Source: Tubiluchus corallicola
Lineage: Eukaryota > Priapulida > Priapulimorpha > Priapulimorphida > Tubiluchidae
Reading direction: 5' to 3'
DNA length: 64,000 bases
Assembly: GCA_030141605.1 (NCBI GenBank)
Contig: JAQGDQ010000101.1
Location: 132,501-196,500, forward strand
Numbering within the stretch: position 1 is the first letter of the stretch; the number at the start of each line of letters is the position of its first letter. This document shows, piece by piece, positions 1 through 64,000 of the stretch. The notes beneath the pieces were generated by a model. It was given only the letters and a program-made list of their open reading frames with translations, made no database searches and was not told the origin of the DNA. Both the position numbers and the translations under genes were made by a program.

Positions 1-237
1 ATTTTTCTTAAGTCATGGTTGTTTTTATACATTTCTGCACAATGTAAGCCACTATCAAACAATCAACAGCAATGATTGCTTACTCAACGTTGATGTTTGT
101 GGCAAGACCGGAGCCTAACCGATATCAACTAAGATGAGCCACTGAGCCGGCAGCGGTGTCTCAACCACTTTAGGATGTATGTACATCACCTTTTATACGA
201 AATATATGGAATCAGTATGGTAAATGAAATCTTCCAG

Positions 238-421
238 AGCGAGTTTCGAACACAGGCGATCACAGACCAATTCAAAGCGTGCACACGTGTCCACCAAGCT
301 TTCAGTTTTCACCTCTCTTCAAACTCAGTTATATTTCGCCAGTACCATCACTAAAAAGCCTTCGTCTGATAGTGCAGATTTGGAAAAAAAGTTAGAGAAA
401 CTACATATAAGTGCTGAATAA
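238..421 (+). CDS. Possible terminal exon of an upstream gene, unknown product
   Basis: An open stretch follows a plausible splice acceptor (tcttccag, ending at 237) and runs to a TAA at 419-421 that overlaps an AATAAA signal. The roughly 60 encoded residues are basic at first and end in a short charged, helix-like tail (LEKKLEKLHISAE). Base composition looks less AT-rich than the flanks, which is the main reason to list it. An ATG at 224 lies in the same frame, so it could also be a small independent ORF. I recognise no family and would not be surprised if it is spurious. Confidence 0.22.
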
Positions 422-426
422 AAACA

Positions 427-566
427 TTATTCTACTTGACCAAATAATGCGCTAAATAAAATGATACTTACTGTGCAAACTTTATTCTCTCACTGAGTGA
501 ATAATATGCCAAGTAAAATGATACATATTGCGCGAGCGTTATTCTTGCATTGGGCGAATAATATGC
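427..566. repeat. Degenerate tandem repeat, unit about 54-58 bp
   Basis: About two and a half imperfect units begin at roughly 427, 481 and 539. Each opens with a TTATTCT-like motif and contains gcgAATAATATG or ccaAATAATGCG, with AAATGATAC in the first two. The array ends just before the acceptor of the first recognised chitin-deacetylase-like exon. Confidence 0.6.
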
Positions 567-591
567 TTCATTTTTGTGTGCTTCCTTTCAG

Positions 592-2866
592 CCGATCCGT
601 GCAGTTCAGATAACTGCAAGCTTCCAAATTGTCGCTGTGCCAGTACGGACATTCCCGGTGGTTTGCTACCTAGTGAGGTTCCGCAAGTTGTAATGCTCAC
701 CTTCGATGAATCTGTGAGGGTGGAAGACTACGCCCATCTTTATCAACAGGTATGGTTGTTAATTCAACTCCACAATTAAAAGCAAGAAAAAATAAAATTA
801 CTGACAAACTGCCATTAAATTCTTTCAGGACAGAGATATCTTATTTCTCTCAGTGGAGATGGGACCTCTATTCATACAAAATAGTGTCATTGTAATCAGA
901 ACTGCCAGTGTGGCAGTACAAATGATTTGGAACAATGGAGAAGAAAAATTCCAGTGTATTGTTATACAGCATGTTAATTAATTGAACCCTTTTAAAGAGA
1001 TAATTCAGCATACTTCTACTCTCATTTTCTAGTAACTTTTCACATTAAATTAATTTCACTTAATCCCTTGAGGCCCTGGGCTGCAGCCCATAAAGCCCAT
1101 GCGTTAATCCGGCACTCCATACTTTAAACCTGTGACTAAAATTTAAACTATACTAGAAAAGGGTCTGCATGCAGTTAAAAGTCAGAAATTGTACAGGCTG
1201 AATAGCTACATTCAGATGACCTTTGTACAATTTGCACATCGTATTAAATTAAAATTAAGTTATTCACAATAAATTAAAGCATAATTTGAGCATAACTGTT
1301 CTAGATCTTCAAAAGAATTACTCCTGCTAGACGACGAGAGAGGAGACTGAATCCTAATGGCTGTCCCATGGTTGGCACGTTCTTTGTGGATCACCAGTTC
1401 ACTGATTACATGGCGGTCCAGTCTTTGTACTCTGAAGGACACGAGATAGCCAGCCATACAATAACGTATGTTCATTTACTTCTTAAAAGAAGCTACACAT
1501 TCATTTCAAATTTTCAAAAACAGTGTTTTGAACGCTCTCTGCGTGTTAACAAAGCAAATAATTAGGTTGAGTTTAATTCGTTTAAATTAATTAAAAATTA
1601 ATTAAAATGCATGAAGGAGCCAGTCTCTAGGAATCAACATGTTTATTGAGTGCAGACGATAGTTTCGGCTATCATAGCCATTTTTAATACTACGATAATT
1701 TTTCACTTAACTGTCAGAGAAAACTTGTGCAGTAACTTACGAGACAACTTAAGTCGCTCATACTTGTAAGTTTACTCTCAGAGAGAACTTACGCAACAAC
1801 TTACGAGAGCGCAAGAACTTGCAAGAAAAGACTTCCTAGTCTGAACGCGTAATTAGAAAAACAAAAAAATGAATGTTTTCAACAGCGCCAAATCGAAAAC
1901 AAAAACAAGTCGCATTAGAATTATGATCTTTCATAAACATTATTTTGATTTAATCTCAAGACTGTCAGAAATACATTTGTGTTACACAAGATCTTTCGAA
2001 ACCTTGTGCAGTCGCTAATAATAATCATTCTTAATGCTTACAGGAGTACATTTGACTTGTATGCTAAAGAATGGGCTGAACAAGGTGAAAATAGGTGGCT
2101 TAACGAAGTAGGACCTCAGCGCCAAATGTTCCAACGATACGCCAATGTTGACGCATCCACCGTTACTGGATCACGAGCACCATACATACAACCTGGAGGT
2201 AACAGCCAAATGCAAGCGCTCTTAGACGCTGGCTATCGCTACGATAGCAGTCTCACTACTACGCAGATGAATCCGCCATTGTTTCCATTTACTCTCACCT
2301 ATCAGTACTTAGGAGAGGCAGGGTGCGTTGTCAAGCCCTGCCCCACTAGGTCATTTCCTGAACTCTGGGAGGTACCTCTAGTGACCTGGCTGGATACCAA
2401 TGATACACTTTGCAGTGTCGTGGATGCTTGCTACTTTCCCAATGACAAGGAGGAGGCAAAGACGCTTTTGAACGACAACTTCAGACGGCATTATGAAGCG
2501 AACAGGGCGCCATTTTTCCTCGCTCTCAGGTCACGTTGGTTTTACGAAGCTCAATACAATTTAGAAGCGCTGGAAGAATTCATTGATGAGCTCCTAGACC
2601 TAGGTGACGTTTACTTCGTCACCATCAATCAAGCTTTGAACTGGATGCAAAACCCGACGAAGCTTTCGGACATTGATGACTTTGATGGTTGGGCGTGTGA
2701 TGCTGAGCGCCCAGCAGTTTGTGAACACGCCAACCTGTGCGGATACTACAACATAACACATCGGCCAAATTCTGAAGACCATCCAGGAGACCGATTCTTT
2801 CAAACTTGTAACGATTGTCCTTTAGAATATCCGTGGTTAGGAAATCCAATGGGCAACGGACTATAG
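592..2866 (+). CDS. Chitin deacetylase-like protein (CE4 fold), 5' partial, probably catalytically altered
   Basis: Three exons join in phase: 592-749, 1305-1465 and 2044-2866 (stop TAG 2864-2866). They encode the polysaccharide deacetylase domain of animal chitin deacetylases, normally secreted enzymes that remove acetyl groups from chitin. Landmarks are CKLPNCRCASTDIPGG, QVVMLTFDES, NPNGCPMVGTFFVDHQFT, GHEIASHTIT, SRAPYIQPGGN, a conserved-Cys block (CVVKPCP, CSVVDACYFP) and a Cys-rich tail. The first exon starts in phase 1, so the signal-peptide exon lies upstream and was not found; the open frame ahead of 592 has no ATG. Family motifs are degraded: TFDD reads TFDE, HSxTH reads HTITS across the exon 2/3 junction, YDxSWP reads YDSSLT, and the catalytic His before the final Trp is Arg (LALRSRWF). 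The fold seems intact, but deacetylase activity is doubtful. Confidence 0.85.
1616..1700 (+). repeat. Single arm of a foldback repeat family
   Basis: This intronic stretch contains GTTTATTGAGTGCAGACGAT, then a TATCATAGCCATTTTTAATAC-like run. It matches one arm of the palindromic element at 52366-52667 with a few mismatches. Only one arm is present. Confidence 0.55.
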
Positions 2867-4874
2867 TTTAATGGCAGTTCTTCTTGCAACAAGTCGTCCA
2901 TTTGCCATCGTATTTCAGCCTTTGACTTATATGTAAGCAGCTTTGAAAGTTGTTGCACTTGTTAACTTGGGCACAAATCAAAAACTAGTTCCATGTTGAT
3001 CATGTAACTTCATTCGGCATTAGGAATCGGCCACCCAAGCTTTTCCAACTGTGCAGCATATCTTTCGGGTTAAAGAGCATTAGTGAGTGTTTATCAGACT
3101 TTAATTTCTGTGACAAATTTTAGAATCACATCTGTAATCTTTAATTGCTAATTATCCATGGAAAACTTAGCATAAATACTGTTATGCATAACGTTACCAC
3201 TCACTCAAGTGTAAACGTTTTTATCTGGCCACAAAGTCTCAGGTAACAAGTGCTATAAGCCAAACTATTATAAATCTACTATAATCCAGTATTGCGCACC
3301 AGTAATTTCATTTGAAACAATGATTTTAACAGAAGACCGAACAGTTTTAATTTCACACATTTCTTTCACTAACAACTTTCAGTCCAGGTTTCAAATTGCC
3401 TTTTAGCGATTTCACTAAAGATTATTTTTTCACTTCTGCTCAATAAATGTTGTAAATAAATAATTATATTTTTATAATTATTGTAAACAGTATTCGAGAT
3501 ATAATCGCTCAATGTTCAGACTGATGCGCTTGTAAAAAGCTAATGCTTAAAGTAATTATATAATTTCGGAACTCTATTTACCTAAAATCCTAGACCGATA
3601 CTGTGTGAACGTTTTTTAGTTCAAATACATCAATGCAAGCCTGAAGTCCGGTCAGTGAACTTCAAAAAATCAATTTTCTAAATTATACTTATTTTAATTA
3701 ACAAACAAATTTTACAATGGAGATCTGACGAAAATAATTTAACTACACTAATCTCTTCATTTCGCCAATTGATTTTCCTGTATGTATTACCTGTTACATC
3801 CAAAAGATGTTTTACCATTTCTTCTCATAGTATTTATACGTGTAATTATAATGTAATTGTGTTGTAATTACGTATTATTTTTACAATTTGTAAAAAGAAA
3901 CGACAGTAGAATAGATTTTAAAAAAAAATCCTAATTAACATTAATAGTTCTCTTATGTGTTTTCATTTCATGAGATTTTTGCTCAAGGTGCTACAATTCA
4001 TCATTCTTTGCATTTAACTAAAAAAGTTACTATCATCATCATCGTCATCATCTGTGTGCTTAATGTACAGTCATGTGCTATACTAACATTATACGTTTAT
4101 TACAAAAGAGTTACAGTACAGGCAAATGCATATTGTAATACTGAAATGTGACTTTTTTCATATAGTAAACAACAACAATAATTACAGACAACCGCCCACG
4201 AAGAATGATTCATTTATCATACTAGTAAAACCTTTTACATAAAAATTCATAATACGAGTTCAGATTCTTTCAAGAATTATATCATTATATCACGCATTTT
4301 TATTCTTATATTCATTAAATCAAAAGTTCGTGTATTTTTGCCAAACAGAATTAAGAGATTTAACACGTAAAAACGTACATGTATTGTTTTACGATTATGA
4401 TGATTGTACGATTAATTATCATGCATAGAACATTATTTTTCACGGTAGGCTGGGCAAGCATCAAATTTAGTCACTCAATTAGTCAGTATTCTGCAAATCA
4501 CTGCAATGGTGGTCAGCTCGAATTCTAAGAATCTCAGAAAATGTTTCTGATTCAGTTAAGTGCAAAAGAAACTTCCACTTCTCTTGTACTTGAACTTACG
4601 CTTTCAGAAATTCGGGTTTGTTACAACACTCCTCCACTGGGTTAAAATCTCTAACGTTTCGTTGTTAAGCACCTGTTTCTATCAACTACTATGCTCCTTT
4701 TCCCGCCTGTCCTCGCCTGCTAAGATACTGACATTTTGTCCTCAAGAACTTACTTGAAGTCAGATTTTGTGCGGTTCCCTGGCGAGAAATTTGTTCATCC
4801 TCGTTTTTCTTTCATGTTGCACAACGCTTCGTCTTCAAACTAACTCGAACAACCTTGTCACTGCACTGGCATGG
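2867..4874. other. Intergenic, no gene recognised
   Basis: AT-rich sequence between the convergent chitin-deacetylase-like and Trunk-like genes. It should hold both 3' UTRs. An AATAAA at 3442-3447, with more AATAAA-like motifs just downstream, is the likely polyadenylation region of the + strand gene. Apart from a short TCATCA run near 4040, I see nothing else. Confidence 0.6.
3442..3447 (+). promoter_or_regulatory. Candidate polyadenylation signal of the CDA-like gene
   Basis: AATAAA about 575 bp after the stop codon, followed within 15 bp by AAATAAATAA. It is the first good cluster in the 3' flank. Cleavage site not determined. Confidence 0.4.
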
Positions 4875-5624
4875 TTATCTTGTGCATTCACAACAAAATG
4901 TCACTGATCTTTCTTCGAAAATCCAATTTTTCTCCAATATTGACAATTGTCTTAATTTATTCAAACCGAATTCTGGCACAGCGTCAGGAGCACACGAATC
5001 GCTTCTTCTTTTTAAGATATTAACTGTAAACGCTTTTGGAATGCATTTGAAGTGCCCAAACCAACAAGAAGACCCAATGCACTCCACTTGTCTTAAATAT
5101 CTGGGAAAGCGGTCGGGTCCAAGATCTTTCCAAACTATTCTGGATTCACAATTCCACAAATCAGCTCCCGATGTCTCCCTTTTGCCACGTCGACTAGAAT
5201 TTCGGAACTCACTCTCAACTTTTACCTTATCTCCTGTGACATGTCCAAAATATCTCAAATAATGTTTTCGTGGCAAGTCCCTAGAGAAGTCACCTGGTAC
5301 AGAAAACTTCCCGTGACCTTTGTGATGTCTGGATCTGCTTGCCTTCGCGTCTCTCATCGCTGTCGTTCCCTCTGTAGAACTTTTTATTTCCTCTTCCGGT
5401 GGTGCTTCCACAGACATATAACGATAGTTAAACGCTGGACCTAAAAGATCTTTTAAATGCTCAGAAGATGCCGGTGGACACTCAACTTTTACTGCTGCGT
5501 GCTCGCCATGGCCACGTCCATCGTCACGTGGCTGTGCCTTCGTCTTTTTCTTCGCTGAAGGTCGACAAAACGCTAGAGAGAAAAGCAGGATTGCCAGAAA
5601 AACTGCCTTTTCAAAAGCAGCCAT
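4875..5624 (-). CDS. Trunk/PTTH/noggin-like secreted cystine-knot ligand
   Basis: A single-exon ORF of 249 codons. The frame stays open to a GTG at 5651, but the first ATG is at 5622-5624 and has a good context (A at -3, G at +4). That Met starts a signal peptide (AAFEKAVFLAILLFSLAFCRP). A basic, poorly conserved pro-region follows, then a dibasic RRGKR site typical of furin-like convertases. The C-terminal domain of roughly 95 residues has the family pattern: WKDLGPDRFPRYLRQVEC, SSCWFGHFKCIPK, FTVNILKRR and a final FCCECTR. The W-x-DLG...PRY block and terminal Cys cluster are shared by noggin and by Trunk/PTTH, ligands of Torso-type receptors in insects; the SCWFGHFKC segment fits Trunk-like proteins better than vertebrate noggin. 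A secreted signalling role is inferred; the receptor is unknown. No intron is visible. Confidence 0.68.
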   Translation of the reverse strand: MAAFEKAVFLAILLFSLAFCRPSAKKKTKAQPRDDGRGHGEHAAVKVECPPASSEHLKDLLGPAFNYRYMSVEAPPEEEIKSSTEGTTAMRDAKASRSRHHKGHGKFSVPGDFSRDLPRKHYLRYFGHVTGDKVKVESEFRNSSRRGKRETSGADLWNCESRIVWKDLGPDRFPRYLRQVECIGSSCWFGHFKCIPKAFTVNILKRRSDSCAPDAVPEFGLNKLRQLSILEKNWIFEERSVTFCCECTR

Positions 5625-5646
5625 AATCCAGTAAAACTCGAGCCAT
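5611..5646 (-). promoter_or_regulatory. Short upstream ORF overlapping the Trunk-like start
   Basis: An ATG at 5644-5646 with G at -3 and G at +4 opens an 11-residue ORF ending in TGA at 5611-5613. It is out of frame with the main ORF and runs across the main ATG. If the mRNA includes this ATG, it could reduce translation of the ligand. The transcription start is not known. Confidence 0.4.
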
Positions 5647-7040
5647 CTCACTTAATAAAGAGTTTGCTAACTTCACTGTCACTTTGACACTGCCAGAAAT
5701 GGTGCGTTCTTTCGCATAATGCCTAACAAGTCTATCAAATATCAACTCAGTCACTCATTTTAAACCATTAACAACTAATTTTAACCACAGAACTTCCAAA
5801 AACAGGACCATCCTCTAATTACGTCTGCTGTAACTGAAATTGAAACTCGCGATTGAGACACCCACAGCAACTGTTCATTTAACCATCACTGCACAGTAAG
5901 CATGGGTTAAGAAATGGTCAATCTAACCAGAGTGCTACTTCATATCATGAGAAACAGGCAACAGACGCTATATTACAAAAATACCCGACGAGAACAGACA
6001 CTTTCTCTTTGTAGTCACACGCACCTAGTTATCGTACTCATTTGTATTAGGATGACAAAATAAAAGCAAACCTCACTTCACAGGTAGAAAGCAAAACCAC
6101 CTCTTTGCATGGAAAACAGGTTGACAATGAGCTTGTTTTGGAGTCGCCTGCAGTTAATTAGCACATCTGATAAATAGCAGATCAAGGAGAATAGAACATT
6201 TGTCGCAGTAAACAAACAGCAGACAATAAAATACAACTCTATGTGATAATTAACAGACTAAGGATGATTTTCGCTTATTTTGCGTCAGTGTACTAATAAT
6301 AGTGAAAAAAGAGTAAAGCAATATTTTTTACTACAGCATTCCGCGGTAGAATTCCGGATATTCTAAGTGAAAATGAAAAAGAGCAAACAAACAAAGGAAA
6401 ACAGTCTTTTCCTGTGTCACACTTTGTATTTTTCGCGCTATTTGTTATTATTATTATCATCATCATCATCGTTATTAAAAGTTTTATTTCACATTTTTCC
6501 TTAGTCAGTGTCCTTAAGTCCGTTGGAAGAATGCACGCAAGAAAAGAAACGTTTAGGCTATTAATTCTGTTAGTCAGGCCCGCATCTCTGCTTGTTTCAC
6601 GGTTCTTTACAATCCCTACTACCCCTAGAGATTATTTACAGTCAACACGTTTATAACTGAAATTGGATTGAAATTGTTGCTTTGCGCCATCTACACAGTA
6701 AAACTGCAAACTCTGAGAATGTACCATACACGACGCACGCACACGTAAACACGTGTTCAACTATACATACTGTACATTTTGGCGCTTAGTGTGGCGGAGT
6801 GTTTCTACAAAAATTGAATCTCAGAAATTATTCTTAATGAATGTCGATGCATGGGGAAAGTTGCCTCATTTTACGTTTAGGTTATAGAAGGCAATTTGTT
6901 GTGCAAATAAAGAAAGTACACAAGTCGCCATTCATGCAAAACAAACAGGTTTGATAAGATTAAGTTTTCTACCACTATTAACTGTGCGTAACGCCGGTAA
7001 CAAGTCTGTTACAAAAGGACCGCTGAAAGCTTCTGCGCGG
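5625..7040. other. Intergenic between divergent genes
   Basis: Upstream region shared by the - strand Trunk-like gene and the + strand hexokinase. It holds a short run of ATT/ATC trinucleotides near 6443-6475 and no coding signature I trust. Confidence 0.55.
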
Positions 7041-7048
7041 TATTTAAA
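7041..7048 (+). promoter_or_regulatory. Candidate TATA-like element for hexokinase
   Basis: TATTTAAA lies 49 bp before the hexokinase ATG within a locally GC-richer stretch (ttctgcgcgg precedes it). It would give a very short 5' UTR. Position is the only support. Confidence 0.35.
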
Positions 7049-7096
7049 TCTGTGTGTTACCAACGCACTACCTAAAGTCTTGCAAGAGTTACCAAA

Positions 7097-10000
7097 ATGG
7101 ACATGAATTGGCCAACATTGAAGCTGGACGATGTCACTTTGGCAAATGAGGTAAAAACGTGTATATTATAATTTAGTCGTACAACGTGCTGCAAACAGGC
7201 CGTATATACCCTATATTATAATAGCAATATTTTAGTTTTTGTCTCACAAACCTTCAAGTAATTTGGTTAATACTAGCTGCACGAACCCTTATGCAGACAG
7301 TTTTCAGTTTTGCTTAGTTAATATTTTAAATTATTTTATCCAAGAATTGGTTCAAAACTATAAATTTGCAGCAAACTATTTATTAATTATTATATTTACA
7401 GACCTATAAACTGAAAAGAAGAGCCATTTGGTTTTATTTTTGGTCATTCCCACAGATTACTTGGTTGTTGAAAGTTGTTACACAAAGAACAGGTGCTGTA
7501 ATTGCAGCCTTGTGAAATCATGTAAGGCCTAGTTAGTCTGGCTACTGTAGCCAGCGATAAACTGTAAACCTAAAATTTGTTGGTTTTGTATCTTGTTGTT
7601 ACTGTCAAATGTCAACAATTTAGTCACACATCATATTTTAATTTTCCCTTTCACAGTTTTGCAAACATTCATGAAAGGTTTCTGTTGTTAGGAAATTTTT
7701 TCCAGAAGCAGACCTGCCAACTCATGCACAAGGACGAGATGATTCCCAGGCTTTCTATATTTCACGCTCACTTTTACATCAAGTGTTTGGCAGGTCTGCA
7801 ACTGTGTTATCATTTCAGCTGTTATTAAATTTTTAAGCTAAATTAATGTTTAATTGCCAGAAACATTTTTGGGTTATTTGCAATGTATATTTTAAACCTT
7901 AGATCAAAATAAGATCTGGCCTGTAAAGTAATCCTATTTCCCTTTGGGTCATGCAGTTCTTCACGTAAATATCACATCAGTACCAAATTTAGGCAGTTTA
8001 GCAATATACAGTCTGGTTCAAATATACAATATCTGGTTCAAATATAGTCTGCATTCCAACTTTTCACATTTCATGCCTTTCAAGTTTGGCACATCAAACT
8101 TTTGTTAACTGTGGGCATAGTAATATCATGTAAAAAGGAATATTCTTGCAATGCATAAAGATGTAATTATCAAAATAATAATTAGATTTCCTACCAGCTT
8201 GTCATGGTATGGCAAATTTTGAGCACAGTTTTGTGAATCCAGGTTTATCATGTATGTAAATAAAAGCTAATAGCATTAGATAACAAGCATTTAACTTGAC
8301 TTAGATAGATAAGCAAGTAGTTAGATAGGTAAGTGCCGCCGTATTGTAAACAGATAATATTTGTAAAAATAGTGTTATAGTGCAAAATGCGGCTGTGATA
8401 TTTACACCACGGATTCATCACGTAAAGTGATAATGGGCTTTTAATGTATTTGTGTTTTATCAAACTTATCACGCGACGTGTATGTCCATTATGACATAAA
8501 TTAAACATTGCTCAGTCTGTCTAAAATATAATTAGCTAAATTAGTCTTTGTTTTGCCAAGTTGCTGTTCAGTGATACTATAATTATTATGAGAAATGTTA
8601 AGTGCTGTAGTAATTTTTGTTATCATAATTTTGATATAATGAATTAACCAATGTATTTTTTGTCATTATTTTGAATTATTAAAAGATATGGACCACCATC
8701 CATTGCATTACAATGATGTTATCCAATCCCTCACCACCTACCAGCCCCTTAAATGATATCTTACCAATGTAGCTTTTTGTACAATTTACTCTTCTTCCTT
8801 CCGTTGACGGGCAAAATGGCTGCACCCGTGTAGCAGCCTCTGCTGCTGGCATGCATGTGTGAAAAAAGCGCGAATTCAGATAATAATGTCATGACTAAAT
8901 CACCTACCTACCTTGCGTTATAATGGTGCTATCACATCTCCTGCCACTTAGCTACCCTAAAGTGGATATCGCTATATGTAGATGGTTCCATAAAGATTTG
9001 TTGGTTATTGCGGAATGTTTAACAAATTAGATAAATGTATTTCAACTAAAACGCTCTGCATTTAGAATCATTTCTAAATTCTGTTGCACGATTCCTAATG
9101 TAATAAAAGCGATAATTTTATTTTTAAGATAGAAAAGCATGTGGAAGGATTTCGACTTTCAGACGAAACCTTGCAGAAAGTACAGCAGATATTTCTTAAT
9201 GAAATGGAACTGGGTTTAAGCAAAGACAAGGAGACGAGGCAGCAGTCATCTCTGGTTATGGAAAACACATACCTTCGTGACACCATTCATGGAAAAGGTA
9301 CACTGTTACTGTAAAATTCTTAATTAAAATGATTGGTAAATTACTCTTCGTGAAGGCCTAAAAATATTAGAAATGAAAACCTGACTTAGGTGTACTTATA
9401 ACAGTGGTTCCCATAGTAGGGGTAAATTACCCCCCGGGGGTAATATGGTTTTTTTGGGGGGGTAACGGGCACCCGAAAATTTTTAAAACTTCGCTCGGAA
9501 TGCATTTTACGTAGTTTTCTTCTTGAAGAGACTGCCTCCGGCAGGCAACACTGTGTCATGGGGTCCCTCATTTGGATCAATTCATCGAAACTAACGAGCA
9601 AGGTGAAGAACTGCTGGAACATGTAAAGCTGGAAATAGTTGAACACCTCAACGAGCTCGTCCAAAACTTGGAACGGTAATTCCCGGACCTGGAAACAAGA
9701 TCCTTACAGTGGTGCGTACAGCCCTTTTTGGCGGAGGATGGTCAAATTGAAGACGACGATTTCCCAGCTAAAGAAGAGTGGATTGAACTGAGGCTCAACG
9801 AGGAAAACAAAATGAAATTCCAGCAGCAGAACCTGGAAGAGTTCTGGATAGGAGAGATGGCCAGTTCACCAGTCCTTGCAGAACGGGCATTGAATATTCT
9901 CACGTGTTTTTCAACAACGTATCTGTGTGAACAAGGTTTTTCGTCCATAATGAACATGAAAACAAAGAAAAGAAATAGGTTGGACGTGGCACGCGTTGCT

Positions 10001-13000
10001 TTGAGCCTGACGAAACCCAGGTTTGAGAAACTGGCGTCCGAAAAACAGGCTCATCCGTCCCACTAACTGAGATTTTGTTGTTGTCATTCATTTCTTCTTG
10101 TTTTCGTTTGTTCGAGTAATAATTACTCGAACGAACCTGCTCACCCAGTAATGAGCAGGTTCAGTAATTGTAATTCTTGTTTTGGCAACAATACAACAAC
10201 AACACCTGGAAATTTATTTATGTCACGAGCAAACATAAATAATTTTGCTTGCTTGTGGCATATACGTGTGTTTGCTTTTTGAGTTGGAGAAGTAGTACTA
10301 GGTGGGGGGTAATGGACACGACCGGGTTTCCCGATTTGGGTAACGGTCCGAGAAAGTTTGGGAACCACTGACTTATAACCTATGTTTGGCACTGTCATGC
10401 AGTTATCTCCATGAGTGTAAAAATTTGCCCGCTCTCAGACAAATTTTCCTTAGGCCACATTTCCACTGCCTCCTCATAGACAAATACTTTTCTGTCTGCA
10501 CGTTTTTAGTCTGCAAAAGTTGTTTCCATTGGGACGTACTCATTCCGTACAAAATGGCATAAACATGCCAAAACTTTAGCTCAAAATTTTAGACATGAGT
10601 CTTTCTAGAAGAAAAAGTGTGGTGGTTGAAGAAAAAGGCAAGTAGGTGATACAGGATGTGATAACATCGTTTTTGGGTACACCCAATATTTGAATATTAT
10701 ATTCTCCCTATTTATCTTCTTTCTTCATTTCTGCTGCTGACTCAATGCCCTGACAGCACCAAAGTATTGGTCTACTTTAACTTAACTATTTTTCACTTGG
10801 TGGTGAAAGCAAACAGTGGCAGTTTCAATGAGATATAGTTCGAAGACTTTCAAAATATCTACTGTGCTTTTTCTCCATCCTAGTAGTCTACCACAGTATC
10901 TTTTGATTTTGCATGCCCACATGTTGCAATTTTTGCAGCGTGCTTTTAGTGGGCTTTAAAAGGACTAGTTGTGTTCACCTCAAATAAAAACTGGGTTTTA
11001 TTATAAAGCTAACAATGTTTTGAAGCTTGTAATTTTTTCCGCTGTTTTAGGGACAAGGTCGAAATGCTGTGGCAATAGCGTGTGTAAATATATATTGCAA
11101 ATTTAAAAAAAATTCATACACAACCAGAACCACAAAATCAGGCCTAAATTTACAGAAGTGCAGTGGTAATGGAAAGTGGCAGCCTTAAGGTTTACTGTTT
11201 CAGTATATAGTTAGTATAGATACAGTCCACAAATTCCTACTGCAAAAATTAAACTTGGTACTATTTAGTAAACATTTTACATTTTGCTGCACAAAGTTGA
11301 AATTGTGTTGTATTTAGCACCAGAACTAGGGTGTCATCCCGGATTTGTACAGCAAGTTCGTATGTTTGTTCATAGCAGAAATCGCTCTGTCTCGGCGTTG
11401 TTTTAAATTCAGTATTAAACTTGTTGGCTGGTGCCTACTTCCCATGTCTTTCAAACATGCACTTATCATTTTGTGCGACGAGGTCGATTTTGAGATCTTA
11501 AATTTTTCTCTGCATTATTTTACCTGACGTGTTGTGTGCATTGCTGTTATTTGTGGACGAAATCAATTGCATACAGGCTGAAATTTTTCTTTCTGTTGGA
11601 ACAGATGACAAAAAAATATTTGAGAGGCTTGGATTCATACAATAAGTTCTGCTTGATTATACAGTTCTATACTATGCTTTCTGGCTTTTGCACAACATTA
11701 CTACTGTACTATATCATCTAATGCCCATTTTGGTATGTGATCTTATACTAACTTATGTGAGATTGTATCTGTTGTTTTTTGCAGATGAAGGAGATTTTCT
11801 GGCTCTGGACCTTGGAGGATCCCGGTTTCGTATTCTTTTGGTTAGTCTTCACAGTCAAAAATGTGAAACCATCTTTCAGTGTGACGACCTTCCAGACCAC
11901 GTTCTTGTTGGTGACGGGCGCGATTTATTTGATTACATTGCATCCAGCATTTACAAGTTCATAGAAAAGCACAACCTGAAAAATAAGAAACTTCCACTTG
12001 GTAATTTGTTACTACTTTGTGCAGTGCTGACTGCATTTGTAAGAAAACTGTATTTGTTTATAAATGTTTAATAATCATGAAAAGTGTTTTTATTATTAAT
12101 TTTACAGTTTGCTTTCTACAGTTATTTGTCATATGCAAGCCATCTGGCACTTTTATACAATGCTTACTTTATATTTGTTGGTCAGCCTTAACTCTTGAGG
12201 TTCAGAATGAAGCACAATGTTAGTTGCCAAATCAGAATTGATAAATTTACTAACAAAAAATTATGTGAAACAACAATTTGCCTAACCAGACAGCTGATTT
12301 GCTGAACAATGTATATACTGAGAAACTGTGATCAAGTCGGGACTTTAACCCATGACCTTACGATTGTAAAGTTCTCTTACATTGTGCTCATAAGATTAAC
12401 AGCTCTGAATTCTCATGTTTATAGCATTCAGTTAACAGTGCAATGCTTCATTTTTCAACAGTCATGATTACAAGAACTTGGTTAACTAGTAACTACTGAA
12501 GATCAAAGCCCTCCAGTTTATAAATATATTATATATATACCTAATCTGCAAAGAAATTTTCTGCAAATATGCTGTTAGACTTATCTATTATATAGTTTTA
12601 ATAACTTGTTACTTTTCTTGTAAAAACTGTTTAATATAGGATTTACATTTTCATTCCCAATGGTCCAGAAGAGTTTACGGTGTGGTCTTCTTGTGACCTG
12701 GACAAAGAGTTTTAAGTGTACTGGATGTGTGAATGAAGATGCCGTAAAACATCTAGAAGATGCCATACAAAGACACGGGGTAAATGTGTGTGTGTGTGTG
12801 TGTGTGCGCGCGCTTTGTCGTACAAATCTGCACACTACAAGCGGCGATCCAATACTCATTGAGAGGGCCTACTTAAGGCCAACAATAAAAATTCTTCTGT
12901 TTCCATCTAGTTGCCCGGGTAATGTTTTTTCTATCGCGCACCCGGCCGGGAATTATAATTTTTTTTTGTACATTCATATACTTACTTGCTACAGTCATGT

Positions 13001-16000
13001 AAAAGCATATTTTTTCATTTAAAACGTAAAACACAATAATTATTATAACATCGTTCTTTTGGCGAGCACTTGTTTTGCCATCACTCGGCCAGGGTTGCCG
13101 TTTTGTATGATGCTCATTGTGTTGAAGGCTAAAAGTATCGAATTTTACCAAATCGGTGTAGCAATGGCCGCATAGTATTACCTCTTATATCTTAATTATC
13201 AGAACGTACACTTTCAGGATACAAAAAAGAGACTACTGTAACCGATAATTATATGATAATTTAGTAATGCGAAACTAAGAAACAAAATATGAAAAAATGT
13301 GCATTGAAAAAAATTAAAACATTAGTGCTAACCAGCGAAATAATCAAACTTAGATATCAACTGATCTGTTTGCTCACTTAACGCTAAAGTTGCCGAATTT
13401 AAGAAATAAATCTCAATATAAATTCAATAAGATTTAATGTTTATGTTGTATTGTGTGTAGCGAATTGAAATTGATATAATTGTAGGTGATAGTAATTAAG
13501 TTACCGTAAAATATAACTAAAGTGTGTTAATTTAATATAGTTATTACACAAACATAAAAATAAATCTTTTTGATCTTTATCTGTATTTGTGTTTTTGCAA
13601 AAACATATAGCAGTTTTTTTTAGTTTACATAGTTATTAATTTATTTTTAGAAAATGAATGTAGAAATAGTTGCTATTCTTAATGACACAACAGGGACACT
13701 AATGGCTGGAGCATTCTTAGACGAAAAATGCAAAGTTGGTGTAATATTGGGTAAGTGTACCCTATTTTTGACGGGTAATGAGTGAACTGGAAATCACCGC
13801 ACACATAATTTAAATTCAGTCATTATTATGTAAGCAATTAAAAGCTAATGCGATGAGTTTTCTTAATTCTTTAACACTACCCAATGAGTTTACAATTAAT
13901 TTTAGTATTTGTCTTGTTTGCTTGTCACAATGTTGACGTTTGTATCTTTTACACTGTATTTTTATTTAGATGGGTTGTTCGTGATCATGACATAGGGTAC
14001 GTGGAAACATTGCAGATCTTTGCTTAAGTGGGTGCTGGCAGTCACTTTTGTGAACAACTTTGTTACTCATATGGTGTCATTTAAGATTTTTTCCTCATCA
14101 CCAGTCAGTTTCTAAAGTTGTTTATCATTTCCTCAAACATTTTTTCACTTTCATCTTTAATGACTTTTTGTGTTAATAACAACACAGCAACAATGTTGTA
14201 TTGTTATAAGATGCATTATATATATATATAAGATGAATCAACCAGTGTTATTGTTGATAAAATTGCATTATGTAACTGAATAAAGTTCACGTGTAGGTAC
14301 TGGATTTAACTCCTGCTATGTGGAAAGACTTGAAAACGTTAAATACTGGGATGGAGATGTGGATGACCCCAAGCAAGTATGCTTTTGTAAACTTTATTTT
14401 AACAGACTGCAAAAGACAATGTATGCAATAATTTAAAATAATCTGGAAATAGTTATATATATATATATATATATATACTTAGCATTTGCAGTTAAACAAC
14501 ACTACTAGGTTAAATAATGGATAAGTGACTGCTAGGCAAATTGCTTTTGGGTAGCTTCTTCTGCCAACTGCTTCACTGCTTCAGGCAGCTCTAAGTATTA
14601 GATATAAGGCAGTATTGCTGGCAGTTATAACTGTGTTTCAGACCTGCTATAAGTAGGCTGTGCTGTTAAGTACTGGATGCCCCCATATGCCGACCTGAAT
14701 AAAAAAAGGAGATTTCTAGTTACACCAGTATGGCAAAAATCTTATGGCAAACTGCACTTACTGAAACAGCCTATTTCCCGTATTTTAGACACGATTTACA
14801 ATTTTTGCAAACATATTGATGGTTTACCTTGAGCACGTTAACTGTTGTTAAAACAGTGAACATTTTAAATTTGGTTAAATGATGTTTCGAAGTCTTATAG
14901 TCACTTGTTGCATTTAATTCCAATAATACTATCTTTCATTTTATTTTATATTTTACTGTATTTTATTTTATTTCACTTTCATTTGATTAGCTTCTACAAA
15001 ATTCATTGATTTGCTACGTGTTATGAATGGAAAGGTTTCTAAATTTAGTAGAGAAAGATGATTAAGACAAGAGGGTTTACTACTGAAAACTCGACCATTG
15101 TTTTTTTAACTTTGTATACTCCATGTCCTCCCTAGTAAAATAAAGCTGATGTTGTATTTGCATGTCATAAACGTACATTATGGTTTTGAAAGACACTAAA
15201 TAATAGATGTGAAAATAATTATTAAATGTTTATTTTAAGGTGTTAATTGATACTGAGATGGGGGCATTTGGAGACAATGGCGTGCTAGATTTTTTTAAAA
15301 CGTCATATGATTTTGAGGTAGACCGCCACTCGAATCATGTACACTCTTTTACGTAAGTAAGATTTCTGTCTGAAGCTTATTGCTGATAGATTTTCTTCAC
15401 TGCCAGCATTTCCAAATATGATGGCTTGTCTAAGTTCTAACGTTGAAAGTAAGCATGAGTTCGTAACGTAGGTCTACAATGTGCAAATTTTATTTGCTTG
15501 ATTATAAGTAAGTAAGCAATTTATTGTCATTATAGCATAATACATACAATGAAATTTGAAATCTTTAACAATTTCTACAGCTCTGTTATTTATAAGCAAG
15601 GGTGCTTTTCCATCAGTCTCTTTTTTAAAATCTGCGATAATTTCTTTTGTTTTTGAAACATTCAGTTCTAAATTATTCTGTTCGCAAGAGCGCATAAAAC
15701 CAAGTCGCCATATACAGGCGCCATTTTGTCTAATACAAAAAATGGTGTGAATTCCATCTAGTATCCATCAGTAGTCAACCATTTTGCAGATTATCATTGT
15801 TACACGTAGCACTATTTTCATGACAGCCAAGAAAATTTGTTCACATAGAAAAGACACCAATTTTTTTGTGTTTATTAGAACTTTATTTATGATTTATTAT
15901 GTCATAACATTAGCATCCAAGAATCAATTAGTTGTAAGTGACTGAATGCAAAATTTGTGTGTGCAATATTATTGTATGTTTTACTATGTACTTTTTTTAA

Positions 16001-19000
16001 TTATTTGTGCAGCCTGTAGTTAACATGGAGGGCTTACTGCACAGTGCTGTGCCATGTCTTATGCACTTTCAGAACGTTTAAAATATGTTTTGGTTAAGAT
16101 CGATTACTAGTTTAAAGTGTGTTAATGTTAAACTGGTATCAAAGAAGCCATGCTAAACTAGAATGTGCTCTTAACCAGTTGAGAACAGATAAACATTTTG
16201 TCTTCTTTTTTAGCTGCCAGTTCAAATTTAAATTGCACGTCTTAATTTAAATTTTTAATATGATTTTAATAAGGCCACACACATTTTCTTCTGTTTTTAA
16301 CTTTTTCGTTAATGAAATAGTTTGCGTGTTTACATGCCTTCTGACTTTAGTCTACTGTGTAGTTATTTTAAGTGCTAATTTTAAACATACCTTTATTCTT
16401 TGCAGATTTGAGAAACTGTTTGCTGGTCATTACCTAGGTGAGATTCTTCGTCTTGTCATGGTCAGACTTATTCAACATGGCCTATTGTTCGGGGGCAGTA
16501 AATCTAAAATTATCCAAGAGCGGTGGAGATTACCAACAAGTGCTATTACAGATGTAGAGCTGTATGTTCTATTTATGTATTTATATGAATTTTTTAGTTC
16601 GTCGGAATGACAGCCAGAATGCAGCATTCAAATGCAGGAGCTATTGTTATTTTGCAGTCAATTTGAGTAGTTTGATGAAATTTCAGCTAAACCTCTAATA
16701 ATTGCATTAAACAGTCAATGAAACACTATAAACCCCATTTATACCATTTTTGTTTTATTCTAAAGAGGTAGTTCAGTATCTCAAGTCTAATTATTTGCAA
16801 CTGCTACTGCTACTGGTTTTACCATCTACTAAAAAATAAAATCAATGTGTTTTTCTCTTGGTTGCCTCCAAAGTGCCCAACCAAAATTAGAAAACACGAA
16901 AACATGCTCCTAAAGATAGATTTGTTAAAGTTGTTGAACATCTTTATTTATCTTAGTTATCCAAGTTGTTTTAGGTTTGCCAGGTGGTTTTTTGCATGAT
17001 TTTAAGGCTTCCTTTAAGGCAATTTGTACCATGGTGCTTCATTTGGTAATCTTAGAAGATGTCCTAGCCATCTTAATCTTCGGATCTTGACTTTTGAACT
17101 CCAATAAATTTCTTTTGTTCTGATGTATAAATCTTCACTTTAATTATGTATGGCCATCTTGCCTTTAAAACTTTCCTAAGAAGGCTTCTATGAAATGTGT
17201 CAATCTGCATTTCTTGAGTAATCGTTAAACCCCAAGTTGTTCATAAATATGCTGGTAACGTAAGCATTAAATAATCAAAGTCTTACGTTACGACGTAATG
17301 TCTTGCTAGTTAATACATTCTCGTATTGAAGAAAAGCAAGCTTTGCTTGTTAACTTTTACTTTTAATATCATCTTCGGTGCTCAGAAAAGTGCCCATGTA
17401 CTTGCACTTTTTCCAAGACCGATTACCATCTCTTGCAATAATGTATTCTTCTGTTTTTGACTGGTTTACTTAAAGATTTCTTTTCTCTAGTTTTTTGGAA
17501 AAATCCCTTTTTATTGTGCTTGTTTGAAAATTTGATGCACTAATCCACATGTATCTTACATTATTTAAATTCCACATTTATTTATATTCTATTATATAGA
17601 GACATGCAAAATGGGTCACTTGAACGAACTAAAGCTGTTCTGAAAGATATGGAGCTCCTTGAGTATGCAACAGACAATGATTACAAAATCATAAGATATA
17701 TATGTGCACTATTATCTGTACGTGGCGGCTATCTTGTTGGATCAAGTATGTAAACTTTCTTATAGTTATACTGAATAAGCCTTTTCACAGTTGCATTGTG
17801 CGCACGTGCCCTCGCTGCCTGTTAAAGGTTAGGTGAACCACAGCAATGCGTCTTAACTACAACTGTCACATGACATATATGTAAACCAAAGCTGTCTCCT
17901 GCATCAGTTCAGTAACTTGAGTTGTTTTACGTGGACCTCATTTAATTTTGCATTAGTCTGCGAGTAGAGTGATTTATTAGCAGGATCTAGCTTTGGAACA
18001 AGGTAAATGAATTAGGTAAGGTTCTAGTTAGCTGTTAAAACTGTTATTATTACAATAGCTTGGGCTGTGATGCATTGTCAAGTGTACATAAATGTGTTGT
18101 CTGGTTTACTTAACCTCTGACCTTTTCACGATAATCATCAGTTGTTGGGACTGTGAAAAGGCTTTTTGAAATATGTTACGTCTGTCTGTCTTGTTAGCCA
18201 ATAGCCAACAGTGCCCGCTTCACACCGAACAACAATACTATTTTAATGACTATTTCTGATTGCTGTTTGTTTGTTTATGCAGAATCGCTGGCCACAATCA
18301 CAGTAACTGGGGGAGAAAAATAGAAACTTTTGAGATGTCTAAAGTCATGGCTGTATAAGCTGTGGATCTCTATTAGAATGTTTGAAATGTTGTGCTTTTT
18401 CACTGCTTTATTGTGGAATCTTTTAACAATGGTTGGCATTGGTGTTCGTACTGCTGCCGCTACTGCCTTTTTGTTATCCTTGTCATTATTGGTAGTGGTG
18501 AGAAAAAATAACAAGGTGATGACAATACTGATGATGATGATGATAATGATAACAACAGCATTGATGTATTACACAGTTTTCATTTGGAAAAATTACTTTC
18601 AATTGTGTTAGAAACGTTTTTTGGAAACTGTTCAAAAACGCTCATAGAAAATAATTTTTCCTGATAAAAACTATGTAAGTGCTCTAATTTTGGCTAACCA
18701 CCATCTGAAATGTATTTTACCTAGATGCAGAACAGAGAGATTCAAGAACAGTTTTATCTGATATATGGTTTATTTGATTTCAAAACACAAGTTTAGACTC
18801 ATTTTAATTTATGTCGATCATGTATGTTGTAACAGTGTGATAGTACTTCTCGTTGTATATTCTATCTCGCTTATTTTTTTAAAAAATTTATATTTTGTAA
18901 TTTTATGCGGTGCTGTTGTGATGATTCACTGGTATAAAACTATTACATCACAATTTAATTCAGGCGGTTTATAGTCATTCCCTCAAATGTAAAGCTACGT

Positions 19001-21213
19001 TCATATGTTCACCATACGTGTGGCAAACCAAACATAAAAACATTATGCAGACAGAGCTCAAAATTTATACTAATTTGTCAGGATAATCACTTTTGCTAAT
19101 TTCATCGCCAAACATTTATGTTCAGTGTTGGGGTAATTTGCCCATAGGACTCGATTGTTTTACTGGAAAATTATCATCTAGTAGTTAACTGTAAGATGTT
19201 TTTACGAAATTAGAAGCAAAACTATTGAACTTATGAATGCAGTGTGAATCATTCGGTATATTATCAAACAAGAAAACAAAGAACAATTATACGTACAATG
19301 GTTCCCGTTGGCCAGCTCGTCTAGGATGCAACAAAAAGTGTGCACAGTTGTAATTCCACAATCCACTCCAGAAGTAACGGGAATGCTCCACCACATAGCC
19401 GATCCACAGGTCTTTATACGGCACAAGTAGTTATATGAGGAATAGTAGTTGTGCCTCTGCACCTCTGCTACTGCTGAATAGCGTATCCGGGATGCTGCAG
19501 ATTCCACCACTATGTGAATGCTGCACAAATACTCTGAAAGCTTCAGAATCCCTCGCAGGATGGGTTGTCCAATATTTCCTCTAAGTGGAGAAGTAAGGCA
19601 AAACAATCACTTCACTCGCGAATCTAGCTGCTGCTATGAAAGGTTTCACTACAACATTGTGCATTTAACTATTGTCTCTTATGACACATCAACAGAATTT
19701 TGCCATTAACGTCAAAAATAGAATGTATCGACAAAATGTCAAACTGAAGAAAGGTACCAAGTATGTTGACTAGATAAAGACGTCCTATATAGAAATCTAT
19801 TCAACAGAAAAATTCGGTACCTGAATGAAGTCGGCAAAAACTTAGCCTAGTTAGAATGACTTTGTATGCAGTGCATCGTATGTCATTCAAAATCTAACGG
19901 CGGTGAATGAACTTGTATATCAGCCTGTTAACTAGCAGTCATGTATCGCATGTAATTCTACCTTTTGGTTGTAGTGATGATAAATAAACTTATTATATTT
20001 GTCGTTCAAAATTGTTAGGTATTATATTCATTGTTAACTGCAAACATTTTCTTTAGCGATATTAATTTACAAGGCTGTAACTTTATTTATATGAAGGCAA
20101 CTGAATACTGCTTTTCTGTTACATTAGCAATGGCCGTCTTTCTAAACCGGATCAAGGAGCCAGACGTAACAATAGCTGTGGATGGCTCATTATACCAACA
20201 TCATCCGCGACTGCATGATCTCATGATGAAGAAAATTGCTCAATTTGCACCAAATTACAAGGTAAATGTACAGAAGCTTTTTAATTAGTTATTCTCTTTG
20301 TAATTACTGCATTTTGGCGAGAGTGGATGTGGTTCCTATACAACTGTTGTCTACGTGCACTTTTAGAAATGCAATAAACTATGTATATCTCTAACTGGTA
20401 TAGCTCGAATTCTTGCGTATCTGGAACAAATCTCATGGAATGGATTTTTCCTTTAACAAACATTGTGTAATTCGAATTACCTCGTAACTCGAACAGAATT
20501 CTTAAAAATCTCACTGAAATTTTTTCACCTCTCTTGAACAGCCTCCCAAGCAAGAAATCTGCGTGAAAGTGTGCATCACATTACGATTTTAACTGCTAGC
20601 TTCAGCAAATATGCTAAGATTTCTTGTATTACCTTAGCAGAACATTGAATTCATCATGGCTTAACGAACATGGTTTAATAACTAGTTCACATTATTATTG
20701 CCAAATTCTATTAACCATGCCACTCAAACTACTGCAGAGGTGGACCAATCATTATATTTTTGATTCATAAAAACATTTTGTTTCAGATTTGATTAAAGGC
20801 TTAGTTTGTCATTTTCACAGGCTGTAGTGTTACTACTGCATTGTCTGACAGCGGTGACTCAAACTTGTTTTCTAACGAACATTGTCTAAATCGTACTTTC
20901 GCATAACTCGTACACATTTTCCAGTCCCGAGGTGTTTTTAGTTATGTATAGTTTACTGTATGTGTGTAGGTTAAAGTGATAAAATTAAGATATTTTAATT
21001 CAATACAATATAACCAAGTGCAGCAAAGAAATTATGAGCTTAAAAACCTATTACAAAATGACGATGTTAATAACTTATTTGCTATAATTATTTAAGTTTT
21101 TTTTGCAGTGTAACATGATTCTAGCAGAAGACGGAAGTGGTAAAGGTGCTGGCTTGGTGGCGGCCGTAGCCGTTCGATTAGACAGAGAAAAAACTGTGAA
21201 AACCAGATTATAA
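7097..21213 (+). CDS. Hexokinase, single catalytic unit, divergent active site
   Basis: Eleven exons join in phase into 471 codons including stop: 7097-7150, 9129-9297, 11785-12000, 12640-12779, 13651-13750, 14297-14376, 15240-15352, 16406-16561, 17600-17745, 20128-20261 and 21109-21213. The ATG has A at -3. The cytosolic enzyme phosphorylates hexoses with ATP. Length fits invertebrate ~50-kDa hexokinases. Motifs in order are [41 protein letters not shown] (catalytic Asp), [44 protein letters not shown] and [11 protein letters not shown]. Oddities: the usual GGTNFR reads GGSRFR, and the usual NTEWGAFG reads DTEMGAFG, replacing a sugar-contacting Asn with Asp and a Trp with Met. All splice sites are GT-AG. 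Fold, catalytic Asp and nucleotide motifs are kept, so a working kinase with altered sugar handling, or a decaying paralogue, are both possible. Confidence 0.93.
9605..10066 (+). pseudogene. hAT transposase C-terminal fragment
   Basis: The frame contains the hAT C-terminal dimerisation motif, with [20 protein letters not shown] followed by [11 protein letters not shown] and ALSLTKPRF. This resembles transposases related to vertebrate ZBED5/SCAND3-type proteins. An in-frame TAA at 9677-9679 interrupts it, there is no ATG near the start, and the BED finger and DDE core are absent. The fragment cannot encode a transposase and is probably a relic kept inside a non-autonomous element. Confidence 0.85.
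10110..10162. repeat. Two adjacent perfect hairpins inside the hAT element
   Basis: GTTCGAGTAAT and its complement form a near-perfect palindrome at 10110-10132. It is followed at once by GAACCTGCTCA (10133-10143), an 8-nt loop and TGAGCAGGTTC (10152-10162). They lie between the transposase stop and the 3' terminal repeat. Confidence 0.8.
12338..12390 (-). repeat. tRNA-like SINE head or tRNA relic
   Basis: On the - strand the segment reads like a tRNA: an A-box-like TGAGCACAATGTAAGAGAAC, a potential anticodon stem CTTTA/TAAGG, and a B-box-like GGTTAAAGTCC. The six-base loop and B-box changes rule out a clean functional tRNA. A tRNA-derived SINE remnant in hexokinase intron 3 is the simplest reading. 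Confidence 0.4.
12785..12813. repeat. (TG)n/(CG)n microsatellite
   Basis: Eleven TG units run into CGCGCG a few bases after the exon 4 donor of hexokinase. It is close enough to the splice site to be polymorphic in an interesting place. Confidence 0.9.
15480..15700 (-). pseudogene. Truncated LINE reverse-transcriptase fragment with (TTAC)n tail
   Basis: On the - strand the frame encodes [17 protein letters not shown], then ADF and [16 protein letters not shown], a thumb-region signature of non-LTR retrotransposon reverse transcriptases. It then jumps directly to a 3' tail with ATGACAATAAATTGCTTACT and repeated CTTA. The central and 5' parts are missing. It lies in hexokinase intron 7, opposite to the gene. 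The same tail recurs near 33010. Confidence 0.72.
16930..17470 (-). pseudogene. Decayed LINE reverse-transcriptase C-terminal fragment
   Basis: Read on the - strand, broken frames give [18 protein letters not shown] and then [19 protein letters not shown], the pattern of the C-terminal region of endonuclease-type LINE ORF2 proteins (consensus near RRLKWLGHVLRM). Several stops and frame changes interrupt it. It fills much of hexokinase intron 8. The ends were not located. Confidence 0.6.
17777..18164 (+). mobile_element. MITE-like element, copy 1 of a three-copy family
   Basis: Terminal inverted repeats AAGCCTTTTCACAGT and its complement ACTGTGAAAAGGCTT bound 388 bp. Interior sequence near the right end (ttAACCTCTGACCTTTTCACG) recurs inverted at 55664 and in direct orientation near 53020. 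No protein is encoded and no clear target duplication was found. It sits in hexokinase intron 9. Confidence 0.65.
18165..20127. other. Remainder of hexokinase intron 9, unassigned
   Basis: No exon fits the reading phase here. A less AT-rich block at about 19290-19640 has a 134-codon frame on the - strand that I could not assign to any family. It may be a repeat fragment. Confidence 0.4.
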
Positions 21214-21781
21214 CGAAATACTGATGACCTTCAAAAGGAAATCCTACTCTGAATATGACTTTACTATTTTTAAAAGCCACCTCTATTGCTTGGAAAATGC
21301 ATGTCGGGTTAGAGAACTGACAAAGAAACTGCTAATAATTTATATTAAACTATCATGACAATTGCTGGTTGTAATTTATACTCGTGCTGTTTCTTATTTT
21401 GACATGGTTTTGTAGATAATTTGGCTGTAAGTGCCATTAATACTGTTCATAGCTGAAATTTCAAGGAATTTAGTGGTGCTGCAGAATGTTACAAGTTTAT
21501 TAGTTTAAACAGTGGTTGCCAAAAGAAGGCTCTCCGACCTCGTTGGTGTCTTTGGTCGATCCATAATAGTATGACATTGAACAAATGTAATGAGATGTTT
21601 TGATGGTAAACATTTCACTTTCTATGAAGCCATATTGTTTGTTAGTAAATAGTGGAGATGTAATGTAATTGTAACACTGTCATTACAGTAATGCCAGCTA
21701 AAAATAGAAAGTGTATAAGAATCGAATGTAGACTGATTTTGCCAATCGAATCCAGTCGGATCAAATCTGCCTATTTTTCCA

Positions 21782-21787
21782 AATAAA
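21782..21787 (+). promoter_or_regulatory. Candidate hexokinase polyadenylation signal
   Basis: AATAAA about 570 bp after the stop codon, followed by a T/G-rich stretch (ttgctttgttttgtcttctg) that could serve as the downstream element. Confidence 0.5.
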
Positions 21788-24260
21788 ACTGAACAAATTC
21801 TATTGCTTTGTTTTGTCTTCTGTTAAAACACTTTCAATAATATTTTCAGTTATTTCTCTGCAGGTTAGAAAGAACTATAGCTAAATAACTCAAGCGTGTG
21901 CTCAAACAACTGAAGTGAAACAATGCTGAGTCTAATTAGTAAGTGGGTGGGTGGCCGGTTTAGAAAGTGCTGCATCCTAGCTTGCAGGGTGGTGAACTTT
22001 TTTCAATACAGTATCATATCACCACAAACATGGCAGAAGGTAATATGACTCATATAGCCCAACTGATGACACATACGTATTTCTGCATTATAATGTTCTG
22101 TATAAATTAATTAATATAATTCTTTGACTAACCACTGTATTTTTGTGCTTGTGTTTTGAATTCTGTAATTGTTCTTTGTTCACAAGATGAATTCTGTAAA
22201 AAGTACTTGAATTGAATTTTATCATATGTCATACGTCATACTTGTATACGTTATACGAGTTCTATGTCATACTACTTGTGTCTGTACTTCTTTTTGTATC
22301 TGCATTCTACATGAAGCTATTGCCGATTTTCAGTCTGCCCGTATATATGCTTCTGCCTGGTATGCTGCATACTTAGTACATAGCACACATTACTACACAC
22401 TAGCAAATTAAATTTATGAACCAGCTATTGGTAAATAAAAAATTTCCTCATCTTATGGACACATAAACGTATTTGGCTTTACTAAAGTGGTGGAAATATA
22501 AATATTGATTCAGAACAGGTGACGTTATAGTTAACAGGAAAACAATGTACTGATAAAGAGGCTCTATAGAAAAACTAGGTTTGTAACTGGCAACAAAATG
22601 GTTTTTATGACCATGCATAGGCATTTAGAAACCATTGACGAGAGGTCCTTAAGCCATCTTCCACGAAAGTACAGATAGTAAAGGTTTGATGTAGTAATAG
22701 ACCCTTCGACTGCACAGAACTGTACTTGAGTAAACGATAACTGAGCACGAGACGTGATGGCATAATGAATTCAGTGGCTCAGGTAATTTTTATGCATCCC
22801 AGATACAAGTTGCTGAAAAGACTACCATGGAGCTAAGTTAATAGTTTTGCATATGTTTCTACAAATATTGGTTGAATTTTGCTGTTTTAGCTGTACATGC
22901 TATACAGCTTGAGCTGGAAGCACCCTGTTCAATTCAGATTTAAAAAAAATGAAAAATATTTGAATGTCCATTTTTTGAAAAAAATTACCTCCTGATGTCT
23001 ATTGTTTATCCCATATTGTCTTATAGTTCACAAAATGGCACATAAAAAGGCATAAACATAAACTTAAAATATTTCATCTTTGATAGTTACATTAATAAAA
23101 GCAAATAGTTTTGCATACTTAAAACTAATTAAATTTATCTAAGAGTTCTTGGCATAAAGTAACAACGTTTTGCTGTACAGGCATTTTTAGCTTTAATTTT
23201 TGCGTTTGAATCGCTTATGCTCACTGCTCAAGGGACTGTTATTTCAAAATGCAGTGTAATTTCTCAATGCAGATAAAACTAAAAATCATATTGAAAAATA
23301 TTAACAAATACAGTGTAGTTCATTGATAGTGCAACAATTCAGTATTTTACAGTTTAAATACGTGTACTGCACTGTAGCGTAAAACCAGAAATGAAATTAT
23401 TTTTGAAAGATCTTTCGTAGCTATGGATTAGTGTTTGCTCAGATGGGACGTAAAACTGGGCAACTTTTGTTTGCAACGGCTTTACAGCAGGTGTCCTTTT
23501 AAAGATTTCCGCGTCTGACAAGACAGGGTGTTTTATGTTGAAAAGCTGACAGACGACGGCGCGTAAATTTTGAAAAATTATTTACAGGCTTGCAGTAGCC
23601 TTATAAGAAAAGTGAGAAGTAGAAAAAGAAACAAGTTAACTGAATAACCAGAAACCTTTAATATCAAGTAAATGTTGAGTACATTCAGAGTTCCAAAATA
23701 TAATCATTAAATCTACAGAATAGCCATGGAAAAAGTAAAAAATGACGTTCAGTTGTACATTACAGCCTTTTCATGGGATGGAATGGAATTTTCAGCTAGA
23801 TAGCACAATTTGAAGAAAAGGTTCAAATTACAGCACTGGGCTGCAGTGTTGCTTTACATTGACTAACGTGTAATGTGTTAAATTTTAACGATCTTTGGCT
23901 GTATTAAATACCAAAGTCAAAGTTAAGAAACGAACCGCGTTAAACGGCATCTATGGAGATGCCGACCTAGACAACTAGTCCTAGAGACTTGATAGCGGCA
24001 AAGCAAGTTTTATAGAATAAGTGCAGATGTCGCGTGGCTGATCAATGAATAATTAATTTCGCTTGTTTGCGCTTACTAATAATGTGTTTGTGTCTGGTAA
24101 AAGCAACAAACGGTTCAGTCGACTCTTGGCAACGTGCATCAATAATCCAGAATAATCATTCTAGTAACACTTCTGTTACGTGTATCATTAACATTCGCTG
24201 ATCCGTAATGTGTACCTGAGCAGTGAAGAATATATTCGCTTCACAAATCATTAATATACG
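21788..24260. other. Intergenic, nothing recognised
   Basis: About 2.5 kb of AT-rich sequence between hexokinase and the mannosidase gene. Short ORFs occur on both strands but show no family resemblance or consistent splice structure. It must contain the mannosidase promoter; I could not point to a core element. Confidence 0.5.
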
Positions 24261-27200
24261 ATGTTCTTTTTTACCAAGAATTTTAAAAGGAAATTACTGA
24301 CAGGTGTACTTGCTTATGCAACCATTATATTATGTTTGTGCATAATGTTATTGTGGTATACAAAGGTAAACGACCGCGTAAAAAGCTCTAGAAGGCGTAC
24401 CTTCGACGTGAGAGTTGTACACACGAAAATGCAGTCATCGACTACTCGAAATAGACTTACTAGGGGCACCGATACTACCGAAACTCTTTTCACGATCGCA
24501 CAATCTTCCCAGAAAGCTCCTCAAATTAATTTTTTCAAAACGTTTGAGTCAAGTCGGAGAAATGTGGAAGCAATGAATGCGAACAGATCGTTTTTGGACG
24601 CCTCACTGGTACGTAAAAGCGTTGTGTTCAAATTATTGTAAATATCATTTACCTATTTTTTCTGTATTAATTTTGTGTGCCGTACGTATAGCTACTGTAT
24701 GTGCAATAGACAATTCGAAAATGCCTTTGCTAGGCAGCACAACACATGATACGATGACATTAAATTTTAATTCTTTGCATTAGTGCAGCACTTGCATGGA
24801 AACCCTAGATGCATTTGGGAAAGTTCATTCAGATGAAGACTTACAGAGCCTACTATATTATAAACTTAAGAACGTCGGTTGTTGCACCAATTCGCATAGC
24901 ACTTTGAAGAAATTACTGGAGTAAAAAACCTAGTTTACAAAATTGGCCAACTACAGTTTAGAAAGAGTTTACAGATAACAATATATACGTACAATTTCCT
25001 CAGGTCAGTTTACAGCCCATTAGGAGGCTTCCCAGAGGAAGAACGAGCCCGAAGACATGAAAAATCAAAGAGAGAAAATTCACAGTGCCCAAAAAATATA
25101 TTTTTGAGCTTTTCAAATTATTTGTTACACCCATGCCGTTTGGCACTCAGACTCAGAGATAGATATTTCTGTTTAATGGAACAAGGTGAGCTATTTATAA
25201 TTTGTACAGATTTTCAATTTTCTTTGCAGCTAGACTGACCAGCAACATTAATCTTTTGGTAAATGCTTACTGAGTAACTGAGAATCTTTTTGAATTTTTG
25301 TGCCATTTTATTGTGCTGCCGTACTGAAGTGTAGAACAGAGGTGTAAAATCAAAATCGCAAGCAGAAAATGAAGCCACACTTGATGTAAAAATTCTCATG
25401 TGACATTTGACTAGGCTTTGTAACTGTCATGAAACAATTGTCTACCTATACACCACACACCTTTTTCTATAATATTAAAAGTGCTCTGTCAGGATTAAGC
25501 ATGATAGCAGAGGAACAGTTCTTTTTAGCTTACCTGGGTGGGGTATCTGAGGACATATTACAAATTAGCAACAAATTAAAGCTTTTTATGGTTTTTCAAT
25601 TTATTTACGGGAATTTGCTGATTAAGATTTTACTGGGAAAATAAGTGATTGTTATTTCCTTTCCATTTGTAGATGCTAGAACAAGCCAGAGCAATTCCAA
25701 GTGGACATAGCCCCAGAATTCAACAGGAACTTCCTCTTAACTCATCCGTGCTGCCAATATTGTTTATTGTATGTCCACATTCGCATGTCGATCCAGGGTG
25801 GTTAGAAACGTTAGAGAGCTATTACAAAGGGAAAGTGCACTACATATTGGACAATATAGTTAAAAAACTAACAACTCATACAGATATGACAATGATTTGG
25901 TCAGAAACAATTTTCCTTCACATGTGGTGGAACAGTGCTACGGCTGAGGAAAAAAGCAAAATGATAGAACTGGTGCATAATGGTAGACTAGAAATAGCTG
26001 GTGGTGGATGGGTAATGCCCGATGAAGCCACAACACACTATTATGGATTAATAGACCAATATATTGAAGGACATCAGTGGTTGGAACAAGTGTTTCAGAT
26101 AAAACCAACTACCCATTGGCAAATAGATGCATTTGGTGTGTCCAGCACTTTGGCTTACCTACAGGCAAAGATGGGCTTTCGCGACATAGTCATACACAGA
26201 ATCCATCATGGACTCAAATGGCTGCTTGCCATGCAGCGAAATTTAGAATTCTACTGGAGACAATATTGGGACAAAAATGGCATAAATGACATACTATGTC
26301 ATGCCACTCCATACAGATACTACCAAATAAAGTGGACTTGTGGACCAGACATATTAACGTGTTTGGAATTTGACTTTTACTTAGGCAATCCTGAAGCTAG
26401 ATTTACAGCAAGAATTAATAATCGTAATATCAAAGCCAAGGCTCAGAAACTAATCAATCAATATAAAGAAAAAATGAAATTATATAAACACAATGTAGTA
26501 TTAGTTCCGCTCGGAGATGATTTCCGATGGTACGAAGAAGGTGAATGGTTTCACCAGTACCATAACTACAGAAAGCTTTTTGATTTCATTAATGGAGAAA
26601 ACTTTGGAGTTCAGATAAAGTTTGGAACTTTAAGAGACTATTTCAATGAAGTACGTGCACGAGAGGGCTTACTTCCTTCACCACTACCAATTCTAACTGG
26701 TGACTTTTTCCCATATTCTGAAGAAGAATCTGGCTATTGGGTAGGATACTACACTTCCAAAGCTTTTGCCAAGAAGTTTTGCCGTTATGTGGAGTCCCGC
26801 CTTAGAGCCGCAGATATTATATACAGTTTAAGCACAGCTCAAGATGGTGAACATACAGGCAATATTAAACTAGCTAATGCTAGAAGGAACATCGCACTGT
26901 TTCAACATCACGATGCAATTACAGGTACTTCACCTCATGACACTGCAAGTGATTTTAAACGAAAACTATGGACAGCACTTACGGACATAAACAATGTTAT
27001 CTCATCAACTGCAGAAAAACTAATAAAAGTTAATGACAATCACGAACAAATTAAGTTTCACATAATAGAACAAATGGAAACACCGGAATCCATTCCAAGG
27101 AAAACTGTGATAGATGTCATCGGTAAAAGTGTTTCGCTTGTCCTGTATAACAGCATTTCTGTGAATCGAACAGACATTGTGAGATTTTTAGTTAATAATT

Positions 27201-28600
27201 ATAAAGTAAGCGTGCACGATGAGAATGGTGAACTGGTGCCAACCCAGATAAGCCCAGTTTGGGTGTCGCAGGGCTTGGTACAGACAAGCACTTTTGAGCT
27301 GGCATTTAAAGCACAACTCACAAGTCTAAGTTTAAAACTGTACACCATTAAACCAGCTAAAAGTTCCAGCCAGATAAGTAAGATAAGTGTGCTTAATGCG
27401 CCAGAAGGCTATGTCGTTAATCAAAGCATATTTCCAATAACATACAACATTCAGAACTTAACATTAAAGGGAAAGGGGTTCATGGCAAGTTTTTCTAGAA
27501 AATTTGGTTTACTAGAAAGCATATTATTGGACAATGGCAATACAATAAATGTGAATATTAACTTCTACCTTTACACATCAATTGGTAGTGGCTCCTATAT
27601 TATAGGAGACATGATACATGCACAACATATTCATCAGCATAAATCTGAACGTTTGCCAATCATAAGAGTGATACAAGGAAATGTTTTTGGTGAAGTACAG
27701 GTCTTATTCAACAGTGTAATACACAAAGTCATTATTGATACTGACAAGAGCGATGGAAATGAGCCTTTCTTCCTTCATATTGTAAACACAGTCAATGCTA
27801 GAAGTATTCCAAATAAAGAATTTATAATGAGAATTTCCTCAGATATAAAGAGTAATAACACATTCTTCACAGACTTAAATGGCTTTCAATTTGTGAGACG
27901 AAGCAAAGCAGATGACAAAACGCTATCATACCCAACAAACATCTTTCCAGCCACATCAATGGTAGGCATAGAAGACCAAGCTACTAAACTTTCTGTACTA
28001 CTGTCCCAGTCACATGCCGTGACTAGCCCCATTTCTGGTGCTATCGAAATAATACTAGACAGACTGATTACCACTACTGACCATAAGGGAAACCCAGAAG
28101 GAAATCCAGTTGTGTACGAGACAGAACAGCATTTTAAACTTCTTGTTGAATACACTAACAGTACAAACCTGACATCACACTTATTATCACTAAGTCATTA
28201 CAGCCATGTGTTGTCAGCCAAACTAAATAATCCTGTGGTTGATATGCTCATTGAAGGAAATAAATCAGTGCCACAAAAACTGGTGAATTTGCCACTACAA
28301 CTACCTTGGAACATCATCCTTGTATCATTGCGTGCCTTGTCTTCTGTATCTCAGAGTCGAGCAAATCGCTATGGTATTATTGTACATCTTCCGCAACAAA
28401 ACTGTACTCAAGACACGCCAAGATTTGACCAGTGCAATGACCAAGCCAGATTTACTTTTAATAGTATTTTACGCGATATAAAAATTTTTAATATTACCCA
28501 AAGCACGCTATCTTTTCTTCATGTAATACGAGCAATAGAGCCACATGAGCTTATAATTATGAATCCTTTAGATTTACTAGCTTTCCAGTTCCAAGTATAG
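24261..28600 (+). CDS. Golgi alpha-mannosidase II-like GH38 glycosidase, divergent
   Basis: Proposed exons are 24261-24608, 24784-24920, 25004-25185 and 25680-28600 (1195 residues, close to MAN2A length). Junctions in the first three exons are inferred from phase. The ATG at 24261 gives a short basic tail and one membrane helix (about residues 12-32), the type II topology of Golgi glycosidases. The last exon holds the whole catalytic part: PHSHVDPGW, GRLEIAGGGWVMPDEA, the nucleophile in IDAFG, PLGDDFRW, GDFFPYSEEESGYWVGYYTS and QHHDAITGT. Zinc and catalytic residues known from Drosophila Golgi mannosidase II (His90, Asp92, Asp204, Asp341, His471) are all represented. Other positions differ: HND is HVD, DPFGHS is DAFGVS, and the segment that normally reads YSYDIPHTCGP is RYYQIKWTCGP, so Tyr267, Asp270 and His273 are replaced and the nearby CPW is absent. 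Cleavage of mannosyl bonds is likely; classical N-glycan trimming specificity is uncertain. Confidence 0.88.
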
Positions 28601-28856
28601 CATTTGGCCAGAGCTGCCCAACACAGGAATTGAATCATTACTCTGAACAAAATGCACATTAAATTCCACTTCTACCCTGCCATAACTTAAAGAATTATGG
28701 ACATGATTGGTGAATATTTTCAAGTAATTGTGCAGAAAATGAAAATGTTAAATTGTAATGAAAAATCATAGTCAAAAGCTCTGAACTTTTAAGGTTGCTG
28801 ACAAACTGACTGAAAACGTGTAAAAAGACTGCTTGTCGTCAACTATCCTTAAAAAA

Positions 28857-28862
28857 AATAAA
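28857..28862 (+). promoter_or_regulatory. Candidate mannosidase polyadenylation signal
   Basis: AATAAA about 255 bp after the stop, inside a poly-A run. A second AATAAA-like site occurs near 28987. Which is used is unknown. Confidence 0.4.
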
Positions 28863-31800
28863 ATTGTCACAGAAGTTCCAGCATGTACTGATTGATGCCT
28901 TGTACAATTAAAACAAACAAAAAGCAATTATTATCATTATTAACAACCTGTACATAAATGGAGAATACAAGCACTAAAACAATAACAAATAAATGTGATC
29001 ATGTTGTCAACCGATTTTTTTAAAGCCAGAACGTATAGCCAGACCAAAGAGTTGTACATGTAATTAAGTGCAAAGCCTGTAATGTTCCATTAAGTACATA
29101 ACAAATGCTCCACAGAAGTAGAAGTTAAGTATGATACTGATGTTGCATCTGGTCTACCACAGGATCAGTAGTGATAGAAAGATTATGATACAGAATGCAG
29201 ATGTATTAAGTTATAGCTTAGTTAGGTTTACCTTAAAACTTAGAAAAGCAATACAGCAGTGAAAATATTGAACTTGGTCTTTATTAAAAAAACAACAAAC
29301 ATACAGTTTGTACTTTACTGTCATTCAACAATCCCTATTATTACATAAAGGGTGTACCTCTGTACAATGAAATATTCGTAAAGAAGCATTAAATTGCTTA
29401 CTGAAACTTATTACTTGAATAGTCACTATTAAACATTTGTACAATGTTTTTTAAATAAAAATTTGTACAATTTGTACAAAACAGCTACATGTCGTAAACC
29501 TCTCACTATTGTTAGGTTCTTAATCTTGTTGTACATTCACATTTATCAAGCAACAGTGAAACGGCATGTTATAAGAACAAGTATGATGTTTAACTTTTCA
29601 TATCTAATCGTTTGTCCTGCAAATTACTATAAAATAGCTGTAAAACACATAGGAATAGGGCTACCTTTTTGTTGTTCAAAAATTACATAAATTGTAAGCT
29701 CAATAGTAATATAAAGGTGTTCATTTGCAAATAATGATTTTATTTCTTTTTGCCAAATTGAAGACTACATGTTATTAATAATTCAGCTGGATGGTACACA
29801 GTGCCTGTGGTATAATATGCAAACAACGATGACACAGCTAGTTTTCCAAATACGAAATTCATAGATAAAGGAATAATAAACCCCTGTGTCTTTAAATGTA
29901 GTACACAAGAAATGGCTCAGTGCTTTTTAATTATGGTTTGTTTTATAAAAAAATAACAAGTTCTTCTATCAGAATAAAGCAAAATTATTAACTTAAAACC
30001 AGAATGCAATTTTAAGGCAGCACAAACAAATTAAATATTAAATTGTTTGTTACGTGCATATTGTCTAACAACATGCCATAATTTCAAGTTTTTTTAACCA
30101 TGTTGCCATCAAAACGCTGCAAACTTGACAAAAATTTCCGAAATAGCCTGAATATCCAAGCAAAAGCTGAGAAGAACACTTGTCCCCTCAATAACTACCC
30201 AAACAAAAAACTTCCTGTGAAGCAAAATTTTGATTCAATACGGTTAAGTGCTTAAGAAGCAGCTTTGTCAAATGCTTCTGTACTAAAACTAAAAATCAAA
30301 ACCACTTGCGTCTAACTTTCATCATTTAAATGACCCGCTAAAGAGGGGGAAAAAATTTTGCTTGTCTTTTGCAATCATATAAGTTCCTGGGTCTTACTTA
30401 GCTCGTTTCACATTTTACACATCTGACATTGCTTACATACTATGCAAATCTTGAACTCATTTATTTTAGAGCTAAACCATTTTTCACAAGATTAATCTGA
30501 TAATACAACAGGTTTCAGATCACTGCTAATTGCAGCTTCTGATAATTACTATAGTGCTTGCTGGTTAAGTAGTAACCATTCTATGTACACTGGTAATGGA
30601 AAAAAAATCAAGTTGTACAAAAGCACTATTATAAATTTGTCTAACCTTCCAATGGCATCCACTGTGTTTGTGGCACAAAACATTATTGATGGTAAGCAAT
30701 CGCCAAAAATTCCATAAATTACCTAAAAATGACTAAGCATTAGTACTAATTAAAAACTACTTATGATTAAGCATATGATGTTTCACAACAAAATTACACA
30801 AGCTGTTTATAAAGGTCTTCAATTTTTTGCATGTTCTACTGTTCATTGTTTTTGTAAATCTTCCATTTGCTGTATTATAAAACTACACCATTTTATGTGT
30901 ACTGTAATGTGCAAAAATACTTTCATTATCGTAATAACAGTCAAACCTCTTTAGTACTGCAAAAAAGTTGGCAGTAAACAACTTTGGTATTTTGGTACAG
31001 AAAGCTCAGCAAATTCTGTTTAAAAATTTAAATTTCAAGTTTAACGCACGAGCTGTCAAACACGTGCCCTTACATCACAACTGAAATGAGAAGTGCAGGG
31101 CCTGTTTGCTGTGCAATACGTTTTCATGGTGCAGGTGCTAGTGCATATGTAATGAGAGAATGGCGAAATGCATGTAACAGTGAAGAATTAGCCATGCAAA
31201 CGCGAAATTAGGTTTCAAGGCTGGTGATTTTTATATATAGTCACTCTTGAAAAAACACTGCATTCCCTTTCAATGTTTCATAGTTTCAATGTTTTGAGTT
31301 ATGTTTAAGATTGGGTCTGGTTTTCCTTTTAAGGCATTTTTCAACTGATAACAATTTGTAAGCACACTAAGCAGAGACGAGTAGTAGCGCTACCAAGGAA
31401 GTGCTCAAATTAAACAAACATTGAAGCAGCACAGTGCAAAATCAGAAAGCAAATTACTTCCAGAAGCACAATTTACTTGCAGGATAGGCTGACTTACAGT
31501 ATTTTTAGCTCTTAAGTAGGCTTAGACTCTGTTTTGGACATTTGCAGATAGCTTTTTCTGCATTATATTTTTTGCAATACTGACTTATTCACAAATCTAA
31601 GTAAAATGTCGAATAAGCTTTAGTAAATCTAAGCACATATTTTTTGTATTTTTGATATAAATGAACTAATAAACGTTGCTTCTCTAGCTGGTATCACAGT
31701 GACCCATCTTTTCCAAAAGAAGCGTAAAGTATTTGTGCTTAGTTTTTCATACTTCAAAACTACAAGCACACATTTTAATGACAGATCGACTTATAATATT

Positions 31801-31914
31801 CTTACAAATATTGAAGGGGTACAGACAAATCCCCTACGCTCTTAGTTTCACCCTTGTAGTCAAATTATTAAATGAAATAGATAATGAAGTTGTAGCACCG
31901 CCCCCTTACCAAAG
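28863..31914. other. Intergenic between convergent genes
   Basis: AT-rich 3 kb separating the 3' ends of the mannosidase and cullin-5 genes; it should include the cullin-5 3' UTR on the - strand. Several TTTATT motifs (AATAAA on the - strand) occur, for example near 29749 and 30461, but none stands out. No gene or repeat was recognised. Confidence 0.5.
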
Positions 31915-34900
31915 CTATGCCATATAGATGAACATGTTTATATTATCTTCATCTCTCCGCATGTACTTGTGCTCGATGAGCCACTCTATTTGCTCTTTTA
32001 TCATTTTTTTGCTTGGTAGAAACATGTTCTTCAGAATCTCCACAAGTTCCGTTTGTAGCTGCGCATTTGTGATCTTCTTCCTCATCTTCATTATTTTCAC
32101 TATTGCTTCCTAAAAAATCAATATTCGAACTATAAGATCCGCAATTATTATTACTATAGTGTGGTCGGTCATAAATCGGTAAAATTTTCGGCGAAAATAC
32201 TGGTGACAGTGTCAGAAAATCTAGTTTTGAATAATTTGCTAGAAAAAAGTTTGGGAGAGTATATTATTTATTATTAATAGACTCACAGTGTCACTGTTAA
32301 TTCGATGAAATCATGATACTTAAAAGTTCTCAAGAATTACAGAAGAAGAATGCACACATGCTATGATCTAGTATGCCACTTATATATACATATGCAAATC
32401 TGTAAAATTAAAAATAAAAGGAAACAATTTCTTTTTAACATCATGAAATTAGCTTCAATGTATGACATAGCAGTTGATATCCCATTCCCAGAAGAATTTG
32501 TTGACCTAAACGTGTCTAGAAGGGCTTAAAAAGTTCTATTTACTCGCTGCTATTTATTCTGCCTGTTTAAAACGCACTCTCTCATGTTGAGCTAAGCAGT
32601 AATATGCAAATGCATGTACTCACAAATTAATTCAATGGTGTAGCACTCATATTTCCTAAATTATCAGACACATTCAACAACATTACAGAGATAATAATAA
32701 TTCAAAAATAATAAGAATTGAACAGCAGCCTATGGCACATTTAATGAAATGAGGGTCGCAAAGAAAGTGCAAATTATGTTTAATGACGAATGCCAGCCAG
32801 GTAATATAATTTTTTGAAATGCTCCTCTGGTCATAGATACTGCTCACTTTACCCAAAAAAACACAGGTACTTTTAATTCTGACACTTTGCACTATCAACA
32901 GCAAATTTCAGTAAATTTGTATTATTCTCTATATCACTGTATATAATTTATTAGCACTTACTGAATATAGTACATAAAAACCACACAAATTTCATAATAT
33001 TATGATATAATGACAATAAATTGCTTACTTACTTACTTAGTACAGTGTTTCAGTCTAATATTAGTCAGCATCAAGTACACTAATGATTAGTAACTTCTTT
33101 CTGAATTTTTTTCTGAATTTTATAACTATTGTTACAATAACGTGTAAACACATTTCAATATCATGCGTTTGCATCATTTATCTAATTTTCACAGCACCTG
33201 CGCAGTTTAGTTATGATCACATTACAGCATGTAAGCTTAAAATTAAGGTAACATTTGCAGTAATCACCACAACAACATCAGGTTCTTCAATGAGACGTGC
33301 TTAACCGACATCTGTGCAGGTCAGGATGACAAACTACACGACTTACAGCAATAGTTCAATTCAACAATTAGAAGGTATTTATCAAGACATTTGTGACGCA
33401 AGGCTTCAAAAGGGGGTTTAACTTAGCAAAAGTATTTTAGTCTTAGGCTTTTCTTTACACATTGCATTAAAACTAAAATAATTTTGAAAGAAATTCATAT
33501 ATGACCAGAAATTTTATCAAAAATAGTGTTAGAAGACAAACTGTGCAAAAAATCTGTTTGATTACTATTTAAGTTTCAGCTTCTTTTAAAAAAGATTCCT
33601 TATAAATATAAAAAAATCACATTTTTTATTTGGTGATAAGTTAAACCTCCCAGATGCTTAACACTAATGTCATTTTTTTATTTTGATGTGGCTAATAATA
33701 AAGTTTAAGTTTAAGTTTATTTTACTTTTCTATAGCGGATATCCATATCTACATGCTATAGCACGCTTTACAATGATTACAATTGTAATGTCACCTACCA
33801 CCAATATAATAAATTTACATAAAATTATAAAATGTATAAAGCAAATCAAAAACACATCAAGAAAATCAAAACATTAAAACCAGCAAGTTCTCTATTTAGA
33901 TTAAAATATCAAAAAACTTGCATTATGAACAGTGGCGGCTCAAGTACGCTTTAGCTCGTGTAAAGATAGGCTACTGTGGAACTGCAGCACCTTCTATTTT
34001 CACTCAGTAATATCAATAATATTCAATATAATAAATCTTTTTTCTTTAGTTCTTTCTTTATACTTGAGAAGAACCAGATTTAAATTTCAAATTCAATTTA
34101 CTTACATATTTCGCATCAATAATATATCATACTGGTAACATTTAATGTACATCATTGTATAATTTTAGTTCAAAATAACGGGTATAATGATAAGAATTAG
34201 TATCTATTTATGATAATACTACTGCGGTAATTCAAGAAGCTTATAATAGCTTTTAAGAATGGCTGAATATGAAATAGAAACAAGGAGGAGAATCTATATA
34301 CAAAAGTATGTAGAAAACAAATAAGTAAAAAACCAGAGCATGAGAGAGTAGTACTCTTTGTTTCACAGCCCAGCTCATAGCTCCAGCAACATGTGTTTGG
34401 CCGTTTTGCGCATGTAGCCATTCGCACAGGTCTGAGAAAAGATACTGTACGCTGCTTGGCTAGCTCTGCTGCTATGTAGAAAAAGTACTATATTTCATAC
34501 AGTTTCAGTTTCAATTGTACCATGTACCGTCATATTCTTGGATGTGATGAAGTGTAGACTCAGTCTTGTGTACTTAAATTATAAATAATTTAATCATGGC
34601 CACCTTGCATCCCCAAGAAATAAGTTCTATGACTGCAAGTGAACTTCAATAGCTTAATTTATCACATCCCCATGAGAAAGTTGCAGTTAAGAATTGTTTA
34701 AAATTTGATTAAAATCGCAACTACAAATTACAACATTAACATTACATATGTTTACTTCATGATACACAGTATTAAAACAATGACTAAAAATTTTCTAAAG
34801 CAGCACCCTACTAATTTTAACTACGAGCCGCCACTGATTATGAAGCTAAAAAATGTCTAGGAAGCATACATTTTAAACAAGAAAGTATTCAATTCACAAT

Positions 34901-37900
34901 CGATACAATTAAAACTATAAAATTACAAAGATGATTTAAAATAGTCTTTAGGAACACCAAAAAGCTTTTAAAAACAAGCAAGTTTTTAATTCGGATTTAA
35001 AAGTATCAAAAAGTATGTGATTATAAAAAATCAAACTTCAACCTTAAAACTGAGTTTAAAGATACGTTCTTACAGAAAATTTGATTGTGTTCTAGATAAT
35101 ATAGATGAAAGCATGGCAAACATACTGGACAATCCATTACCACCCTGGCCATTGTATTTTGGCACTTGGGTGAAAAAAGTCATAAGCATTGTCATTGCTA
35201 TTCAATGCGCCGTCACGTTTAGCGGAAACATTCTTGCCATCGGATCATTTATTAGAGATAAGAAACTTCGTACAACCCATAATGTATACATTGTTCATTT
35301 GGCTGCAAATGACGCAATGGTGGGAATCTTCCATATACCATTAATGTGGTGGGATCTGTATTACAGCAGCTGGCACACGTTTTCCTTATACAATAAGGTA
35401 TTCTGTGATACAGTTGTGCTTGTAGAAGTGGCTACCGGTTTCGTAGCTACAGGGAATGTCATTTTAATAAGTTGGGACACATACAAACTAATAATCGATG
35501 GAGCCCTTTATAGTCTAAAGAATACTATCAAGAAAGCTGTTATGTATTTGGTCACACTGTGGTGTTTCACGATTGTTTTTTATGGTATTGCTGTCTATGC
35601 TTGGGTGGACATAGTTGGATACACTATACATGACTCACTTTTGTACTGTGATGTAGAATTCAATCATCACAGAGAATTCACCATTTTCAGAAATATCTTA
35701 ACAATCTTCACACCAATGGTTCTACTGGCTTCGCTAAACATTGTCATATATCGTAACATACGCAGAAGATCCGTAAAAGCAATCCAACCAAACAATGCAG
35801 ATGTCACTCTGCAGAAACACAAAAAAGCTGCTCATGCAATGTTTCTCATTGTCTCATGCTTTGTTATTACATGGGCACCCTTTGCCTTGTACACAATAAT
35901 AAGACAATTCTGTGAATCTTGCTCTCATCCACACATTTACTTTCTCACCAATTGGTTCATCTATCTAAACTCCCTTGTAAATCCATTCCTATATGCTGCA
36001 TCAAGTCCTAGATTTAGAATGAATTACAAAAACTTTGCAAGATACGCCTACATGAAGATGAGAGCACTTAGGACTAATACAACAACACAGCAATCATAAA
36101 ACGAAGTGGGGAGCAGGCTAGCAAGCTTGAGGAGTTCTAAGCATATGAGATGTACTAAAAAGTAAAGGAATGGCTATGTAATCATACTCATTTTGGCAAA
36201 TAAATCATAAATTCTTAAATTTAAACCCAAAAACCTTAGGGATTAAAAAACTGCATTTCCATACCTAAAGCTGACAAAATGAACAAGCTTTTAGAACGAT
36301 GCAGCACTACAATACATTTTGTAATTAATAAATATTATGATACATATTTCTCTACAGTTAGCAAAAGTCCTGCAAAAATTCAATAAGTCTTTGCCTTTTA
36401 ATGATGATTTCATTTAACAATGAGGAAGTCTTGGCATTGACTAATGAGAGTGCAATCCATCTATGAAAGTTTCATTTTGACAATCTAGTTGTCAGCAGAA
36501 AATTTGAATACAATGAATGGAGGTTGTTTGAAAACATAGAACATAAGATAAACATATCTCAGAACAACATGCAGCCGTGCCTAGATGTCTGCAAATGTAA
36601 AAAATACTCAAAAAATTCTTTAATTTCCTCTGATGAAAAGCTGTGAAAACTAAAACAATATTTTCTGTCATTTCTTGTTATTTTTGGTGTTTCTCTTCAC
36701 ACTAAAACTTTGGAAAAATGCTGAGATTGTAATCATTTTTATCATTTCGAAAACATCACACAGTTTTGCGGACTTGAGCTTTTTCGAAAATTTCTGTACA
36801 TTCCTCAAAAATTTTAGGCATTGCTGACAATCAAAAATGTCAATCAAATACTGTGAGTAACTACCATATGTAGCAAATGCATGTACAGCTATGCAAGTAC
36901 CTGAGTTCTTAATATTCGTAATTGTACAATTCCCTCATTGTCCTCTTCTTTACTTCTCTCCGTTGATAACTGTAACCGGCCAATTAAATTAATTTTACCC
37001 CTTTTCTGTAGTTTGGCATTTTTCCTGTCAAAAATAGAATAGCTTTTTCAGCAACAGTAAACTGGAAGATGTAGTCAGAGTCACAGTATTTTTCTATTCT
37101 TAATGAAAGAAGCTTAAATTGAAATAAGTAAACACAGGCCAAAAAAGAAAGTAAGTTCTATTTATCTTGTCTATACAGGTCAGTTTACACTTTAAAATAA
37201 ATAATTACAATGTTTGTAACAGTATGTGAGTAAATATATGTCACATGTTAAAACAGGAGTATATATGTATTTAAACTGTCATAATCTATGTAACGATAAC
37301 AATGTACGTTTCATGTGGGTATTGCACTGAGACTGAACTTTGAACCTTTAACTGTTTGTGTAGTTAGAACACTGTTGTTCTTTTAATTATAAATGAATTA
37401 TTGTCCAATGTACTATAATCTTTCAATATACGTCATGTTATGGCATCATCATACTAGTATTATTACTGTTATTGTATTATATTATTGTTACTAGACAGTC
37501 AAGTATTTAATGTTAAGGCAGTCTAAAATACTGAATATAACAAAAGAAATTTAAAAATTATTGTCAATGATACAATATTAGGAACATCTTGTTCGTTTCT
37601 TATTACTGACATGATTAAATGTAATAAAACGAACTAAGAAGCCAGTTTTATTCAGCAAAAGTATAAAAATAACTTACACTAAAGCAAACTGTTGGTTGAC
37701 CCAAAATTTAGAGTCATCGGTGAAGTCTTTCGGTGATTTAGGTTCCGGATCACATAATAAAACCTGCCTTTTGATCTTTGGAAATGCTATCAGCGACTAA
37801 AAACAAAAAATACAATAAAACACAATGGCATTAAAAAAAATTGGCAACACAAGCACATAATATCACTAGCCATTGTAATTTGCATAGCAAAACAAAGTTG

Positions 37901-40900
37901 AAATTATAAAGCATGGCAAAATACAACACTGTTGGGCCTGAATGCACTTAGGTGTCTGGTCATAAAAATCATTCCTCAGATTCACAAACGAGGATGGATT
38001 TATTATTAGATAAAATTGCTTACCCTGGATTACCCTATTACCATAGCAAAAAATAGCTGCTAGGTTTATAAGTAACGTTTGCGAAATAGTGACTCAGTGC
38101 ATAAAGTTCAATAGCTGAGATGTATGCTGCTTCGTGCATTATTCTTAACTAAAAATTGTAATTAAGTAAATATACACATTTGCAAAGTGCTATGCAAATT
38201 CAAATAAAATCAGTTTTTATATATACTATAGTGATTGCTATCTATAAACTTGTTAGCTAGCAAAACTGCAATGAAAAGTTACCCATAAGGTCCTCCGAAG
38301 TTCGACATCTGGTAGTTCCGTGGCTAATTTTAAATTTTCGAAAGATATTTTATCACGAGGACGTTGATTCCAGGCGAATAGCACAGCCATTTGAAATGTG
38401 GTGACCTCCAAATCATAACGACCTATGTCATTGGCAAAGGCAATCTAGAACAACATAAATAAGTAAATAAATAAACAAAGCATATTTTATAAAGCACAAG
38501 TTCAAGCAAAGTGCTTTCAATGGCACACTGTACAGTAAAACTGCATAGTTACAGATGCACAATTAAGAAAAAGTAACACTAATAAAAGTTTTTAAAAGTT
38601 TTGCACAAAATATACAAAATGAATCACCTCCTGCAAAGAAATTACGGTAAAAAATATGTCGTTATTGAAGTCTACAACATAATAAATTTTAAAGAGATGG
38701 GTCTTCAAGTGTTTTTTAAATAGTTGCAAGGTAGATACAGTTCTAAGGTTTTAAGGCAAAGAATTCCTGTATTTTCGTACAATAAAAAAATCCTTGGCCT
38801 CCAAGTCTTTTTTTAAAAGGTATTAATAGTTCATTATGGGAAGATTCATTGTGGCTTGCCCGTGTGTTTTAACAATTGTTTTAACAATAATTGTAAAATT
38901 ATTTACAATTCATTGAAAAATCTGCTGCGAACATGAGTTCAAGCCATTACTATGCCTGCAGTACTAAAATAACATACAATTCCATTTGACATGACGTGAT
39001 GCCATTGTAGCTTGCGACCATTGTGTTTTCGGCGGTAAAATTCCTCCACCTCAGGTATATAATCCTCCAGTTCTCGAGGCAATGAGCAAGCTACACGTTC
39101 ACTGGAGCGGGCCCACGCTCCTGCATTCAGTATCTTTATGTTAACTGAATCTACAATGAAAAATTCACATAGGCAGAATTAAAATTAATAGCAGCTAGAG
39201 AAATTATTCTATACAGAAATACATGAAATATGAACTTGTGCATGACAATGCATAGCATTTTTGCTATAACACGAAAAAAACTGAAACACAAATAACACGA
39301 TCATGACGAAAATAACTTAAATTAAATTTTTGAAAACAAGTTTGCTGAAATAAAAAGGCTGGTATGAGTCCAGCTTTAATTCACGGGTCTTTATATTACA
39401 ACTACAGTATTCTGACATCAAAATTATATATTAATTTTAACAATTTCAACCATATTCAGCAAAATTTTCCTTATTAACCGAGAACTTTCTGTATTTGAAG
39501 TTCTCCTGCTGCAATGCTAACTCTGGAGCACAGACGTAAAATCGCATTATGACTACATATATGTATATATATATATATATATATAGAAAATAACGTTGCA
39601 TATAAGCGTAAAATGCAGCGATAAACTCATGAAGCCAAGTTTAATGCCACCAAAATTCTCGTAAAGTGCAGACCAGGCAATGAAATTATTATTTGGTTTC
39701 TTTTGTACTTACTAGCTTAATAAATTTTTAGAAATTTATTAAGGTATCCATAACTTTTGAAAATAGAACTGCCGTGCAATATTAAAAAATACTTAACATA
39801 AGTGCAGTGACATATGCACCAATCAAAATACTGTACTATTAACAGACTTTACAAGCTTAATAAATTGATTCAACTAGAGCTGTAAATGTTAAATGCTAGC
39901 AAACAACATAGCAAACAGACTGTTGAGTTATACCTGCTATAGATTCTTTACTAATTCTGGTGGTGTCTTTGAATTCCTGATTCAAGTCTTGACTCACTTT
40001 TATATCTTGGAACATACGGGCAAGTTTATTGACATAATCAGCAGGCATACCAACTTCCTAAAATAAACAGTATATAAATGATTTAGTTTTTTTTAGATTT
40101 TAATTTTTACACTGAATAGTGGTAAGCAATGCCTAATTAAATGATAACGTCACTAACTGCAAAAACTATTTTATACAAGTTTATCTGCAATTGGAGCTGC
40201 AATTGGCTATTACAGTTGATGAATAGTACCATACAATGCCAAATTAAATTAACTCATAACTATACTATTTTGATAACTGACAACGAAAATCAAGCAGCAT
40301 GAGGCAAAGATTATATCAACTAACTAAATTCTTAGAGAAAGAATGTCCCTGTACTCTAACCTGCTTTCATTATGCTGCGACTAATGTCACAGAAAAACAG
40401 CTAAACAAATTGGTTGTGGCTAAAAAAAACTAAAAAAAAATTGGCTAAAAAATTAGAGGGTGATCTGGCCCTGATTTAAATGATAACTGTGCAAACTGTT
40501 ACAGTAAACAAAAATACAAAGTTACCTTCTACAACAAAAATCAAAGCTTACAGACTTGTACTGTAAATTCAGTCAATGATTAAAGAAATTACGAAGTAAG
40601 TTTTTTTATTTGACGAAGTGATACTATAATATCAGTTTCCTATTAAATTACTGTGGATTCCGTGGATATACTCAATCCTCTTCATTGAGTCAGCAATGAA
40701 GTGCCATTTTACAAGATCAAAGCCATGTGTTTTGCTAGCTTTATACAAAGACACATATCTTTTCCAGCATTTGTTGTTTAATTTACTTTTTACTCGTCCT
40801 TAGTTACAGTTTCTTAAATTACAATATAATTTTTCACAAATATTATTCAAAAGTAAGTTGTCATATGACTGGTATCATTTGGTACCATCTCTGATATGAC

Positions 40901-43900
40901 AGGATGAACATTCTAAGTACAAATATTTACATAAATTGTGGTCGCCTTGCCTTTAGCCATTATTTTAGCAAACTAATTTCATGTGCATTGTATTTTGCAC
41001 ATAATTACGAAAATAGCGTGTGTCTTTAATGTGTTTTTACAGTTGTATGCTGTTTTATTGTAATTTCAGTAATTTTAGTCTTATATTTAATGTATAGTCT
41101 CAGTGTATTATATACATCTTATTTCGCTTAGATGTGTCTCTTATGTCGATTTTAAATGTGAAATAAAAGTATGAATTGAATTGAATTGAATTTAGCAAAT
41201 AAAATTAGGTTGCAACAAAACATTTAAAACTATATTTTTTTTACAAAAGTTGCAAAAACTTACCCGCAACCATTCAACCATGTTTTCTTCTTTTTCATTA
41301 TCAGCGGAAGTATCAAGTACAAGACGTCGTGTAAGATGTGCCCGATGATATCTCATAAACACGTCTTTATTTTGAACGTATTTTAAAACTAGCAGCTAAA
41401 AAGTAAAACATTATGGAGCGAACTAATGAATATGCAAAAAGGCATTATAATTGTAATGTGAAGATTATTATTAACGGTGCTGCAAACCCACTAATAATTA
41501 AATTTTGAATCCAAATTTGAAAGACAAGAAATGTAAAAAAGTTGGAATGGAGTCTTGACTTGAAGTCGGTAGCTTCTGCTTACACTGCAGACACATTCAA
41601 CCACTAGGCCACCAGATTCCCCGGTAGTAAAGCAGCAATATTTTTTACATTTCCTGTCTTTCAAGTGTGAATAACAAAATTTAATTAATTAATCTTTGTA
41701 ACATCACATAGGTATCTTCTACATTTAAATATCTATGAAAAGTTGCAGTTCTGACAGGAAACCTGTATAACCTGACAGGAAAATTTGCTTTATCTGTGCC
41801 ATTTACAAATATACATTTAAAAAATACACTTTCATAACAAACAAATTAGTAAACATTTATAGTACAGTAGTCGCCTTTTAATAGATTCACGGTTAATAGA
41901 CTCAATCACTTAATTGACTCAAAAATGCCTGGAACGGGCCACTTCTATTCAAATATACATAAAAACTATCCGTAATTGACTCAAATAACTTCGCTTAATT
42001 GACTCAATATTTTTCCTTCACGTACTCAAAATAAGACATTTGTATGTGCCCAAACAGCCTTTCCTACTTTTATGTCACCTTTACTTCCCTTTTGTGCACT
42101 ATTTATGTAGAAACAATCGTGGTAAATACAGTTTTGTTTGTAAGCTGGTACGTTTAACATGCACTAATACGCTAGTGTAGCGGTTTTGCTTTGAATCTGT
42201 TACTCCCCCACTGTTACCCAAAGAATTTCTGGAAGCTAAACATTTAATCACTTGCCTAGTGGTTTCCTTTTGATGCTCTAGTTGCAAATCATGCTTTCAG
42301 GCTTAATGAGTTAATAGTCAAAGATGCAGGTACAGTAATCAGCCAGTATTCCTTGTGACTTACAAGAGCATATATCATACAGCAAATAAGGGAGTTAAGA
42401 AGTTTGAAAAATGGAGCATAAGCGTAAAGATCTAACAGTTAAGGAGAAACTGAAAATTTTCGAGCAGTACGAAAAACTTCCAAAGATGGGGCAGAGGTGT
42501 GCAGCAGTGCAGTTGAAAATTTTCCAAAGTACTCTCACCAGAATATTGAAAAAAAACGATCTGAAATTGAGCAATCAGCAAGCCAAAATGAGAATCTAGC
42601 ATCTAACACTGTGAAGTGCAGTCAGCGTTAAAAGTGTGGTTTACAATGCAAGAGAAAAGGATGCTCGAGTGAACGCTCCTTTAATGCGACAGAAAGCGAC
42701 TGCGTGCATCACACAGCAACAGATTTTCAACATTTCTAAAATTAGGAGAACTTTGTGAGCCAACTTCTTCGCGAGAAAATATAGCAGCCAACTTTGAAGG
42801 AATTTTTGTAATTTTTGCAAATAAACAGACTTGTGTGATTTAGAACAGTATACTTTTTAATTTACTGTTAATTCACTTATATAAATTAATATTTTAATTT
42901 TTTTTTCTAATTTTTAACTGCACAAAGAAATTTAGGCACTACTTCGATTCTAAAATTGATTAAATGCCTTTGCAGTGCATAGTAAGCTGATGACTCATAC
43001 TTCTATAGCAGTAACACTAAACCCATCGGTTAATATGTTCAATCAGTTAATTGGGTCAAAACATTTCGGTCCCAAAGTGAGTCTATTAAGCGGTGACTAC
43101 TGTACAAGAATATAATACTAAACGTTACTACAGCTGCTAATGCTTTTATGTAATTTGTCTATAATTATACCAGGATACTTACAACATTTTTTAATTTTGC
43201 TTCAATTTCATCTGAGGTGAGTTTTTTGCTAAGTGGAGTTTTTCTGAGCAGCATGTCACAGTAGTTAGCCAGCAACTCTGGACATTTTGACTCTGGTTGC
43301 GTCTTATTTATGACCCTGAAAATCCATTTTAACATTATAGGAAGCAAAAAAAGTTAGACAGTTACAAATTTGTAATAGTTTCAAGTTATAATCCAGAAAA
43401 CTGCTATTACACAGAAAAGTGATACACTAGCAAAATGATGCCTTAGAATACAGATGTCTTGGTACACAGAAATTTAATCAACATTTTAATGAAAAACTTC
43501 TTAGCAAATTTATTTGCTAATGTATTTCTAGTAAATTAGCATAAAAGTATTATGTGTAAATGATTTCTTGTTCTTAAAAGATTTGATCTTGAAAATGATA
43601 CTAGTGACGTAGCATGATATCTTTGAATCGAGCTTACAAAATAATACCTTTACAAACCTAAAATTCGATACCAAAGCATTGTCATTGTCAATCACATGTA
43701 CTGGCATCGAGTTCTTTGCAGCCAAATATAAATTTGAGTCAAAATTTATTTTAACAAGTAGAAATGTAAAATAGCGAAAACGAACCCTTTTTGTTTTGTT
43801 GGAAGCTCAAGCCTGAATACTGTTGTATCATTGACTACACATTTATAACCCTGAAAGAAAATTGACGTCAATGCATTCTTCAATAGACAGGATACATGCA

Positions 43901-44423
43901 GCAATTAGTTTGGTAAAATATTTGCTTTCAATGTGGATAAAGAATGCATCAAGTGTAAATTTATGGAATTAAAGATCACCTTCAATAGAAAGCTTCTGCT
44001 GACAACAAAAATGCACTTGTTTCTTGAACATTTTACTGAATTGCTGAAAGTTTTCCCTGTTTTATTGTTTTCCACTACATATATTTCAGGACACTAATTA
44101 AAGCTCTTTTTTGTAACAATGAATTCTATTCATTTTTAGTACATCTGTATTTTGTTTGTAAACATGACATTCTATGACTTTAGTACGTTAATTTAAACTC
44201 CATATTTTTATTTGTAGCTACGACTTTCTATTCATTCTCATGCAAATTTTAACCTATAAATTTTAAATTTTAACTGCTTAAGCTATTTTACTGTAAACTG
44301 TAACTGTGAATTTTTATTCAGTATCACACATAGCAGCGACTGAATGTGTTATTTTTTATCTCCCTTAATTTCATTGTAAAAAGCACTGAGATCATTAGAT
44401 TGGGTGTGTTTTTAAGAATAAAC

Positions 44424-44487
<64 letters not shown>

Positions 44488-47400
44488 GTTATCATTATTA
44501 AAATAGCTCTTTAAAAAATGGTTGTTGTGTCAAAGATTGATGCAAGTGCTATAATGTTGTCGTGAAGTTTGGGCTTCACGATTCGCCCCCCATAGAGAAG
44601 CCATTGAATTGAATTGATTTCACGTGTAACTGTAGAAAAGAAGTGAGGCAGTTGTTGAGTTGGTATGAAAGGGCAAACTAGCATATTGCGTTCGAAAAAA
44701 AAGAATAAAGTTTAGCGTTACGACGGTGGTAAAAATTCTCGTCTTTTCGTTTTATTTGTCACAAAAGTCACCACGACAATTGGTGCAAGGAAACCCGGGA
44801 ATACCAGGAACATTTAGATGCGTTTATTAGAAAGCATTTCAAGCGCAAAATAAAGACTATTTCGGCACATAAAAGTAAACGGGTGTCTACGTACGATTTT
44901 ACCTGGCTTCAAGCTTTTGACCTGCAACGTTTGTTAGCGAAATCTGTTTGGACTATGAACGATAATGAACGTAATCTCGTATTCGTACGCTCCTTTGAAG
45001 ACGATCGTAACTGTCAAGTTTCGAAAAGACTGTGCGGAGTCAACAATGAACTATTTTTGTTGCTGAAACCTGTTGATTAACATCGAGCTTTGACTTTACT
45101 GAGGTGGTTCGTCATGCCAAACAAGGATCAAAAGCCCGACGGAAGTATCCCAGCTAGTGCTAGAGACTTAGGCTACATTAAACAAGCACGAACCAAGGCA
45201 AGGAAAAGCCTGCAAGAGGAAATCGAGCTAGCTAACGAATTGGTGTCAAGAGATGAGTCAACGATTGGTGACATTTCAAACTATCTGCAGCGTGTCAAGA
45301 TGTGCAAACACACTCTCCAGAATCGTTTGGCAAAGCTGGAAGATCTCACATTAAAGTTCTCGGAGCGTGGTATGACAGCTGAGGCAGACGAAGCAACAAT
45401 AAAAGCAGCAGACCAGTACTTGGAGGAAGATAACGAATTCCTTGGCACGGTATCTCAAGTTACTTTTTTGTTAGATGAATGTATTACTAAGTTTTCTGTA
45501 AAAAATGTTAAAAGGGATTTAACTGATGAGTTTCACACTGTTTCTGAGATACCTCATAGTCGTGCAGTTGATAAAAAACCTACTGTTGTTCATGCGGCTG
45601 CGTCCGCATCTCAATTTACTGATAATGACTCACCTGTTGCTCCGCCCCGTCGCAAGAGAAATATTAGTCTTGCCCCTATCACGCCAACTAGTGGTAACCT
45701 TGTACAGTCACACAGTTATGTTAAACTGCCAAAATTCGAACTGAAATCATTTTCTGGGCAGATTTTAGAATGGCGTGAATTTTGGGATGCGTTCAAAACT
45801 ATGGTTCATGATCACCCAGATTTAGAAAATATTCAAAAATTTCAGTATTTGAAGAGCAAGCTTACAGGTCCTGCTCTTAGTGCAGTAGAAGGTTTTTCAC
45901 TCAGTAATGAAAACTATTTGCAAGCGTTAGATGTTTTAAGAAGCCGTTTTGGCAAAGAACAAAGCATTATTAATGTACATTATAAAGCTTTGGCACATCT
46001 TGAAAACTCCGGAGAAAATGCTAAAAGTCTTAGGAAATTTCAAGATAGTCTTGAGTTGCACTTGCGATGTTTGGAGGCAGTGGGTGAATGCGTGGACAGC
46101 CGTGTTATTATCCCATTAGTATTAGAAAAATTACCACATTCAGTAGTGCAACAAATGCGCATTACAATGGACCCTGATAGCGCTTGGTCAGTTTCAGATA
46201 TAAGACAACGTCTTAATCGCCACATTCTTACTTTAGAAGCGGTTGAAAATGAAACAGCTGCCTCCAGCTTTCAGCAACCATTCTCTAAGGCTAATGAGAG
46301 ATTTCCTAAGAAGTTTGTAAGTGCATCAAGGCACGAAACTGTTCTTGGAGCTTCTGATAAGCAAAGCTCCGCCCACACGCCACAACGTAAAAACGTTAGC
46401 GCACATTCTGATTATCCAGCACGCAATTGTATTTTTTGTAAAGGCCCACATTGGGCAGATCAGTGTGGCAATTTTGCTACAGCTAGAGAGAGGAAGAGAC
46501 TTCTGAAAAAATCGTTGTTTTATTTGTCTAAGAGAAAATCATCAAGCTCACCAATGTAGATCAGGCAGAAGCTGCTATTTCTGCCATAAAAATACTCATC
46601 ACCGTAGTTTGTGCACAGAGCAATTTCCAGATAAAAATCGAGAAACAAACCTAGCTTGTTCACCCAGTTTAAGTTTGTATTCTAGTAATGAACAGGTTGT
46701 CATGCAAACAGCGCTCGTTCGTGTTAGTCACCCTGTTTCTCACAAGACTATTACAATTCGAGCCTACCTTGATTGTGGTTCTCAGTCCAGTTATATTAGT
46801 GCTAGGCTGGCTAATTTGCTGAATGTTCCTAAGGGCACTTCTGAAGTGCTTCAAGTAGCTACATTTGCAAGTAAAAATGTTAGGCAAATTTCTTGCTATG
46901 CTGCAAATATTGGTTTGCATGGTCTAAATTATGAAGATAGAGACGTCACGAGATTTCTGTGGGTAAAAAATGTCAACAAACCCCCGTCGGATCCTGGTAA
47001 TTTGCAAATATTTCGCTTCTGTCGTGTCATTTTTGGAGCTATTAGTAGCCCATTTTTGCTCTCAGGTACAGTGAGTCATCATCTCAAACAAAAAGAAGCA
47101 GATTTTCCTGTAGCTAAACAAATTTTGCGCGACATTTATGTCGACAACTTTATTTCAGGAACTTCCACTCTAGATGAAGCCAAAGTTCTTTACAGTCAGA
47201 GTAAACTGTTGTTTTCATCGGCAGGCTTCAACCTTAGAGAATGGGGGTCGAATGACACAGATTTTTTGCGTAGTATTCCAGTCGAAGACTGTATAAAATC
47301 AAGTGTTGTCAAAGTTTTAGGTATCACTTGGGACTTAAAAAATGACACTTTATCTATTGCAAAGGTAGACCCTGATCGATTGTTACAGGCTAATACAAAG

Positions 47401-50400
47401 AGACAGGTATTGAAAGCCTTAGCAAGCCTTTTTGATCCGTTGGGCGTCGCAAGCATTATAACAGTTAATGCAAAGTTGTTTTTGGCATCTTTGTGGAAAG
47501 AAAAACTAGATTGGGATGAACCCCTTTCTGAATCGCACTCAAAACGCTGGTGTGAAATTGCCTTAACGCTGCTTTCTATATTCGATTTGCACCTTCCAAG
47601 GTGTATTAGCGCATGTGAGTCTAACGCAGTATTTCAGTTAGTATGTTTCACAGATGCTTCTGAATCTGCTTACTGCGCAGTGGTTTATTTAAGAGAGACT
47701 AACATAGAATCTGATTTTTGTGCTGTCAACTTAATTTTTGCTAAAACGCGCCTTGCAGGAAAAAATATTTCGATTCCTAGATTAGAACTGCTTGCTGTTT
47801 TGATTGGAGTGAGAGCTTTAAATTTTGTAGAAACCCAGCTACATGTGAACATAACCAGGCGTATAATATTTACGGATTCGTTATGCGTACTTTATTGGTT
47901 GCAAACTCCTAAACAGTTGTCGGTGTTCGTCGAAAATCGAATTTGTGAGATTCGAAAGCAGGTTCACACTCAGTTTCGATACGTTCCGTCTCAATCGAAC
48001 CCTGCGGATGGCGCAACTAGGTCAGGTGTCAGTAAAATAGATTCGTTCTGGCTACACGGTCCGCACTTTCTCAAAGAAAATGAAAGTAACTGGCCTGAGA
48101 GCCAGTTGCCACCTCTAGAAGCTGAACGATTGACAGATGTAAATAGCGAACTAAGAAAAGGCAGTAGCATACTTTATGAGACGCAGTTTTTAACACTCGA
48201 TCAGTCCAGTCGAATTCATGATCTGTCTATGTTTGATATGAACCGATTTTCTAGCCTAAACAGGCTGTTAAACACTACTAGCTGGGTGTATCGAGCTGTA
48301 AAGCGTTTTAAAGGGGAAAGGTGTGCTATGGGCCCTATTACTGCAAATGAACGCTCCTACGCTAAGTTAAACTGGATAAAACACGTCCAAAGACAAACAT
48401 ATGTAGATAACGAAGGACGTGCAGTAGTGGTTAACCCAGCACTACAACAGCTAAATCTTGCATTAGATGAACAAGGCATTATCAGATGCTTAGGTAGGTT
48501 ACAAAATGCTAATCTCACACAAGGTATGTCTAGGCCCATTCTCTTACCTAAAAACAATCAGTTTACAGTTCTGTTGGTAGAACATGTACACAAACTAAAC
48601 CTTCATGTTGGCGTATCGCAGACCTTAGCATTATTACGTAAAGAGTTTTGGGTTCCTTCTGGGAGGGAACTGGTCAAGAAAACTTTAAATAAGTGCCGTA
48701 CTTGTCGGAAAATGGAAGGTGGAGCCTATAAGTTACCGCCAATGCCAGAATTACCTCCAGAAAGAGTCCAAGAATCTAATCCCTTTACACATGTAGGCCT
48801 CGATTACATGGGCCCCCTTACAGTCAAATATTGTATACCTGGGAGTTGTGAACCATTTTACAAAAAAGCGTATGTGTGCCTATTCACCTGTTTAGCAGTG
48901 AGGGCGGTGCATTTAGAACTCGTCACGGACTTGTCTACTGAAACGTTTATTATGTGTCTGAGACGTTTTATAGGTCGCCGAGGTGTACCCGAAACTATAA
49001 TATCAGATAATGCGCCGCAGTTTCATCTTGCTAAGCAGACGTTGGATTTGATTTTTCAAAGGGTTTTCAATTCTTGTTCTGTGCAACAATACATAGCACA
49101 AACTGGTATTAATTGGCATTTTATCATTCAGCTTTCGCCTTGGATGGGCGCGGTTTACGAGCGTTTAATGAGCCTTATTAAACGCTCTCTACGCAAAACA
49201 ATTGGTAGTAGGGCTCTTTATCAGTGTCAGTTGAGTACTTTGCTCATTGAAATTGAAAGTTTAATCAACAACCGTCCTATTACATACATTGAGTCAGACA
49301 TAGATTCCAGCTTGGTTTTAACTCCAAGTCATTTCTTGAGCATGCGCACTTTAAATTATGTGCCAGTGTACAGTGAATCCGAATCAGATCCCGATTATAC
49401 TCCCAACAGGTACAATCTTTCTGGCGAACGTCTTTTCGAAATGTGGAAGAAAGGTGTTGGTTATTTAGATTCTTTTTGGAAAATTTGGCGCAATGAATAT
49501 TTGCTTAGCCTCCAAGAAAGAATGGAGCGCCAAGTACGCCAAAAACGCGTTAAGTCGAAATTTGAGCCTCATGTAGGCGATGTAGTATTGATTGAAGATT
49601 CACTTCCCCGTGGTCAGTGGAAAGTGGGGAAAGTTGTTAATCTCATTATTAGTAAAGACAGTAAAATCAGAGCTGCTAAAGTTCGTGCTAGTAATGGTAA
49701 TATTCTGACTCGTTCTTTGAGTCAATTGTTTCCTGTTGAGTGTCCTAGGTCAGTTGATGCAAGTGCAGGTGAAAAAGGCACTTGTCCTGCACAGCATCAG
49801 CACATTGAAACCTCGCACAAAATTTTACCCAAACGTGCTGCCCCATTAGATGCTTGTGCAAAAATTAAACAACAGGCAACACGTTTATAAATTTGTCAAA
49901 CCGTTTGATGTGATTGTGCAAATGTATAATAAGATTTTCATTACTATATGTTCAAATTTGCAATGTACCAATGTGCTATCTACATAGTTGTGACCTTTAT
50001 TTCATTGTTTAATTTTGTATGACAAACAAGAGGTACTTAACATGCAAAAATTGCATAGATTTAAAGTTAAGACCCAGATAGCTATTGTTGGAATTTTCTA
50101 ACAAAATAGTTCTTATAGATCCATTGTTGTTATGCTCACGTAATTGTTATTGTATAATGATTGTTAGTTTTTTTCCAAATTGTTTTCCTGAGTGCTTGAG
50201 TGTATTAGATTTGGCCAATTTGATGTGTATTATGTATTGTATCTTTGTGCATTGTTTTTGATTCTGCATTGTTTGAATTAGGTTTGCATTGAAAGAAAAT
50301 TAAAATACGTTGCGCGCAACATAAATCTGAAAACTTTACTCGTACTAGCTACAAGTAGTGCAATTAAAAGTTATAGTATGGTAAATTTGCAAGAAAATTT

Positions 50401-53400
50401 TTGGTGAGAGCCTGCGGTTTCTGTATCTTGGTAATACTTTCTTGTCTTTTTTTCTGGGGGAGTGTCGTGAAGTTTGGGCTTCACGATTCGCCCCCCATAG
50501 AGAAGCCATTGAATTGAATTGATTTCACGTGTAACTGTAGAAAAGAAGTGAGGCAGTTGTTGAGTTGGTATGAAAGGGCAAACTAGCATATTGCGTTCGA
50601 AAAAAAAGAATAAAGTTTAGCGTTACGACGGTGGTAAAAATTCTCGTCTTTTCGTTTTATTTGTCACAAAAGTCACCACGACAAATGTATCAGATTAAAT
50701 GATCCCCTGTAAGTTTATGGAGCTTCTACAAATTTAAAAAGCATTATATTTTCCATTAGAAATATCAAAAATCAAGTTTAATTGCAGAGAAACATGGCTG
50801 TTTTAAACTACATGCACAATCCATCATTGTATCAAATATTCAACAAACTGCTACATTTTAAGCTGAGATTAAAAAAGAGCAAAGGCTAATAAACTATAGC
50901 TTACCTTATCTCTAGCTGTAAGAAACCTATGGTCATCTAAGAATGCATCTTTTGCCAATTGACTGAACCTACTGAACAGGTCTAACAACTGCTCAACATA
51001 TTTCTCGGAGTCCTAAAACGACACGACAAACTGAACTATGAACTATGAATTTTTTTATTTCACACATCAAAAAATACAATATCAAGCACATCAATAAATG
51101 TAAAATAAAATAATTTGAATAGTGCAAGGTGAATGTATGACCAAACGGTCATTAACACACTCACCTTACTTAAATGAAAAAATGATTATAATTATGCACG
51201 CTTTTGTAGATAACTTAATAAGGATCAAGTAAATAACGTAATAATAGCAATGGTATAAGAGCAATAAAACTGAAAGTTCAGAAAGGAAAACATGTAATAT
51301 GTAATAATGCTTTTGAGTGAGCCTTAAAGAGTGAAGTTTCAAAGCACAAAAAATGTCAACAGACGTTTACAAGATTTACGCAGGTTTATCTAATTAAATG
51401 TAAAAAGTGACTGAATTTTCTATTTAAGCTGAAAAATGACTACTCTGTTTTCTTCGTGGTATAGAAACTTTTATTCCACTTGCTACGCAAAAAGTAACAA
51501 ACTCACATTCTACATTTTCCAATATTTTCAATTGTTTTTGAGTCACACTTTGTTTCATACTAGGGCAAGGTTTAAGAAAACTGAAAAATCTTCTCTCTAT
51601 CTACCAGACAGAATACACACCCAATGCTAACAGAGAAGCAGAAAAAGGTCAATCTCATCATATCAAAAAAAGTTTTAGCATATACACTGCTTTAAAACAT
51701 TAATGCTAGCTTTACAGAAACTATCAAGTTGTAGATAAAAAATTATTGTTAAACAACAATACTCACAGTACTGCTTTTGTAATTTTCTATTTTTCTTGTC
51801 AAGATGCAATGATTTGATGAGTCATTGGTCGGTAGTCTACTTTTACGAGTAGTTATTTGTAGTCTATTACTTTTCTAATTTTAGTTTATAATGTTTCTGT
51901 TTTTCCTGGGTTTTCAAGTAATTTAAAAATGTATAAAGACCGTAATGAACATAAGGGAATATTCCCTTTTTACGATATGCTTAGCATATTATTTGAATTA
52001 TTTTTATACTCAAACAAAATCTATGTATCTATCTAATAACAAACGAAAATATAACATGCAGAAGTAATGTACTCCTCATTTTGAGTTATTTTTATACTCA
52101 AATAAAATCCATGTATCTATTTAGTAACAAATAAAAGTTTAACATACAGAAGTAATGTACTCTGCAGCTGCCTTCATATCTGCCAGTCCTTGGCTAACAA
52201 TATGATCTTCCAGGTCCTTCAGCATTGGAGCGATGCCATCTGGAACCCGATCCATTAAACGAAACATCAACTGCAATCCTGTTAACAAACCCATCAATCA
52301 GTAGATGAAATACAATATTTTTTAATACACGAAAGAACAAGCCTCTAGCTATAGACACGTTTATTGTTTATTGAGCCTAGACGATTGTTTTGGTTATTAT
52401 AGCCATTTTCAATACAATAAATCAAGCCAAAAAATTATCTTTTTTGAATTTCATATATAAGGTAAAATTTTTTTACATTTCTCTGCAATTTCTTCGAATT
52501 GCCTCCACGTTTGTTTTGACAATTTAAATTCTAGTCAGTTGATTTGTAATGACATTTTGTGCCTAGGTATTTTAGTATCATCAATGTACTAATTATTGAT
52601 TTTTTGGCTTGATTTATAGTGTTGAAAATGGCTATAATAGTCAAAATGATTGTCTACGCTCACAAACATGTTAATGACGAAATGATCAGAAAGCCACTTG
52701 ATCACTTCAACACAATAATAATACACAACGCAATAATGAGAGAAACACAAAAATATATCTAAACCTTGTGCACGTAACTATATGTAGGTGAAACGGGTTA
52801 AACAGGTGGTCATTTTTATTACAATACTATACATGTATAGTAATAAATTAACAAGTTCTGATAAAACAGTTAGGGAGATGGTAGCAGCAATCCACGTAAA
52901 ATGAGATAAATGAAGCAAAATTTAACCCCAAGAACTGTTACTAATACAACAGCATATGCCTCGAGGAGTTGTCAAGTGTAAATAATGGTGTTTAGTACAG
53001 ATAACATTGTTAGGCTCACTTAACCTTTGACTTTTTACAATTATCATTAATCACTGGAACTGTAAAAAGGTTTATTAAAGTGAGTAAATTAACTGCCAAA
53101 CAGTTAGCAATAATAAAATAAAGGACAACCCATTATAAACTAAATCACATTTTCAGGCTGCAATACCTTTGATACCTTTCAGCTACCCTCTTCTTAAGTA
53201 GTTTGACCCAGTTATTATACACACTTCTATTCAGCAATTTTATTTGTGGCGCTAGCACAACACAAAAAAACATAAATATATGCACACACATATATATATA
53301 TATATAGGAGCTGATAGTTGGTTTATGGACAGAGTTATTAGAACAAAATGGTGACTTTCAGCAAGCAACAGTGTTTGTCGTGTTTACAAAAAGCTTTCTC

Positions 53401-56400
53401 GTGTAGTCATTCAATGTTCTGCTGTTCTAACCTATTTATATAACCTCGAATAGCACCTTTAAATTGGTTCGCTTGCATCATGAATCATGCATCACAGCTG
53501 CTTGTGAAAGCTCATTCCAGGCATTTACGAGTCTCTAACTAAAAAAGAATGTTCCTAGATCCAGATTAGCCTGTTTCTTACATATCTGCATACTGTGACG
53601 CCTTGATTACCTACCTTAATTATGGAACTCGAAGAAGTTTCAGTAGTCATCTTTGTCAATGCCCTTTACCACCTTGAAGATTTGAATTAGATTAGCACGA
53701 GTTCTTCTAGTGGTGAGTGTTTGTAATACTAGTTAATAAACTACCTATGCTATAAACTGCAGGCACAAAAGAGCGTTTCACTGCTACCAAACTAGATTTT
53801 TAAAACTCTGTACGAATCCCCGCTTCCAAGACATGGCAATTACCATAACATGTTTACAAATAAAGACTTACGTTCCGTCTCATTGGCTTTTATCATAGCT
53901 GGACATTCGGCAAGAATCTGTTCCTTAAATTCCGTCACAAGAACATTGACACAGCACTCTGTTAACTGCAAGCAGAAAACATTCTCAGTTAATTCTTCAA
54001 AGCACGGACTACATAAGAAGACTCGTTTGTGGCGCATCATTTCTAGATGGCCACTGCACACCTTTAATACTAATACAGTATGTTTTCCAAATGTCAAAAT
54101 GATTACATTCGTTTTGTTTTGGACACTGAGGTCAATATTGCTTCAAACTAGTATCTATACTTTACAGTTCAAACTTGTACATGCATCTTCAGTTACCCCT
54201 CCAAATCCTCCTTCGGGGAAATAGAAATTACACCCTTGATATGCAAACACTGGTGAGTTGGTGACAGCTGCACTCAATAAGACAAAGAAATTGTGGAGAA
54301 GCAGCACTTTAAATTTTCGCGGGATATCCCCAAGAAATATACCTTGAAAGGAAAAGCCAATAAACAGTCCCCGTTACTGTTTCGCTAGTTATTTACCGTA
54401 ACATCAAACCAAATACGAATATAATCTGATCACTCATTATGAAGCCTTAGCACATTTTGGTGTGTATAACAGCAACATGTGTAAGTGTTGGCACCATACC
54501 TAAAATGGTGCCAAAATTACAATTCTGCGGTTACTTACGGCAGCTACAGAATTACATCCGGGTCGAGTCTCTAGGTACTTTAACGCTCGTTGTTCCTCTT
54601 CTTTCAAAGCTTGATCTACAAAGTAAGCCAAAGAAAGATAACGTGGCCAAATCACAGCCCATGGCAGGTAAATATAAATATACACAATGATAACTCACAA
54701 ATAGATTACCAAGACTAGAAGGGCACTCAGTAGAATTAACACATTGTCACCTGAGCTGAGCATACATTACTAAACTACACGGTCACGATCAGCAGATGTC
54801 TTAACATTAAATATACCACATTTACATACATCCTGAGGAAAGGTTACAGACAGAATGTCACTCAAGCGCTGCATTCAAGCAAAAATTCCCTGAACTATAA
54901 CTTGGTAATAACTCGTGCTCCTTCATCATGGAGGTGTTTAAAGAAAGTGCTACCCTATTTTGCAGCCAAGTTCTTCTAAATAGCTATAAAACTCCCTACA
55001 AGTCTCCCATTAAAAGCTACACAAACTCTACATGGTGTTCAGCTAAGTTTTGTGAAAAAAAACAAAAGTGTTAAATTTGGGGGTTTTGACCCCCGGATTC
55101 TCAGTCATAACAAGTTTGCACTAAAATGAAGTGTTCTTCCTTATCCCTCTCCCATGCCCCATCCTTCCAAAATTTTCGAGGAAAGCGTTCACATAATCTT
55201 ATTAACTAATAAACTAATTGCGAAACAAAGCAGTGGTAAAGAAGAAGAAAAAAGAGAAGACATAACCTCACTATGGCAAAGGCAACAAGCAAAAGCAGCA
55301 TGTGAACATAGCAATCTACATACCTGCCCATCTCATGTAATTCTGAACTCCATTTGCCTGAAGATACTGTGGTGCTTTAGTTTTGTAAAATGCTTCAGTT
55401 GCATCTACGTATGCCTTTTCAAAATTTTCTCTGTATATCTTTAGTTTGTCTTCAGGTTCTGAACTAAGATTAACTATAAAAAACAATGACGTTTATTTCA
55501 TTTAAAACAGAGCACTAGGAAAAAATTATTATTTAGTACTACAGTATACACAAATATCTATAATATATGACATCTCATAAAGACAGGAAAACAGGTTACT
55601 AAATTATAGTGTAACATTGTGGTACCTTGGATTGATTATCATTTTCAAAGTGCATTTTATAATAAGCTTTTTTACAGTTCCAGCGATTGACAATAATCGT
55701 GAAAAGGTCAAAGGTTAAGTGAACTTAACAACATTATCCGAACCAAACAACTCATTTGTTAAACATTTAACAATGCCTTGCAGCCAACGCTACTGTAATA
55801 GTAACAGTTCTTGTCGTTAATTTCCGCCTCAATTATTTCGTTTTACGTGGACTGCTATTGCTATTTTGCTAAATGTTTTCGGATAAGAATAACGTGTTAA
55901 AACTATACAAGTGTAGTATGTAATAAAACCATGTATTTCGCCCACTTCACCAACATGTAGTTGCTTGCACAAGGTCATGTGACTATTGTAATTAAGTAAA
56001 ACCTGCTGGGTTCACTTAACTGTTCACCTACAGCAACTGCATGTGCACATAGCGAAAGTGTGAAATTTCTTATTCCCAACAAAGCAGACTAAAAAATTAC
56101 CATATAGCATTTTCAGTCTTTTTTACTCATAGCTCATAGCTGCTCTCTCTTTACTCAACTTACCTTCGTTATTTTTAGCTTTTGTTTTTCTTTACAAATC
56201 AACTATCTAACTTTTCACGGAGAAGAGCAGCCACATATTAGCTGAAGACTCAGCTTATTACCTTAAACTGTCTAGACAGATGGCAAAATCTTATTGTTAG
56301 TTTAGTTGAGCCTGATCCGGGTTTAATAGCAAAGAAGTAAATCGATGCGTTTGTATTTTCACATTATTGCTTGAAGCCATTATCTCAAATGGCCACTAAC

Positions 56401-59400
56401 TTTCCTTGGGCGATTGTACATAAAAATTACAATTATACATACATGAATATTATTACTCCATTGTAATACTTGCAATTTCACTACATCCTTATGCAAAGCA
56501 TTTTCAGTTCACAGCAAAGCTTCATGACAGCAGCATTATTACACTAAAATCCTAAGAGGACTTCTGAGACACTGTACAAAAGTTTAAGCAAGTCCTAAGG
56601 GAATTTTCAGGTGGCTGTAATTGCTGACACCCATTTTGCAAAACACCACCCCCACACACCTGTTTTGGCACATAACTTGTCGTAATTATGTTGTATATAA
56701 GCATTAACATTAATACAAAGTACAAAATACTTCATATCTAAATGCAAAATCTTATATATGGTAAAGCAAGTAACCTAGGGGATAAAGGGGTAAGGGAGAT
56801 AAATGGAGCTGCGACATACCATGAGGATGTAAGAAGGTCTCTGTCCCAATTAGCATTTCTAATGGAAAAAATGGCTTTATAAAAAACCAAAAATAAACAA
56901 AAAGTTGGGCTTATATGCATTTTTAAATCTTGCTTTAGTAGTGAGGTACCATAAGAAACAGAAACATGTGAGAGGCTTAGGACTAGAAAAAAATTATGTT
57001 TGTTTTCAGCTGCCAACAGACTGTACCATTTTGTGTGCAACTCAATTTTTTTACGTTTATCAAAGTGAATTTTTTTTATTAGAATGACATTTTTATTAGG
57101 GACATAAGAAACTGATTCAACTGCGAAATGCAAGACTGTTCTTAGTACATCAATCTACTACAGCTACGTTTACCTAATGCAAATTCACTTTGAAAGTCAG
57201 CACTTAAAAATAAAAACTGTAGTAAATGTAAAAAATGAAATATAAAAATAAAATAATTAAACAATAAAGATTTACATGTAACCAACGAACACTAATGTTC
57301 ATCATACAGTAAATGTGAATGATCTGATGATGACAGTGGTGGTGATGATGGTGCTACAGTTACATGTTTATATGCATCTCTTATTAATTAGCTAGAAACA
57401 AAACACTATTTTCAACAAAAATAAACTACACTTTTAAATATATTACTTATGTGTGGTGCATGAAAAAAGTGGTGAACTCATCAAAATAGGATGTGGTATA
57501 ACCTGGTTAGAAAATCTGATAAATTCACACCGACATAGTCACATGACAAACAAATAAAAACTCCTACCTACCAATAGGGTAAAATGACAACAAATTCAAA
57601 ACAAACATATATTTTTAGGCCTCACCGGCTTATTTGTAGTTTCTGAGATAAATTTCTCACAAGGTTTAATTGAGGTCAAAATGCAATGCATACCATATGA
57701 TTCCCTAACTCCTATGACAAGTTGACTATCGAAAGCTTCTCCACTTCGCTCGGCATGAACAAGCTTCATTGCGCTATCTTGTAGTCGTTGCTTTATATTG
57801 GAAAATATACTTTCATTCCAACTATCTAGCATCAACTAAATGTTAGAAAATAAAATACAACAAATTACTTTTAGCTTGCAGTTGTACACTTCACTGATAA
57901 TCAATTTCAAAATTAAAGCATTAAAATTGTTTTTTTCTAAATATGTTCACAGGCCTGCAGAAGTGTCAGAGTTGGGTTAAATAAACATCCATAAATATGA
58001 CTTTGCATAACACAGTTATTATTATGAAAATATCAATGCAGAAAATGGAAATTTTATAAAACATGAAATAAGTTAAAAATATAAGTTTTTCACAATTGCA
58101 GTACTACTTTTTAGTCAGAAAAGTGGGTACAATGTTACAAAAAACAAATTTCATAATCAAATTAACCAACACATAAATTTGAAACGTAATATGCAATCAG
58201 TAAAAATCAAAAACAATTACGTGAAAATGATCACCGTTATTAAAAAAATTAATGTAGAGAAATCTAAGAGGCCATGGCCCATGTCAAGCCCCACAAGTAT
58301 TTTTATAATGAATTATAAAACAATATTTTCCAGCTACCATAGGCCAGGCACCCATAGTATTTAATTGAGAATTTCCTTATACCTGTGCTGCATATTGAAC
58401 GAAATGATAATTTTTACTGGCTAAAGTTTACAATTCCTCACACACAATAGTTTCCGATAGCTGATTTGGGCTAGGATTAGCATTAGGGTTAGGATTAGGA
58501 TTAGGGTTAGGGTATGTAAATTGTAAAACTTGTAAACTCCTTCCATTTTACTTTGTTTTGTGTTGTAACTGTGAATATCAGAATCGTGGCAACAATGGAA
58601 AGTGGATAAAAAATACCTTTCGCACTAAGCTCTCTTCTGTTTGATTCTTTTTTTGTGAGCTGGTGGCTGTTTTGTTACTTAATGTTGTTTCTAATTGGCT
58701 AAATGGCATTGGTAGATAACTGCATTGAGCAAAAAACTTCTTCCATTCGGCAATGTAAGCCTTTAATAATGCTGAATCTTCTTGATGTTGTAACACCCTC
58801 TGTATAACAAAAACGAAAGATGAATATAAAGAATATATTTCTCAAATTAGCTCGCAACTAACGGTATTGTTAATTAGTTAGATTACGAGTGTGATCGCCA
58901 GAGTGTTTATAAACCACTGTGGTTTATTTTTAACAATTATTACCCATTGCGAGTAATGAGTTGGAGAAAGAAAGGAAGTAGGCATACTAAACACAAGTCT
59001 GAGGTTCAAATCCCGACTAGTCCACAATGTTCAGCATGCCTTTTCTTTCTCCAACACATTATCTACAATGGATAATAAATGTTAAAAACAAACAAGTGGT
59101 TTATAAACACTCAAAAGTTGCTCTTTATTTTTAAAAATCTATTAAACATTACGAACAATAAAGCAGGAAATGACAATTATGTGGCTCAGTCTATGATTCA
59201 AGAGAAGTTTAGTGGCACTGAAGCATATTAATGTACATCTGCATGCTCTTTGCTATATATAGCCATGTAGCAATTTTACACTCCAAAGGCCAGTTTCACA
59301 ATGCCATCACTAAGTTAACGATGTCATTATTACATTCACTGAACTATTAATAACAATGTCATTAAGTTAGTGATGGCTTTGTGAAACTGGGCCCTGCTTT

Positions 59401-61677
59401 AAAGTCAAGTATGGCAGCCGGAGAAAATGGTATCAAACTTCAAATCCAGGACAAAAAATTCTCAATTTACTGAGTAAAATTTCAGCACAAGACGAATGTC
59501 AATGGTTAATCAGCTGCAAAGGAAATTGAAAATCAAATTTGATAGTAACTTATATGAAATACAAATGAACATATTTGTAACTAGGCCTGCAAAGATGCAT
59601 CGTGACACCTTTTGTGGAACACATGTATCGTAAAATCGCACCAGTATGACGGTAATCTAAAATCGCACCAGTATGACGGTAATCTGAGTCATTGATATTT
59701 AGTATGTGTTTGACCGCTGATAAAAACAGTGGGAAATAATTCAAGCTACAGCTGTAGAATGTACTGTGAATATGTAACAATCAGTGCAGTGGGTGCAGCA
59801 TTAGTAGACTTGACACAAGTACACCTGCTGCTAGTAGCCAAAGCAAAGCAGTTAAAAACACAATGTGCATATAATAATCTATAGTAGGCTAATGGCTTGC
59901 AGCAAATGTAAACTAAAAATGCACCAACATATTTGAAATGTTTTGCATTTCTGGTGACTTGCAATGCATTTAATAAAAAGTATAAATAGCTTGAATTATT
60001 TTAGTACTTAGTAATCTTAAAGTTGTTTGATAAATATAATATACATATATAACTAGATTAACTCGATAATGATAAAACTAGATTAAGGTGTTGATATTGG
60101 CATTTATAAGGTGTTTAATATATACATATCTATATATGTATATATATGATATATATATATTAAAGCCTACAAACGTTAACACAATGTGTATTTCGACACA
60201 TGTCATATGTGATGTTAGTATTGTGATATGTATCAGGTGTATCGTTACAGCCCTATTTGCAAAGGCACTTGCAATATATAGTTTAAAAATGCTCAAAACA
60301 AATTCAACTTGTAAACAATGTTCTGAGCCAAATGTGAACAAACCATAGGCTCCAAATTGTACACTAGCACTCACTTGTTGAGCTTGAGTAATAAAATCAA
60401 GAATATCAGAATGCAAGGCATCATGAACACGCGGAGCTCCGTTCTTATCATCCCAGAGACAAACCAGATGAACATTCCTGTAAAGAACAAAATAAAAACA
60501 AAATCATTCATCTTGTACATTCATTTATTGAAATCGTCAATGTTTTAAAGGAGCATAAGGACAGAATATACTGCATATTTTGATACTCTATAACTCAGAA
60601 ACGGCTGAACACAAAATAATTCTATGGAAGAGTCTGTAGATGCTAAAAGTAAGAATCGGTTTAACCAACTAAGATTATCGCACACTGCACTAGGAAATTG
60701 CACTGCAAAATAATCATTCCCGTCAAAGGATAATACATTATTTCTGTTAATTACATAATTTGTTTCTTGATTGACAGATTGTGTTTGTAAAAATTTGAGA
60801 GCTGCTCAAAGCTCTGTTTTATTACACTTTATAGCCACGTAAGTCACCAAGCTGCAAATGTTTGTAAAACATAATCATTTATAAGCCCACTACAAATATG
60901 TGATAAAAAACTTAGTTACTGAAAATATAATAATAATTGCATTTGAGAAAGTTGATACATTCAATGTTTTTAGTTTTAACAAATTTTATATAGTTTGAAC
61001 TTACATAAAAAGGTCATGCCACTCAGTTTTAGACACAGGTTCTTGTTTCAGTAATTTTAAAACGTAGGGCCGCATTTCAGGCCATTTTTCATCAAACTGC
61101 CAGACGCTTTTGTTCTGTAATAAAAAAATGAGTTTTTCAAAGAACTTAAAAGAAACATAGCCTAAAGCACAAACATCACTTAAAAAACACTTCAACAAAT
61201 AATCCTAGTAACATTTCAGAGAAGTAAGACCACCAAAGCGGCTCAGAATTAATGCATCAGTACTACTACTACTACTAGTAGGGTATAAATTTTTACATAA
61301 CGAGTTCTCACCGTTTTGACAAACACATCGTAAATTCTTCACATTTTAGCCTTCCTGTAGATATGCTGGTTCTACGTAGAAGATATGCAGAGATACTGAC
61401 ACGTGAAGGTGACAGTACATTTGTTACTGTTTCTATTTAACTTTAATAAAAGCAAAATAACTTTGACAAAAAATATCAGCATAACCATGGGTAGTTTTAG
61501 TTGTGGCAGTTTTTGTAGAAAACCACAGCTGCCTTTTCATAGCAACAGTTTGCTATAACAAACAGGACAAACATCAACAATTGTGTCAGCAACTCTACAT
61601 ATTGTTAAAGTTAACTCTTGTAGAGTTAAATATTTTTAAAAACTTACCATTAACAAATTTGCTACGGGCGCAGCCAT
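31915..61677 (-). CDS. CUL5: Cullin-5, ubiquitin-ligase scaffold
   Basis: Nineteen exons in perfect phase give 784 residues (human CUL5 has 780): 61648-61677, 61005-61114, 60375-60477, 58617-58799, 57694-57835, 55324-55473, 54539-54615, 53872-53965, 52148-52278, 50905-51012, 43786-43850, 43183-43315, 41264-41395, 39934-40057, 38978-39150, 38283-38444, 37678-37796, 36901-37024 and 31915-32109. Cullin-5 is the scaffold of ligases that pair Elongin B/C-SOCS-box receptors with RBX2. Near-identical blocks include NESIFSNIKQRLQDSAMKLV, ESKCPELLANYCDMLLRKTP, KYVQNKDVFMRYH, DLEVTTFQMAVLFAWNQRPR and the C-terminal winged helix EQIEWLIEHKYMRRDE. The neddylation region IVKIMKMRKK is intact and starts the last exon. 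The first exon encodes just MAAPVANLLM. Exon 11 has a weak donor (GTTCGT). Introns carry a GPCR gene, a BEL element and several DNA transposons, yet the coding exons look fully preserved. Confidence 0.96.
32110..33929. other. Cullin-5 last intron, proximal part
   Basis: No exon fits the cullin phase here. The only recognisable item is the retroposon tail near 33010. A run of GTTTAAGTTTAAGTTTA occurs around 33700. Confidence 0.45.
33010..33039 (+). repeat. LINE 3' tail with (CTTA)n
   Basis: ATGACAATAAATTGCTTACT followed by further TACT/CTTA units. The same 3' end is found on the - strand at about 15505-15540 attached to a reverse-transcriptase fragment. This marks a 5'-truncated insertion of the same LINE family. 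Confidence 0.6.
33930..34836. mobile_element. Non-autonomous hAT-like element (907 bp)
   Basis: Ends CAGTGGCGGCTC and GAGCCGCCACTG are inverted repeats, flanked by a perfect 8-bp duplication ATTATGAA (33922-33929 and 34837-34844). The 8-bp duplication points to hAT. No transposase coding is visible. It lies in the last cullin-5 intron, about 280 bp upstream of the GPCR start codon. Confidence 0.88.
35113..36099 (+). CDS. Class A GPCR, aminergic-like, nested in a cullin-5 intron
   Basis: An intronless 328-residue receptor. The frame is open back to a GTG at 35017, but the first ATG is at 35113 with A at -3 and G at +4. Seven membrane helices carry class A landmarks: SGN in TM1 (N1.50), LAANDA in TM2 (D2.50), the Cys before TM3 (FCDT), Trp in TM4, an ECL2 Cys (LLYCDV), FTPMV in TM5, TWAP in TM6 and NPFLYA in TM7. 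Two positions are unusual. The DRY motif at the end of TM3 reads DTY, so Arg3.50 is Thr. Counting back 17 residues, position 3.32, where amine receptors have Asp, is Glu. Overall pattern is closest to aminergic or related receptors; ligand and coupling cannot be read from sequence. The gene lies antisense inside the last cullin-5 intron (32110-36900), which with the lack of introns suggests a retroposed origin or intron loss. Confidence 0.86.
   Translation: MANILDNPLPPWPLYFGTWVKKVISIVIAIQCAVTFSGNILAIGSFIRDKKLRTTHNVYIVHLAANDAMVGIFHIPLMWWDLYYSSWHTFSLYNKVFCDTVVLVEVATGFVATGNVILISWDTYKLIIDGALYSLKNTIKKAVMYLVTLWCFTIVFYGIAVYAWVDIVGYTIHDSLLYCDVEFNHHREFTIFRNILTIFTPMVLLASLNIVIYRNIRRRSVKAIQPNNADVTLQKHKKAAHAMFLIVSCFVITWAPFALYTIIRQFCESCSHPHIYFLTNWFIYLNSLVNPFLYAASSPRFRMNYKNFARYAYMKMRALRTNTTTQQS
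36199..36204 (+). promoter_or_regulatory. Candidate GPCR polyadenylation signal
   Basis: AATAAA 100 bp after the GPCR stop, well before the antisense cullin exon 18 at 36901. A compact nested transcription unit would fit. Confidence 0.5.
41030..41195 (+). repeat. Retroposon-like 3' end with (GAATT)n tail
   Basis: A T-rich stretch ends in GTGAAATAAAAGTATGAATT followed by GAATTGAATT units. This is typical of the 3' end of a 5'-truncated LINE or SINE copy. No coding part remains. Confidence 0.35.
41865..43102 (+). mobile_element. Tigger/pogo-like transposon, deleted (1238 bp)
   Basis: Ends CAGTAGTCGCC and GGTGACTACTG form imperfect inverted repeats that continue into TTAATAGAYTC on both sides. 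A TA dinucleotide flanks each end (41863-41864, 43103-43104), the target duplication of Tc1/mariner/pogo elements. Several TTAATWGACTCAA motifs repeat inside the left end. It occupies most of cullin-5 intron 12. Confidence 0.85.
42411..42599 (+). pseudogene. Tigger transposase N-terminal helix-turn-helix fragment
   Basis: The ATG at 42411 opens KRKDLTVKEKLKIFEQYEK followed by CAAVQLKIFQSTLTRILK, the psq/CENP-B-type DNA-binding HTH of Tigger transposases. After residue 62 the frame stops; similarity continues in another frame (SQNENLAS, VNAPLMRQKA) before breaking off. The DDE catalytic domain is gone, so it is a non-coding relic. Confidence 0.78.
44330..44495 (+). repeat. LINE/SINE-like 3' end with (ATT)n tail
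   Basis: AAAAAGCACTGAGATCATTA followed by AATAAACTATTATT and over 20 ATT units (44425-44489). The arrangement of a conserved 3' end, AATAAA and trinucleotide tail is typical of CR1/L2-like retroposons. The BEL element begins about 60 bp further on. Confidence 0.55.
44558..44778 (+). repeat. 5' LTR
   Basis: 221 bp, beginning TGTCGTGAAGTTTGGGCTTC and ending CCACGACA. An AATAAA (agaataaagttt) within the LTR may serve as poly-A signal. Confidence 0.95.
44781..44798 (+). promoter_or_regulatory. Putative primer-binding site
   Basis: TGGTGCAAGGAAACCCGG, two bases after the LTR. The initial TGG fits complementarity to a tRNA CCA end. The tRNA was not identified. Confidence 0.5.
45114..46559 (+). 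CDS. gag: BEL/Pao gag, C-terminus frameshifted
   Basis: A 481-codon ORF from the ATG at 45114 (the frame is open upstream, but only to a TTG). The N-terminal part is charged and coiled-coil-like. The middle has the BEL gag pattern (KLPKFELKSFSGQILEWREF, with FQYLKSKLTGPA further on). The end carries the first zinc knuckle, CIFCKGPHWADQC. At about 46518 the frame slips: the remaining knuckle sequence (CLRENHQAHQC, CYFCHKNTHHRSLC) is found in the +1 frame that continues into pol. The ORF therefore ends in about 15 out-of-frame residues. Gag packages the element RNA into cytoplasmic particles; this copy has most of the capsid-like region but not the complete knuckle array. Confidence 0.85.
   Translation: MPNKDQKPDGSIPASARDLGYIKQARTKARKSLQEEIELANELVSRDESTIGDISNYLQRVKMCKHTLQNRLAKLEDLTLKFSERGMTAEADEATIKAADQYLEEDNEFLGTVSQVTFLLDECITKFSVKNVKRDLTDEFHTVSEIPHSRAVDKKPTVVHAAASASQFTDNDSPVAPPRRKRNISLAPITPTSGNLVQSHSYVKLPKFELKSFSGQILEWREFWDAFKTMVHDHPDLENIQKFQYLKSKLTGPALSAVEGFSLSNENYLQALDVLRSRFGKEQSIINVHYKALAHLENSGENAKSLRKFQDSLELHLRCLEAVGECVDSRVIIPLVLEKLPHSVVQQMRITMDPDSAWSVSDIRQRLNRHILTLEAVENETAASSFQQPFSKANERFPKKFVSASRHETVLGASDKQSSAHTPQRKNVSAHSDYPARNCIFCKGPHWADQCGNFATARERKRLLKKSLFYLSKRKSSSSPM
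46519..49890 (+). pseudogene. pol: BEL/Pao pol with internal deletion (partial PR, truncated RT, RNase H, IN)
   Basis: The open frame starts in the displaced gag zinc knuckles. It shows a retropepsin start (AYLDCGSQSSYIS, about 46765), then at about 46930 jumps directly to the middle of the reverse transcriptase palm (RDVTRFLWVKN, FRFCRVIFGAISSPFLL, IYVDNFISG). The rest of the protease and the RT fingers with the first catalytic Asp are missing. Downstream is intact by eye: RNase H (CFTDASESAYCAVV, RLELLAVLIGV, FTDSLCVLYWLQ), the integrase zinc motif (HKLNLHVG...CRTCRK), integrase core (GLDYMGPL, ISDNAPQF, GAVYERLM) and a C-terminal BEL-type domain. The deletion kept the reading frame. The polymerase of this copy should be inactive. 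Confidence 0.87.
50456..50462 (+). promoter_or_regulatory. Polypurine tract
   Basis: GGGGGAG immediately before the 3' LTR, the usual position of the plus-strand primer. Confidence 0.7.
50463..50683 (+). repeat. 3' LTR
   Basis: 221 bp with no difference from the 5' LTR that I could find by eye. Followed by the AATGT target duplication. Confidence 0.95.
51033..51333 (-). repeat. Retroposon 3' end, copy 1
   Basis: About 300 bp shared with 62541-62841 at high identity. On the - strand it ends with AAATAAAAAAATTCATAGTT plus a second CATAGTT unit, so it looks like a 5'-truncated retroposon with a short repetitive tail. A conserved block includes GGTCATTAACACACTCACCT. It lies just upstream of cullin-5 exon 10. 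Confidence 0.7.
51990..52164. repeat. 88-bp tandem duplication across a cullin-5 splice donor
   Basis: Two units offset by 88 bp (from about 51990 and 52078) share GTTATTTTTATACTCAAA-like, TATGTATCTAT-like and AGAAGTAATGTACTC blocks. The right unit contains the last bases of exon 9 and its donor; the left unit, inside the intron, contains a copy of the same exon end. On the - strand the true donor reads TTCT/GTATGT while the copy reads TTCT/GCATGT. Confidence 0.85.
52366..52667. mobile_element. Foldback (long inverted repeat) element
   Basis: Arms of about 75 bp, GTTTATTGAGCCTAGACGAT onward and its imperfect complement ending CGCTCACAAAC, share TTATAGCCATTTTCAA and TAAATCAAGCCAAAAAAT. They enclose about 150 bp. 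One arm also occurs at 1616-1700, so this is a dispersed family. No target duplication identified. Confidence 0.7.
52760..53075 (+). mobile_element. MITE-like element, copy 2, left end missing
   Basis: The right end (CACTTAACCTTTGACTTTTT, then GGAACTGTAAAAAGG) matches the element at 17777-18164, and the left part (CCTTGTGCACGTAACTATAT) matches the inverted copy near 55960-56000. The left terminal repeat is not recognisable. Confidence 0.55.
53283..53306. repeat. (AT)n microsatellite
   Basis: About ten AT units. Similar AT runs occur near 14456, 39565 and 60135. Confidence 0.8.
55664..56060 (-). mobile_element. MITE-like element, copy 3, inverted
   Basis: Begins AAGCTTTTTTACAGTTCC and continues CGTGAAAAGGTCAAAGGTTAA, the complement of the right end of the 17777-18164 element. 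Further inside, TACGTGGAC and AGTTGCTTGCACAAGG are shared with copies 1 and 2 respectively. The far end is only approximate. It lies in the cullin-5 intron between exons 5 and 6. Confidence 0.55.
58472..58513. repeat. Short interstitial telomere-like repeat
   Basis: Variant units GGATTAG/GGGTTAG/GCATTAG repeat about seven times, including TTAGGGTTAGG twice. TTAGGG is the common metazoan telomere repeat. It lies in a cullin-5 intron about 100 bp from exon 4. Confidence 0.75.
58901..59112. mobile_element. Inverted-repeat element with a tRNA-like centre (212 bp)
   Basis: Ends GAGTGTTTATAAACCACT and AGTGGTTTATAAACACTC are perfect 18-bp inverted repeats, extended imperfectly inward (tttttaacaattattaccca against ggataataaatgttaaaaa). 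The centre contains GAGGTTCAAATCCCGAC, matching a pol III B-box, and flanking TTGGAGAAAGAAA and TTTCTTTCTCCAA, which are themselves inverted. Confidence 0.75.
59632..59685. repeat. 27-bp tandem duplication
   Basis: Two exact copies of a unit beginning AAAATCGCACCAGTATGACG. It lies in the cullin-5 intron between exons 3 and 4. Confidence 0.9.
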
Positions 61678-62041
61678 CTTAAACGTTTTCGCGCAGCTCC
61701 AGGCATAGTTACTTACACATGTCCCGCTTTACAAACTAGGAGCACTTTGCACGACCAACTTGCTCCCAAGGCATTTACGAAGGCAAAACTGTGGACTGTA
61801 GTGGCAGCTGAAACAATTATTGTAATACGTACTCTATAATGCATATAATACAGTGTATATGGTGTCTATAATTATTCTATATTATAATGTATGTGTCTAT
61901 GTTTATATAAAAATGTATTATTTTGTATGTTCACTATTTGAATTTTTAAATACTTCACCAAAATGACAGTGAAACACAGTTGCCACCAGCATGGTTTTTA
62001 GGTAGATTAGCTAATCATAACCACTAAATATCATTGACTTG
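61678..62041. other. Presumed cullin-5 promoter/5' UTR region
   Basis: The first 60 bp upstream of the cullin-5 ATG are relatively GC-rich (gttttcgcgcagctccagg), then AT-rich. No TATA box placed convincingly. Nothing else recognised. Confidence 0.4.
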
Positions 62042-62469
62042 TAGGGGTGAGCATTCTCTACCGGAAAGCGAATTCGAATTGAACCGAATTTGTGACTTTC
62101 GAATTCGAATCGAACCGAACTTCAGTGTTTCGAATTCGAATTGAGATCGGAAGATTTTCGAACAAGTTTTCGAACCACCAGCAAAAATTTGTCTTACAAA
62201 GATCATGCATATCACTAGATTTTGCTCTGCAATAAAACGACTAGTAATTTATTTAAAATTGCGTGCAGAAATCACAGCTAAATTATGCTAATTGCATGAT
62301 GTTTCATTCGTTTTAGTGATAAAGAACATGTGTGATTGAAGTGTTGAATTATTCGAACCTATAATTTTGGATTCGAATGGAGTTCGAACTAAAAAACTCG
62401 TTCGAATCGAATTCGAGCGTTCGAATTAGATTCGAACGTTCGAACTCGAACGTTAGATGTTCACCCCTA
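62042..62469. mobile_element. hAT-like MITE rich in TTCGAA (428 bp), copy 1
   Basis: Ends TAGGGGTGAGCA and TGTTCACCCCTA are imperfect inverted repeats, flanked by a perfect 8-bp duplication TTGACTTG (62034-62041, 62470-62477). Both subterminal regions are packed with GAATTCGAA/TTCGAA palindromes. No coding sequence. Confidence 0.85.
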
Positions 62470-62485
62470 TTGACTTGCCATTCAG

Positions 62486-63344
62486 TAGTGGCGAGGATTC
62501 TCTACCAGAATGTAAATTCGAATCAAATTTGTCACTTTCGAACTATGAACTATGAATTTTATTTCATACATCAAAAAATACAATATCAAACACATTAATA
62601 AACTTTAAATTAAAATAATTTGAGTAGTGCGAGGTGAGTGTACGACCATACGGTCATTAACACACTCACCTTACTTAAATGAAAATATGATTATAGTTAT
62701 GCATGCTTCTGTCGATAACTTAATGTAAATAAGGATGAAGTAAATGATGTAATAATAGCAATGGTATAAGAGCAATAAACTGAAAGTTGTTAAAGGAAAA
62801 CATAATATGTAATTACGACTTTGAGTGAGCCTTAAAGAGTGGAAAAAAATTAAATAGTTACGAATATGAATTATGTGATTATCTGTCAATGCACCTCTTA
62901 CTTGTATTACAATGCACCATATAGCTTACTTGTATATACAATGATATACATATACACATATGTACCCAAATTTAAGTGGGGGAGAAGAGATTAAATTATA
63001 CATTATACTTGTAGTAATAACTATAATTGTATAGAACATTTAGATATAATTGATGGTAGTAATGTAGAAGTCGCATCAAATCGAATATTAAGATTTAGAA
63101 TCTGAATGGAAAGCGAATTCAGTTTTAAAGTTTTTTGAATCATTATTGAAAAGTAAACTCACAAAGATCAAGCATATTACTTGACCTTATTCTGCCGTAA
63201 AATACTAATAATCGCAGCTAAACAGTGCTGATTGCATTATGCTTCAAACACTTTAATGATAAAAATCGAATTCCAACTAAAAAAACTCGTTAGAATAGAA
63301 TTTGTACATTCAAATCCGATTCAAACGTTTGCTGCTCACCCCTA
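62486..63344. mobile_element. hAT-like MITE, older copy 2 with a nested insertion
   Basis: Ends TAGTGGCGAGGATTCTCTAC and GCTCACCCCTA match copy 1, with a near-perfect 8-bp duplication CCATTCAG/TCATTCAG (62478-62485, 63345-63352). Right-half blocks such as CACAAAGATCAAGCATATTA also match. The TTCGAA motifs are largely eroded. It is interrupted by the retroposon at 62541-62841. Confidence 0.75.
62541..62841 (-). repeat. Retroposon 3' end, copy 2
   Basis: Matches 51033-51333 almost throughout, including the CTATGAA tail repeats and GGTCATTAACACACTCACCT. It is inserted inside the older MITE copy, which dates it after that MITE. Confidence 0.7.
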
Positions 63345-63352
63345 TCATTCAG

Positions 63353-64000
63353 TTTAGTCTATCTATCAGCAATGGCAGTCCATCTGATATTTCTGTAATT
63401 TCAGCATAATTTATTGTTCAATTTGTTAAACACCGATTTTTTCATAAGAAACTAATTTTAAAATAATAGAGCTATGATAAAAATGCCCAAAGTACTGTAA
63501 ATATATTACGATGGAAGTTTTACTTCTTTATGTCAACTTAAGTCAGGTTGTCAAATTCAGGTTGTGAAATTGACATTTATAAAAAGCATTCAGCAAAAAG
63601 GGAACAAAGTGTGACATGTATGACAATTAGGAGTTATCATTATTGTACTACAGTATTGTAATACAAGAAATTAATATATTTATTACTTAACCTAAAATTA
63701 GGAACTATCTTAAATAGCACGCAGGGGTGTACGTAATTTGGCGTGACTAAAAATGGAGCACATTAGCCAACCTTCTTATTAAATCACTAAATACTTGTGA
63801 TTCATAAACTTTCTGCAACTATTAAACGAAAATCAATTTTAAAAAATAATGCAGCATGACGACACCCACATCAAGAGCTCACAACTATGCAGCATGACGA
63901 CACCCACATCAAGAGTCCACCACTCACAACTATGCAGCGTTTAAATTGGTTATCATATCTTTAATCTTAAACATTATTAAACATAAAAATCATACTATTG
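63353..64000. other. Window end, no gene recognised
   Basis: AT-rich sequence with a short tandem duplication at 63851-63938: GCAGCATGACGACACCCACA and the following bases occur twice, the second copy followed by a slightly longer spacer and a third partial start. No coding signal. Confidence 0.6.

Follow-up and report, generated by a model that had tools for sequence, protein, structure and literature searches.

Does a 7TM reading frame that carries threonine at position 3.50, where the (D/E)R(Y/F) motif has its arginine, represent a genuine class A receptor, and if so, of what descent and with what likely mode of action? We addressed this question for a locus in a 64,000-nucleotide stretch of the Tubiluchus corallicola genome (hereafter the window), and refer to its product as the DTY receptor after its Asp-Thr-Tyr motif. 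Should it prove to be expressed and conserved, the DTY receptor would be a natural experiment on the extent to which a receptor derived from aminergic ancestors can dispense with Arg3.50, with the DRY paralogues of the same genome as built-in controls; because 3.50 and 6.30 have changed jointly, it would tell more than a mutant altered at one position. A decaying gene or a sequence error would be of no special interest. The features on which its identity depends are the following:

35113 to 36099, plus strand: 7TM coding sequence, taken from the earliest available ATG through the stop codon; a class A GPCR of H3/H4 descent by its reading frame, Pfam match and tree.
35425 to 35427, plus strand: codon of Glu3.32 (residue 105); in the alignment, all H3-like kin have Asp.
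35476 to 35484, plus strand: GAC ACA TAC, coding for Asp3.49-Thr3.50-Tyr3.51; the aligned paralogues have GAC or GAT, then AGA, AGG or CGA, then TAC or TAT.

The frame is open from ATG to stop over 328 amino acids, with no internal stop. It is more than a chance occurrence, since 328 open codons would arise at the local base composition with a probability of about 3e-12, quite apart from strong homology: Pfam 7tm_1 covers the full length (E 4e-37; 128.5 bits against a cut-off of 30.5; profile positions 1-260 of 260). Numbered from Cys3.25 in an alignment with 144 other receptors of the genome, the protein has Glu3.32 and Asp-Thr-Tyr at 3.49-3.51, and it keeps N1.50, D2.50, the Cys3.25-Cys45.50 pair, W4.50, P5.50, W6.48, P6.50 and NPxxY. 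Thr3.50 departs from the class A criterion of Arg3.50 in (D/E)R(Y/F), which is not obligatory, being found in about 96% of members. The profile match and the remaining checked hallmarks thus confirm the original prediction of a class A receptor with Thr3.50 and Glu3.32. An AlphaFold prediction made without an alignment reached a pLDDT of 45, and the model was discarded.

We then asked where this receptor belongs. Its best matches in the PDB are the muscarinic M5 (6e-30) and histamine H3 (3e-29) receptors. In a maximum-likelihood tree of 46 receptors, in which the human sequences cover the aligned parts only, as printed in the database matches, the DTY receptor falls in a clade with human H3 and H4 (support 100/98), in agreement with the predicted descent from amine receptors. 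The muscarinic identity suggested by the M5 match is rejected by the same tree, a topology constrained to group the DTY receptor with the muscarinics being worse by 41 log units (AU p 0.0003). Within the clade it is sister to L002/L003 (support 98/96). Its terminal branch, at 2.34 changes per column, is very long and the longest of its clade, so that membership of the H3/H4 clade is more secure than the exact position inside it.

In the same genome, the genes closest to it are L002/L003 (37-38% identity), a tandem trio on contig C1885, and L008. L002 and L003, on contigs C1587 and C818, are 95.8% identical to each other and are probably haplotigs. The trio (L004, L005 and L006) consists of three tandem H3-like receptors with a normal DRY motif and long Q- or S-rich third loops; L005 is clearly H3-like, with a match of 9e-68 to H3. 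Altogether six H3-like genes were found in the genome, the DTY receptor and five with DRY, and a search of the genome for a second copy or haplotig of the DTY locus found none, making it single-copy. The DTY receptor is a diverged, fast-evolving H3/H4-like paralogue, derived from DRY-bearing relatives. Like human H3 and H4 it has Asn5.58, where muscarinic receptors have Tyr. Unlike them, it lacks Asp3.32, Glu5.46 and Arg3.50, and its intracellular loop 3 is very short. Because two defining residues, Asp3.32 and the acid at 5.46, are missing, the name of H3 or H4 receptor would be unsuitable.

Loss of Arg3.50 was found in 6 of the 145 receptor sequences sampled from the genome (DTY, DQY twice, DLY, DHY and HKY). 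The resulting rate of about 4% is rough and may be low, because the sequences sampled were ranked by how closely they resemble the Pfam profile and the DTY receptor, and a few of them are duplicates. It matches the known rate, Arg3.50 being conserved in 96% of class A receptors and lacking in about 4% (PMC3414077), and the loss is unusual, not unprecedented. The DTY receptor is the sole member of the six-gene H3-like clade without Arg3.50. The other receptors that have lost this residue (L091 and L105, DQY; L107, DLY; L112, DHY; L094, HKY) fall outside that clade. A KIV motif placed shortly after position 3.50 is common to L091, L105 and L107, which may form a small subfamily; the nearest PDB entries to L105 are the GPR6, alpha-1A and S1P1 receptors. 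Our literature search for a "DTY motif" in GPCRs found no report.

The receptor lies among the exons of a cullin gene, which descend the window on the minus strand. The host gene contributes two features:

31918 to 32109, minus strand: last cullin-5 (CUL5) exon, with the Nedd8 domain and the terminal residues NINMFIYMA, identified by its Cullin_Nedd8 domain and its match to human Cullin-5.
32110 to 36900, minus strand: last cullin-5 intron, the host intron, 4,791 bp with canonical splice sites, defined by exon boundaries and splice sites.

The nearest solved relative of the last exon is human Cullin-5 (E 6e-30), the next cullin following at 1e-9. The penultimate CUL5 exon ends at 36901, with the donor CAG/GTACTT running from 36900, and the acceptor TTTTTTAG ends at 32110, just before the last exon. 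These positions place the receptor frame within the last CUL5 intron on the opposite strand, and the antisense nesting of the frame in a cullin-5 intron of about 4.8 kb, as predicted, is real. The whole 7TM frame lies inside this intron; a probable upstream first exon could lie outside it. The identity of the locus, a receptor of the H3/H4 clade with its 7TM frame nested in CUL5, has good support. By vertebrate standards such an arrangement would not be remarkable: nested pairs make up 4.3-8.7% of gene pairs in seven vertebrates, and in human and mouse about three quarters of the simple ones have their two members on opposite strands (PMC8467205).

The gene had also been predicted to be intronless and to have its own poly-A signal, and neither claim was supported. 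Three features bear on them:

35094 to 35095, plus strand: putative phase-1 splice acceptor AG, reading TTTGATTGTGTTCTAG with AT after the junction, which matches a site in five paralogues; the exon would begin at 35096.
34837 to 35011, strand not assigned: dispersed repeat (about 175 bp) lying immediately 5' of the receptor frame; its partial copies elsewhere in the genome number more than 20, at 71-86% identity.
36199 to 36204, plus strand: AATAAA, a possible poly-A signal by its motif, not better than chance.

All five DRY paralogues have a phase-1 acceptor-like AG 41-50 codons before Asn1.50. Three of the sequences, L002, L005 and L006, must take their start from an earlier exon, because they have no in-frame Met upstream of TM1. 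In the DTY receptor the acceptor TTTGATTGTGTTCTAG stands 44 codons before Asn1.50, in the same phase as in the paralogues; an acceptor of such quality, place and phase has a background of 3.5% of host-intron positions. The shared site makes an upstream exon likely, and by this comparison the DTY receptor is probably spliced to an upstream first exon, so that the ATG at 35113 may be internal rather than the true start. The context of this ATG is good (A at -3, G at +4). The upstream end of the open frame, within the dispersed repeat, is probably non-coding. We also considered a retrocopy origin and dropped it: in the kin, L002 and L003 among them, the 7TM region likewise occupies a single open exon preceded by an acceptor-like site of the same phase, and a layout that the kin share needs no retroposition. 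As for the poly-A signal, AATAAA is present, with a further copy at 36327, yet the motif occurs in 35% of 200-nt stretches elsewhere in the same CUL5 intron. It is no better than chance there, and we rejected it as a sign of transcription and as evidence for a gene.

Is the frame still under constraint? We simulated neutral drift from L002 to 38% identity in 200 runs, with substitutions only and the base composition of the intron. The simulated sequences gathered 15 stops on average (minimum 4) and lost a mean of 8.6 of 13 hallmarks (minimum 3), whereas the DTY receptor has no stop and keeps all 13 of its other hallmarks. Thus, most of its divergence arose under selection. In an unconstrained DTY frame, a first stop would be expected once about 0.013 substitutions per site had accumulated (95th percentile 0.057), and any loss of function must therefore be very recent. 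One explanation would fit within this narrow interval, namely that the locus is a recently released duplicate at the first stage of decay, in which Thr3.50 and the pocket changes described below are damage preceding the first stop. Its branch is the longest in the clade, its GC3 is low (0.39 versus 0.54-0.69 in the kin), and no second conserved copy was found in the genome. Moreover, the lost residues cluster at sites of functional importance: of the 36 positions invariant in the clade, 10 have changed, and the DTY receptor retains 72% of these positions, versus 82-100% in the other members. The long branch and low GC3 also fit relaxed constraint. However, the frame has neither stop nor frameshift, the 13 other hallmarks are all intact and most of the divergence was made under constraint, and we regard early decay as unlikely. 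The original prediction had named paralogues with normal DRY, together with stops accumulating here, as what would count against it; the paralogues do have normal DRY, but the DTY frame contains no stops.

The changes are not confined to position 3.50, as two further codons illustrate:

35701 to 35703, plus strand: codon of Thr5.46 (residue 197); Asp or Glu in the alignment in human H3, H4 and four of the five paralogues, Tyr in L006.
35818 to 35820, plus strand: codon of His6.30 (residue 236); Asp in the alignment in all five paralogues and human H3.

Compared with its kin, the pocket of the DTY receptor has Glu for Asp3.32, Val for Phe/Tyr3.33 and Thr for the acid at 5.46. Further changes replace Tyr6.51 with Phe, Tyr/Phe7.39 with Asn, and Asp6.30 (Ala in H4) with His, so that pocket and ionic-lock residues have changed together. 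L002/L003, by contrast, have DRY, Asp3.32, Asp5.46 and Asp6.30 and a far shorter branch. In the pharmacology of human H3 and H4, histamine is anchored at both ends, through positions 3.32 and 5.46. Since both are changed here, histamine is unlikely to be the ligand, as judged from these residues. On the intracellular side, Arg3.50 usually pairs with an acid at 6.30 to form the ionic lock (PMC6954041, PMC3414077). The DTY receptor has lost both partners, which is consistent with a rebuilt intracellular switch or with relaxed constraint acting there.

The same comparison bears on whether Thr3.50 is real. ACA differs by one base from AGA, the codon used by the paralogue L005, so that a single sequencing or assembly error, or a minor allele, could produce Thr3.50 in a receptor that is otherwise ordinary, though diverged. 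We consider this highly improbable: the nearest paralogue has CGA, two changes from ACA, and His6.30, Glu3.32, Thr5.46, Val3.33 and Asn7.39 are changed too, which places 3.50 in a consistently remodelled receptor.

What Thr3.50 would mean for signalling can be approached through known receptors. Arg3.50 touches the G protein directly in solved active complexes (PMC3414077, PMC6954041). When it is mutated in H4R, G-protein activation is lost, while H2R mutants show weaker activation and the neutral ones still respond to agonist (PMC3414077). C5L2, D6 and DARC, which naturally have no charge at 3.50, show no G-protein coupling, and D6 and DARC scavenge or transport their ligands instead (PMC3414077). 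Like the DTY receptor, C5L2 (C5aR2), D6 and DARC have the class A fold and no positive charge at 3.50, and may share its likely mode of action; they belong to complement and chemokine families with no shown kinship to it, and their ligands and functions are known. Given the H3/H4-clade placement and the behaviour of the H4R mutants, the predicted atypical signalling is plausible by analogy.

We infer from these comparisons that the DTY receptor may couple to G proteins in the ordinary manner only weakly or not at all, and that its ligand has probably changed, a reading that we place first and give an even chance. It is favoured by the role of Arg3.50, the H4R mutants, and the behaviour of C5L2, D6 and DARC. 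The loss of coupling is not certain, because H2R mutants at Arg3.50 still answer agonist. Ordinary coupling with a new ligand, with Thr3.50 and His6.30 jointly replacing the ionic lock, would agree with that observation on the neutral H2R mutants (PMC3414077), with the alteration of 6.30 together with 3.50, and with the retained Asp3.49, Tyr3.51, NPxxY and TM6 hallmarks. We nevertheless find ordinary coupling decidedly unlikely, given the direct contact of Arg3.50 with the G protein in solved complexes (PMC3414077, PMC6954041) and the loss of activation in H4R, a member of the same clade, upon Arg3.50 mutation (PMC3414077).

We then propose a mechanistic model for a weakly coupled or uncoupled DTY receptor. 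After duplication, the class A fold would have been retained, while the residues that hold the amine were lost (Asp3.32 to Glu, the acid at 5.46 to Thr, and the aromatics at 3.33 and 7.39 to Val and Asn). The polar switch between TM3 and TM6 would have been lost as well (Arg3.50 to Thr, the acid at 6.30 to His). Glu3.32 may bind some other ligand, probably still cationic, and the receptor could act through arrestin, by being internalised, by removing its ligand or by forming dimers. It is tempting to speculate, though we hold this only as a tentative and rather doubtful possibility, that the DTY receptor is a naturally G-protein-uncoupled member of the H3/H4 clade, conserved in its lineage, with a rebuilt amine anchor and ionic lock, matching on the aminergic side the atypical receptors for chemokines and complement.

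The window contains three further elements. Another CUL5 intron harbours a Bel/Pao-type LTR retrotransposon (44558-50687, plus strand) with frames for Peptidase_A17, DUF1759, integrase zinc-binding and DUF5641 domains; its flanking 225-bp direct repeats are 100% identical, which marks it as a young insertion. Beyond the 3' end of CUL5, and on the strand opposite to it, stands a single-exon frame of 975 amino acids (25673-28600, plus strand) with all three alpha-mannosidase (GH38) domains. A frame of 258 amino acids (4875-5651, minus strand) has a weak Noggin match, at 23.1 bits against a curated cut-off of 24.1, and possibly encodes a noggin-like or, we presume as another possibility, a trunk-like cystine-knot protein.
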